Below are positions 1-39,156 of a stretch of DNA of 39,156 bases, in pieces. The stretch lies in IMG/VR virus record IMGVR_UViG_3300033233_000090, positions 1-39,156 of that record, one strand, 5' to 3'. Origin of the DNA: a virus. A program made the translations under genes and the position numbers. Numbering within the stretch: position 1 is the first letter of the stretch; each line of letters begins with the position of its first letter. Below the pieces are notes generated by a model, which was not told where the DNA came from, made no database searches, and was given only the letters and a program-made list of their open reading frames with translations.

Positions 1-693
1 TCCAGTTATTTTTTCAATAGGCACTACAATGTCACCTGCGTTTAACTCGCTCGAATTATAAGCACCACTCTTCTGCGTGGCATCAAACAATACACCAAAC
101 GGACTGAAGAAGTTCGCCACATAATCCGTGATAAGCGGTCTCGTTCCTGTAGGAACCTTTTGCACTGTTGCGCCTGTACAGAAATAGAATTTGTCGTTGT
201 TTGTTTCAAAGAATAACTTAATCATTTTAGGACTGTTAATTTTTCTTACAAGATTTCTATAGTTCGAGTTTTTTGTGCTTCCATCAAAATGTCCATTTAA
301 AGCGATTGTGATGCTTGATTTTATTGGTGATGTGAATCCTAAGAATGTGAAATAATAAGGCAGGTTTCTTTGGTCCACAAACTTTGTCGTTCCAAACTCC
401 ACGCTGTTTGGATTATAAGGAAACACCATGGTTGCTGCAACTCTTCCGCCAGTATCTGCAGTCGTTCCTTCACTACTTCCAGTGTTTGAATAAGTGAAAG
501 TTGTTGAATTCGTAACTGTGACAGAAACATCTGCAGCGTTGTATCCTGTGCCTCCAAGACCTGTAATGGTGACCGTGTCGCCAGTGATTAAACCATGTGC
601 TTCGTTTACTATGATTGTAGCGACATTACTCCCGTTCCTGGCCCTTGAAACAGTCACGAGCCCTTCATAATATTCAAGTTTTAAATTACTCAT
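1..693 (-). CDS. Distal-tail-like structural protein, 3' part missing (runs off left edge)
   Basis: Open frame from an ATG at 693 to the window edge, at least 231 residues. Its ATG overlaps the stop of the tape-measure gene as ATGA, so it is translationally coupled to it. The N-terminus (SNLKLEYYEGLVTVSRA) is followed by a small beta domain of the type seen inserted in phage structural proteins (HGLITGDTVTITGL, about residues 36-80). The second half (FVDQRNLPYYFTFLGF, KMIKLFFETNNDKFYF) has the beta-rich look of distal tail (Dit) proteins. Position directly after the tape measure supports a Dit role. No motif is decisive, so the name is inference from order and general appearance. Confidence 0.6.
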   Translation of the reverse strand, partial: MSNLKLEYYEGLVTVSRARNGSNVATIIVNEAHGLITGDTVTITGLGGTGYNAADVSVTVTNSTTFTYSNTGSSEGTTADTGGRVAATMVFPYNPNSVEFGTTKFVDQRNLPYYFTFLGFTSPIKSSITIALNGHFDGSTKNSNYRNLVRKINSPKMIKLFFETNNDKFYFCTGATVQKVPTGTRPLITDYVANFFSPFGVLFDATQKSGAYNSSELNAGDIVVPIEKITG

Positions 694-1502
694 CTCGGCA
701 CCCCAGTTGCAGTTGCAAGCGTAGTCTCTTTAGAATCCAATTTTTGACCTACCCATTGGAAGAAATCAATAATCGCATTTACTCCAACAGTGAGTCCATA
801 TCCTGCAGGTGATGTTTTAGGATCATTACCACCTATCTCAACTTTTCCTTCACTTGCTTTCATTGTTTCTGCAAAGACACCGTATTTCAATTTATCAGCA
901 TCCGATGTTTTAGGCACAAGTTTCTCAACAGCTTGTGAAGTCAAATCACCGGCAATGTATCCGAGTGCTGCACCAAGAAGCATACCTTGAAGTCCAAATG
1001 GTGCGCCAAGTTTAATACCGAGAGCTACGCCTGCCGTTTTTGGAATAATGTTTTTAATCTCATCCCATTGACCGCTTATTAAACTTCCAAGATCTGAAAG
1101 ACTTTGACCGACACTTGTAGCAACATTTGAAACAGTAGAATCATTATCAAGAAGTGCTTTGTTAAAATCTTGTATAAGATTATTCACTCCTTCAAAAGCC
1201 GGCTTAAACTGTGTTCCTAAAGTATTGCTTAATTGAAGCGTACTGACTTGTATTCTTGCAAAAGTAGAAGCGAGCACGGGGCTTTTTGAAGCGAGAGCAA
1301 TTAATCCGGCCAGACCTGCGCTTCCTATTAGCATTAAATGATTTGCGATAGCTTTAGTTGAGTCGCCGACTTTCTTTGAAGGTCCATCAATTTGATTAAA
1401 CTGATTTTCAATGTTGCTTAAAGAATTCGCAATCCGATTTATACCGTCAAGTATTGGATCTTCATCAATGCTTCCTGTTATGTTAAGTTCGCCTACATCC
1501 AT
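690..1502 (-). CDS. Short tape-measure protein
   Basis: 270 residues. N-terminal half is helical with many small and amide residues (ILDGINRIANSLSNIENQFNQI). Two hydrophobic glycine/alanine-rich segments follow (about residues 55-75 and 155-185), typical of tape-measure proteins that later insert in a membrane. It directly follows the tail-assembly chaperone and its frameshift product and precedes the distal-tail gene, which is the conserved siphovirus order. At roughly 1.5 angstrom per residue it would set a tail of only about 40 nm, much shorter than usual. Role is assigned mainly from order and composition. Confidence 0.75.
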   Translation of the reverse strand: MDVGELNITGSIDEDPILDGINRIANSLSNIENQFNQIDGPSKKVGDSTKAIANHLMLIGSAGLAGLIALASKSPVLASTFARIQVSTLQLSNTLGTQFKPAFEGVNNLIQDFNKALLDNDSTVSNVATSVGQSLSDLGSLISGQWDEIKNIIPKTAGVALGIKLGAPFGLQGMLLGAALGYIAGDLTSQAVEKLVPKTSDADKLKYGVFAETMKASEGKVEIGGNDPKTSPAGYGLTVGVNAIIDFFQWVGQKLDSKETTLATATGVPR

Positions 1503-1504
1503 TT

Positions 1505-1753
1505 TTATTTCCTCTGAATCAAAGCCATTGCTTCTCTTATCTTCTGCTCGTGAGCCATATCATCTTGTCTCTGTTTCTGGATATCTTTAATCTTTCCCTC
1601 GAATTCTCTGCAAAAATCGAGGTCTTCACTTAAACACTTCCTGAACTCGTATGGGCTGCATATTCCTTTAATCCAGGCCTCGCCCATCTGAATATATATC
1701 ATATCTGCGCTTGACAGATTTAATATATTATCATTTAGTGCTTGGATTATTCT
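1505..1753 (-). CDS. Tail assembly chaperone, -1 frameshift extension
   Basis: This frame is open from the poly-A slippery run (1753-1762) of the upstream chaperone gene to a stop at 1505. It gives an 82-residue extension (RIIQALNDNILNLSSADM then IYIQMGEAWIKGICSPYEF). It lies exactly in the -1 frame relative to the upstream gene and has no good start of its own; the first ATG (1702) lacks a Shine-Dalgarno. This is the G/GT arrangement of siphoviruses, where a minor fraction of ribosomes slips and makes a fusion (about 207 residues here) that recruits tape measure and tube proteins. The C-terminus is a charged helix (KDIQKQRQDDMAHEQKIREA). Confidence 0.75.
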   Translation of the reverse strand, partial: RIIQALNDNILNLSSADMIYIQMGEAWIKGICSPYEFRKCLSEDLDFCREFEGKIKDIQKQRQDDMAHEQKIREAMALIQRK

Positions 1754-2127
1754 TTTTTTTTTGAATTCTTTGAAGCGTCTATTTTCTTCATCAGTTCTTC
1801 ATAAATTCTTGGTTGAAGTTTCCTGAATAAAGCGTCTTTGTCAGCGTTATTGTATTCGCTGTAAGATTTCTCAATTTTAGTGATCTCTTTCAGTTCCTCA
1901 TTTGAAAAAGGCACTGATACGATGTTTCTTAATTTGCAAAGAGAAAGTTTTCCAAGATTCTGTTTCTTTGAAACAACTTTAACACCATCTCTTGTCTCTT
2001 CAACATCGTCATAATAATCATTAGCCCAATCAAGCTCGTCACCGCTTGTCGTCGGTTTGTATTTGAAAACTTGTCCTTGAACTTCTATCTCTTTCACTTC
2101 TTCATCTGTAAAAAAATTGTTTACCAT
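1747..2127 (-). CDS. Tail assembly chaperone (G-like)
   Basis: 126 residues from the ATG at 2127, chosen because GGGGGAG lies 4-5 nt upstream; a further TTG at 2145 would overlap the tail-tube stop and has no such site. The protein is acidic and helical (FFTDEEVKEIEVQGQVFKYK). It ends in a lysine run encoded by ten consecutive A residues (minus strand of 1753-1762) just before the stop. Position between tube protein and tape measure and the slippery run identify it as the tail assembly chaperone. The -1 product adds the 82-residue extension described separately. Confidence 0.75.
   Translation of the reverse strand: MVNNFFTDEEVKEIEVQGQVFKYKPTTSGDELDWANDYYDDVEETRDGVKVVSKKQNLGKLSLCKLRNIVSVPFSNEELKEITKIEKSYSEYNNADKDALFRKLQPRIYEELMKKIDASKNSKKKE
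1753..1762 (-). promoter_or_regulatory. Slippery A10 run for -1 ribosomal frameshift
   Basis: Ten A residues on the coding strand occur at codons Lys-Lys-Lys, two codons before the stop of the chaperone frame. A -1 shift here enters an open frame of 82 codons encoding the extension. Placement at the end of the G-like gene matches the known siphovirus frameshift site. Confidence 0.7.
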
Positions 2128-2138
2128 TTTCTCCCCCT

Positions 2139-3104
2139 TCACCAATTCACTATTGCATCGATAGCCACCGGAACGACTCCTATTGCTGTGAACACGAAGT
2201 CACCCGTGTTTATTCCATCGATGTTTGTACCTGCCATAGGCACTGGCTCGACATACATTCCTGAAAGAGTCAGCGTCAACTTATTATTTGCAGTTTGTTG
2301 AAACACAATTGTGTTCGTTCCACTTAAAGCTGCAGCTGCTTCCCAAAGTGTTGTGTATGTAGTGCCTAAAAGATTCAGGTTTAATCTACCGGTGATTTTG
2401 AAAACTGTAGCGATAGGTGTTCCGATTGTTCTATCAAGACTTGTGTTTGCGTATCTTGAATCGTTGTTATTTATTCCTTCACTAAAAGTTATCTCCCCAT
2501 TGTTGATTGTTACAACTGCTGCACTATTAAGAGTTATTAATGCGTGCCTGTACTGGAAAGGATCAGCTGTGTCTGTGAAAGTTCCTGCTTCAAGACTTGC
2601 AGGTGTCGTGTAGTTTTGACAAAGAATCTTTTCAGTGCATGTCATGAATCCGTCGCTTCCTTGACCGCTTGCTTTAGCCCATGATATCGTGAGTTCTTTT
2701 CCAACATTACCAGTTGTTAAGAAAATCATGTTATCTGAACTGTGTCTCATAGCCCACTCTGCAGCGAAGCTTTTAAGAGTGTTCCCGATTGAAAGAGTGT
2801 GCGTGTAAGGATTCCCTCCTGTCTCGGAATCAATGGTGAAATAATATTTTAGTCTGTGCCAGTTCGTTGGATTATATTTAAGCGTGTAATCCAAACTAAG
2901 CGGTCCGGCGACCATTTTGTCAAGAACTCTATTATCTGCACCTGAACTTTTTACCTCTTGAAATCCTTGAGTGAAGTTCGGAGTGACTTCAATATTTACT
3001 CCAGGACACCTTGCTGTTGCAAAACTCGGTGCTGTTCCATAAACTGATTCTTCGATTGAAATGAAGCGTTCTCTTATTCCTAATAATCCTTCTGTTGTTG
3101 CCAT
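2139..3104 (-). CDS. Major tail tube protein
   Basis: 321 residues. The long beta-rich sequence (SGADNRVLDKMVAGPLSLDY, LKYNPTNWHRLKYYF, AEWAMRHSSDNMIFLTTGNV) has the character of siphovirus tail tube proteins. The C-terminal part (about 215-320: TGRLNLNLLGTTYTTLWEAA, KLTLTLSGMYVEPV) looks like a second sheet of the tube fold. It forms the tube polymerising around the tape measure. Tail terminator upstream (3 nt gap) and chaperone downstream fix its role. Shine-Dalgarno GAGGT precedes the ATG. Confidence 0.8.
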   Translation of the reverse strand: MATTEGLLGIRERFISIEESVYGTAPSFATARCPGVNIEVTPNFTQGFQEVKSSGADNRVLDKMVAGPLSLDYTLKYNPTNWHRLKYYFTIDSETGGNPYTHTLSIGNTLKSFAAEWAMRHSSDNMIFLTTGNVGKELTISWAKASGQGSDGFMTCTEKILCQNYTTPASLEAGTFTDTADPFQYRHALITLNSAAVVTINNGEITFSEGINNNDSRYANTSLDRTIGTPIATVFKITGRLNLNLLGTTYTTLWEAAAALSGTNTIVFQQTANNKLTLTLSGMYVEPVPMAGTNIDGINTGDFVFTAIGVVPVAIDAIVNW

Positions 3105-3106
3105 TT

Positions 3107-3808
3107 TTATACCTCGATTCTCCCCATTTGAAGGGTTTTAAAATTGACTTCCACTATTGTGTGAAATGCCTGAAACTCCTCGCTGAAAGGCGCAACTCTT
3201 GGGCCTGAGATTGGAGTGTAATTGTAAAGAACAGGAATCAAGTCGCTTTCATAGTCTTCAAATGATTTAATGATTTGATTCCCAAAATACCTTGTAAGGT
3301 AAGTATTCGCATATTTCCTGTTGCTTATTGTTGCGACATAGTTGTGTTTGCACCATATATCAATTTGAAGTACAGGACTGCTTTCTGTTTGTGCTGTGTA
3401 TTGTCCCATTCTTTTTCCAGGAGCAGACACGCAAAAGATACTTATTCTTGGAAAACTTGTCGTTGACAATTCGCTGTCAGGTTTGTCTGAATAAATCCAG
3501 TTAGAAGTTCCTTGTTTATATGTGATTGCAACTGCGTCGCTTAAAGTCAGTGCTGTGTAGAAAATTATTGTTTGTGCTTGATAATCCCAGTAATAATCCT
3601 GCCATTTAGTCTTTGAAGTTCCGTTTACAGTTAATCCGGTAATCACTGCAGCAGTTCCAACAGTTGGTGTTAATGTGATAACAGTCTGCCCAGCAGTTGC
3701 GGTTATGTTCTCTGTTCTGGAAGCTTCTGCCCTTGCTCTTGGATCCGTGAGTCTTGCTCGTAAGAAATCAGTGATTATATCTTCAGGATCTAAATAATAA
3801 GTTGTCAT
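3107..3808 (-). CDS. Tail terminator / completion-like protein with inserted beta domain
   Basis: 233 residues. The N-terminus (YYLDPEDIITDFLRARLTDP) and C-terminus (SEEFQAFHTIVEVNFKTLQM) resemble tail terminator proteins. Between them (about 32-98) sits a beta domain (GQTVITLTPTVGTAAVITGL ... AQTIIFYTALTLSDAVAITY) resembling two domains in the connector gene at 4748-5911. Located between the HK97 gp10-like gene and the tail tube gene, where the terminator is normally found. Its promoter-like motif lies about 90 nt upstream, giving a long hairpin-rich leader. Confidence 0.65.
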   Translation of the reverse strand: MTTYYLDPEDIITDFLRARLTDPRARAEASRTENITATAGQTVITLTPTVGTAAVITGLTVNGTSKTKWQDYYWDYQAQTIIFYTALTLSDAVAITYKQGTSNWIYSDKPDSELSTTSFPRISIFCVSAPGKRMGQYTAQTESSPVLQIDIWCKHNYVATISNRKYANTYLTRYFGNQIIKSFEDYESDLIPVLYNYTPISGPRVAPFSEEFQAFHTIVEVNFKTLQMGRIEV

Positions 3809-3815
3809 AGCCTTT

Positions 3816-3860
3816 TTATCCTCTTGGATTATTAAACTTTATCCTTCCTCTTGGAAGCAT
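3816..3860 (-). CDS. Possible 14-residue leader peptide
   Basis: ATG at 3860 opens a 14-codon frame (MLPRGRIKFNNPRG) ending 8 nt before the tail-terminator ATG, inside the leader downstream of the 3900-3913 promoter motif. The frame also reads sensibly upstream of the ATG (IHQGILYQDYL) to a stop, without another standard start. It could be a real mini-gene or merely the coding appearance of two small hairpins (CC-AAGA-GG twice). Weak. Confidence 0.25.
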   Translation of the reverse strand: MLPRGRIKFNNPRG

Positions 3861-3890
3861 CAAGTAATCTTGATAAAGTATTCCTTGATG
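3816..3890 (-). promoter_or_regulatory. Hairpin-rich leader of tail terminator/tube operon
   Basis: The minus-strand leader holds CATCAAG...CTTGATG (arms 3884-3890 and 3858-3864), then TTCC-AAGA-GGAA (3845-3856) and ATCC-AAGA-GGAT (3818-3829). The last overlaps the AGAGGAT Shine-Dalgarno. It may tune translation of the tail genes. Confidence 0.4.
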
Positions 3891-3899
3891 TATAGTTTA

Positions 3900-3913
3900 T
3901 TTAAACACAGCTA
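3900..3913 (-). promoter_or_regulatory. Late promoter motif, copy 1
   Basis: Minus strand TAGCTGTGTTTAAATA, one mismatch to the other four copies. Its first three bases are the TAG stop of the gene at 3911-4345. Distance to the next start (3808) is about 92 nt, unlike the 25-30 nt at the other copies. Confidence 0.55.
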
Positions 3914-4345
3914 TTTTTCAGAAAAAACCTGTTTTTTATAGATAGGATACCAATAATTCAATACCTCATGAAATGCTGGACGCATGAACGGGTGCGCCGT
4001 GATACCCTCCTTGGCTATCTTAGCCCGAATAGCCCAACCAATCGCAGGGTCCCCAAGCTTACGCCCTGCCCATTCTTGAAGCGGTTTAATAGGCGCATAA
4101 AACGGTCTGGTACCGTATTCAAGCGCAGCACTTTGAGGCGCATGACTTGTTATAATGTAATGGTTGGACAGGATTTCAGGATAAATAGTAATCTTCTGCC
4201 TCAAGTCACCTCTATCAAAAGGTGCGTTTCTTATAGCGAGCTCTTCCATCTTGAACATTGACATCATAAGAACTTTCCTGGCTCGCTTAATTGTTTCTTC
4301 ACTTCCTTTATCGAAACCGGAAACTTTAACTCTGAATTTTAACAT
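3911..4345 (-). CDS. HK97 gp10-like neck / head-tail joining protein
   Basis: 144 residues from ATG 4345, chosen for GAGGTG 6 nt upstream; a TTG at 4357 is the only earlier start. Contains the recognisable gp10-like pattern: helical N-terminus, NAPFDRGDLRQKI, SAALEYGTRPFYAP, then HPFMRPAFHE near the C-terminus. These proteins act at the neck between head-closure and tail terminator. Overlap and spacing with the upstream gene indicate one operon of connector genes. Confidence 0.75.
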   Translation of the reverse strand: MLKFRVKVSGFDKGSEETIKRARKVLMMSMFKMEELAIRNAPFDRGDLRQKITIYPEILSNHYIITSHAPQSAALEYGTRPFYAPIKPLQEWAGRKLGDPAIGWAIRAKIAKEGITAHPFMRPAFHEVLNYWYPIYKKQVFSEK

Positions 4346-4353
4346 CAGACACC

Positions 4354-4737
4354 TCAAATAAGTTTTATAATGAATCCTCTATAAGTTAAAGCACCTTGTA
4401 TCTGTTCGCCTTCAATAGTAGAAATCACGATGTAATCTTTAGAATCATAAGTGATAGTGTCGTGAATTCCGATGTCTGCAGAGTATTCAACGAACAACAT
4501 GCCGTCTCCAACTTCGACATTTCCAAGATTATTATTCAATAAATCGTACTTTGTCACCCATTGGATGTCTGCAAGATAAGTCTCCGTCGCAGTTGACTCC
4601 GCAGTTATTCTTTCCATAGCATCCTTTGTTTCAGTCGTCCTCGTCCTGACAATAGAAGTAGCGAAGTCTTGCAAGTATTTCCTAAAATTATCCCTTATTT
4701 GCGCCGAGAAACTTCCAACCGTTCTTTGAGTAACCAT
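4354..4737 (-). CDS. Head-closure-like connector protein
   Basis: 127 residues from ATG 4737 with GAGGT upstream. N-terminal helix (FSAQIRDNFRKYLQDFATSI), then a beta-rich half (GDGMLFVEYSADIGIHDTIT, YIVISTIEGEQIQGALTYRG) as in head-closure/stopper proteins. Lies between the adaptor-like gene and the gp10-like gene, the usual head-closure position. No catalytic features; assignment by order and fold impression. Confidence 0.55.
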   Translation of the reverse strand: MVTQRTVGSFSAQIRDNFRKYLQDFATSIVRTRTTETKDAMERITAESTATETYLADIQWVTKYDLLNNNLGNVEVGDGMLFVEYSADIGIHDTITYDSKDYIVISTIEGEQIQGALTYRGFIIKLI

Positions 4738-4747
4738 AATAATACCT

Positions 4748-5911
4748 CTACGCACACGCGTATCTGCTTCCGAGATCTTCCGTTACTTTTTCGATTCTCG
4801 CATTAAGCTGATTGATGACTTCACGAACATTCACATAAACCTCTCCAATCGAAATGGTTTTTCTACCAATCGTGTAAGAAGTGACATCCTTGTATGATCC
4901 ACCGCTTATGTTCACCATTGACATTAATCCACCGATTAAAGCCGCGAGTTCCTGCACATGGTCAGGCACCGTTGAGTATCCGTGAAGATAAGTAACTTTG
5001 ACATTCATTTTTCCGTTTGGAATCGTTGTGTTGAATATTAACCTGGACTCGTTCTTCTCGTCGTCAATTACGAGTCGATAATCTGCAGAGTCAAGTGTTT
5101 TGTCTGTTGCACCTGTTCTGTCCAAGAAAAGAATTGAAGTAATAGAAATTATTCCCCTATATTTCAGTTGCACTTCTTGAAGTTGCTCAATCTGTGTTCC
5201 GAATGGCTCGTCTGTTTGAGGATATCCACTGTCGTAACCGTCAAAGTATTCAACAGCACTTGTTGATAGTCCCCAGTAATTATTTGTAGCTTTCTCTGTT
5301 TCCTTTGTTGCACCAGGAAGAAAACTGCTTAAAACAGAATCCGACATCTTCGGGCAATAAACATAATTCGCGTAAATAATTTTAGCGTTGGCTTTCATTA
5401 CGCCTGCAGCGGTTAAAGTGATAAGCCCTTGGTCTTTTCTAATCGAGTAATCAATTGTTTCAATAAGAGTTGTTAAGACATTACTTCCACTTGTAGCGAC
5501 TTGAATACTATAACTTCCTGTGATGACATTCCCGAAGTCCAAGTCATAACTCGTCGCGCTGCCGTTTCCAGTTCCCAAGTTCTCGCTGTAAACCTCAACA
5601 CCGATACCTGAAGCTCTAATAATTTGAAGCGTAGTCGTATAATATTGACCGAGAACAGAAGAATTGTCGTTTGTAAAATAATCAAGAGCAATTGCCTGGC
5701 TGTCCCAAACCTCAGTTAAGAAAGTGACTGTATTCGTGTTAACATCAAAAGTGAAGTCTGTGCCGCTTTGAAGAATCGCACTTGCTCGAAGGATTTGCAT
5801 CTGGGCCAAAATAGCGTCAGCGTTTACAAGAGTGTAAGTTCTGTTAGAAGTCCCATCAGTTCCTGTTAAAGACGCGCCGGTGATTAATTCGCTTCTTGGA
5901 GTGTATACCAT
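4748..5911 (-). CDS. Head-tail adaptor-like protein with two inserted beta domains
   Basis: 387 residues from ATG 5911 (AAGGAAAG just upstream). A GTG at 5944 lies inside the promoter motif and is not a plausible start. Two beta domains lie near residues 20-75 (TYTLVNADA ... TFDVNTNTVTFLTEVWDSQA) and 110-185 (SYDLDFGNVITGSYSIQV ... GLITLTAAGVMKANAKIIY). The rest (220-387), with RGIISITSILFLDRTGATDK and a helical C-terminus (VREVINQLNARIEKV), resembles a connector. Probably the portal-proximal adaptor with surface decorations. First gene of a late block with its own promoter motif. Confidence 0.6.
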   Translation of the reverse strand: MVYTPRSELITGASLTGTDGTSNRTYTLVNADAILAQMQILRASAILQSGTDFTFDVNTNTVTFLTEVWDSQAIALDYFTNDNSSVLGQYYTTTLQIIRASGIGVEVYSENLGTGNGSATSYDLDFGNVITGSYSIQVATSGSNVLTTLIETIDYSIRKDQGLITLTAAGVMKANAKIIYANYVYCPKMSDSVLSSFLPGATKETEKATNNYWGLSTSAVEYFDGYDSGYPQTDEPFGTQIEQLQEVQLKYRGIISITSILFLDRTGATDKTLDSADYRLVIDDEKNESRLIFNTTIPNGKMNVKVTYLHGYSTVPDHVQELAALIGGLMSMVNISGGSYKDVTSYTIGRKTISIGEVYVNVREVINQLNARIEKVTEDLGSRYACA

Positions 5912-5935
5912 TCTTTCCTTTTTTGTTTTGATATT

Positions 5936-5949
5936 TTTAAACACAACTA
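5936..5949 (-). promoter_or_regulatory. Late promoter motif, copy 2
   Basis: Minus strand TAGTTGTGTTTAAAAATA, starting just after the TAA of the upstream gene. The TTTAAA core is about 25 nt before ATG 5911, fitting an archaeal TATA box with a very short leader. Confidence 0.65.
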
Positions 5950-5950
5950 A

Positions 5951-6427
5951 TTAAGACAAGCACTCAGATATCTTGCAACCAGTTGTTTTGTCACATATGC
6001 ATTTAATAACTGGAGGTTTCTCTTTGTAAGTAATGTTATAAACAGTTCCTGCAATGCTTATCTGTTGAGATTTATCAACTTCAATTTTGTCGCCTGCAGC
6101 AATGATTTTAATATTATCTTCAGTATATTTTGATTCATCAACAGGGTTCACAACGACATCTGTCTCTGATAAATTATTTAACTTAAGCCATTCTCTTGTC
6201 GGAATCCATTTACCTTTAGTACACACACTTGACTTCTCTGTTCCATTAACAGTCCAGTAAGCAGTAACATTTGTCGAGCTTAGCTTCTCAAATATTCCTG
6301 TTACATTATTTGAAGTGCAAGTAACTGCTGCGTCAAGTTGTTCAGGTGATAAAAGAACATACCCGACAGAGCCACCTGTAATTGCAATGATGACTCCGAT
6401 TATTCCATAAATTATTTTATTATCCAT
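5951..6427 (-). CDS. Membrane-anchored small extracellular protein
   Basis: 158 residues from ATG 6427; the longer frame upstream overlaps the previous gene and is rejected. Residues 4-26 are a single hydrophobic segment (KIIYGIIGVIIAITGGSVGY) acting as signal anchor. The ectodomain has N-X-S/T sequons (NNVTG, TNVTAYWTVNGT, NNLSET, YNITY) and a C-terminal cysteine cluster (IKCICDKTTGCKISECLS), likely disulfides or a metal site. Starts 2 nt after the secreted lectin-like gene, so the two are co-expressed. Function unknown; probably displayed outside the cell. Confidence 0.65.
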   Translation of the reverse strand: MDNKIIYGIIGVIIAITGGSVGYVLLSPEQLDAAVTCTSNNVTGIFEKLSSTNVTAYWTVNGTEKSSVCTKGKWIPTREWLKLNNLSETDVVVNPVDESKYTEDNIKIIAAGDKIEVDKSQQISIAGTVYNITYKEKPPVIKCICDKTTGCKISECLS

Positions 6428-6429
6428 TT

Positions 6430-7497
6430 TTAGCTCAAGCTTGAAACCGAGTAGCACTGGTTTCCATTTGTTGAAATGTTTCTTATATAATATCCTGTAG
6501 TGTATTGAATACATTGGCATCCAAGATTATAAGTATTAGATGTTGATGTAGCTGTGGAATAAAAGTCAAGATTTTTAGTTATAGGTGTTGAATCATTCAT
6601 ATAAACATATCCTGAACTTGAAAATTTACTTGTGGTGTTATAATAACTTGCAACTGGAAGATAATAAGTTGCATTTGTTAAATCAGCGAAAATTGCACCG
6701 CCAGTTGCATTGCTGACTGCGGTTTTTAAAATACTCGCACCTTGACTTGATAAAAGTGTTATGTTAGCATTTGCAAATGCTGTGCCATTATAAGTGACAT
6801 TAATTATTATGGTGTAATTTGTGGTAACTACTGGATTACCACAAGCCCATCCAACTGTAGCATAATCACATATTTCTACATTGTCTATTAAGTGAATATC
6901 ATTTGTTGTTGATTGATAAATCATTTCTTGAATGTCAGTTCCTGCACACGCATTGGTTATGTTTTGTGGAAATTCAATATAAGAGCCATTAATATTATAC
7001 CATCTTATTCCATATTTATGATTATCATTATCTATAAAAAATTTTAAATCCATCCAAGTTTTATTGACATTAGCTGTGCCTGAAATTGAAGAAACATTTG
7101 TGTTAAGCCAAGCATAATAACCATATTGTCCAGTTGTTGGATAACCGAAGTTTAAACCTCCACAATCACTCCCACCTTGTGTGATTAATGTTGGCTGAAC
7201 TGCGTCATTCCAAGTTGGCGAATAAGCTACATAAAACCAAGTGCTTAAAACCCACTTGCCTGTTGATGGTATGGTATTATTCATTAATTTAGAGACAAAA
7301 GTTCCAGTTGATGGACACATTAATGAGTATGTTCCTGCATATACAATGCTTGTGTTTATTGAGCAGCCTGTATTCGTCCAGAGAGAAGAATTAATTGCAC
7401 CACTTTCAAAGTTATCATACATGACATCAGTAGCCATAACTTGAATACTAAGTGCTATCATAAAAATAATGATTAATATTGGTTTATTTAAATTCAT
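6430..7497 (-). CDS. Secreted lectin-like (concanavalin-type) surface protein
   Basis: 355 residues. A Sec-type signal peptide (residues 1-22, KPILIIIFMIALSIQVMA) is followed by a concanavalin-like beta-sandwich opening (DVMYDNFESGAINSSLWTN; about 23-215). Then comes a carboxypeptidase-regulatory/PEGA-like Ig fold (YTIIINVTYNGTAFANANIT, about 225-300) and a cysteine-containing tail (NLGCQCIQY). Many N-X-S/T sequons indicate archaeal N-glycosylation. Its start overlaps the YkgJ-like gene by 14 nt. Likely a cell-surface or glycan-binding protein; whether it joins the virion is unknown. Confidence 0.65.
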   Translation of the reverse strand: MNLNKPILIIIFMIALSIQVMATDVMYDNFESGAINSSLWTNTGCSINTSIVYAGTYSLMCPSTGTFVSKLMNNTIPSTGKWVLSTWFYVAYSPTWNDAVQPTLITQGGSDCGGLNFGYPTTGQYGYYAWLNTNVSSISGTANVNKTWMDLKFFIDNDNHKYGIRWYNINGSYIEFPQNITNACAGTDIQEMIYQSTTNDIHLIDNVEICDYATVGWACGNPVVTTNYTIIINVTYNGTAFANANITLLSSQGASILKTAVSNATGGAIFADLTNATYYLPVASYYNTTSKFSSSGYVYMNDSTPITKNLDFYSTATSTSNTYNLGCQCIQYTTGYYIRNISTNGNQCYSVSSLS

Positions 7498-7789
7498 ATC
7501 CTTTACACCCTACAAGTTTTACTTCTAAATTATTAAGAGGACTATTCTTGCAATCAATTGGTCGTGAGTCACTGAAGTATCTGTCGCATTTCTTGTTTTT
7601 ATAATGAGGACACCTTTTTATTGGTTGAACATCCCAGCAACAATTCCCACAACTAACACAGTTGCCTATTCTTTTCTTTAATTGTCTTTTGATATAAAAA
7701 TTATACAAATGTGTTCTATGTAACAAGCCTTTGAAAATATTTAAAGTCAATTCCAAGAAATGATACTTTACAGTTTTTAAGTGCAACAT
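7484..7789 (-). CDS. YkgJ-like CxxCGxCC cysteine-cluster protein
   Basis: 101 residues. Contains GNCVSCGNCCWDVQPIKRCP (about 42-61) and further cysteines (KKCDRYF, PIDCKNSP, VGCKGYEF). This is the C-x2-C-G-x-C-C signature of the YkgJ family, which binds zinc or an iron-sulfur cluster; members are linked to metal-dependent modification or oxygen-sensitive chemistry. It lies inside a run of exported-protein genes, 3 nt after the fibre gene and overlapping the lectin-like gene. A role in modifying those proteins is possible but speculative. No signal peptide is visible. Confidence 0.6.
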   Translation of the reverse strand: MLHLKTVKYHFLELTLNIFKGLLHRTHLYNFYIKRQLKKRIGNCVSCGNCCWDVQPIKRCPHYKNKKCDRYFSDSRPIDCKNSPLNNLEVKLVGCKGYEFK

Positions 7790-7792
7790 TTC

Positions 7793-10159
7793 TCAGCACC
7801 CCCAATAAGTTTTGTTTCCATTGACAAGTTCAAATCTTGAATAGTTCCCTGTAGTTGTATTGTATAAATTGCAGTAGCCTGTGTATAATCCACTTGATTG
7901 GAATATTCCTTGACCAGTATTATTTCCACTCCACCAATAAGTTTCTAAGCCAATTGTCATATTGCCTTGCACATAAATTGAGGTAGCATTGAAAGATGTA
8001 TTATTTTTGATTGCAGAATTATTCACACTCACAATTGAAGAATTTAAAGAATCAATCCTTACAGAGTCATTGTACTTCGTGTTTATAGAAACACCATTTT
8101 CATAAAATATTGAAGCCACTGAAAAACCTGTTGAGTTTGTTGAGTTAATATTATTTATCCAAACAATTCCTGTAAAGTTAGCATTTGCAGCAACGAGAGT
8201 TCCAGTAAAAGTTGGATTAGCAGTATTTGCCTTTGTTGAATTAATCGAATCAATTCTGCCAGTTTGTGTGGTTATATTCGTTTGTATTCCACTTATCTGA
8301 GAAGTATGCGTTCCAACAGTTGTATTAACTGAAGTGATATTTGTTTGAATCCCTGAAATCTGTGACGCTTGAGTTACCTGCGTTGAATTTAAACTATCAA
8401 TTCTCCCAGTTTGAGTTACAAGACTTGCATTAACCGCTGTTGCGTTTCCAATAGCATTCATAATGGCAGTTATGTTCACATCAATAGTTCCTGCACCAGT
8501 TATTGGTCCACCTTGAGTATAATTTCCTGAATTCACTTGAGTAACAGTTCCTGCACCTGCAGTAGCAATACATTGAACACCGCTTGTTGTCGTGTTCTGC
8601 ACAACTTGACCGCTCGGACAATTACCTGGAGAAACTTTCGCAACAGCTGTTGAATTAACAGAAGATATCTGCGATGTATGAAGAGCAACAGTTGTGTTCA
8701 CGGAATTTAAACTATCATTCAATGCCCAAGGAACATTCAATATTGAAGAGTATAATATTCCAACATTCGTAATATTGTATCCACCGGCATCCCAATTATT
8801 TGATAATGGAATCATTCCATCCCTATGGATGCTTAAAGGATCTAATTCTATACCAACCTGAGAAGCAACTCCTTTACTTAAAGTCACCCAATCAAATTGC
8901 CATTTATCAGATGATACACCTATATTTGTAGTATTAAACTTTATCTGCACATTTCCATTACAAATATGGTCACTTGGATCAGCAACACTAAATGGAAGAT
9001 AATCATAAACACCGTCTGTATCTGTTAAGGTTTTATAACTTTCCCAAGATGAAGAATTACAAACCCATAAATAAAGTTTTAAACTATGTGGCTCACCAGA
9101 TATGGTTTGATATCTGATTATTATTTGATTAAAACTTGTTATTCCAGTAAAGTTTAATTGAAAATTAATATCTGCATTAACTTCACTGATATTATAAGGA
9201 ATATTATCATAAATATTTATTGTTGATAAATTTCCTGATCCTGTTCCAGTAATTACAGTTATATTTGTAACATTAAAATAAGATGTTGCGAGCGCATTAT
9301 TTATTGTTGTATTAAGAACTGTCTCGCTGAATGTCAAAGTTTTATTTATCGTCCCTGAAACTCCGATGTAAGAGTTTGCACTCGTGACATCCGTTAATTT
9401 TGTAGTATTCAAACTATCAATGCGTCCATTTGCAGAAACATTTGCATTCATTAAAGCAGAAATGTTAGTTTGAAGATTAGAGTCTGCTGTTTGCCTATTA
9501 GATATTTCTGTGTTTAAACTTGAGTTAACTGAAGATATGTTACTTTGAATTCCTGAAATTTGACTCGTGTGAGTTTGAATAGTAGAATTTAATGAATTGT
9601 CAGAATTATTTCTATTGGTGATTTCAGTATTCAAACTTGAATTAACACTGCTTATATTATTTGCAAGAGCAGTATCCTGACTTCCTCTCGTACTTATTTC
9701 AGAATTCAAAGAAGCGTTAACACTTGAAATATTATTTGATAAATTAGTATCTGCAGAAATCCTTGTTGAAATCTCACTTTGAAGACTCGCATTAATTGTG
9801 TCAACTTCTGTTTTTGTATAGAATAATCCTGTGAAGAAAGAATAAACTATGTCAAGAACTCCGCCAGTTGTTTTCAGAGTTGTCGTGTTAACTTGAATAT
9901 TTGAAATGTTTGTGTACTTTGAATAGTTCACGCTTGAATTTGACAAGTCAAGACCGGACGCATTCAAGTTCGTTATTCCCTGTCCGTCACCAATAAAATA
10001 TTTAAAAGTTGCAGTACCATTCACGCTTGTGATGTTTGTGACATTATATATAGCATACCTGTTCAGCATGTCCATACTGCTCGGAGGAGTATAATATGCT
10101 GATACAAGTGAAACTACAAGAAAGAGAGCCAATAATCCTGCGAATACAGTTTTTTTCAT
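7793..10159 (-). CDS. Secreted, sequon-rich fibre / adhesin
   Basis: 788 residues from ATG 10159 (AGAGGA upstream, promoter core 27 nt upstream). Residues 1-21 are a clear signal peptide (KKTVFAGLLALFLVVSLVSA). After a short beta segment (YFIGDGQGITNLNASGLDL), residues about 110-250 repeat a helical unit of the form ISSVNSSLNTEISNR. Later units read QTGRIDSLNST and SQISGIQTNIT. These resemble trimeric coiled-coil fibre stalks. A beta-rich insert lies at about 290-460, and the C-terminus (TYWWSGNNTGQGIFQSSGLY ... TYWGC) may be the tip. Dozens of N-X-S/T sites imply heavy N-glycosylation. A signal peptide is unusual for a tail fibre. Confidence 0.7.
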   Translation of the reverse strand: MKKTVFAGLLALFLVVSLVSAYYTPPSSMDMLNRYAIYNVTNITSVNGTATFKYFIGDGQGITNLNASGLDLSNSSVNYSKYTNISNIQVNTTTLKTTGGVLDIVYSFFTGLFYTKTEVDTINASLQSEISTRISADTNLSNNISSVNASLNSEISTRGSQDTALANNISSVNSSLNTEITNRNNSDNSLNSTIQTHTSQISGIQSNISSVNSSLNTEISNRQTADSNLQTNISALMNANVSANGRIDSLNTTKLTDVTSANSYIGVSGTINKTLTFSETVLNTTINNALATSYFNVTNITVITGTGSGNLSTINIYDNIPYNISEVNADINFQLNFTGITSFNQIIIRYQTISGEPHSLKLYLWVCNSSSWESYKTLTDTDGVYDYLPFSVADPSDHICNGNVQIKFNTTNIGVSSDKWQFDWVTLSKGVASQVGIELDPLSIHRDGMIPLSNNWDAGGYNITNVGILYSSILNVPWALNDSLNSVNTTVALHTSQISSVNSTAVAKVSPGNCPSGQVVQNTTTSGVQCIATAGAGTVTQVNSGNYTQGGPITGAGTIDVNITAIMNAIGNATAVNASLVTQTGRIDSLNSTQVTQASQISGIQTNITSVNTTVGTHTSQISGIQTNITTQTGRIDSINSTKANTANPTFTGTLVAANANFTGIVWINNINSTNSTGFSVASIFYENGVSINTKYNDSVRIDSLNSSIVSVNNSAIKNNTSFNATSIYVQGNMTIGLETYWWSGNNTGQGIFQSSGLYTGYCNLYNTTTGNYSRFELVNGNKTYWGC

Positions 10160-10167
10160 TAAATCCT

Positions 10168-10518
10168 CTAAATGATGTGCGTCCATTTAAACACAACTAT
10201 TCCAGCAATAATCGTGCTAATAATACCAATTAAGACACCGAGAGCAGTTCCCTTCCAACCGGATTCTTTTTTCTCCTGGTTAAGTTCTCCGCCAATATGA
10301 TACTCTTTGCATTGCGAAAGAGTCACATACCCTTTCAAATTATCTTTAAATGACTTGGTAAGCTTATCTTCCAAGTTCACCATGATCTGTTTAAGTTCAG
10401 CGTGTCTTAAATTACTCTCGTTCTGTTGTTGTTTTTGTCCTTCTTTCAAATATTCAATGTCTTTTCTGAACTCCATCAATTGCACCTCAAAGTCGTCGGT
10501 TAATCTTTTCTTTGTCAT
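10168..10518 (-). CDS. Coiled-coil protein with C-terminal membrane anchor (XhlA/holin-like)
   Basis: 116 residues: charged coiled coil (DFEVQLMEFRKDIEYLKEGQ to about 60), a linker with one cysteine, then one hydrophobic segment (GTALGVLIGIISTIIAGIVV, about 90-110) and a short tail. The layout matches XhlA-type or holin-accessory proteins. Its last codons (I-V-V-F-K-W) are encoded by the late promoter motif of the next gene. Alternatively it could anchor or help export the fibre encoded just downstream. Starts 1 nt after the preceding stop. Confidence 0.5.
   Translation of the reverse strand: MTKKRLTDDFEVQLMEFRKDIEYLKEGQKQQQNESNLRHAELKQIMVNLEDKLTKSFKDNLKGYVTLSQCKEYHIGGELNQEKKESGWKGTALGVLIGIISTIIAGIVVFKWTHII
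10186..10199 (-). promoter_or_regulatory. Late promoter motif, copy 3
   Basis: Minus strand TAGTTGTGTTTAAATG, inside the 3' end of the upstream coding region. The TTTAAA core is 27 nt before the fibre ATG at 10159. Conservation despite overlapping codons argues for a functional element. Confidence 0.65.
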
Positions 10519-10519
10519 C

Positions 10520-11017
10520 TTATGCGGCGACTACATTTCCGTCGCTTGAAATTGGAGCCCATCTAACAACGAAGGTGATTGCACCACTTGTTATGTTTGC
10601 TGTTGCAACTGTGATAATTACATCTTCTGAAACAATCTTTCGAGTGACAACACTTGTTAATTCAATACTTGAATCAGGTGTTGCATCATGCCATATGTCA
10701 TCAACATCGATGTCAGTAGCTGTTGCCTGTGCAATTAATCCGGCGGTGCTTTTAGCAGTCCCAACTTTAATGGTTGCGTTCGCACCTGCCAAGTCTACTG
10801 TGCAAAGAGCGATTATTGAAAGTTCAACAACGCCTGTGACTGTGAGAAGTGCTGACGGGTTTCCTGTACCATCATAATCTCCATTGCCATTTGTAGTCGC
10901 AACGAAGGTCACGCTTTTTTGAAATGTTTCATATTGCGGCCAGTCCTTATTAAGAAGTGCCATTGCTGTTTGTGCATTTACACCATACTGAATTGGAAAA
11001 TCTAAATCTCTACCCAT
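10520..11017 (-). CDS. Virion decoration-like beta protein
   Basis: 165 residues, almost entirely beta-strand-like (TVTGVVELSIIALCTVDLAG, NATIKVGTAKSTAGLIAQAT, EDVIITVATANITSGAITFV). Such proteins are common among phage capsid decorations and minor structural proteins. GGGAGG lies 11 nt before the ATG. It follows the lectin-like gene after a T-rich stretch and a hairpin leader, so it may have separate expression. Function inferred only from position and composition. Confidence 0.45.
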   Translation of the reverse strand: MGRDLDFPIQYGVNAQTAMALLNKDWPQYETFQKSVTFVATTNGNGDYDGTGNPSALLTVTGVVELSIIALCTVDLAGANATIKVGTAKSTAGLIAQATATDIDVDDIWHDATPDSSIELTSVVTRKIVSEDVIITVATANITSGAITFVVRWAPISSDGNVVAA

Positions 11018-11043
11018 TTTTGTTTCCTCCCTTGCTTTTTTAT

Positions 11044-11070
11044 AGTCTGTTCCGTCAAGGATTTCAGACT
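11044..11070 (-). promoter_or_regulatory. Leader hairpin before decoration-like gene
   Basis: Minus-strand AGTCTG...CAGACT, 6-bp arms (11065-11070 and 11044-11049) with a 15-nt loop, just upstream of the Shine-Dalgarno at about 11030. Confidence 0.35.
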
Positions 11071-11074
11071 CGAA

Positions 11075-11100
11075 AAATTAAAAAAAATAAAAATAAAGTT
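11075..11100 (-). terminator. T-rich stretch after lectin-like virion gene
   Basis: Minus strand reads TTTATTTTTATTTTTTTTAA soon after the stop at 11104. Archaeal termination often occurs in such T-tracts. It separates two structural genes. Confidence 0.35.
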
Positions 11101-11103
11101 TGT

Positions 11104-11949
11104 TTATTCAAACAGTATTCTGCTCATCTTCACATAATTCACGATGCCGGTTACTGCTGTGGTGTCAAGAGCTTGTATTCCTACATAAGGAATAAGGTCG
11201 ACATCGTTTGTTAATGCAGCAGTTGTGTAAACCAGTACATCGTTTATGTAGCAGTGCGCTTTTCTACTTGAATCAATTTCTATTCTGAAATTGTACTGTG
11301 TTGCTGCAGCGACTGTGACTCCGCTGTTTGTTGCAGTGTCCGAGTTCGCAATTGAGCTTTCAACCATCCAGTTTGTGTCTGAATCGTCTGTGCTGTATCT
11401 GAAGAACACTTGGTTTGCGTCTGTTGTGATTGTTGAAGTGTTTGTAAGCTTCAATCCAAGCCAGATAAGTTCAGTTGCTATTGATGCGCCTGTTTTAAAC
11501 GAGCATTCAAAGACTGTCTGGTTTTCTGTTCCCCACTTTATTGCAGCCCAAGCAGACTGGTTTGTGTCAAGATGAGGTGTTAATATTACCTGGTCGTTAT
11601 CTGCGCCTGCTGATGTAAGAAGCAATCCTGCGTTTGTTGTGTCGAATGTGACTGATGTTGTTACTGCATTTGTACCGAGAACTTCCCAGTCCTTATTTGC
11701 GATTGTATAAGCTGCGAATGCTGCTGCGGTTGGGCTTGTTGAATCGCTTCCTGGAAGACCGATTACAGCATTTAAAGCTGGCTTCTGTTTGAAATATTCT
11801 TCAAGGCAGAATAGTCCTGGTGACTTTCTAAGTTTTCCTGCAAATGTGATGTCACTTCCGAAGTTGTATCTTGGAAATGTGAAAGGTGGAGCTGCAATGC
11901 CTCCTACTGGATCCGTTCTGAATCCTGTTGTTATATCATCGTATGCCAT
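11104..11949 (-). CDS. Lectin-like (LamG/concanavalin) virion surface protein
   Basis: 281 residues. N-terminal part (residues 1-75) may attach to the capsid (RYNFGSDITFAGKLRKSPGL). The remainder is a concanavalin-like sandwich: GLLLTSAGADNDQVILTPHL, WAAIKWGTENQTVFECSFKT, WLGLKLTNTS, RIEIDSSRKAHCYINDVLVY. The same pattern occurs in phage head-decorating proteins. No signal peptide, unlike the secreted lectin-like protein at 6430-7497. Preceded by a structured leader of about 85 nt with its own TATA-like box, suggesting strong separate transcription as for an abundant virion protein. Confidence 0.6.
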   Translation of the reverse strand: MAYDDITTGFRTDPVGGIAAPPFTFPRYNFGSDITFAGKLRKSPGLFCLEEYFKQKPALNAVIGLPGSDSTSPTAAAFAAYTIANKDWEVLGTNAVTTSVTFDTTNAGLLLTSAGADNDQVILTPHLDTNQSAWAAIKWGTENQTVFECSFKTGASIATELIWLGLKLTNTSTITTDANQVFFRYSTDDSDTNWMVESSIANSDTATNSGVTVAAATQYNFRIEIDSSRKAHCYINDVLVYTTAALTNDVDLIPYVGIQALDTTAVTGIVNYVKMSRILFE

Positions 11950-11962
11950 TTTTGTTTCCGTC

Positions 11963-12023
11963 CCTGGGAGTAGTTTCGCCCTTGATAAGTTTTATCAAGT
12001 CGTTTTCACCATGCAGTCCCAGG
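11963..12023 (-). promoter_or_regulatory. Nested-hairpin leader of lectin-like virion gene
   Basis: Outer stem CCTGGGA/TCCCAGG (arms 12017-12023 and 11963-11969) encloses a perfect 8-bp hairpin CTTGATAA-AAC-TTATCAAG (11981-11999). It ends about 13 nt before the ATG at 11949. May stabilise the mRNA or control translation. Confidence 0.45.
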
Positions 12024-12056
12024 CCACATGATACAGTCGTCGCTATGAAATTAAGT

Positions 12057-12072
12057 CGTTTATATAAATATA
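12057..12072 (-). promoter_or_regulatory. TATA-like promoter of lectin-like virion gene
   Basis: Minus strand TATATTTATATAAACG about 110 nt before ATG 11949. It would start a leader of about 80-85 nt that contains the nested hairpin. Confidence 0.4.
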
Positions 12073-12095
12073 AAAAAGATAAAAAAATAATCAGA
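12073..12095 (-). terminator. T-rich stretch after the duplicated pair
   Basis: Minus strand ATTATTTTTTTATCTTTTTT directly after the stop at 12097, in front of the next promoter. Likely archaeal-type termination or readthrough point. Confidence 0.35.
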
Positions 12096-12096
12096 G

Positions 12097-12375
12097 TTAG
12101 TATCCGATTATTGTTAGGTTGTGTATACCGGTTGTTATGCTTCCCATGGTGATTATTCCTGTTGAAGGAACCCATGTTGTAGTCTTATCAGCGCCAGCAT
12201 CATCTTGTAAAAGTGTGTTCAAGATTTGAGTCATTGCTGTACCTTTACCATCTGTTGCGTCACTGTTTAAGTCTATTGTGTGGCTTGTAGCACAATCAGC
12301 ATTCGTTTGAATAGTGATTATTTTCAAATCACCAACAACCGATACTTTTCTAAATGTCTCTACAACCGATACCAT
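12097..12375 (-). CDS. 92-residue capsid-associated protein, copy B
   Basis: Tandem paralogue of the gene at 12377-12655, same length and about two-thirds identical by eye. Both share VVETFRKV, GDLKI-TIQT, QVLNTLLQDDAGAD-like and TGIHNLT-IGY. Small beta-rich proteins directly after the major capsid gene are commonly head decoration or cement proteins. Two diverged copies could occupy non-equivalent capsid positions. One-base gap to its paralogue. Confidence 0.55.
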   Translation of the reverse strand: MVSVVETFRKVSVVGDLKIITIQTNADCATSHTIDLNSDATDGKGTAMTQILNTLLQDDAGADKTTTWVPSTGIITMGSITTGIHNLTIIGY

Positions 12376-12376
12376 T

Positions 12377-12655
12377 TTAGTACCCTATCACAGTCAAGTT
12401 GTGTATGCCTGTGCTTACAGTTCCAACCGTGTAGATTCCTGTTGCTGGATCAAAAGTTCCTGCAACATCAGCGCCAGCGTCGTCTTGAAGAAGTGTGTTT
12501 AATACTTGCGTAAAAACACAACCTTTTCCGTCAGCGACATCGGTGTTGAAATCTACGGTGTGACCTGAAGCGCATGCAGCTGATGTCTGTATGGTGACTA
12601 TTTTAAGGTCTCCGATTACAGCAACTTTCCTGAATGTTTCAACTACAGCTGTCAT
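12377..12655 (-). CDS. 92-residue capsid-associated protein, copy A
   Basis: First of two tandem paralogues immediately after the major capsid gene (14 nt after its stop, GAGGTG upstream). Beta-rich with cysteines at equivalent positions (TSAACASGHTVDFNTD here, TNADCATSHTIDLNSD in copy B). Likely decoration/cement protein by location; no function-specific motif is recognised. Confidence 0.55.
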   Translation of the reverse strand: MTAVVETFRKVAVIGDLKIVTIQTSAACASGHTVDFNTDVADGKGCVFTQVLNTLLQDDAGADVAGTFDPATGIYTVGTVSTGIHNLTVIGY

Positions 12656-12669
12656 TTTTCATGCACCTC

Positions 12670-13737
12670 TTATGCTATTCCATACATTTGCGAGCTTGCT
12701 GCTTCAAATGTGTTCACGATGGTCAAGTACTCTTTTAGCATGTATACGAATCCATCCTGGTCTGTGTACTTCTCTTCATATGTTAGGTCTTGTAAGACTC
12801 CAAAGAAGATGTATCTCATGTCAAGGAATAATATTCTTTTACTTGATGCTGCTGTCGGCATGAAGATGTCTTTGATAAAAGTCAACTGGTCAAATTTGAA
12901 CTGGTCTTCAATTCCGAATTCAAGTAGCATTGAATTTTTATCAACATTGTTTCTTTGTATGTCAAGCAGTAATCCTTTAACATAGTTGTGAGTTGTTGCG
13001 TCTGTAACGGCAAGTGTTGGGTATCCTTTTGCGTTAAAGGTTGTTGCTATCTCAGCTCTTATTAAAGGAAGAGTTGGATTTCCACCGCTTCTGTTTGTGG
13101 TGTTTGTTGTTATCAGCTTTATCATTCCACTTGGCTCAAGAGGATTTGTTGTTGCGTCCCCATTGATTAAAGCGTCTTCTTCAGCTTCAAAGATTGAGTC
13201 TGTCTTAACTCCAAGGTCAAGCTGTGAAGGATCTATGAATCCTCTCATACCTGCAATTGCTGGGCCTGAGATTAATCCTTTTGCGTAAAGGAACTTCACT
13301 GCTATGCTGACTCTGTCGTAAGTATCTTCAACAGCTTCTATTGATCCGCCTTCTGCTGCCCAGAATGCTCCGCCTTTAGCTGTAAGAGGTATGTAATCAT
13401 ATGTTAGTCCTCTTATTGCTCTTCGTGGAGTCATTGCTCTTAGTGGTGTCTGTTTGATTGTTCTATTTACAACATTCGGATCTGGGTAAACTGGTACAAG
13501 TGCTGTGCCTGCTGTTCCTGCTCCGCCTGTTTGTGAATTTATAGAACTTTCTGCTTTGTGTAAATCGTAAGTTTTCATTGCGATTTCTTTTCTTTTATCG
13601 ATGTGCATTAATGGATTGTAATACTCTTTTGAAAATCCACCGAATGAATCTTTATCGATACTTCCTATATCGAATCGTGACTTGCATTTTTCAACGCTGA
13701 AGCCGTCTTCGAAACCTTTAAACATTGCGTTTCTCAT
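12670..13737 (-). CDS. Major capsid protein (HK97 fold)
   Basis: 355 residues. After an N-terminal stretch of about 85 residues, possibly trimmed on maturation, it shows typical HK97-capsid features. These are PLRAMTPRRAIRGLTYDYIP, the strand-rich FWAAEGGSIEAVEDTYDRVS, the long spine-helix area (SIFEAEEDALINGDATTNPL) and a C-terminal P-domain-like segment (RYIFFGVLQDLTYEEKYTDQ). Gene order protease - capsid - decoration is canonical. It starts 3 nt after the protease-scaffold stop, with AGGTCAT as ribosome site, so is co-transcribed from the 14644 promoter motif. Confidence 0.85.
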   Translation of the reverse strand: MRNAMFKGFEDGFSVEKCKSRFDIGSIDKDSFGGFSKEYYNPLMHIDKRKEIAMKTYDLHKAESSINSQTGGAGTAGTALVPVYPDPNVVNRTIKQTPLRAMTPRRAIRGLTYDYIPLTAKGGAFWAAEGGSIEAVEDTYDRVSIAVKFLYAKGLISGPAIAGMRGFIDPSQLDLGVKTDSIFEAEEDALINGDATTNPLEPSGMIKLITTNTTNRSGGNPTLPLIRAEIATTFNAKGYPTLAVTDATTHNYVKGLLLDIQRNNVDKNSMLLEFGIEDQFKFDQLTFIKDIFMPTAASSKRILFLDMRYIFFGVLQDLTYEEKYTDQDGFVYMLKEYLTIVNTFEAASSQMYGIA

Positions 13738-13740
13738 TTT

Positions 13741-14616
13741 TTATGACCTCATTATAGGCAATTTGCCTTCTTTCATAGCTTTCTCTGAATTTTCAGATGA
13801 GCCGTTTTCTGTTGCTTGAGCGTCTGCGAACTTTTGTTTTTCGAGAGCTTCATCTTTTATTTTCTGCATTGATGCTTCCATCTCTGCGGTTTTCTTTGCT
13901 GCATCAACTGACTTTGTTTTCTCAACTTCAACTTCTTCTTTTGCTTTCGCAAGTTCAGAAACTGATTTGTCAAGGTCAACTTTCATCTTTTCGATTTCAG
14001 CAACTTTTGATTCCAGCTGCTTTGAGAATTCTGTTTTCATTTCTTCAGCTTTCTTTGTGACAGCAGAATCAATATCTTTCTGTGTAAAGTTTTCCACTTT
14101 GTTTCCCTCCATGTTTTTATCTTTATTAAATGATTTTGCGACAGCCATTGCTCTTCCGTGTCTATTGCTTGGAACACTTACAAAGCTTGCTTCGACAATT
14201 TCGAGTTCTGTAAAAACTCTCATGCCGTTAAGTTCGTCATAATTCTTAACGATTGCGCCGATTGAAACTCCGAGGATTGCGCCTTCATCAAGCATTCCTT
14301 GAATAATCATGGCGTTAGGATTTGATTTATAGAATTTTGGCTCAGAAACAAGTGCTGTATATCCATCTACAATTTGAACACCTCTATTGGTCCACTCAGC
14401 TACTTGCATGAACACATCGTTCTTGTGATTGCAAAGCGCTGCGAGGTATCCGCCATCTCTTCCAAGTTTCTCAATACATTCTTTAGAACACATCTCATCG
14501 TCTCTGTCGACTGAGTTGTCAGAAAGAACGGCCATATACTTCCCGTTTTTTCCTTTCATAACTGGTGCAAATAATTCTGTTTTAAATGGTTCATGTGTAG
14601 ATTTATTTATATCCAT
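13741..14616 (-). CDS. Prohead protease fused to scaffold-like coiled coil
   Basis: 291 residues. The protease part (1-160) shows the prohead serine protease pattern: VLSDNSVDRDDEM, the likely catalytic His64 in LCNHKNDVF, Ser118 in GVSIGA, and EIVEASFVSVPSN. The remainder (170-275) is a lysine/glutamate coiled coil (EFSKQLESKVAEIEKMKVDL) with a basic tail, as expected for a delta-domain or scaffold that the protease later degrades. No separate scaffold gene is seen. Start ATG 14616 lies about 28 nt from the late promoter core without a Shine-Dalgarno, so translation may be leaderless. Confidence 0.8.
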   Translation of the reverse strand: MDINKSTHEPFKTELFAPVMKGKNGKYMAVLSDNSVDRDDEMCSKECIEKLGRDGGYLAALCNHKNDVFMQVAEWTNRGVQIVDGYTALVSEPKFYKSNPNAMIIQGMLDEGAILGVSIGAIVKNYDELNGMRVFTELEIVEASFVSVPSNRHGRAMAVAKSFNKDKNMEGNKVENFTQKDIDSAVTKKAEEMKTEFSKQLESKVAEIEKMKVDLDKSVSELAKAKEEVEVEKTKSVDAAKKTAEMEASMQKIKDEALEKQKFADAQATENGSSENSEKAMKEGKLPIMRS

Positions 14617-14643
14617 AATTATTTGTCTTTAATTAAATAAGTA

Positions 14644-14657
14644 TTTAAACACAACTA
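14644..14657 (-). promoter_or_regulatory. Late promoter motif, copy 4
   Basis: Minus strand TAGTTGTGTTTAAATAC immediately after the portal stop codon. TTTAAA is 28 nt before ATG 14616, which lacks a Shine-Dalgarno. Confidence 0.7.
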
Positions 14658-16916
14658 TTAAGCCGGTTTGAATGCAATCGTGCTTCTGCAGTTCGGATGC
14701 GCAGGTGGGCTATGATATGCTTTCATGCTTTTAGAATCTATGAAGTCCTCGTCAAGACCTCTTTCCTGGTCGTTTAAACTCCTGCATATCTCGGAAGTTC
14801 TGTTATCAATAGCTGCAAGCCAGACTTTTTTCCCTTTCAATCCACTTTCTTTGTAGCCGACAATTTTTCCTTCATTTATAACTCTGTTTGTTTCAGTCCT
14901 GGCAATCATTTCACTTCTCCAATCACTGAATTTTGAGAATGTTTGTTTTATATCTTCTTTAATTTCACTGATAGACTTATTCTTTCTGATTCCATCCTGA
15001 ACAGTTGCAATTATGTCAGCTTGAATTTCTTTAGTAACACCTTTTATTCCAGGCCAATGCTTGCCATTAATAGTGTAACCTGAAACTTGTTGCGCTTGTA
15101 ATTTATTAAGTTTGCCTTCGTATGCGTCTGTGAATCCGATGTCCATCTTCAGCTCTGCCTCTGCAGATTCCATTCCGGTAATAAGATCTTGTTTCAAAAA
15201 TCTTTTAACTGCTCTTGCAAAATTAACAGTATTGACTGAGTTAAACATGTTTTTTAAGAATTCTCCGAATGTCTTCTCAACATCGTATCCTTTTTCGACA
15301 TTGATTTTATCAGCTGCAGCAACGCATTTGCTTTCGAACTTGTCAAATGTTTTCAAAAGAAATTCAGAATAATCAGCGGCCTCTTCAATGATGTCGTTGC
15401 CTGCATCAATAATATCGGAAGTCTTTTCTATATCAGAATTTGAAGTTTTTTTTTGATTTGCAGACTCATCAGACTTTGGAGGTTTCGGATTTCCGTTGTT
15501 ATCTTTTGGATTATCTCCACCGAAGTTGCTGAAACTATTCGGGTCTCCAGGATTGAAAGGTCTTTGAAGTGGCTCATCACCATACTCGGTTGGTTCTCTT
15601 CCTTTCTTTCTTCTAAACTCATTTATTGTCATAGTTCCATGGTCGAGTTCGTTCATGTCCTGTTCGAATTCAATCTTTTCTGCAGTGTGATTCATGGGTT
15701 GATAATCAAATATTAAACCGTGGTCTTCACGCTGCAATATTTCTGTGATTATCCGATTTGTTAAAGGATCTTCAAACTTGACAAGATATGGTTCCAGTGC
15801 GTTTCTTACAGTTACTCTTTCCTGGCCTTCATCATTACTCTTGTTTGAATTCTCAAAGAAACCGCACTCTGTTGGACTGACACCATAGATTCCGAAAACT
15901 ATTTTAAAATACCATTGTTGTCCATTCAACCATTCAAGGTCCCTATTATTATCTGAGAGTTTATGAAACTGGTCAATAGGCCAATTAATGAAACCAATCT
16001 GATGAGGTTTCCCTTTATACTGATTATTCCAACCTCGCTTTAAAGCTTCGAGTTGATCCTTTGGAAGTTTTGGAAGACTTGCAATTATGTCAGGTATTGC
16101 GTTATTTGTGAAAAGGTCTTTATTGTATCTCGTTCCTTGAATTAATAACTCCAAGATTTGTTGAATACTTTGAACTGGTGAGAATCCGTAAACGCTGTAT
16201 GATTTATCGTTCATCATGAAATAAACGATTTCCTCCGGTTCGAATCTTGTAGGATTCTGTCTTGGATGCTTGAAACTATACTGCCAATAAGCTAAGATAT
16301 TCTTATGAATATCAACTTGTTTAAGAATAGTTCCACCATCAATTGCTTTTATTCCAACAAGTTTTCTTTGACCTAAAGGTTTAAGTTTCAATCCAATTTC
16401 AGTCTTGACAATTTTTCCCCAGGCATCATAAACTGGAATTTCACCGATTATATATGAATCATTTGAATAAATTAAGTTCCAGCATCCGGCATCAATCTCT
16501 GCGATGTCCGTGACTGTTTCAGAAACAACATCTGTTATGCATTGCTTGTTTTTATTTACTTTCTTCAAAAAAGTTTTAACTTTCTCAATATCTTTTTCGT
16601 GATCTTCTTCGTCTTCTTCATCTTCAGGAATAATGTCATAAGGAATGGTAGAAATCTGTTTTTTGAAAGTGTTCGTTACCATTTGAATCCAGGCGCTTTG
16701 AGAAAATTCTCGAAGTTTTTGAATATCAACTCCTCTTGGTTGTCCGAGTGTGCTTGAGAAAAACCATTGTGCATATATAGCTTCACGGTCTTCAGGACTT
16801 TGCATTCCAGCCATGTTCAGTTGGCTTAATCCTATTTCTTGACTGTTGGGCATTATAGAAGTTTTTCCTTTTAACAATTGACCTGCGTTCTCAATGAATC
16901 TTTTAAAAATAGCCAT
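14658..16916 (-). CDS. Portal protein fused to MuF-type minor head domain
   Basis: 752 residues. Portal region about 40-430: WIQMVTNTFKKQISTIPYDI, AYWQYSFKHPRQNPTRFEPE, WLNGQQWYFKIVFGIYGVSP, ILQREDHGLIFDYQPMNHTA. A low-complexity linker (450-500, Asn/Pro/Lys/Ser rich) leads to a C-terminal domain (510-752). That domain ends in the Mu gpF-like signature: MIARTETNRVINEGKIVGYK, WLAAIDNRTSEICRSLNDQ, HSPPAHPNCRSTIAF. These are normally two genes; here they are one. Shine-Dalgarno AGGAGA precedes the ATG, and the late motif is 30 nt upstream. Confidence 0.88.
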   Translation of the reverse strand: MAIFKRFIENAGQLLKGKTSIMPNSQEIGLSQLNMAGMQSPEDREAIYAQWFFSSTLGQPRGVDIQKLREFSQSAWIQMVTNTFKKQISTIPYDIIPEDEEDEEDHEKDIEKVKTFLKKVNKNKQCITDVVSETVTDIAEIDAGCWNLIYSNDSYIIGEIPVYDAWGKIVKTEIGLKLKPLGQRKLVGIKAIDGGTILKQVDIHKNILAYWQYSFKHPRQNPTRFEPEEIVYFMMNDKSYSVYGFSPVQSIQQILELLIQGTRYNKDLFTNNAIPDIIASLPKLPKDQLEALKRGWNNQYKGKPHQIGFINWPIDQFHKLSDNNRDLEWLNGQQWYFKIVFGIYGVSPTECGFFENSNKSNDEGQERVTVRNALEPYLVKFEDPLTNRIITEILQREDHGLIFDYQPMNHTAEKIEFEQDMNELDHGTMTINEFRRKKGREPTEYGDEPLQRPFNPGDPNSFSNFGGDNPKDNNGNPKPPKSDESANQKKTSNSDIEKTSDIIDAGNDIIEEAADYSEFLLKTFDKFESKCVAAADKINVEKGYDVEKTFGEFLKNMFNSVNTVNFARAVKRFLKQDLITGMESAEAELKMDIGFTDAYEGKLNKLQAQQVSGYTINGKHWPGIKGVTKEIQADIIATVQDGIRKNKSISEIKEDIKQTFSKFSDWRSEMIARTETNRVINEGKIVGYKESGLKGKKVWLAAIDNRTSEICRSLNDQERGLDEDFIDSKSMKAYHSPPAHPNCRSTIAFKPA

Positions 16917-16945
16917 GGTTAGTTTCTCCTTTAATGATTTACTTA

Positions 16946-16959
16946 TTTAAACACAACTA
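16946..16959 (-). promoter_or_regulatory. Late promoter motif, copy 5
   Basis: Minus strand TAGTTGTGTTTAAATAAG, 30 nt before the portal ATG at 16916 and right after a T-rich terminator-like run. Confidence 0.7.
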
Positions 16960-16960
16960 A

Positions 16961-16985
16961 AAAATATAAAAAAAATAAAATAATC
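16961..16985 (-). terminator. T-rich stretch before portal promoter
   Basis: Minus strand ATTATTTTATTTTTTTTATA directly after the stop at 16987. Probably ends the upstream unit before the portal promoter. Confidence 0.4.
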
Positions 16986-16986
16986 C

Positions 16987-17475
16987 TTATTTGAAAGGAT
17001 TCTCGTATATAGGTGTCTCATACAAATATGCGTGTATTATCTGTCTTGAGATGTTCTCCGCAACTTTTGAATTAGTAGCCAAGAGTTTCTGATATTCCAC
17101 ATAATGCAAGTTCTTTTTTTGGTCTTCAGTATACGCACTTAGATCCTTGCTTATTATTGCAGCACTGTTTTTCTTTGCAGTTTCAATTGATTCAGCGCTT
17201 AACTGATTTATGTAAAACTTCAATTTCTCTTTTTGAAGTTCAACACACTTGTCTTCGAAAGTTTTCAAATCTTTTTCAAATGCGATAGCAGAAGCCAAGT
17301 TCCCTTCCATAATTGTCATTTGTTGTTGCATCTGAATTTTTTGACCTTCCATCTGAGAAATACTGTTCCTGACATTAGCCAAACTATTAAGTATATCTTT
17401 TGGACTGTGTTTCTTTTCTTCTTCAACTTTCTTTTCCTTGATTTTTTCTCCGTCCCATTCAAATTCTCTTTTCAT
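16987..17475 (-). CDS. Coiled-coil protein of unknown function
   Basis: 162 residues, strongly helical with heptad-like pattern (ILNSLANVRNSISQMEGQKI, QMQQQMTIMEGNLASAIAF) and charged ends. No catalytic motif and no membrane segment. It sits between terminase and portal genes and starts 3 nt after the previous stop. A packaging or head-morphogenesis accessory role is possible from position only. Confidence 0.5.
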   Translation of the reverse strand: MKREFEWDGEKIKEKKVEEEKKHSPKDILNSLANVRNSISQMEGQKIQMQQQMTIMEGNLASAIAFEKDLKTFEDKCVELQKEKLKFYINQLSAESIETAKKNSAAIISKDLSAYTEDQKKNLHYVEYQKLLATNSKVAENISRQIIHAYLYETPIYENPFK

Positions 17476-17478
17476 TGT

Positions 17479-18027
17479 TTATTCCCCCTTTGGTATATCG
17501 AGATAAACTACTTCTCTCTCGATAGGTTTTCCGTTTCTTATTCGCTCAGTAACTTCATAAGCGATTCTGTAGTCTGCACTTGCTGTTCGCATTATTTTCT
17601 CGCCGCTTGGTAAGTCAACTTCTGCTTTGTGTTCATAAAGCACTTTATTTCCTTTAGCATCAACTTCAAAGACACCGAAGGTTATGATCATCTCATCATT
17701 ATTTATTTTTCTTCCTTGCAAATTTGAAATATGAATCTGCGGTGGCATCGTCTTCCATTGTCCTCGAACTTTAATATGTGAAGCGCTACTCATTTCTTTT
17801 ATTGATTGCATTCGCATCTTCAACCTGGTGTGAGTATCAAGTAAGACTTCCATTGTTGCAAGGTCTTTTAATTGAGCCAGCTTCTCCGCAATCAAGTCTT
17901 TCATGTTTCGAACAACAGTTGTTATTTTGTTGTTTCCTTTATTCAACACTTCAGCGTCGAATTCTTTAACTTGCTGACCTTTAACTTCGTCAGCGTCTTC
18001 ATCTGTGTTTTTTTGGTTTTTTGCCAT
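17479..18027 (-). CDS. Unknown protein of the packaging module
   Basis: 182 residues: acidic start (EDADEVKGQQVKEFDAEVLN), a helical middle (LIAEKLAQLKDLATMEVLLD) and a beta-rich C-terminal half (HISNLQGRKINNDEMIITFG, GNKVLYEHKAEVDLPSGEKI). No family recognised. GGAGGAG lies 11 nt upstream of the ATG, within the end of the winged-helix gene, which it overlaps by 29 nt. Confidence 0.5.
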   Translation of the reverse strand: MAKNQKNTDEDADEVKGQQVKEFDAEVLNKGNNKITTVVRNMKDLIAEKLAQLKDLATMEVLLDTHTRLKMRMQSIKEMSSASHIKVRGQWKTMPPQIHISNLQGRKINNDEMIITFGVFEVDAKGNKVLYEHKAEVDLPSGEKIMRTASADYRIAYEVTERIRNGKPIEREVVYLDIPKGE

Positions 18028-18265
18028 TTTCTTTTTTCTCCTCCGTTATATCATTCAATTTTTTTAGTCTATAAAGTTTCTCGAAGATTCTTGTGAACTT
18101 CTTTCCATAGACCATCTTGAATTCGATTTCTTCTCTTTTGGTTAATGAACATAAACATCTCAAAGTAGACCGGTAGCTCATACCAGTTAAAGTTGCAATC
18201 CGTTTATACTTCATCCACTTAGGATAATTTTTCTCCAGTATCTTCGCTATTTCTTCCTGGCCCAT
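17999..18265 (-). CDS. Small helix-turn-helix protein
   Basis: 88 residues from the ATG at 18265 (GAGG 11 nt upstream); an ATG at 18286 adds seven residues and cannot be excluded. The segment KYKRIATLTGMSYRSTLRCL (about 22-41) looks like a helix-turn-helix with a recognition helix. A basic tail (EKKENGKKPKKHR) overlaps the next gene. Placed right after TerL, it could be a regulator or a second terminase-associated DNA binder. Confidence 0.5.
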   Translation of the reverse strand: MGQEEIAKILEKNYPKWMKYKRIATLTGMSYRSTLRCLCSLTKREEIEFKMVYGKKFTRIFEKLYRLKKLNDITEEKKENGKKPKKHR

Positions 18266-18331
18266 CTTTTTCAATAACCTCTGCATTTTTAAATCTTATT
18301 CCGCCTGTTTTCTTATTTCGCTTATATTCAG

Positions 18332-19741
18332 TTACCATGCGATACCAACTTCATAATCATCTTTTGGTTTGCTTAAATCGAAAACGAAACGCATCATAAG
18401 ACTGTCTGCAAAGTCTGGGCTGCGACCAATGATTTCTTTAATGTCATCCTTGCTGATGACTTGGAATTTTTTCTCATTATCTTGAACATCTTTCTTTTTG
18501 ATAGCTTCAAGTTCCTGAATAATCCAGTCCCTCACTTGTGGATCTATTTCTTTATAACAACTGACCTTTCCTTGATTAATTGCGTCAGCGAGTTTGTCAT
18601 AGCATTGGCTTCTCAAGTTTTTATAAGAATACCTCTCGGTTTCTTGTTGCCTGAATTCTTTACTGTCATCAAATGCTTCAATAGGTCTGCCTGCGTTCGT
18701 AAAAGCCCACACGCCAGGCAAGTGGTCAACAACTCCGCCGCCTACCCCGTCTTGGTCGACTACGACATTAATTATTGGAATATGATACTGTTCGCATTTG
18801 CTTTTAATCTTGTCTTCCAAGAAAGATGTGCTGCTCTTGTCATAAAACCAAACTCGCCTTATATGATAACCCTGCCATAATATCATAACGGCTTTGTCTC
18901 TTCCGAAACGAGCGACATCAACGCTTAAATAGAAATCGCCTCCTGGCTCGAAAGTATTCGTGAACATGTTCGTTATTTTCTCATAAGTCATAAGTGCAGA
19001 GTCGTCGTCTTCGTATTCCCAGTTACCATCCCGGAGCCTTGACCGGAGTACATTGTCTTTGATTTTTGAAAGAATCGCACCGTACTCATCTTCAGTGTAA
19101 GGATTATCCTTATACAAGCTTTGAATAAAACAACAGTCACTGTCAAGTCTGTTTTCCTTCCAAGGCTTATAGAAATCGTGATAAAGCCAGTTCTTCTTCG
19201 GGTTGCAAGTTAAAAACATTTTCGGAAACAAGTTGTACTCATCGTTCATGTGTCTGCCTATTCTGGATTTCAATACATCGAACGCTTTGCCCTTTATTTC
19301 CCCTGCTTCCTCAAGCCATCCGCTTGTATATTCAACAGAACCGAATCGTTCATACAAGGGGTCTGTTGGCTTATAGGCGAGGTCCACGAGGTCTATTCTG
19401 CTGCCGTTCCAAAACTCGATGTAGTTGTATTTTTCTTTAAGCGTCCAAGCTGATTCTGGAATGCTGTGTTCTTTGCACACCTTTCTGAATGTTAAGAAAG
19501 TAGAATTCATAATCCTTTTTAATTCGTTCCTGCCAATAAACCACTTGGTGCCAGGATAAGCAATGCAATTAATTAAGAGCCATTCGCATCCAACCCAGCT
19601 CTTACCACCTCCACCGCCTCCACCGAATAATAAGAATCTCGTCTCTTTATCCCTGAGTTTCTTCCAGGCCTGCGCTTGCTTGAAAGTTGGTTTTATTTCT
19701 ATGTGAAACTCTTCATCTTTAATGATTGCTTCTTGATTCAT
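18332..19741 (-). CDS. terL: Terminase large subunit (TerL)
   Basis: 469 residues. ATPase: Walker A-like FGGGGGGGKSWVG (residues 39-51) and Walker B GWLEEAGE (141-148), followed by FLTCNPKKNW (coupling motif). Nuclease: first acidic residue in YLSVDVARFGRDKA (Asp275), second region VVVDQDGVGGGVVDH (about 327-340), third in SPDFADSLMMRF (about 446-457). The protein drives DNA packaging at the portal and cuts genome ends. Its ATG overlaps the stop of the preceding small gene as ATGA. Confidence 0.92.
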   Translation of the reverse strand: MNQEAIIKDEEFHIEIKPTFKQAQAWKKLRDKETRFLLFGGGGGGGKSWVGCEWLLINCIAYPGTKWFIGRNELKRIMNSTFLTFRKVCKEHSIPESAWTLKEKYNYIEFWNGSRIDLVDLAYKPTDPLYERFGSVEYTSGWLEEAGEIKGKAFDVLKSRIGRHMNDEYNLFPKMFLTCNPKKNWLYHDFYKPWKENRLDSDCCFIQSLYKDNPYTEDEYGAILSKIKDNVLRSRLRDGNWEYEDDDSALMTYEKITNMFTNTFEPGGDFYLSVDVARFGRDKAVMILWQGYHIRRVWFYDKSSTSFLEDKIKSKCEQYHIPIINVVVDQDGVGGGVVDHLPGVWAFTNAGRPIEAFDDSKEFRQQETERYSYKNLRSQCYDKLADAINQGKVSCYKEIDPQVRDWIIQELEAIKKKDVQDNEKKFQVISKDDIKEIIGRSPDFADSLMMRFVFDLSKPKDDYEVGIAW

Positions 19742-19983
19742 ATATATTTACTCCTAAACTCTGCACCGTGAGAACAATCTGTAAAGTATCTTGGACATAT
19801 TCCACTTGAGATTTGATAATCATTAAATTCTTTTGGAATACTCTTCTTTCCTGTGAGTTTGAATAAGTCAATGGCTTTAATGGTTTTGTCAGCATCTAAA
19901 TAAATGACACCGTTTGCAATGCAGTGGTGGTACATTTTATCTTTTTCAAGAATGGATTCAACAATCTTCATATCAATACTCAT
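19738..19983 (-). CDS. 81-residue protein, paralogue of 35790-36020
   Basis: Start ATG 19983 chosen for GCGAGGA upstream. Aligns over its length with the protein at 35790-36020: YHHCIANGVIYLDADKTI versus YYHCMMNGTVYLDHEKTI, then IPKEFNDYQISSGICPRYF versus IPREFNDYDITSGLCDIYF. The C-terminal S-G-I/L-C pattern recalls the ISHGICPxC ending of many phage proteins, though only some cysteines remain. Function unknown. Sits between TerL and TerS candidates with ATGA coupling to TerL. Confidence 0.6.
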   Translation of the reverse strand: MSIDMKIVESILEKDKMYHHCIANGVIYLDADKTIKAIDLFKLTGKKSIPKEFNDYQISSGICPRYFTDCSHGAEFRSKYI

Positions 19984-20003
19984 AATCCTCGCCTCACTTT
20001 TTT

Positions 20004-20222
20004 TTACACTGTCCAAATCGATTTTAAGGTATTATATCTGCCGTCTGATTCGGCAAACCATTTAACTCTCGAGCCTTCCATATCCGGAGTGCTTTCCATT
20101 TGCCAGTCATAAAAGATTTGTTTATCAATCGTGACCTGATGATACTTCTTCTCTTGCCTGGTTAGTTTCTCAATGACTTCAACGCAGAGTCCTTCACCTT
20201 CAATTATTGTGACTTCGTTCAT
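20004..20222 (-). CDS. 72-residue protein of unknown function
   Basis: Small acidic protein (EGEGLCVEVIEKLTRQEKKY, IFYDWQMESTPDMEGSRVKW) with no recognised domain. Supported by ATGA overlap with the upstream 56-residue gene and location inside a tightly packed operon. Confidence 0.5.
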   Translation of the reverse strand: MNEVTIIEGEGLCVEVIEKLTRQEKKYHQVTIDKQIFYDWQMESTPDMEGSRVKWFAESDGRYNTLKSIWTV

Positions 20223-20389
20223 TTTTTCTTTGCGTCTTTCAAGACTTTAATTCTTTTCTTGCAATCAATCTTCGCCTTTTCCAATCGCTCGATTCGTCTC
20301 TTGTTTTGTTTATCAGATGGCAAGCTCTCTTCTGCTTTAAGCATCTGCGTCATACCTTTATTTTTCATTTTATACCCATGGATGTTCAT
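20219..20389 (-). CDS. 56-residue basic helical protein
   Basis: ATG 20389 overlaps the stop of the TerS candidate as ATGA with GAGGCG upstream; its own stop overlaps the next ATG the same way. Sequence is very basic and helical (KNKRRIERLEKAKIDCKKRI). Likely a DNA- or RNA-associated accessory protein; function unknown. Confidence 0.6.
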   Translation of the reverse strand: MNIHGYKMKNKGMTQMLKAEESLPSDKQNKRRIERLEKAKIDCKKRIKVLKDAKKK

Positions 20390-20883
20390 TTCTGCGCCTC
20401 TTTATTCACTTTATCAGTGTTTTGTTCATCCGGAGTTTCAGGATCCAAAAACTTAACAGTGATACCTGAACTTCCAAAGATAAGATGCTTCTCCGCAACC
20501 TTTTCCTTATGCCCGTACTTCTCAAGCATATCTGTATAAGTTTGAGCCAATGAACATAAATTACTCATAAACCTGGATTTATCCGCAAGAGTCGGCGCAG
20601 TTCTTACATGCATTTGACACTGCCTAATCGCAGCTTCCGTTGCAGCAATAACTTGATTACCCCCTTTCTTAATATCAATCGGAGGCATTTCACTTAAGAT
20701 TTTATCCTTCCAACTATAAACCGTCTGATTCGGGATTCCCATCTCAGTAGCGAACTGATTAAAATTAATATTCCACACGCCCAAATCATCAACCATTCGT
20801 TTAAGCTTTTCAAACTTGTCAGCGTTTTTCCCATCAACTTTGAAAGGTTTTTTAGGTTGAACTTGTTTAGTTTTCTTTTTCAT
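20386..20883 (-). CDS. Candidate terminase small subunit
   Basis: 165 residues. Basic N-terminus, then a helix-turn-helix (FNQFATEMGIPNQTVYSWKD, about 41-60), followed by a helical oligomerisation-type region (AATEAAIRQCQMHVRTAPTL ... LCSLAQTYTDMLEKYGHKEK). This architecture and its place shortly upstream of TerL fit TerS, which recognises packaging sites and recruits TerL. Without a profile match it remains a candidate. Coupled by ATGA at both ends. Confidence 0.6.
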   Translation of the reverse strand: MKKKTKQVQPKKPFKVDGKNADKFEKLKRMVDDLGVWNINFNQFATEMGIPNQTVYSWKDKILSEMPPIDIKKGGNQVIAATEAAIRQCQMHVRTAPTLADKSRFMSNLCSLAQTYTDMLEKYGHKEKVAEKHLIFGSSGITVKFLDPETPDEQNTDKVNKEAQK

Positions 20884-21104
20884 TTTTTTAGTATTTTTTT
20901 AATTAAGATATGAAGTTCTAATGGAAAAATATTTTCTTTTAATTGTGGTGGACCATATATCTGTGATATTTCTATTTTTCCATTATGAATTAATATTATT
21001 GCTGAAGTTAAATTATCTTTTTTATTTTTTTCAATTAAGTTTTTTATTGTTTCTAATTTATTCATTGTAATATCATCCTTTTTTGGTTTGTTAGTTTTTC
21101 CCAT
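20880..21104 (-). CDS. 74-residue protein of unknown function
   Basis: Lysine-rich, AT-rich gene (NKLETIKNLIEKNKKDNLTS, AIILIHNGKIEISQIYGPPQ). Start 21104 has GAGGTC 12 nt upstream; an internal ATG 39 nt later is also possible. Its stop overlaps the TerS-like ATG as ATGA. No domain recognised. Confidence 0.45.
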   Translation of the reverse strand: MGKTNKPKKDDITMNKLETIKNLIEKNKKDNLTSAIILIHNGKIEISQIYGPPQLKENIFPLELHILIKKILKK

Positions 21105-21143
21105 CTTAAGCTTATGACCTCTTTGCGTTTAGATTTATATTAC

Positions 21144-22367
21144 TCATTTTAGTTCATTATCAAGATTCATCTCTCTATTTATGCATACTATCTTTGCAGA
21201 TGGATTTAACTTATGAAACCTCCTAATACTTACAGAAACATATCGTTCATCAATCTCCATTGTGTAACATTTCCTGTTAAGTTGCTCACAAGCAATCAAA
21301 ACACTTGCAGAGCCACCATATAAATCTAAAATATTATTTTGCTCTTCAGAATAATCTTTAAGTATGTCTGATAACATTTGAACTGGTTTTTGGGTTGGAT
21401 GAACTCTTTCTTTTAATTCAATATCTCTTTTACCTGCTCTTAATAATCCACTCCAAAGACATCTATAAATTCTTACACTTTTTTGTTTAAAACTTGTCCA
21501 TGCAAGTTCACAATCGGAAAAGTTATTATGGTCTGCTCCTTTTTCTGCTTTTTTATCCCATACAAGCCAATGACTATTATCTGGAAGTTTGCTTGAGAAA
21601 TTATTTGCTCCAAATATTATCTGATTTTTTCCATAAGCTAAAAGAAATTTTGGATTAAATTCTTGATTATCTCCTTCAATTTTTCTATAATTTTTAGCTT
21701 TAACTAATCCTTTTGTTCCTACAAATCCAGTATTGGCAGAAATGTCGGCATTTCTGCCATGAACAATATTGATTCCATATGGTGGGTCTGTTAATAGTAA
21801 GTCTGCTTTTTCTCCATTCATTAAAGCTTCAACATCTTCTTTATTTGTAGAATCTCCGCACATAATCCTATTTTTTCCAAGAATGAATATGTCTCCTCGC
21901 TTAATATCCGTTTCAACTTCATCAGGATTCTCTGCCTCAACCTCTTTGACCTCATCCAATCCCTTCACATAAGAGTTCACTTCTGTAAGGTCAAAACCTG
22001 TTAAGCTTAAATCGTAATTCAAACTTTGTAAATCAATCATTTCTTCTTTCAACAAGTCCTGAATCCAATCCGACTCCGAAGATTTATTATCCATAATTCT
22101 ATAAGATTTTTTCCTTGCTTCATCAAAATCTTTTTTTAATATAATTGGAACTTTTGTCATTTCAAGTTTTCTGGCAGCTAATAAACGACCATGACCTGCA
22201 AGAATAACATTATTTTCATCAATCACTATAGGAGTATTAAAGCCGTATTCCTCAATGCTTCTCATAATCTTTGTTATCTGTTTCTCATCATGCTTTTTAG
22301 TGTTTTTATGATAAGCTTTCAATTCAGATATATCCATCATTTTTATCTCACTTTCAATTGATACCAT
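21144..22367 (-). CDS. ParB-domain / DNA methyltransferase fusion (beta-class DPPY)
   Basis: 407 residues from ATG 22367 (GGAGG 9 nt upstream). N-terminal ParB/sulfiredoxin-like domain (10-90: VIDENNVILAGHGRLLAARK). Then a linker, then methyltransferase motif IV LLLTDPPYGI (191-200) and, near the C-terminus, HPTQKP plus the S-adenosylmethionine motif ILDLYGGSASVLIACEQLNR. Motif IV preceding motif I marks a beta-class adenine-N6 or cytosine-N4 methyltransferase, a frequent phage architecture. No partner restriction enzyme is present, so self-protection against host restriction is likely. Overlaps the upstream HNH gene by 14 nt. Confidence 0.85.
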   Translation of the reverse strand: MVSIESEIKMMDISELKAYHKNTKKHDEKQITKIMRSIEEYGFNTPIVIDENNVILAGHGRLLAARKLEMTKVPIILKKDFDEARKKSYRIMDNKSSESDWIQDLLKEEMIDLQSLNYDLSLTGFDLTEVNSYVKGLDEVKEVEAENPDEVETDIKRGDIFILGKNRIMCGDSTNKEDVEALMNGEKADLLLTDPPYGINIVHGRNADISANTGFVGTKGLVKAKNYRKIEGDNQEFNPKFLLAYGKNQIIFGANNFSSKLPDNSHWLVWDKKAEKGADHNNFSDCELAWTSFKQKSVRIYRCLWSGLLRAGKRDIELKERVHPTQKPVQMLSDILKDYSEEQNNILDLYGGSASVLIACEQLNRKCYTMEIDERYVSVSIRRFHKLNPSAKIVCINREMNLDNELK

Positions 22368-22998
22368 TGATTTCTGCCTCCAATTCTTTAAGTACATAAA
22401 ATGTTTGTATTTGTCTATCTCTTAAAATTCCCCCAAGGATAAAAGAAACATCTTCAAATTTACTTTTTGTTTTTACAATATCCCAAGTCAATACTTCAAT
22501 TATTCTGTGATGTTTTCTACATAAAGGAATAAGATTACTCTTTGAATTATCTTTTGTACATCTGTATGGAATAATATGGTGAATGTGAATCGATTTGAAT
22601 GTTCCACATATTGCACAGAATTGTTTCTTTTTGAAAAATAAGGATTTTATTGTATTAAAATTACCTCTACTTTTTATGTGTCCCCCTTTCCAGAAAGGAT
22701 TCTTTTCCTGTGCATATCTTCCAATATGAAAATTATATCTACATTCATTACTGCAGAAATGTTTTTTATATGCTTTAAACTTTGCAGGAATTATTTTTAT
22801 TTCTTTTTTACAAAAATCACATTTTGAATCTATCCTATTATATAATTTGTTTTTCTCTCCTTTTAATGTTGTTAAATGAATATTATAGCATTTTCTTGAG
22901 CAAAAGTTTCCAGAAGCATTTGATTTTTCTAAAGATGATTTATATACTTTAAAAGTTTTTTGACAAGTCTTGCAAATCCTATTAACTTTGAATTCCAT
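22354..22998 (-). CDS. HNH endonuclease with N-terminal zinc fingers
   Basis: 214 residues. Two zinc-finger-like modules (RICKTCQKTFKVY ... NFCSRKCYN and SKCDFCKKEIKII ... HFCSNECRY), then the HNH nuclease core (about 120-170): FCAICGTFKSIHIHHIIPYR followed by NLIPLCRKHH. Freestanding HNH enzymes of this style are often homing endonucleases. Base composition is more AT-rich than the neighbouring methyltransferase. Its ATG overlaps the upstream stop as TAATG. Confidence 0.8.
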   Translation of the reverse strand: MEFKVNRICKTCQKTFKVYKSSLEKSNASGNFCSRKCYNIHLTTLKGEKNKLYNRIDSKCDFCKKEIKIIPAKFKAYKKHFCSNECRYNFHIGRYAQEKNPFWKGGHIKSRGNFNTIKSLFFKKKQFCAICGTFKSIHIHHIIPYRCTKDNSKSNLIPLCRKHHRIIEVLTWDIVKTKSKFEDVSFILGGILRDRQIQTFYVLKELEAEINGIN

Positions 22999-23180
22999 TA
23001 GTATTGCCTCGCTTCAGATATTTTTATCTCAATCCTGGAATCAATATATTTCTTGAGCTTATCTGATATCTCAACTGATTCTTTCGGTTTGAGTAGAATT
23101 TCGATTGCTTTATTTATGTCTTCATTTATCTTTTGAAGAGCATTTTCGTTCTCATCTGTTAGTCTGATTACTTTCCCCAT
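22998..23180 (-). CDS. 60-residue helical protein, operator-controlled
   Basis: Charged helical protein (NENALQKINEDINKAIEILL, DKLKKYIDSRIEIKISEARQ). First gene downstream of a TATA box (23211-23222) with a palindromic operator between box and start codon, so it leads the unit running towards the methyltransferase and terminase. Function unknown; it could be an anti-repressor or small regulator. Confidence 0.5.
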   Translation of the reverse strand: MGKVIRLTDENENALQKINEDINKAIEILLKPKESVEISDKLKKYIDSRIEIKISEARQY

Positions 23181-23181
23181 T

Positions 23182-23206
23182 GTTACAATTCGTTACAATA
23201 TGTAAC
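23182..23206. promoter_or_regulatory. Operator GTTACA-ATA-TGTAAC plus extra half-site
   Basis: Perfect inverted repeat at 23192-23206 and a direct half-site GTTACA at 23182-23187, exactly 10 bp apart (one helical turn). It lies between the TATA box and the ATG at 23180, where a repressor would block initiation. Confidence 0.6.
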
Positions 23207-23210
23207 AACT

Positions 23211-23222
23211 GGTATATAAATG
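23211..23222 (-). promoter_or_regulatory. TATA box upstream of 22998-23180
   Basis: Minus strand CATTTATATACC about 31 nt before ATG 23180, with the operator directly downstream of it. Confidence 0.55.
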
Positions 23223-23283
23223 TATCTTTTAGAATAAGTTGGCCTGAATCATTGAAGCTTTGTGGGTGGGTGAATTTTTCGTG

Positions 23284-23361
23284 TTAAAGCTTTAGACAGT
23301 AGCAAAAGCAAGTATTCCCATTTGTTTTTTTTTTCAGTTTGTTTTTTGTTGCGCTTCTCAT
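23284..23361 (-). CDS. Possible 25-residue cysteine-containing peptide
   Basis: ATG 23361, reading RSATKNKLKKKTNGNTCFCY to a stop at 23284. The frame is also open upstream and looks protein-like (LEIDELAT), but no strong ribosome site is seen. It is the only coding candidate in the roughly 200-nt gap after the RusA-like gene. The rest of that gap (23223-23283) shows no gene; it has a GTGGGTGGGTG-like run (complement) of unknown meaning. Confidence 0.25.
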   Translation of the reverse strand: MRSATKNKLKKKTNGNTCFCYCLKL

Positions 23362-23381
23362 CGTTGCCAGCTCATCAATCT

Positions 23382-23747
23382 CTAAGGATAAATGAGTGTT
23401 TCAATCTTTAACTTCGTAGATGATTCTCCTTTAATTATCTGCTTGGTGATGTGTAACTCGTATATCTGACTGTCATCCTTTATAATAGTTCCGGTCAAAC
23501 AATCAAGAAGGCTTTTTGAATAATTGTCGATGTCCCTGGCCCGATTATCAGGAAAAGTTAAAGTGATATCCACTTTGACCTTGTCTTGCAATATCACAAA
23601 GTTCTGTTCAAGTATAGCTTCTTTGAATCCGCTTTTAAATTTCTTGCCTTCTTTGGAAAGAACTGTCCGAACAATCCCTTTAATCATAAACCTAACATAC
23701 ATGGTGTTGATGCTTGGAATGTGTCCGGAAATATTGAGTTCATACAT
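23382..23747 (-). CDS. rusA: RusA-like Holliday junction resolvase
   Basis: 121 residues, the usual RusA length. Conserved acidic segment RARDIDNYSKSLLDCLTGTI followed by IKDDSQIYELHITK matches the RusA catalytic region (DxDN, then KDDSQI). The N-terminus SGHIPSINTMY resembles the family's PxxxN start. It resolves recombination or replication junctions before packaging. Placed near the Rad52-like and SWIM genes in the recombination region. Confidence 0.85.
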   Translation of the reverse strand: MYELNISGHIPSINTMYVRFMIKGIVRTVLSKEGKKFKSGFKEAILEQNFVILQDKVKVDITLTFPDNRARDIDNYSKSLLDCLTGTIIKDDSQIYELHITKQIIKGESSTKLKIETLIYP

Positions 23748-23750
23748 TTT

Positions 23751-24194
23751 TTAGACCAAGTAATTCATGGTGCCTTTGCTCTTCTTTCCTTCACTCTGAA
23801 CTGCCTCGTTATTCTTTGCAGCTGCAAGTTCTCGCTTCTTATCTCCTATTCTTGGCATCCCTGGTTTAGGAGTTGTTTCTTTCTCTTTCTTGTCAGCGAC
23901 AACTTTCTCAGCGACCTTGTTTGCTTTCTCAATAGAGTCCACTTTATCTTTTGGCTTAACTGATTCCGTAGATTTTATGGATTCCCCGATTGTTTGCTGT
24001 GGATTATCAAGCACCCAAGTGAACTTGCTACCGACTTTAAGACCTACAGTTATTCCAGGATCACCGGTAATTGTCAGTTTCTCATCTATGTCGTTTTCAA
24101 AACACAACTTCGCTTTAACGCTGTGTTCTTCTTTTGTCTCTTTGGTTATCTCTTCTATGCTTTTCAATGTCATTTCAAATTTTATTTTTCCCAT
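23751..24194 (-). CDS. Unknown protein with beta domain and basic disordered tail
   Basis: 147 residues. The N-terminal part (1-70) alternates strands (KIKFEMTLKSIEEITKETKE, KLTITGDPGITVGLKVGSKF, FTWVLDN). The rest is lysine/glutamate-rich and probably disordered (KANKVAEKVVADKKEKETTP, KPGMPRIGDKKRELAAAKNN). Could be a small nucleic-acid-binding or replication accessory protein. Family not recognised. GGAGGAG upstream lies within the preceding small gene. Confidence 0.5.
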   Translation of the reverse strand: MGKIKFEMTLKSIEEITKETKEEHSVKAKLCFENDIDEKLTITGDPGITVGLKVGSKFTWVLDNPQQTIGESIKSTESVKPKDKVDSIEKANKVAEKVVADKKEKETTPKPGMPRIGDKKRELAAAKNNEAVQSEGKKSKGTMNYLV

Positions 24195-24277
24195 TCTAAC
24201 TCCTCCATTAATTTTTTATCAACAACCGCTTCAAGTGGTTTAATTGAAAGTAACTGTTTCTTTGATAATCCTCTCAT
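24182..24277 (-). CDS. 31-residue mini-protein
   Basis: ATG 24277 overlaps the stop of the preceding gene as ATGA. The frame (RGLSKKQLLSIKPLEAVVDK ... EELEWEK) ends 12 nt inside the next gene and carries that gene's GGAGGAG ribosome site. Helical and charged; function unknown. Confidence 0.5.
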   Translation of the reverse strand: MRGLSKKQLLSIKPLEAVVDKKLMEELEWEK

Positions 24278-25053
24278 GAGAACTTCAACTCTTCCATTGC
24301 AGCAGAATCTTCAAGTTTCGGCTTATGGCTTATCTTGTTGAAATGCTTATCGCAGTCATCACACATCTCGCCTTTGCTTTCAACTTCGTTAAGATAACAA
24401 ACAGTGCATTTAAATTTTTTAGGAATCTCTGTTTTTTCAATCCGAGTTAATTTCATATACTCATAATCTTTTTTTAATCTTGCAGCGTATTCAGGATTAT
24501 TTTTTGCACTTAAAAGTTTAGGATTAATTCTTTGCTTTGGTTTATCAGGATTTATATATAAATCGTATTCGCCTTTATCAATAATGACCTTAGCACGTTT
24601 TCTTGCTTCGTGCCATGTTTCTTTATTTTTATCAAAAATCTTGGAAGCCAAAGCAGTGAATTCTTTCATTCTTTTAGAAATATTACTCCCATCCCTTTTC
24701 TTTTTTTCAGGAGTTGTTATTCCAGTTATTATTCCAAGTTTATCATAATGATTATCATATAAAACAGCCATTTCCTTAGGAATATCATCTGATGTTTTTA
24801 TTTCAAGAAATTCATGTTTAGGTTTATCACATAAAATTTTAATTCCTTTTTGAATATTATCTAATTTTTGAAGTTCAGGTAATATTGATTGTATTGGAGA
24901 TTTTCCATAAATACTCTCATCAACATCAAGCATTAATCTGTGTTCAAGCTCCTTAATAATATAAGCACCTGAAGTTGGATCATTCCATAATGTTAACTCT
25001 GCTTTCATTCCATCAAAAATTTTCTTTAATGTATCTTTATGTATAGTTTCCAT
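24274..25053 (-). CDS. Unknown protein with C-terminal zinc ribbon
   Basis: 259 residues from ATG 25053 (GGGG about 8 nt upstream; a GTG two codons earlier is possible). Mostly helical, with SKRMKEFTALASKIFDKNKE and a lysine-rich middle. C-terminal ribbon KCTVCYLNEVESKGEMCDDC holds two CxxC pairs 15 residues apart. Such ribbons suggest nucleic-acid or protein contact. No enzyme motif recognised. Confidence 0.5.
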   Translation of the reverse strand: METIHKDTLKKIFDGMKAELTLWNDPTSGAYIIKELEHRLMLDVDESIYGKSPIQSILPELQKLDNIQKGIKILCDKPKHEFLEIKTSDDIPKEMAVLYDNHYDKLGIITGITTPEKKKRDGSNISKRMKEFTALASKIFDKNKETWHEARKRAKVIIDKGEYDLYINPDKPKQRINPKLLSAKNNPEYAARLKKDYEYMKLTRIEKTEIPKKFKCTVCYLNEVESKGEMCDDCDKHFNKISHKPKLEDSAAMEELKFS

Positions 25054-25055
25054 TT

Positions 25056-25325
25056 TCACAACCCCATAATTTCATTATCATAACAAATCTTACAAAGACC
25101 GCTTGTGTAGTTATGATTAAATAATTCTTTAGGAATACAATTTTTCTGAAAACCCCACTCTTTCAAAGTAAACAAAACCTCACCGTTAATTTGGTCTTTA
25201 TAAACCGCGCCGTGCCAAGCACAATTACTACAAGGTGAACTATGTTTAACCGTTTTGGTTGGTTGTGAAACATAACCATAACTACGATGTTCTGTCAAAA
25301 TATGACCACACTTACAAAATCGCAT
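25056..25325 (-). CDS. Cysteine-rich zinc-finger protein
   Basis: 89 residues with CKCGHILTEHR near the N-terminus, SPCSNCAWHG (about 30-39) and a C-terminal SGLCKICYDN. The ending IPKELFNHNYTSGLCKIC resembles the C-terminal motif of the paralogues at 19738 and 35790 (IPKEFNDYQISSGIC). ATG overlaps the upstream stop as TAATG with GAAGGAG upstream. Confidence 0.55.
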   Translation of the reverse strand: MRFCKCGHILTEHRSYGYVSQPTKTVKHSSPCSNCAWHGAVYKDQINGEVLFTLKEWGFQKNCIPKELFNHNYTSGLCKICYDNEIMGL

Positions 25326-25423
25326 TATGAATCAACTCCTTCAAAACTTGTACATTGAGTGACTTTATTATTATAACAAACATAATCTTTTTTTATACAA
25401 TAGTCACATAATTTGTCTGTCAT
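25325..25423 (-). CDS. 32-residue zinc-finger mini-protein
   Basis: ATG 25423 with GGAGATG upstream; stop overlaps the next ATG (TAATG). The sequence starts TDKLCDYCIKKDYVCYNN and has another cysteine at residue 24, giving four cysteines in 32 residues, enough for one zinc site. Confidence 0.5.
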   Translation of the reverse strand: MTDKLCDYCIKKDYVCYNNKVTQCTSFEGVDS

Positions 25424-25430
25424 TATTTCA

Positions 25431-25535
25431 TCATCTCCAAGCAACTTTTAACTGATTCATCACTTCTATTGCACTGATTCTTGCAGTACCAATTACAGAA
25501 GTTAATTCTGAAATCTTGATAAAGTAATTTTTCAT
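25431..25535 (-). CDS. 34-residue mini-protein
   Basis: ATG 25535 overlaps the stop of the zinc-ribbon gene as ATGA. Reads KNYFIKISELTSVIGTARIS then AIEVMNQLKVAWR; helical, possibly DNA-associated. Function unknown. Confidence 0.45.
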   Translation of the reverse strand: MKNYFIKISELTSVIGTARISAIEVMNQLKVAWR

Positions 25536-25699
25536 TTTGGTTTATCATCTTTTATTAATTTTGGAAGTTCCTTCGTATGCCCTGCGATGTATCTACACTT
25601 TTTGTCTGGACAGCACCAAAAAGCTAAATCATTATGCAGCAAATTAAGTTCTTTGAATTCGTGAACTTTCTTGCAACGAGGACACTGAACTTTTATCAT
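25532..25699 (-). CDS. 55-residue zinc-ribbon protein
   Basis: ATG 25699 overlaps the upstream stop as ATGA, with GAGGCAAT as ribosome site; the longer frame to 25744 is rejected for this reason. CPRCKKVHEFKEL and FWCCPDKKCRYIAGH give a two-knuckle zinc ribbon, as in many archaeal virus mini-proteins. Likely nucleic-acid binding. Confidence 0.6.
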   Translation of the reverse strand: MIKVQCPRCKKVHEFKELNLLHNDLAFWCCPDKKCRYIAGHTKELPKLIKDDKPK

Positions 25700-25929
25700 A
25701 TTGCCTCGTTTGGATTCCATGAAATAATCCAGATTCCGTCCCACTTTGTCTTATCAGTTATTTTTCTTAAAAAAGATTTATCAGTATACCCTTTCCTGAT
25801 GCAGACATGAGTGGACCTTAGAAGCATTGCCTCCCTTAAAGGAGACAATTCTCGTATGGTGTTCGGTTTTATTCCGGACTCTTCTTTTTCATACATTGCA
25901 AAAGTTGAGATAAGATTAAAGACTTTCAT
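25696..25929 (-). CDS. 77-residue phage-type protein (ASCH/DUF3850-like impression)
   Basis: Pattern FAMYEKEESGIKPNTIRELS near the start and RKITDKTKWDGIWIISWNPN at the end resembles small phage domains that begin with a KPNT(V/I)R motif and end in an aromatic strand, as in ASCH/DUF3850-like RNA-binding folds. This is impression, not proof. Coupled by ATGA at both ends. Confidence 0.45.
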   Translation of the reverse strand: MKVFNLISTFAMYEKEESGIKPNTIRELSPLREAMLLRSTHVCIRKGYTDKSFLRKITDKTKWDGIWIISWNPNEAI

Positions 25930-26033
25930 TCTTTCATGGCCTCCTCTTCATCTGCTCGGTCTTGCTTCATTTTCTCTTCCCATTCTTCATCCGTGTAGCA
26001 GACTTCGTCCAGTTCTTCTTTTGTCAGGCTCAT
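25926..26033 (-). CDS. 35-residue acidic mini-protein
   Basis: ATG 26033 overlaps the ParB stop and its own stop overlaps the next ATG, both as ATGA. The sequence (SLTKEELDEVCYTDEEWEEK ...) is strongly acidic and helical. Unknown function; acidic mini-proteins can be DNA mimics or inhibitors, but nothing here shows that. Confidence 0.5.
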   Translation of the reverse strand: MSLTKEELDEVCYTDEEWEEKMKQDRADEEEAMKE

Positions 26034-27532
26034 TTTTTCTTTTTTTCCTGCAAAGTTTTAGGGACTGTTCCTTTTTTCCATTCCTGTTTAATCTGCGCCT
26101 TCATCTCTTCAGTTTTTTGAATACCATCGATGTCTATTTTTAGTTCTGAAGCAAGATTAATCAGTTCTGGCTTTGTATGACAGTCCAAGAATTCTGTGTC
26201 CATCTTCCAATGCTTGTCAGCTTTGAATTCTACCATGTCAACTGCGGAGTTCAAGTCTTGGCTTGATAAATTCGAGATGTGTCTTTTTATCATGTTAGCC
26301 ATAACATTTTCAAGTTGTGCGCCTGGAATTGTTATTATTGTTTCCATCAAGAACTTGTCATAATCTTTAGTCTTAACGTCGAGTTCTTTGTAAACTTCGT
26401 CTCTGCTAATGTAATCAAGCTTATCTATCAAGGTCCAGATAGCGAGTCTTTTGATATCCGATTCCTTGTCAAGCAAGCTTGCGAGTTGTTGCAACTTCAT
26501 ATTCCTGGAATAAGTTTCTATTCTGTTTTTGAATTTATCCTCTCGGCTTTTTTCAAGCATCTTCTGTGCTTCTTCATCGTTCACTTCTTCCTTGACAACT
26601 GGTGACTTTTTTTCTTCTTTCGGATTCAATTCATAAATATCTTTTTGCAAGCTTCCATAATCGAAGTCAACAACGACAGCGTAGTCTTTGCTTCCAGGCA
26701 AGCTCTTCACGATTTTATTGAAGTCCTTGTTGTAATCATAAACTTCTTTGGCTGTCTTATGTTTCAGCATTAAATCGTCTTTGCTATTGAAAACTGTGAT
26801 GTTCTTATCAGTGAGTTTTTTTCTTTCAGTTTCCACATATTTTGCGAGGTCTTTTTTGAAAACAGGATTATCCTTTAAATCACTGTCAATTTCGCTTTTT
26901 GGGTTGAGTTCTTTTCCGAGCGTGTCAATAAGTGTTGTTTGCTCCTGATCACCCATCCTGAATTCAATTTCACCGAAGTCAAGTTTTGTCATCCATCTAA
27001 TCTGGTCAGCGAAGTTCTGAACGGTTAAATCCCACTGGATTATTTCCTTAAGTGCCTCTTTCTGCTGCTTTGGATCCATCTGTGCCAATAATTGAGCGTG
27101 ACCGATTTCTATTTTTTTATCATTCAAAGCATGAGTGCACTCTTGAGAAAGTTTAAGAATTGTAATCCTTCTTTTGATGTAATCAACAGATTTATTTATC
27201 TGCTTGGCCAGGAAGACTTCATCTTTCTTTTTAGCTTTCATATAATCACTGAAAGCCTGCGCCTCTTCAAAAGGTGTCAAATCTTTTCTGTGCAAGTTCT
27301 CAATCAACTGGATATCTTCACCGTTTCCATCAATAACAATGACAGGCACTTCTTTAAGACCTGCAATTTTAGAAGCTTCAAGTCTTCTATGACCGGCAAT
27401 CAAGACATCTTTTTTATCAATAATCAAAGGCTCAATAACCCCGTTTGCTTTGATGCTTGCTGCAAGTTCTGTTAAATCACCTAAATCTTTCCTGATGTTC
27501 TCTTTTACTTTTATCTCACTTATCTTTTTCAT
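26030..27532 (-). CDS. Large ParB-family protein
   Basis: 500 residues. N-terminal ParB domain (1-150): LIAGHRRLEASKIAGLKEVP (about 44-63) is the CTP-binding GxRR-type box, then LIENLHRKDLTPFEEAQAFS, then a helix-turn-helix region (FLAKQINKSVDYIKRRITIL). The remaining 350 residues are charged and helical, with no recognised domain. No ParA is present in the window, so it may act in genome handling, replication or transcription rather than classical partition. GGAGGAG precedes the ATG; a hairpin with T5 lies in the 96-nt gap upstream. Confidence 0.8.
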   Translation of the reverse strand: MKKISEIKVKENIRKDLGDLTELAASIKANGVIEPLIIDKKDVLIAGHRRLEASKIAGLKEVPVIVIDGNGEDIQLIENLHRKDLTPFEEAQAFSDYMKAKKKDEVFLAKQINKSVDYIKRRITILKLSQECTHALNDKKIEIGHAQLLAQMDPKQQKEALKEIIQWDLTVQNFADQIRWMTKLDFGEIEFRMGDQEQTTLIDTLGKELNPKSEIDSDLKDNPVFKKDLAKYVETERKKLTDKNITVFNSKDDLMLKHKTAKEVYDYNKDFNKIVKSLPGSKDYAVVVDFDYGSLQKDIYELNPKEEKKSPVVKEEVNDEEAQKMLEKSREDKFKNRIETYSRNMKLQQLASLLDKESDIKRLAIWTLIDKLDYISRDEVYKELDVKTKDYDKFLMETIITIPGAQLENVMANMIKRHISNLSSQDLNSAVDMVEFKADKHWKMDTEFLDCHTKPELINLASELKIDIDGIQKTEEMKAQIKQEWKKGTVPKTLQEKKKK

Positions 27533-27571
27533 ATTGAACTCCTCCGATTTTTTTAATATTCTCTTTTTATC

Positions 27572-27615
27572 AAAAACAATGCAGTGTCTCCAGTTACGCC
27601 GAGATTACTGCATTG
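27572..27615 (-). terminator. Hairpin plus T5 upstream of the ParB gene
   Basis: Perfect 9-bp inverted repeat CAATGCAGT/ACTGCATTG (arms 27607-27615 and 27577-27585, 21-nt loop) followed on the minus strand by TTTTT. Terminator or attenuator between the SWIM gene and ParB; a ParB-binding site is an alternative. Confidence 0.45.
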
Positions 27616-27628
27616 CAAAAAGAGGTGA

Positions 27629-28120
27629 TTATCTATTCAAGTCAGGTTTGATATGTTCTTCTTCCGCTCCATGATCCTTTCCGAAGCGTTTTATTTTGAA
27701 AGCATAAAATAAGCTTAGTACATGACTGCAACCGGCACCGCCTTTTGGAATCTCGTTTCTCTTATTCTTTGTGTCCCATCCTTGACAATTACAGCAGAAT
27801 TCTCCGATTGAATTCTTGAATATCTTGTAAACTGAACTGTTATAATCTGACTCGTAAGGTTTCTTTTTGAATTCTCTTCCATCTTCAGTCCAAGTGTCCT
27901 GGGTGTTTAAAGGCAAGCAGATAAAACAGTATTTGCTTCCGAACTCTTCATCAATACCAATATATTTTAAGCAGTCATATTCCAAGAATTTAAGAGCCTT
28001 ACTTCTCTGACTATTCTTTAATTCCTTAGTGTGACGGCTCCAATATTGCACATTATTTATATTTACTTCTCTTGGACCTTCGCCTTCAAGTTGACATTTC
28101 GGTACAAACATTTCAGTCAT
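27629..28120 (-). CDS. SWIM zinc-finger protein A
   Basis: 163 residues. C-terminal SWIM signature: FCCNCQGW with C110-x-C112, then GAGCSHVLSLFYAFKIKRFG with C131-x-H133 (CxCx(n)CxH). SWIM domains bind DNA or proteins and occur in recombination factors such as Sws1-type Rad51 partners, which fits the nearby Rad52-like gene. The first 100 residues (EVNINNVQYWSRHTKELKNS) are not recognised. ATG coupled by ATGA to the previous small gene. Confidence 0.7.
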   Translation of the reverse strand: MTEMFVPKCQLEGEGPREVNINNVQYWSRHTKELKNSQRSKALKFLEYDCLKYIGIDEEFGSKYCFICLPLNTQDTWTEDGREFKKKPYESDYNSSVYKIFKNSIGEFCCNCQGWDTKNKRNEIPKGGAGCSHVLSLFYAFKIKRFGKDHGAEEEHIKPDLNR

Positions 28121-28272
28121 TTTATTTCGACTCCGTCACTCACATAAGGATCTTCAAAAAGACAGTCTCCGGTACTAATTTCAAATAATAATTTTCTTCT
28201 TGCATCATCAAGGTCATGAGATTCAATTACAACTTTTCTGCATTCCTGAACTTCAAATTCAAATTTACCCAT
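28117..28272 (-). CDS. 51-residue mini-protein
   Basis: ATG 28272 preceded by AAAGAGGT; stop overlaps the SWIM gene ATG as ATGA. The sequence (GKFEFEVQECRKVVIESHDL, then DDARRKLLFEISTGDCLFED) looks like a small alpha/beta fold similar to other archaeal virus mini-proteins. Function unknown. Confidence 0.55.
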   Translation of the reverse strand: MGKFEFEVQECRKVVIESHDLDDARRKLLFEISTGDCLFEDPYVSDGVEIK

Positions 28273-28274
28273 TT

Positions 28275-28454
28275 TTACCTCTTTATCGTGTCAAGGAAAC
28301 CGTAAGTGTGTCCTTCAATGGTGATGTTGCGCCAAACTTCGATGTATTGATGATCTGCATAAAAGTATCCTGCAGCAAAAGATATTATACATAATATGAA
28401 TATTATACATATTATAATTATTAACCATTTTATTGAAATATAAAAAGTTTTCAT
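28275..28454 (-). CDS. 59-residue single-pass membrane protein
   Basis: ATG 28454 with GAGGTG 6 nt upstream. Residues about 9-29 are a strongly hydrophobic segment (IKWLIIIICIIFILCIISFA). The short C-terminal tail has one N-X-T site (RNITIEG), suggesting an outside location. Possibly membrane-associated early function such as exclusion; nothing specific recognised. Confidence 0.5.
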   Translation of the reverse strand: MKTFYISIKWLIIIICIIFILCIISFAAGYFYADHQYIEVWRNITIEGHTYGFLDTIKR

Positions 28455-28456
28455 GA

Positions 28457-28768
28457 TTACACCTCGATAACTATCATTTTTAAACCAGTTGGATAAAGTT
28501 TCTTTTTTGCTTCAATACTTTCTTTTTTCTCTGAAAAAGTAATTTCGCAAACTGTTAAGTCATCTAAAATTAATATGTCCGCTCGGCCACCTTTTTCAAA
28601 TATTGCTTCTGTTATGAAATTCTTTCCTATTGCTTTAAGATATTGACAAATCGTTCTTTTTGCACTGATATGCATTTGTGTTTCGCCAGGACTGTATCTT
28701 ATCTCGTTTATTTTTCTATTTGAAATCCTGACCAATCTTAATGCTTCTCGTTCTCGTTCGGTTGACAT
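28457..28768 (-). CDS. Small PD-(D/E)XK-like nuclease
   Basis: 103 residues. Shape fits a minimal restriction-endonuclease fold: helix with His33 (MHISAKRTICQYLKAIG), Glu54 (FITEAIFEKG), Asp64 in GGRADILILDD and Glu75 in LTVCEITFSEKK. The usual lysine two residues after the second acid is threonine here, with lysines shortly after, so activity is uncertain. Could be a recombination or resolvase-type nuclease in the Rad52/SWIM neighbourhood. Starts inside the SWIM B gene end (31-nt overlap). Confidence 0.55.
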   Translation of the reverse strand: MSTEREREALRLVRISNRKINEIRYSPGETQMHISAKRTICQYLKAIGKNFITEAIFEKGGRADILILDDLTVCEITFSEKKESIEAKKKLYPTGLKMIVIEV

Positions 28769-29010
28769 TGTTTTTTCTCCTCGACTTTTATCATATCAAG
28801 CGTTGCTGCAACAATATGGGCGCAGACACCTTTCGTTGGATTAGCAATTCCTTCGTTGCTCATAAAATTACACTCACAACTCACTTGGATGCTTACTCTG
28901 TGCTTTTCGCCTTTCTCAATTTCAACTTCATAGTGTCTTTGTTTCCCAATGAACACGCAGTTGGCCTTAAGGCGTTCTCCTCTTTCCCTGACATATTTGC
29001 TGATCGCCAT
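28738..29010 (-). CDS. SWIM zinc-finger protein B
   Basis: 90 residues. VSCECNFM (C45-x-C47) and GVCAHIVAATLDMI (C63-x-H65) give the CxCx(n)CxH SWIM signature, occupying almost the whole protein. N-terminal basic part (SKYVRERGERLKANCVFIGK) is typical of the strand-rich start of SWIM domains. Second SWIM gene within 1 kb. Start ATG 29010 has GCGAGGACG about 10 nt upstream and lies inside the preceding winged-helix frame. Confidence 0.65.
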   Translation of the reverse strand: MAISKYVRERGERLKANCVFIGKQRHYEVEIEKGEKHRVSIQVSCECNFMSNEGIANPTKGVCAHIVAATLDMIKVEEKKQCQPNENEKH

Positions 29011-29177
29011 GAATATCCGTCCTCGCTTTTCTCAACGCTTTTGTTGTTAATAAGATAGTTTAAGCACTCGGTTAAGGTGTTGAAATTCATGTTTGTTTTT
29101 TCTCTTAATTCCCCGAATGTTAACTTCTTGCCTTTCTTCAACAATTTTTCCAATAAACACAAGTGCTTTAATCCCAT
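28893..29177 (-). CDS. Winged-helix DNA-binding protein with long overlap
   Basis: 94 residues. The first 57 form a winged helix (LLKKGKKLTFGELREKTNMN, FNTLTECLNYLINNKSVEKS, EDGYSW). The last 37 (RSANMSGKEENALRPTAC...) are the out-of-frame reading of the SWIM B gene start and look unlike a domain. Either the original stop was lost, giving a 118-nt overlap, or a frameshift could join winged helix and SWIM domain. GGAGGAGAG precedes the ATG. Confidence 0.5.
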   Translation of the reverse strand: MGLKHLCLLEKLLKKGKKLTFGELREKTNMNFNTLTECLNYLINNKSVEKSEDGYSWRSANMSGKEENALRPTACSLGNKDTMKLKLRKAKSTE

Positions 29178-29192
29178 CTTCTCTCCTCCGTT

Positions 29193-29942
29193 TTAAATTG
29201 CGCCTTCAGGAACTTTTTTCCCTGGAAGCGTTGTCATTCCTGGAATGTTCGGAATCTTTGCAAGTTCTTCTTTTATTTTTTCCTGGCAATTATAACAGAA
29301 AGGCTTGCCAAATTTCTGCATTGAATAATTAAACACTTTTTCACTTAACTCGTCCTTGCATTTTTGACAAACCATTTCTGTATCGTTTGCTTTAGAACTT
29401 CCCATTGGCGTGGGTTTTGGTGATACGAATCCTTGAACAGACTTTTCTTGAGGAGTTATCCCATCCATCTCTTCTGCAGGCGTTGGAGTATATCCGGCAA
29501 GAACTACAACCCAAGCGTAAACATTTCTTAACGCCTTGGCGCAAGCTCTGGTCTGTGCCATGCTTCGAAGTTGAAAGCTCGGTTTGTTTCTCCAGTTATC
29601 CTCATCCTTGAAACAACCGGATTCGGCACTGCTTAAAATTTTTCCATCTTTATCTAATACTGAAGCTTTGGCTTCGTATCCGAAGACTTCTTCAAGATGT
29701 CCTTCGTTCTGCATTAGAATTGGTTTAGTCCAATCAACCGTGACTGTGGAGCCATAGAACTTGGCTATTGTTTGCCAGGCCTCGAATTTCAAATGCTCGC
29801 TTTTTCCAAGCATGATACTGCTGTGTGTTTTGGTTACTATATCTTTTAAGTGTTTTGCGGCATCAGAAGCAAATTCTACAAGTTGCGCCGGCATTATACT
29901 GTGTTCCTCGATTGGAACTATTGCGTTTTCTTTTTCTGTCAT
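29193..29942 (-). CDS. Rad52-like single-strand annealing protein with zinc ribbon
   Basis: 249 residues. The conserved SFQLRSMAQTRACAKALRNV (about 122-141) followed by AWVVVLAGYTPTPAEEM matches the helix seen in Rad52/Erf-type annealing proteins of phages and archaeal viruses. The C-terminus has a zinc ribbon (VCQKCKDEL, C192/C195; FCYNCQEKI, C216/C219). It should anneal single strands during replication or recombination, working with the RusA-like resolvase. First gene behind a TATA box with GTACA-N4-TGTAC operator, so an early regulated gene. Confidence 0.65.
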   Translation of the reverse strand: MTEKENAIVPIEEHSIMPAQLVEFASDAAKHLKDIVTKTHSSIMLGKSEHLKFEAWQTIAKFYGSTVTVDWTKPILMQNEGHLEEVFGYEAKASVLDKDGKILSSAESGCFKDEDNWRNKPSFQLRSMAQTRACAKALRNVYAWVVVLAGYTPTPAEEMDGITPQEKSVQGFVSPKPTPMGSSKANDTEMVCQKCKDELSEKVFNYSMQKFGKPFCYNCQEKIKEELAKIPNIPGMTTLPGKKVPEGAI

Positions 29943-29968
29943 TTTCTCACCTTTAATTCTTTATCTTA

Positions 29969-29982
29969 GTACATAATTGTAC
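29969..29982. promoter_or_regulatory. Operator GTACA-TAAT-TGTAC
   Basis: Perfect 5-bp inverted repeat with 4-bp spacer between the TATA box (29985-29998) and ATG 29942. The same architecture recurs at 30759-30772. Confidence 0.6.
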
Positions 29983-29984
29983 CG

Positions 29985-29998
29985 CATATATTTAAATG
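29985..29998 (-). promoter_or_regulatory. TATA box of the annealing-protein unit
   Basis: Minus strand CATTTAAATATATG, overlapping the 3' end of the preceding small gene, about 45-55 nt before ATG 29942. Confidence 0.5.
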
Positions 29999-30174
29999 TT
30001 CTCTTTTTCAAGATTCGAAATGATAATCTTAATTTTTTTAAGAGCATCATCTGTTTTGCTATTCAAATCATCAATGTTTTCTTCATAAACCTTTACAGTC
30101 CATGAATACTTCCCTGCTGATGTCTTGCTTATTTCAAAACTATTCTGTTTCAAATTCTGAACTTGTGTATCCAT
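29992..30174 (-). CDS. 60-residue protein of unknown function
   Basis: A short beta segment (SFEISKTSAGKYSWTVKVYE) is followed by a helical tail (DDALKKIKIIISNLEKENI). The shape is common among virus mini-proteins; no domain recognised. GGAGGAC precedes the ATG at 30174. Confidence 0.5.
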   Translation of the reverse strand: MDTQVQNLKQNSFEISKTSAGKYSWTVKVYEENIDDLNSKTDDALKKIKIIISNLEKENI

Positions 30175-30176
30175 TT

Positions 30177-30305
30177 TTAGTCCTCCGTTGTGTTGTTTGC
30201 GAATCCGTTATCTAAAACGCATCTGCTCTTTTTACAAAGCATAACACCGTTCTCAAAATAACAATGTTTACAGTCTTCGCAGTCATCCATTTTTACTTTT
30301 TCCAT
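30177..30305 (-). CDS. 42-residue zinc-finger mini-protein
   Basis: ATG 30305 has GAGGATTG upstream. MDDCEDCKHCYFENGVMLCK contains closely spaced cysteines, with another at SRCVLD; five cysteines in 42 residues indicate a metal site. Confidence 0.5.
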   Translation of the reverse strand: MEKVKMDDCEDCKHCYFENGVMLCKKSRCVLDNGFANNTTED

Positions 30306-30389
30306 TTTCTTTCAATCCTCTTTAATCTTATTATTTCACCTATAACTTTCATCTCATCATAAGTAAAAAATATTCTTTTTGTGTTTTGA

Positions 30390-30470
30390 TTAAAACCACC
30401 TTGGTGCGCTTGGAAGTTCGCAGTGCAGATAATAAGCGTTCATATAGAAGTCAAGTAGAAAGTCGTTCAT
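30390..30470 (-). CDS. 26-residue mini-protein
   Basis: ATG 30470 overlaps the preceding stop as ATGA. Reads NDFLLDFYMNAYYLHCELPS then APRWF, aromatic-rich. A +1-frame open stretch of 48 codons (30439-30293) begins inside it (NQNTKRIFFTYDEMKVIGEI) without a start codon of its own; a frameshifted longer gene is possible. Confidence 0.4.
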   Translation of the reverse strand: MNDFLLDFYMNAYYLHCELPSAPRWF

Positions 30471-30715
30471 TGTTCTGCCTCATCTGTTTTGAATAAGTCG
30501 TCTATTGGATAGAATCCGTTTAATTTCTTTTTCTGTGGAGTCTTTGTTTTCTTGCAGCGTTGTTTATAACTCGTGCTGTCTTTCTTGGTGACTCCTTTCA
30601 TGCGCCCAAAGAATGCACCGCTTGGATCAGAATCAGGTCTTATTTCGGTGTCAGCGCAATCTGTGAATTTTCTGCCGTCTCTTATAATTGTATGGTCTTT
30701 TTGGTTTTCTTGCAT
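30467..30715 (-). CDS. 82-residue basic protein, operator-controlled
   Basis: Basic and probably largely disordered (MKGVTKKDSTSYKQRCKKTK) with no recognised domain. First gene after the TATA box at 30779 with the GTACA-N4-TGTAC operator. GCGAGGAAG lies upstream of the ATG. Confidence 0.45.
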   Translation of the reverse strand: MQENQKDHTIIRDGRKFTDCADTEIRPDSDPSGAFFGRMKGVTKKDSTSYKQRCKKTKTPQKKKLNGFYPIDDLFKTDEAEQ

Positions 30716-30758
30716 TTTCTTTCTTCCTCGCTTTATCGTCGGCTTTCGCCTTTTCTAA

Positions 30759-30772
30759 GTACAAGTGTGTAC
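30759..30772. promoter_or_regulatory. Operator GTACA-AGTG-TGTAC
   Basis: Same half-sites and spacing as the operator at 29969-29982, again 5-7 bp from a TATA box and before the first ATG. Confidence 0.6.
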
Positions 30773-30778
30773 CTTGTC

Positions 30779-30790
30779 ATATATAAATGT
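30779..30790 (-). promoter_or_regulatory. TATA box of early unit
   Basis: Minus strand ACATTTATATATG about 65 nt before ATG 30715. Upstream (30800-30821) lies an imperfect palindrome CAGTG...CACTG and then a G-rich run on the minus strand (30826-30840). Confidence 0.5.
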
Positions 30791-30858
30791 TGTGGTAACA
30801 GTGAGGCTTTAACCGCACTGAAACCCCATAAACCCCCCAAGAAGTGCCTGTTTTAGCC

Positions 30859-31017
30859 CTATTCCTGCCCGTTTTCCAGGGTTTTCTGACTATCTATATG
30901 AAAGTCAATGCAATAAACACGGGCATCCAAATCGCAGTAATCTTCTTTCAAATCGCACCAGAAAAGAATGCCTCCGTTTGGCACTCGATGACAACACCAG
31001 CTTTTATCAGTCAACAT
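30859..31017 (-). CDS. 52-residue cysteine-rich protein
   Basis: ATG 31017 lies 10 nt inside the end of the cytosine methyltransferase gene with AGGGTGGG before it. Sequence: LTDKSWCCHRVPNGGILFWC, then DLKEDYCDLDARVYCIDFHI. Five cysteines and one histidine suggest a metal site or disulfides. The remainder of the gap, 30791-30858, carries only promoter-flanking repeats. Confidence 0.55.
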   Translation of the reverse strand: MLTDKSWCCHRVPNGGILFWCDLKEDYCDLDARVYCIDFHIDSQKTLENGQE

Positions 31018-32191
31018 CCCACCCTAAACTTTTTATTAAGTATTCAATAACATTGACTGTGACAGCGTTTCCAAGGCATTTGTATCTTTGACTGTCACTA
31101 ATCCCTTCAGTCCATTTATCAGGGAATCCCTGCAATCTTTCACACTCAGTTGGAGTAAGTCTTCTGATTACTTTGTCAAGACAAACACGGTGTTTGTCTT
31201 GACCAGTGAGAGTAAACATGTCATCGCCATCTTCCTTGAATCGTCTACCATTTTGTCGCTTAACTGGTCTGTCGGGTGTGAGAACTGGAATCACTGTGTA
31301 TTGCTGCATACCAGTGTCAAGAGTCTGTGCAAGTCCTTTTCCCACTCTACCACGCCGCGTGGTAGAGTTCGGAACGCTTAAATTAATCGAGTCTCCTTCT
31401 TCAGCTATTGCGAACCCTTGCTTTGTAGCTTCAGGTACTTTAATCTGATAAAGTCCAGTCTTCGCTCCTTTACCACATGCATTGGCACGGAGACTCCGTG
31501 CTAAACCATCAGTTGAATAAAGTCGATTTGTAGAATGAACTGGATTATTTAATTGCTTGATATAATTATCATCTCTTCCCATCTTGTATAAACGCTCGTT
31601 TATACAAGATGCGGTTTGAACTTGCCGTTGTGTTTCTCGTTCTCTGTCATCAAGGACTTCACAAGTTTTTCTGAAAGGTAGTATTTTTTGTCGACATTCT
31701 TCTCTAAGATATCCGATAATGAACACTCTTTCCCTGTTCTGAGGCACTCCGAAGTTCTTACTGTTAAGCACAACCCACTGCGCATCATACCCCAATTCAT
31801 CCAAGCTTCTGATGATGGTTTCAAAAGTTTTCCCTTCATCGTGGGATAATAAGCCCTTGACGTTTTCAAGCAGAAGAAACCGTGGTCGTTTATGTTTAAT
31901 AATTCTACAGATGTCAAAAAACAGAGTTCCTCGTGTATCTTTAAATCCTTTCCTTTTTCCAGCAATGCTGAAACTTTGACAAGGAAACCCTCCACAGAGA
32001 ATGTCGAAGTCTGGGAGTCTTTTTTCGTTAATTGTTGTTGCGTCTCCATAATTAGTTACCTCTTCAAAATTCTTATTATATATATATATTGCATACTTGT
32101 CAATCTCACTAAATCCAATACATTGGTGTCCTTGTCTATTAAAAGCAAGGTCAAAACCTCCTATTCCTGTAAACATACTAAAATATTTCAT
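31007..32191 (-). CDS. dcm: C5-cytosine DNA methyltransferase
   Basis: 394 residues. Motif I FSMFTGIGGFDLAF (4-17), motif IV GGFPCQSFS with catalytic Cys71, motif VI FLLLENVKG, motif VIII NRERVFIIGY, and motifs IX-X RLTPTECERLQGFPDKWTEG ... CLGNAVTVNVIEYL. The variable region between VIII and IX (about 200-330) holds repeated patterns (STDGLARSLRANACG, GKGLAQTLDTG, DDMFTLTGQDKH), and each lies at or near a perfect DNA palindrome. With no partner nuclease it likely protects viral DNA. ATGA overlap with the upstream 40-residue gene. Confidence 0.92.
   Translation of the reverse strand: MKYFSMFTGIGGFDLAFNRQGHQCIGFSEIDKYAIYIYNKNFEEVTNYGDATTINEKRLPDFDILCGGFPCQSFSIAGKRKGFKDTRGTLFFDICRIIKHKRPRFLLLENVKGLLSHDEGKTFETIIRSLDELGYDAQWVVLNSKNFGVPQNRERVFIIGYLREECRQKILPFRKTCEVLDDRERETQRQVQTASCINERLYKMGRDDNYIKQLNNPVHSTNRLYSTDGLARSLRANACGKGAKTGLYQIKVPEATKQGFAIAEEGDSINLSVPNSTTRRGRVGKGLAQTLDTGMQQYTVIPVLTPDRPVKRQNGRRFKEDGDDMFTLTGQDKHRVCLDKVIRRLTPTECERLQGFPDKWTEGISDSQRYKCLGNAVTVNVIEYLIKSLGWDVD
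31175..31203. repeat. Perfect inverted repeat 1 in methyltransferase gene
   Basis: GTCAAGACAAACAC-G-GTGTTTGTCTTGAC: 14-bp arms, 1-nt spacer, in the coding region (residues around GQDKHRVCLD). Confidence 0.85.
31344..31368. repeat. Perfect inverted repeat 2 in methyltransferase gene
   Basis: ACTCTACCACGC-C-GCGTGGTAGAGT: 12-bp arms, 1-nt spacer, encoding NSTTRRGRV. Confidence 0.85.
31485..31501. repeat. Perfect inverted repeat 3 in methyltransferase gene
   Basis: GCACGGAG-A-CTCCGTGC: 8-bp arms, 1-nt spacer, encoding ARSLRA. Confidence 0.8.
31580..31611. repeat. Perfect inverted repeat 4 in methyltransferase gene
   Basis: 15-bp arms (31580-31594 and 31597-31611, CATCTTGTATAAACG and its complement) with CT spacer, encoding SCINERLYKM. 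Confidence 0.85.
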
Positions 32192-32310
32192 ATTGCCTCT
32201 GTAAAAAATACTTGATAATCACCATTAGGTAATTCTTCTAACCCCATAACATCAGGTATATTAATATAACATATGATCTTCATATCTTTAATTATTGGTT
32301 TCTTTTTCAT
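32188..32310 (-). CDS. 40-residue mini-protein before methyltransferase
   Basis: ATG 32310 with GGGG 8 nt upstream; stop overlaps the methyltransferase ATG as ATGA. Reads KKKPIIKDMKIICYINIPDV, then MGLEELPNGDYQVFFTEAI. Unknown function. Confidence 0.5.
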   Translation of the reverse strand: MKKKPIIKDMKIICYINIPDVMGLEELPNGDYQVFFTEAI

Positions 32311-32314
32311 ATTT

Positions 32315-32491
32315 TCAACCCCGTTTTTTATATCTATTCAATCTCGGATTAAGTGCAATCAAGTCTTTCTTTGTGAAAAACTTATCACATTTATTGCACC
32401 GCCAATTCTTACCGTTGCTTTTTCTGATAAAAAATATTACTTGTTTCTTTGTGCACTTCGGACACCAAAGCGTCGGATTAGGATGTCCCAT
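32315..32491 (-). CDS. 58-residue zinc-ribbon protein
   Basis: ATG 32491 overlaps the upstream stop (TAATG) with AAAGGTG upstream. LWCPKCTKKQVIFFIRKSNG and WRCNKCDKFFTKKDL form a classical two-CxxC ribbon with a basic tail, suggesting nucleic-acid binding or transcription-factor mimicry. Confidence 0.6.
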   Translation of the reverse strand: MGHPNPTLWCPKCTKKQVIFFIRKSNGKNWRCNKCDKFFTKKDLIALNPRLNRYKKRG

Positions 32492-32640
32492 TAAAGTCGC
32501 ACCTTTGTTTTTATCCAAACGCACTCCTCACACCACTTGACCGGCTTTCCTTGGTAATCAAAACAAGCAAGCAAGTGAACTTCGTCACAATTCTCGCACT
32601 CCCTGGTGATGTATCCGTGAATGTTTAACTTGTTTGACAT
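32491..32640 (-). CDS. 49-residue zinc-ribbon protein
   Basis: ATG 32640 starts inside the end of the ribbon-helix-helix gene (16-nt overlap). RECENCDEVHLLACFDYQGK and KWCEECVWIKTKV supply two CxxC pairs. Stop overlaps the next ATG. Confidence 0.55.
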   Translation of the reverse strand: MSNKLNIHGYITRECENCDEVHLLACFDYQGKPVKWCEECVWIKTKVRL

Positions 32641-32975
32641 AATAACTCCGCCTCCTTTCGCCTCATCTCTTCCATCTCGGCTCTTGCTGTCTCATTTCTT
32701 TCTTCCTGGATCCTTTGTCTGTCATAAACTGCCATCTTCTTATTATATTGAATAATGGTCAAGTCCGCCAGCATCTGTTTTTCAAGTTCCGTGTAGAATT
32801 CAACATCTCCAAGGAAGTGCCTGCGTGCAAGCGCATTTATAAGATAACTCTCACTTTTACCAGTCTTCCTGGCCCGCTCTTCCAAAGCTCGAAGCACAGG
32901 AACATCAAAGTTTAATGTCTTGGTTTCTTTTTCATACATTGTCTTGTCTTTGTTTAATCGTCTTTTTCTTCCCAC
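32625..32975 (-). CDS. Ribbon-helix-helix regulator with coiled-coil tail
   Basis: 116 residues from GTG 32975 (AGGAGG 8 nt upstream). ETKTLNFDVPVLRALEERAR KTGKSESYLINALARR (about 17-52) is a ribbon-helix-helix DNA-binding domain, the CopG/Arc type common in archaeal viruses. A long charged coiled coil follows (YDRQRIQEERNETARAEMEE). It is the best candidate in the window for the protein binding the GTACA-N4-TGTAC operators, but this is inference. Confidence 0.7.
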   Translation of the reverse strand: MGRKRRLNKDKTMYEKETKTLNFDVPVLRALEERARKTGKSESYLINALARRHFLGDVEFYTELEKQMLADLTIIQYNKKMAVYDRQRIQEERNETARAEMEEMRRKEAELLCQTS

Positions 32976-32987
32976 AGTAATCGCCTC

Positions 32988-33104
32988 CTATAATCTTAGT
33001 TCTATTTCAATAATAAGAATCTTAATTGATTCGTTTTCACAATGAACATCTGATTCTTCTTCATATACTGCAGTAGTCCAGTCATCTAATCGTATTCGTT
33101 TCAT
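32988..33104 (-). CDS. 38-residue acidic mini-protein
   Basis: ATG 33104 overlaps the preceding stop as ATGA. Reads KRIRLDDWTTAVYEEESDVH, then CENESIKILIIEIELRL. Its end contains the Shine-Dalgarno of the ribbon-helix-helix gene. Unknown function. Confidence 0.5.
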   Translation of the reverse strand: MKRIRLDDWTTAVYEEESDVHCENESIKILIIEIELRL

Positions 33105-33262
33105 TTTAACACCTGAATTTGAACATCCTGATAAAATTCTCCAGTTGTATCATTCCACCCATCACTGAAAAAGAAGTTTGTATTTGATTCCTTATGAGTG
33201 AATAAATACAAGTTCCTCGGGTTTGAGCTTTGCGCTTCTTTCAATAAATCTTTTTCGTTCAT
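33101..33262 (-). CDS. 53-residue protein of unknown function
   Basis: ATG 33262 with GGAGGAAG upstream; sequence NEKDLLKEAQSSNPRNLYLF and TNFFFSDGWNDTTGEFYQDV. First gene after the AT-rich intergenic stretch. No domain recognised. Confidence 0.5.
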   Translation of the reverse strand: MNEKDLLKEAQSSNPRNLYLFTHKESNTNFFFSDGWNDTTGEFYQDVQIQVLK

Positions 33263-33269
33263 CTTTTTC

Positions 33270-33503
33270 TTCCTCCGTTTTTATTTTTCATTATTTTAAT
33301 TTTAATTTAATTTTTTTATTTTGACTCGATAAAGCTTCTTGCTTCGCTTTAAAAATTAATTAAAAATTAATTCTTAATGGATTGCAAATTAATTCAAATC
33401 AAAAGTTTAATATAGAATGAATACCAATATACCTTTCAGGTCACTCGGTTTTTGGGGTATTCATCCCTTTTTTCTTTTTTATTCAAATTAAATTAAAAAT
33501 AAA
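33270..33503. other. AT-rich non-coding stretch, possible replication origin
   Basis: About 230 nt without a convincing frame. It is rich in TTAATTTTAATTTAAT-like and AATTAATTAAAAATTAATT-like repeats. It also has a 7-bp inverted repeat GAATACC...GGTATTC (about 33419-33465) enclosing shorter ACC/GGT pairs. Fits an origin or a regulatory region at the head of an early operon; no function is demonstrated. Confidence 0.4.
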
Positions 33504-33728
33504 TTAATGATTATGATGAGGATCTTCCAATGTTTTCTGCGTGTTAAGTGGATTAATCCATCTTTGTACAACTTGGGATTCTCTAAAAATATATTCTTCT
33601 CCTTTAATAGTTATTATTCTAACTCTTAAGATTTTAAATTTATCAAGGAACTCTTCATAAGTTCCGGTTACGGTAGAAAGATTAAATCCTGGTCCTTTGT
33701 TTATCTCAATTTTTTCAATGTCTGCCAT
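33504..33728 (-). CDS. 74-residue protein of unknown function
   Basis: Start ATG 33728 chosen for GCGAGGAAG upstream; a longer frame to 33779 would begin inside the TATA box and is rejected. Beta-rich (TVTGTYEEFLDKFKILRVRI, IKGEEYIFRESQVVQRWINP), ending in PHHNH. Driven by the promoter at 33780-33797. Confidence 0.5.
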   Translation of the reverse strand: MADIEKIEINKGPGFNLSTVTGTYEEFLDKFKILRVRIITIKGEEYIFRESQVVQRWINPLNTQKTLEDPHHNH

Positions 33729-33779
33729 CTTTTTCTTCCTCGCTTTATCAATCTGAACATAGATACTTTTATAATTCAT

Positions 33780-33797
33780 ATATAAATATTGTCATTA
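33780..33797 (-). promoter_or_regulatory. Early promoter TGACAATATTTATATATG
   Basis: Nearly identical to the box at 34203-34221 (TGACAATATTTATATATT). A second, related box (GTGACATATTTAAATAAG) lies just upstream at 33807-33824. About 55 nt before ATG 33728. Confidence 0.6.
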
Positions 33798-33866
33798 CCT
33801 AACACTTATTTAAATATGTCACTGACGACAAAATGATTAATATAAAAAAGTGCCTTCATCGTCGGA

Positions 33867-34181
33867 CTAAGAATTTTGATGAACTGCCATGTGACAACAT
33901 CTACACAAAGTTACGCCTTCATGCTTTTCATAATCAGTATGATGGTATTCTAAATTATCAGTTGCACCACACTTGCTGCATTGTTTATCCCTTAATTTAA
34001 AGTCTTGTTTCCAAGTTTTGAACTTCACCGGATTATCTTTTTTCATTCTTTCCCGTTTCTTTTTCTGATGATCCTTCCAGTTAGGTCGTGTTTTTCTTAA
34101 TTGATTAAAATGTTTTATACGACATTCTTTAGAACAAAATTTTATTCTTGCTGGTTTTTTACATTCAATACATTCAGGCAT
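33867..34181 (-). CDS. Small HNH endonuclease with zinc finger
   Basis: 104 residues. N-terminal finger CIECKKPARIKFCSKECRIK, a basic linker, then the HNH core CSKCGATDNLEYHHTDYEKH followed by GVTLCRCCHMAVH. Own promoter about 27 nt upstream without Shine-Dalgarno (leaderless-like) and a T6 run after the stop, so it is an independent unit. Probably a homing-type enzyme, alternatively a packaging-associated HNH. Confidence 0.75.
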   Translation of the reverse strand: MPECIECKKPARIKFCSKECRIKHFNQLRKTRPNWKDHQKKKRERMKKDNPVKFKTWKQDFKLRDKQCSKCGATDNLEYHHTDYEKHEGVTLCRCCHMAVHQNS

Positions 34182-34202
34182 AATCTAAAAGTTATTATTG
34201 AA

Positions 34203-34221
34203 TATATAAATATTGTCATGT
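34203..34221 (-). promoter_or_regulatory. Promoter of the small HNH gene
   Basis: Minus strand ATGACAATATTTATATATT, about 25-30 nt before ATG 34181, which has no Shine-Dalgarno. Sits directly after the terminator at 34222-34277. Confidence 0.6.
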
Positions 34222-34277
34222 AAAAAAAATGCCTCCCTGAGCTTAAAGCGTCGGGGGTGTTTCAAAATCAAGGAGGC
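34222..34277 (-). terminator. Stem-loop with T8 after the holin-like gene
   Basis: Minus strand GCCTCC (34277-34272), a 35-nt loop with an inner GCTTTAAGC, GGAGGC (34236-34231), then A and eight T. Downstream of the stop at 34291; probably ends the late tail/lysis transcript. Confidence 0.65.
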
Positions 34278-34290
34278 CAGAAGTTCTTGA

Positions 34291-34533
34291 TTATTTTCCT
34301 TGCATCAATTTCATTACTGCGTTTATTCCAGTGCTTAATGCTGCAGGTATGCAAACATTCAAGAATGGTTTAACGAAGTTAGTCCAGTCAACGCTTCCAC
34401 TGTTCAGCCATGTCATGAGCCATGATGCTATGCTGTAAAGTGCTGCAGCTCCGAATGCTATGCCTGCACCTTTAAGTATCTTTTTGTAATCAGTAGAGTT
34501 AAGTTCTCCTGACACGCTTTTTGTTTCTGCCAT
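34291..34533 (-). CDS. Holin-like membrane protein
   Basis: 80 residues from ATG 34533 (GGAGGCAAT upstream). Two hydrophobic segments (ILKGAGIAFGAAALYSIASW and FVKPFLNVCIPAALSTGINA) separated by a short turn, small size, basic C-terminus: the layout of a small holin. Starts 35 nt inside the end of the transglutaminase-fold gene, giving a lysis-like pair, and is followed by a strong terminator. Could also be a membrane protein unrelated to lysis. Confidence 0.6.
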   Translation of the reverse strand: MAETKSVSGELNSTDYKKILKGAGIAFGAAALYSIASWLMTWLNSGSVDWTNFVKPFLNVCIPAALSTGINAVMKLMQGK

Positions 34534-35773
34534 TTGTATTGCCTCCAATTTTTTTATTAATTGATGTCTTCTTTCTTTCGAAGTCTTCATCAAGATAAAT
34601 GTATCTCGTGTTGAAACTAAACCATATGTCAAAGTATTTCTCGGCTTTATCCCATAAAAGATTCAAATCTTTTGATTCATCAGACCAATAACACCAGTCG
34701 AGTATAATCCACTTGTTGTCAAGTTCTCTAAGATAAGTTACCCAACAATGTCCTGCGGATCCTTCAGTTAATTTTATTCCAAGGTTTTTGTCCTTTAAGA
34801 AATTGTCCACTATTTTTCTCTTTTCCATGATGTCTACAATGACAAGGATTACATAATATTTTAAGATTTTTTGATTTATTGTTTTGTCTGTTTTTATCTT
34901 TGTGATGTATTCGAAGATTTGAAGTGTTTCCACATTCTTCACAAATTTTTGGTCTATCTTTAACTGCCTCCCAAGCGTATTTACAAAGAGATTGTCTGCT
35001 GATTCCTTTTCCTTTATTGCAAGGAATACTGCCTTTTTTAAATTCGGTAAGTACACTAATTCTCTCACCTGTTTTAATCCTTGTAGAATATGAGTTACTG
35101 TTATTCCATTCACTATTTCCTTTTTGAAATCCTTTAATTCCTTTAACCATACTTTGTTAAAGCTGGTAGACATATTTAAATTTTGTGTAATTTTTCCATT
35201 TCCATCATACACATCTCCTGCGTTTAATCTGATTCTCCAATAAGGAACACCGTTGCTTAAAAGAATGTTGGCCAGGTATATTGCACCATCTTCACAATCT
35301 CCTTTTTTTAAATTACTTGTTTCAAATGCGAAAAGCCAAGTCTCGTCATCTTTGAATTGTGAGGTATCTGATGTATATTTAGTTTTATCAATCACGTGTT
35401 GAAGACTCTTTTTTGCTATTTCATCATTACTTCCTGTAACGCTTGGCATAGCAAATGGTGTCCAAAATATTCGAGGATCTACTTCAACGTTATTTGTGCC
35501 TGACAAAATATTAGGTCTGGCAGGATAAGTATACCCCGAAGCTTTTGGTCTTTTATCATTCCAATAAGTCTCTTGATATTCTTCTTTTACATATTCTGCT
35601 AATTTATTATTTGCAGTTAAAATTTCAGTTTTTAATTCATTATTTAATGAAATTAATTCAGGAACAGTTTCGTCTTCAAGTTTGTCAATCTTTTCTTGAA
35701 GTAATTTATTGTCTAATTCCAAAACATTAGGACCTTCTTTTTTAATAAATAAATTTTTTATCCATTCAAACAT
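34499..35773 (-). CDS. Transglutaminase-fold cysteine protein, interrupted by an insertion
   Basis: 424 residues from ATG 35773 (GGAGGGG upstream). Coiled coil at 18-65, then the catalytic cysteine in KKGDCEDGAIYLANILLSNG (Cys160), with His342 in SAGHCWVTYL and Asp359 in KWIILDWCYW. The triad resembles phage transglutaminase-like proteins and archaeal-virus pseudomurein endopeptidases, so a role as lysin or tail-tip peptidase is plausible. The Cys-His gap of 182 residues is far above normal. The extra stretch (about 195-335) is the antisense-free, other-frame reading of an HNH gene that keeps this frame open. Whether the enzyme is active is unclear. Confidence 0.65.
   Translation of the reverse strand: MFEWIKNLFIKKEGPNVLELDNKLLQEKIDKLEDETVPELISLNNELKTEILTANNKLAEYVKEEYQETYWNDKRPKASGYTYPARPNILSGTNNVEVDPRIFWTPFAMPSVTGSNDEIAKKSLQHVIDKTKYTSDTSQFKDDETWLFAFETSNLKKGDCEDGAIYLANILLSNGVPYWRIRLNAGDVYDGNGKITQNLNMSTSFNKVWLKELKDFKKEIVNGITVTHILQGLKQVRELVYLPNLKKAVFLAIKEKESADNLFVNTLGRQLKIDQKFVKNVETLQIFEYITKIKTDKTINQKILKYYVILVIVDIMEKRKIVDNFLKDKNLGIKLTEGSAGHCWVTYLRELDNKWIILDWCYWSDESKDLNLLWDKAEKYFDIWFSFNTRYIYLDEDFERKKTSINKKIGGNTNGRNKKRVRRT
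34764..35150 (-). CDS. HNH homing-type endonuclease nested in the transglutaminase gene
   Basis: 128 residues, wholly inside the 34499-35773 frame but in another frame on the same strand. NUMOD3-like segments (FQKGNSEWNNSNS, FKKGSIPCNKGKG), then the HNH core ICEECGNTSNLRIHHKDKNR and NLKILCNPCHCRHHGKE. A TATA-like TTTAAATATG lies about 27 nt upstream of its ATG. It fills the abnormal gap between the host gene's cysteine and histidine, indicating insertion of a mobile endonuclease. Confidence 0.75.
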   Translation of the reverse strand: MVKGIKGFQKGNSEWNNSNSYSTRIKTGERISVLTEFKKGSIPCNKGKGISRQSLCKYAWEAVKDRPKICEECGNTSNLRIHHKDKNRQNNKSKNLKILCNPCHCRHHGKEKNSGQFLKGQKPWNKIN

Positions 35774-35789
35774 AGTCTTCCCCTCCAAC

Positions 35790-36020
35790 TTATTCGATTT
35801 TATAAGGACAATTACCTGTGAAATATATATCACATAATCCGCTTGTAATATCATAATCATTAAATTCTCTTGGAATACTTGTCTTTCCAGTTAATTTTTT
35901 TAAATCAATCAAAGGAATCGTTTTTTCATGATCTAAATAAACAGTCCCATTCATCATGCAATGATAATATAATCTTGATTTATCAAACAATATTTCAACA
36001 AGTTTTGTATCAATAGTCAT
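35790..36020 (-). CDS. 76-residue protein, paralogue of 19738-19983
   Basis: Matches the other copy from MTIDTKLVEILFDKSRLYYH through TIPLIDLKKLTGKTSIPREF to NDYDITSGLCDIYFTGNC. ATG overlaps the preceding zinc-finger gene stop as ATGA. This copy lies beside the lysis-like genes, the other beside terminase. Function unknown; shared ending recalls the phage (I/V)SHGIC motif. Confidence 0.6.
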   Translation of the reverse strand: MTIDTKLVEILFDKSRLYYHCMMNGTVYLDHEKTIPLIDLKKLTGKTSIPREFNDYDITSGLCDIYFTGNCPYKIE

Positions 36021-36154
36021 TTTTTCATCTTTGATTTTTGTTTATTTCTGCATTCAGGAAGACCGCAAAACGTCTGTTCTCCTGGAAGCGTTGTTGTGTT
36101 TTCATCATCTGAATTAAACGTGATTCCACAAGCACTGCATTGTTTTTGTTTCAT
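36017..36154 (-). CDS. 45-residue zinc-finger mini-protein
   Basis: ATG 36154 just after the preceding stop; own stop overlaps the next ATG as ATGA. KQKQCSACGITFNSDDENTT and QTFCGLPECRNKQKSK provide four cysteines for one zinc site. Confidence 0.55.
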   Translation of the reverse strand: MKQKQCSACGITFNSDDENTTTLPGEQTFCGLPECRNKQKSKMKK

Positions 36155-36156
36155 AA

Positions 36157-36585
36157 TCAAACGCCATAAATTTTTATTAATAATTCATTTATGTTTTTAT
36201 CAAAAGAAAATTTGACACCGTTTTTAATTGCAGTAGAGAGTTCTTCTTTTGATTTGTATAAATTAGTTATTTGCATTGCGTTAATCTTTCCTATTCCTTT
36301 GATTGCGACGAGTTCATCAAACCAAGTATAAATACCTGGATTGACACCTTCAAGTTTAAACGTTTTTCCAACGTGGTCAACAATATCAACTCTGCGTCTC
36401 ACATTATCCCCATATTTATTCAAGAGCAAATGATTAAGCTCTGATAAATATCTCGGTTGGTCCGTTCTCGGATCCAATTTCTTACTTGCAAGATTTAATC
36501 CGATATTATCTGTTCCATATGTGTGGTCGACAATTATTCTTAAAGTATTATTCTCTTCATACATTTCTTTTATTGTGTATTCCAT
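36157..36585 (-). CDS. Helix-hairpin-helix protein
   Basis: 142 residues from ATG 36585 (AGGTG upstream); the longer upstream frame overlaps the preceding gene and is rejected. C-terminal helix-hairpin-helix FDELVAIKGIGKINAMQITN (about 89-108), with the GIGK hairpin, suggests sequence-independent DNA binding. The N-terminal part (TLRIIVDHTYGTDNIGLNLA) is not recognised. Oddly placed between tail-tip and lysis-like genes. Confidence 0.55.
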   Translation of the reverse strand: MEYTIKEMYEENNTLRIIVDHTYGTDNIGLNLASKKLDPRTDQPRYLSELNHLLLNKYGDNVRRRVDIVDHVGKTFKLEGVNPGIYTWFDELVAIKGIGKINAMQITNLYKSKEELSTAIKNGVKFSFDKNINELLIKIYGV

Positions 36586-36589
36586 GATT

Positions 36590-36847
36590 TCACCTGTTAA
36601 ATTTATGATTAAAAGTTTTCCCGACAAATCTATCAGCAGAAATTTCAACGCTTGTATTGAATTGATCATCTAATGATTTTTTTATTTTATCCAGGAAAGC
36701 ATCGTTAATTTGGTCCTCAACTTTAAAACAATAAATAGGTTTTACTTCCTTATTTATTTCAGGATCCATATATTGAATTTGAACGTTAAATTTTCCTTCG
36801 CTTTTGTTTTCAATTTTTAATATTTTGAATTCGATTTCTTTATTCAT
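36590..36847 (-). CDS. 85-residue protein of unknown function
   Basis: Beta-rich start (IEFKILKIENKSEGKFNVQI) and helical end (INDAFLDKIKKSLDDQFNTS). GAGGGG precedes ATG 36847. Directly follows the tail-hub gene, so possibly a tail accessory. No domain recognised. Confidence 0.5.
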   Translation of the reverse strand: MNKEIEFKILKIENKSEGKFNVQIQYMDPEINKEVKPIYCFKVEDQINDAFLDKIKKSLDDQFNTSVEISADRFVGKTFNHKFNR

Positions 36848-36856
36848 GTTATCCCC

Positions 36857-38851
36857 TCAATTATCAAGTAAATGCTTGATTTTTACTATGCCTTGAATGA
36901 AGTCTGCAGATGCTGAACTCGGATTAACTCGAACTCTCCAATATCCTGCAGCATCAGGATAAACTCCTCCATTTGAGATACTGACATCTGTATCAAGTGT
37001 TTTTCCAGTATTTAATATGCTGTGTTTATTCACCCAAGTGCTACCATTCCAAAAATCAAGATATAAACTTACTTGGGTTGAATTAACTCCTGCAGCATTA
37101 CTTACGTCATCTCCAATTGTGATGTTGTTTATATCTGAAGCGAGAATGTCATAAGTTCCGTCTGTATGCAAATGATTCGCAGCTACTAATCCTCCACCAT
37201 CAGTATGATTATGTTGTCCTATACTTTGCATCATAGCATAACAATCAACATCTTGACTTGATTTATATTGAAGTTGAAGAGTATTATAAGGTAAATTATC
37301 TGTTATTACAATTCCGACAGCTGCAAAATCACCTGTTGCAGATAATACACAAGTTATTCCTGTTGAACTTGGATAATAAGTTGTTGTAGTTGCATCTTTA
37401 ACTCTTAATGTTACGGTAGTTCCAGCAGCTGCAGCATGACATGGTGTTAATGTAAAAAATGTTAAAGCTCCAGTTATTGCACCAAAATCAGATATTAATC
37501 CAAAAGTTGATCTTGCAACAAGATAACCTATTCCACCATCTACATAATCCCAAGTTCCATGATCACTATCATAATCAGTTGTGCCTGTTACCGTTGGTTG
37601 AGTATTTGCACTTGAATTCTGAACTTGAGGATCTGTTCCAGCATACGCAGCTGTTCCTACACCTTTCTTATAAGGGTCCACATCGTAGTCAACTGTGAAA
37701 CTATCAACTCGAATGTTCCCTGCCTGGTCAACGATGAACGCTGCAGGAATTTGAAACACGATAGCAAGAGGATAAGTGTTTTTTCCATTTAAAGCATTAC
37801 CCCAAGTGAGTGTGTTACCGCTTCCTTGCATGCTTGACTGCGTCTGCAAAAAATTAGCGTATTGCTTGGCATCGTTTTCAGCGATGTTCTTTGTAGCGAT
37901 TCGATACTCTGGATTAGTCACTTGCATAGTAATCTTTTCAGTACCGTTTCCATCAACTATTGTTTTTAATCTAACAATATGAACAGTCTCATTAATGTTT
38001 GCTGAATTATTTGTAATCGTTCCAGCATCACCAATGTTTAAACTATCAATTAATATAAGTGGTGTGATGTCATAACTTTTAGGTGTTGGATTCAACTTGT
38101 TATATTCAACAGTCGCCCTTGCAGTTGCTTCCGTTGTTGTTAAAATGTTTTTGTCGATTATTGCGTGAACAGGAACGCTTGCACCATAACTTCCTATAAT
38201 TTGGTCCTGACCATCTCCTTTGCCATAAACAATCACTTTTCCTGCCTGGCTTCTGCTTTTATCCCTTGAAATCCCGCTTGCATTTTTTCCTTCAATAAAA
38301 CTGAATCGACTTGCAACTGTTAATGAATCATAAAGATAAAGTTTCTTATTTGTTTGGTCAACATAAATATCTTTACCGGTTTGCTCGATTTCTCTAATGA
38401 CGGCGTTCCATACACTCTCCGTTGCAGAAACTCTGAAGCTCGCAATAACTGTCGCTGTTGAATTCGATACATCAACAGTCCATCCGGTAACGCTTGTTAC
38501 AAGTGTATTAAAAATTGTGTTTGCAGAAGTAGCATTCCATACTCTTGTTGTTGCGCTTCCGACCATAGGACATTTGTTATCTGCAAGTTCAACTTCGATT
38601 CCTTGTGCAGCGAAAACAACGCCTCCACCAGTCAAATCTTTTTTTCGAACAGTCAAACCTCGAAACTTAAGAGTTCCATTTTTATAAATATAAATTTCTT
38701 TATTCGTGTCAAAATCTGTAGAATAAGCAGTTGAGACACCATCCAATCCAAGTTCTGCAGAACTCATAGCGTTTAATGTTTTTTCAAAAGCAACACTAAT
38801 CCATTGTTTCGCTGCAGCGTTCCCGACCTTTATGACATATCCATTAGTCAC
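36857..38851 (-). CDS. Tail hub / tail-tip protein
   Basis: 664 residues from GTG 38851. The N-terminal 340 residues look like phage hub proteins: SVAFEKTLNAMSSAELGLDG, IYIYKNGTLKFRGLTVRKKD, then WNAVIREIEQTGKDIYVDQT, then SRDKSRSQAGKVIVYGKGDG. The C-terminal half is beta-rich with an HxH pair, SIGQHNHTDGGGLVAANHLH (about residue 560-580), as in metal-binding phage tail spikes and fibres. It would close the tail and contact the host. Overlaps the upstream gene by 8 nt. Confidence 0.7.
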   Translation of the reverse strand: MTNGYVIKVGNAAAKQWISVAFEKTLNAMSSAELGLDGVSTAYSTDFDTNKEIYIYKNGTLKFRGLTVRKKDLTGGGVVFAAQGIEVELADNKCPMVGSATTRVWNATSANTIFNTLVTSVTGWTVDVSNSTATVIASFRVSATESVWNAVIREIEQTGKDIYVDQTNKKLYLYDSLTVASRFSFIEGKNASGISRDKSRSQAGKVIVYGKGDGQDQIIGSYGASVPVHAIIDKNILTTTEATARATVEYNKLNPTPKSYDITPLILIDSLNIGDAGTITNNSANINETVHIVRLKTIVDGNGTEKITMQVTNPEYRIATKNIAENDAKQYANFLQTQSSMQGSGNTLTWGNALNGKNTYPLAIVFQIPAAFIVDQAGNIRVDSFTVDYDVDPYKKGVGTAAYAGTDPQVQNSSANTQPTVTGTTDYDSDHGTWDYVDGGIGYLVARSTFGLISDFGAITGALTFFTLTPCHAAAAGTTVTLRVKDATTTTYYPSSTGITCVLSATGDFAAVGIVITDNLPYNTLQLQYKSSQDVDCYAMMQSIGQHNHTDGGGLVAANHLHTDGTYDILASDINNITIGDDVSNAAGVNSTQVSLYLDFWNGSTWVNKHSILNTGKTLDTDVSISNGGVYPDAAGYWRVRVNPSSASADFIQGIVKIKHLLDN

Positions 38852-39156
38852 TTGCCCACCCGTTTCTAAAATAAAAAGTAGGAGTTATTGCTGTAATCGT
38901 TCCTGCAGCGAAGATATCGTTTAAGCTTTCTCCTGGATTAAGTTTAAGAATTAAATCTCCGGAGACAGAAGCGTTTTGAATAATCTGTGTGACTCCACCG
39001 ACCTCTACATGCATGTACTCTGAAAGATAAGTTGTGTTGTCTCCGCTTGTGATTTTTAATATTTTATAAGTCATTACTCCACTTCCTGAAGGTGTGAAAG
39101 TAAAACCGTTGTTGTTTTTGTCTTTTATTGTAACAGCAACTCCACTTGTTACGCTT
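38844..39156 (-). CDS. Tail-tip region structural protein, 5' end missing
   Basis: Frame open from the right edge (first full codon at 39155) to a stop at 38844; at least 103 residues. An ATG at 39074 is probably internal, because the frame before it reads like protein (VTSGVAVTIKDKNNNGFTFT). Beta-rich (TSGDNTTYLSEYMHVEVGGV, LILKLNPGESLNDIFAAGTI). Could be the end of the distal-tail gene cut at the left edge if the genome is circularly permuted, or a separate protein. Confidence 0.5.
   Translation of the reverse strand, partial: SVTSGVAVTIKDKNNNGFTFTPSGSGVMTYKILKITSGDNTTYLSEYMHVEVGGVTQIIQNASVSGDLILKLNPGESLNDIFAAGTITAITPTFYFRNGWASD

Follow-up and report, generated by a model that had tools for sequence, protein, structure and literature searches.

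An out-of-frame HNH endonuclease gene inserted between the catalytic residues of a viral protease-fold gene whose reading frame stays open

Homing genes usually spare the gene that they invade, either by splicing, as in introns and inteins, or by residing in intergenic positions. Insertions of an out-of-frame HNH gene that leave the host frame open have been published between 2023 and 2025 for mycobacteriophage DNA methylases (PMC9957025, PMC11855218, PMC12613952). In the ShiLan domain of such methylases (PMC11855218; earlier PMC9957025), the host frame is devoid of stops, the HNH gene starts 18 bp into the insertion and terminates within its last four bases, neither an intron nor an intein is involved and leaderless translation was proposed, with the mode of expression of this type of nuclease being stated as an open question (PMC11855218). 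Other hidden HNH genes comprise Applejack gp54/gp55 and Pacc40 gp60 (PMC12613952, PMC11855218). Gene-splitting homing endonucleases such as Aeh1 mobE in nrdA and T4 mobA in gene 60 (PMC2988022) share with the locus described here the location of an HNH homing endonuclease in a critical part of the host gene without an intron, but their host is divided into two polypeptides, whereas in our case a single frame stays open.

This locus is part of a viral sequence of 39,156 nucleotides (IMG/VR record IMGVR_UViG_3300033233_000090), which we refer to as the window. An initial annotation based on the letters of the sequence had described an HNH endonuclease gene overprinted inside a transglutaminase-fold gene, and both open reading frames are found where it had placed them (host 35773..34499, minus strand, 424 residues; HNH 35150..34764, minus strand, 128 residues). 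The term 'overprinted' is slightly misleading, since the HNH gene entered the locus by insertion and not by de novo origin on top of a coding sequence already in place. The relevant features are listed below, where L010 denotes a close insert-free relative (IMG/VR contig 3300037692_000473) and HNH1 the inserted gene.

34499..35773, minus strand: transglutaminase-like (LapG/BTLCP-like) cysteine-protease-fold gene, 424 residues including the insert
35192..35773, minus strand: N-terminal host part with the codon of the invariant Cys160 (35296-35294), little diverged from L010
34502..34762, minus strand: C-terminal host part with His342 (34750-34748) and Asp359 (34699-34697), much more diverged from L010 at synonymous sites
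34764..35150, minus strand: HNH endonuclease gene (HNH1), 128 residues, out of frame with the host, PHROG HNH match
34763..35191, minus strand: insert, best estimate of 429 nt (host residues 195-337), from loop comparison with bacterial homologues
34754-35209, minus strand: insert, outer limit of 456 nt, from comparison with L010
35173..35180, minus strand: TATA box TTTAAATA within the leader, 30 nt upstream of the HNH ATG, preceded by a BRE-like ACAAAA
35188..35194, minus strand: AAAATTA at the 5' border, from the sequence
34769..34775, minus strand: AAAATTA at the 3' border in another phase, from the sequence
35231..35459, minus strand: recombination junction, a tract of 229 nt with about 100% identity to L010 that stops about 40 nt short of the inferred insert

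The host protein contains the motifs GDCEDG, GHCW and LDWCYW, which harbor Cys160, His342 and Asp359. In an alignment of 13 insert-free relatives, the columns of Cys160 and His342 are invariant, which supports the original assignment of both motifs, and Asp359 coincides with an Asp conserved at 90%; the protein shows the Cys-His-Asp triad and the fold of transglutaminase-like cysteine proteases. The Pfam profile Transglut_core matches the 424-residue protein with 20.2 bits, below its cut-off, in a region that stops before the insert, and the insert-free L010 protein with 26.7 bits, above the cut-off. The nearest solved structures, identified via the L010 protein, are LapG-type periplasmic proteases, and the fold and Cys-His-Asp arrangement are common to the LapG/BTLCP family (PDB 4u65, 4fgo; Peptidase_C93), from which the host protein differs by its viral origin, an N-terminal coiled coil and the location of its gene next to that of a holin-like membrane protein. 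The latter is a small gene at 34291-34533 (minus strand) that overlaps the protease-fold gene at its 3' end, and L003/L010 carries a similar gene at the equivalent position, suggestive of a lysis cassette in which the protease fold acts as lysin. No relatives of the host protein were found among isolated phages.

HNH1 is located between the codons of Cys160 and His342. Its ATG begins at the third position of a codon of the host gene and the host consequently reads its +1 frame, which contains no stops throughout the complete HNH gene, as had been noted before, compared to 24 in the other same-strand frame. Its product matches PHROG HNH families (best E 1.8e-7), shows a similarity to Pfam HNH_3 that falls below the Pfam cut-off (E 0.0043) and, by inspection, contains an intact CxxC...HH...N...CxxCH motif. 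The insertion extends the distance between Cys160 and His342 to 182 residues, close to the 180 estimated in the initial annotation, as opposed to about 33-42 in every relative where both motifs were found; the other relatives contain a short loop, and the long spacing is found in none of those lacking the HNH gene. The insert is absent from L010 and from about two dozen further relatives (viral L012-L025 and L032-L046, partly from the same contigs, together with six homologues from genomes), and the window contains the single invaded copy that was found. A search with HNH1 did not yield a match in the L010 contig.

The comparison with relatives lacking the insert that had been proposed for defining its borders provides two estimates. 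In L010, whose host protein comprises 272 residues with an N-terminal part that is 97% identical, the sequence GDV-QGG-GHCW replaces GDV-YDGNGK...LTEGSA-GHCW of the window, which sets the outer limit at 34754-35209, with a net excess of 152 codons in the window. Removal of residues 195-337 from the window protein leaves YDGNGK-GSAGHCW with a Cys-His spacing of 39, which resembles loops such as FDGSGK-SLGGHCW in the Nitrospirae homologues L028-L030, where the spacing is also 39. The resulting borders at 34763-35191 are inferred, since L028-L030 are distant and the turn in L010 is tighter. Within these borders, the 429 nt consist of a leader of 41 nt, the HNH gene with its stop codon and a single terminal nucleotide, with the open reading frame accounting for 387 nt and about 42 nt located outside. 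The two copies of AAAATTA, described earlier near both presumed borders, are present at 35194-35188 and 34775-34769, but they reside in different phases of the host frame and excision at these positions would shift the frame, which led us to reject them as a clean, in-frame duplication of the borders.

Both parts of the host gene differ strongly in their divergence from L010. In the N-terminal part (the first 188 codons), dN is 0.009 and dS 0.126, whereas in the C-terminal part dN is 0.096 and dS 1.65, corresponding to a dN/dS of 0.06. By this measure, the host gene is a mosaic, the junction of which coincides with the insertion, and the lineage that contributed its C-terminal part is far more diverged than that of its N-terminal part. 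A region of about 1.7 kb (35209-36960) shows 66-100% identity to L010, mostly 90-98%, and is flanked by regions of about 80% identity or less, and it is, judged from these identities, a recent recombination tract between the viruses of the window and of L010. The low dN/dS implies that the C-terminal part has been under constraint, possibly before the insertion, and the shift in dS is the trace that would be expected from break repair copying a cassette together with downstream donor DNA. Nuclease genes have been reported at boundaries of genetic exchange between phages (PMC10448857). With respect to a patchy distribution between divergent host alleles as a mark of spread by homing, we found one invaded copy, and the mosaic junction at its site is consistent with homing.

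The significance of the open host frame depends on the applied null model. When codons were redrawn from the codon usage of this virus with the HNH protein held fixed, the host frame contained a mean of 4.06 stops and was free of stops in 0.5% of the draws, while the other same-strand frame was never open. The open frame is thus improbable, as had been claimed, but the appeal to base composition overstated the case, and the odds derived from composition alone (about 5e-6 for 129 open codons) were discarded as misleading. A general tendency of this HNH family towards an open +1 frame was rejected, since six related genes contain 5-17 stops in the equivalent frame over 93-228 codons. Elsewhere in the window, the DNA cytosine methyltransferase gene at 31007-32191 (minus strand) contains an open +1 run of 151 codons (ORF 31600-32049, 149 residues) that we attribute to chance, illustrating that long open runs of this kind are not impossible. 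We consider the open host frame as moderate and only suggestive evidence that open frames were filtered for, either at the insertion or later.

The initial annotation had proposed that host translation either runs through the insert or that an undetected splicing step removes it. Searches for group I and other introns in Rfam gave no relevant match at the gathering threshold or at E<=5, and no in-frame canonical bulge-helix-bulge candidate was found at the borders when applying a strict definition. The host-frame translation of the insert matches no family among protein-family profiles (Pfam/PHROG), hence no intein was found this way. These negative results and the preserved host frame favor read-through over undetected splicing. 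Structure predictions with and without the insert, as had been recommended, are in line with this reading. A model of the insert-free protein (pLDDT 82) places the insertion at a hairpin turn between strands 181-188 and 191-199. In the model of the 424-residue protein, the pLDDT of the core is 89-98 on both sides of the insert and about 31-52 within it, the low values partly reflecting that relatives to align with it are lacking, and the protease core is predicted to be intact around an unstructured insert.

The expression of HNH1 would not depend on the host message. No Shine-Dalgarno sequence is found upstream of its ATG, which together with the TATA box points to leaderless expression. The TATA-like element reported initially proved to be real (TTTAAATA, 35180-35173) and boxes at this spacing are enriched before the genes of this virus: TTTAWATA is found 27-38 nt upstream of 5 of the 48 gene starts in the window, compared to 0.23 expected from random placement (P < 0.0002, or 0.0002 with four of the five starts), and at the same spacing before just 2 of 812 other ATGs. 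Two more HNH genes are encoded in the window. One is free-standing and located downstream of the host gene (33867-34181, minus strand, 104 residues); it carries TTTATATA 29 nt upstream of its ATG, in the same layout as HNH1, to which its product shows a weak match (36% over 52 residues). The other (22354-22998, minus strand, 214 residues), with a Pfam HNH match above cut-off, shares 44 nt with the beginning of a ParB-N/methylase gene (21144-22397); in the L010 contig the methylase is present and there is no match to this HNH gene. TATA-type boxes and the enrichment of N-glycosylation sequons in a surface-type protein of 797 residues (7793-10186, minus strand; 58 compared to 26.5 upon shuffling) suggest that the window probably originates from a prokaryotic virus with an archaeal host, an assignment that is not settled since the terminase finds its best matches in Bacteroidetes phages (42%).

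With the ShiLan domain, the element shares the insertion into a coding gene that is absent from homologous alleles, the complete HNH gene filling the insert in another frame, and a host frame without stops. It also shares an HNH start near the beginning of the insert with a stop 1 nt before its end, the lack of a detected intron, intein or ribosome binding site and a host-frame reading that is predicted to loop out, from which we conclude that it would work like a ShiLan-type element. The arrangement, considered atypical in the initial annotation, is indeed rare, although its novelty has in part been overtaken by the mycobacteriophage methylase reports. In contrast to ShiLan, the host gene of the window encodes a protease fold with the insert placed between catalytic residues, the HNH protein contains 128 instead of 195 residues, the virus is likely archaeal, a TATA box is located inside the cassette and there is one invaded copy. 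In Applejack gp54/gp55, whose sequence we have inspected, the host frame contains no stops through the HNH gene (chance P=0.26%), but the methylase reads the +2 frame of the nuclease instead of +1, and both nucleases share a core of just 51 residues at 35% identity. In the Klebsiella phage Kpp-61 (L051:1-2536), a homing endonuclease with an N-terminus related to HNH1 separates the gene of the terminase large subunit into two open reading frames and shares no open frame with it. By these comparisons, the window element is independent of the ShiLan-type cases with respect to host gene, nuclease lineage and reading phase, which together with the likely archaeal virus and the built-in promoter-like element are the new aspects of this locus.

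Our preferred explanation, which we regard as likely, is the insertion of a selfish HNH cassette into the protease gene, with the nuclease transcribed from an internal promoter, spread by homing and a host gene that is read through. In this mechanism, a cassette of about 429 nt, composed of a promoter-bearing leader of about 41 nt, an HNH homing endonuclease gene of 128 codons and a single further nucleotide, would have entered a viral protease gene at the site encoding the beta-hairpin turn that lies between its catalytic Cys and His. The nuclease would be expressed from its own TATA promoter as leaderless mRNA and would cut insert-free alleles, into which repair of the break would then introduce a copy of the cassette along with donor DNA downstream of it. 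The host gene would be translated throughout into a protein of 424 residues, with a loop of about 143 unstructured residues on an otherwise intact fold, since the length of the cassette is divisible by three and its +1 frame free of stops.

Other explanations account for parts of these observations. The insert could have disabled a dispensable host gene, with the frame being open by luck or because the insertion is too recent to have decayed, and the 424-residue product non-functional. We view this as unlikely but deserving of some weight, as a chance of 1 in 200 is not negligible, a single invaded copy is known, Cys and His are separated by the insert and another long +1 run is found in the window. 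It conflicts with a C-terminal part that is intact, in frame and of low dN/dS (although this constraint may predate the insertion), with the core fold retained in the predicted model and with the independent occurrence of the pattern in Applejack. The open frame would equally allow for the insert to constitute a functional domain, such as a regulatory loop or prodomain near the active site, with the HNH product being secondary; the host-frame sequence shows neither a confident fold nor a family match and is absent from all relatives, which renders this view very improbable.

HNH genes often ride in introns, and archaeal introns can consist of little beyond a homing gene. Another reading takes the insert as an intron, nearly filled by the HNH gene, whose removal from the mRNA would follow a mechanism that is undescribed or strongly reduced, and HNH genes related to HNH1 split genes in other phages, as in the Klebsiella phage terminase with its two open reading frames. 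We nevertheless consider it improbable in light of the negative results for Rfam introns and in-frame bulge-helix-bulge motifs, the mere 42 nt or so outside the HNH frame and the open host frame, which splicing would not need. Finally, the jump in identity to L010 originates in a tract of 229 identical nucleotides, where assemblers can join genomes, and the locus is known from a single metagenomic contig, as would be found for a chimera of unrelated viral sequences joined upstream of the insert. Such an artifact is highly improbable, since the N-terminal part continues without interruption and in one frame into the insert and the C-terminal part and since the upstream 1.7 kb, not being identical throughout, are not simply L010 sequence.

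Returning to the selfish cassette that is read through, its translation as part of the host protein would add a third route for homing genes, beside splicing and an intergenic position, to a record in which earlier descriptions were found solely around mycobacteriophage DNA methylases. The internal TATA promoter and leaderless start offer a concrete candidate answer to the question of how the nuclease is expressed, and the close insert-free allele of L010 is available for testing both the enzyme and the nuclease. More tentatively, and with somewhat less than even confidence, we propose an autonomous cassette with its own archaeal promoter, on which selection has acted to preserve the open host frame, such that it hides as a harmless loop in the active-site hairpin. 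If true, archaeal viruses would here provide their first element of this type, and frame-preserving hidden nucleases would have arisen repeatedly, in different host genes and reading phases, to offer an alternative to introns and inteins.
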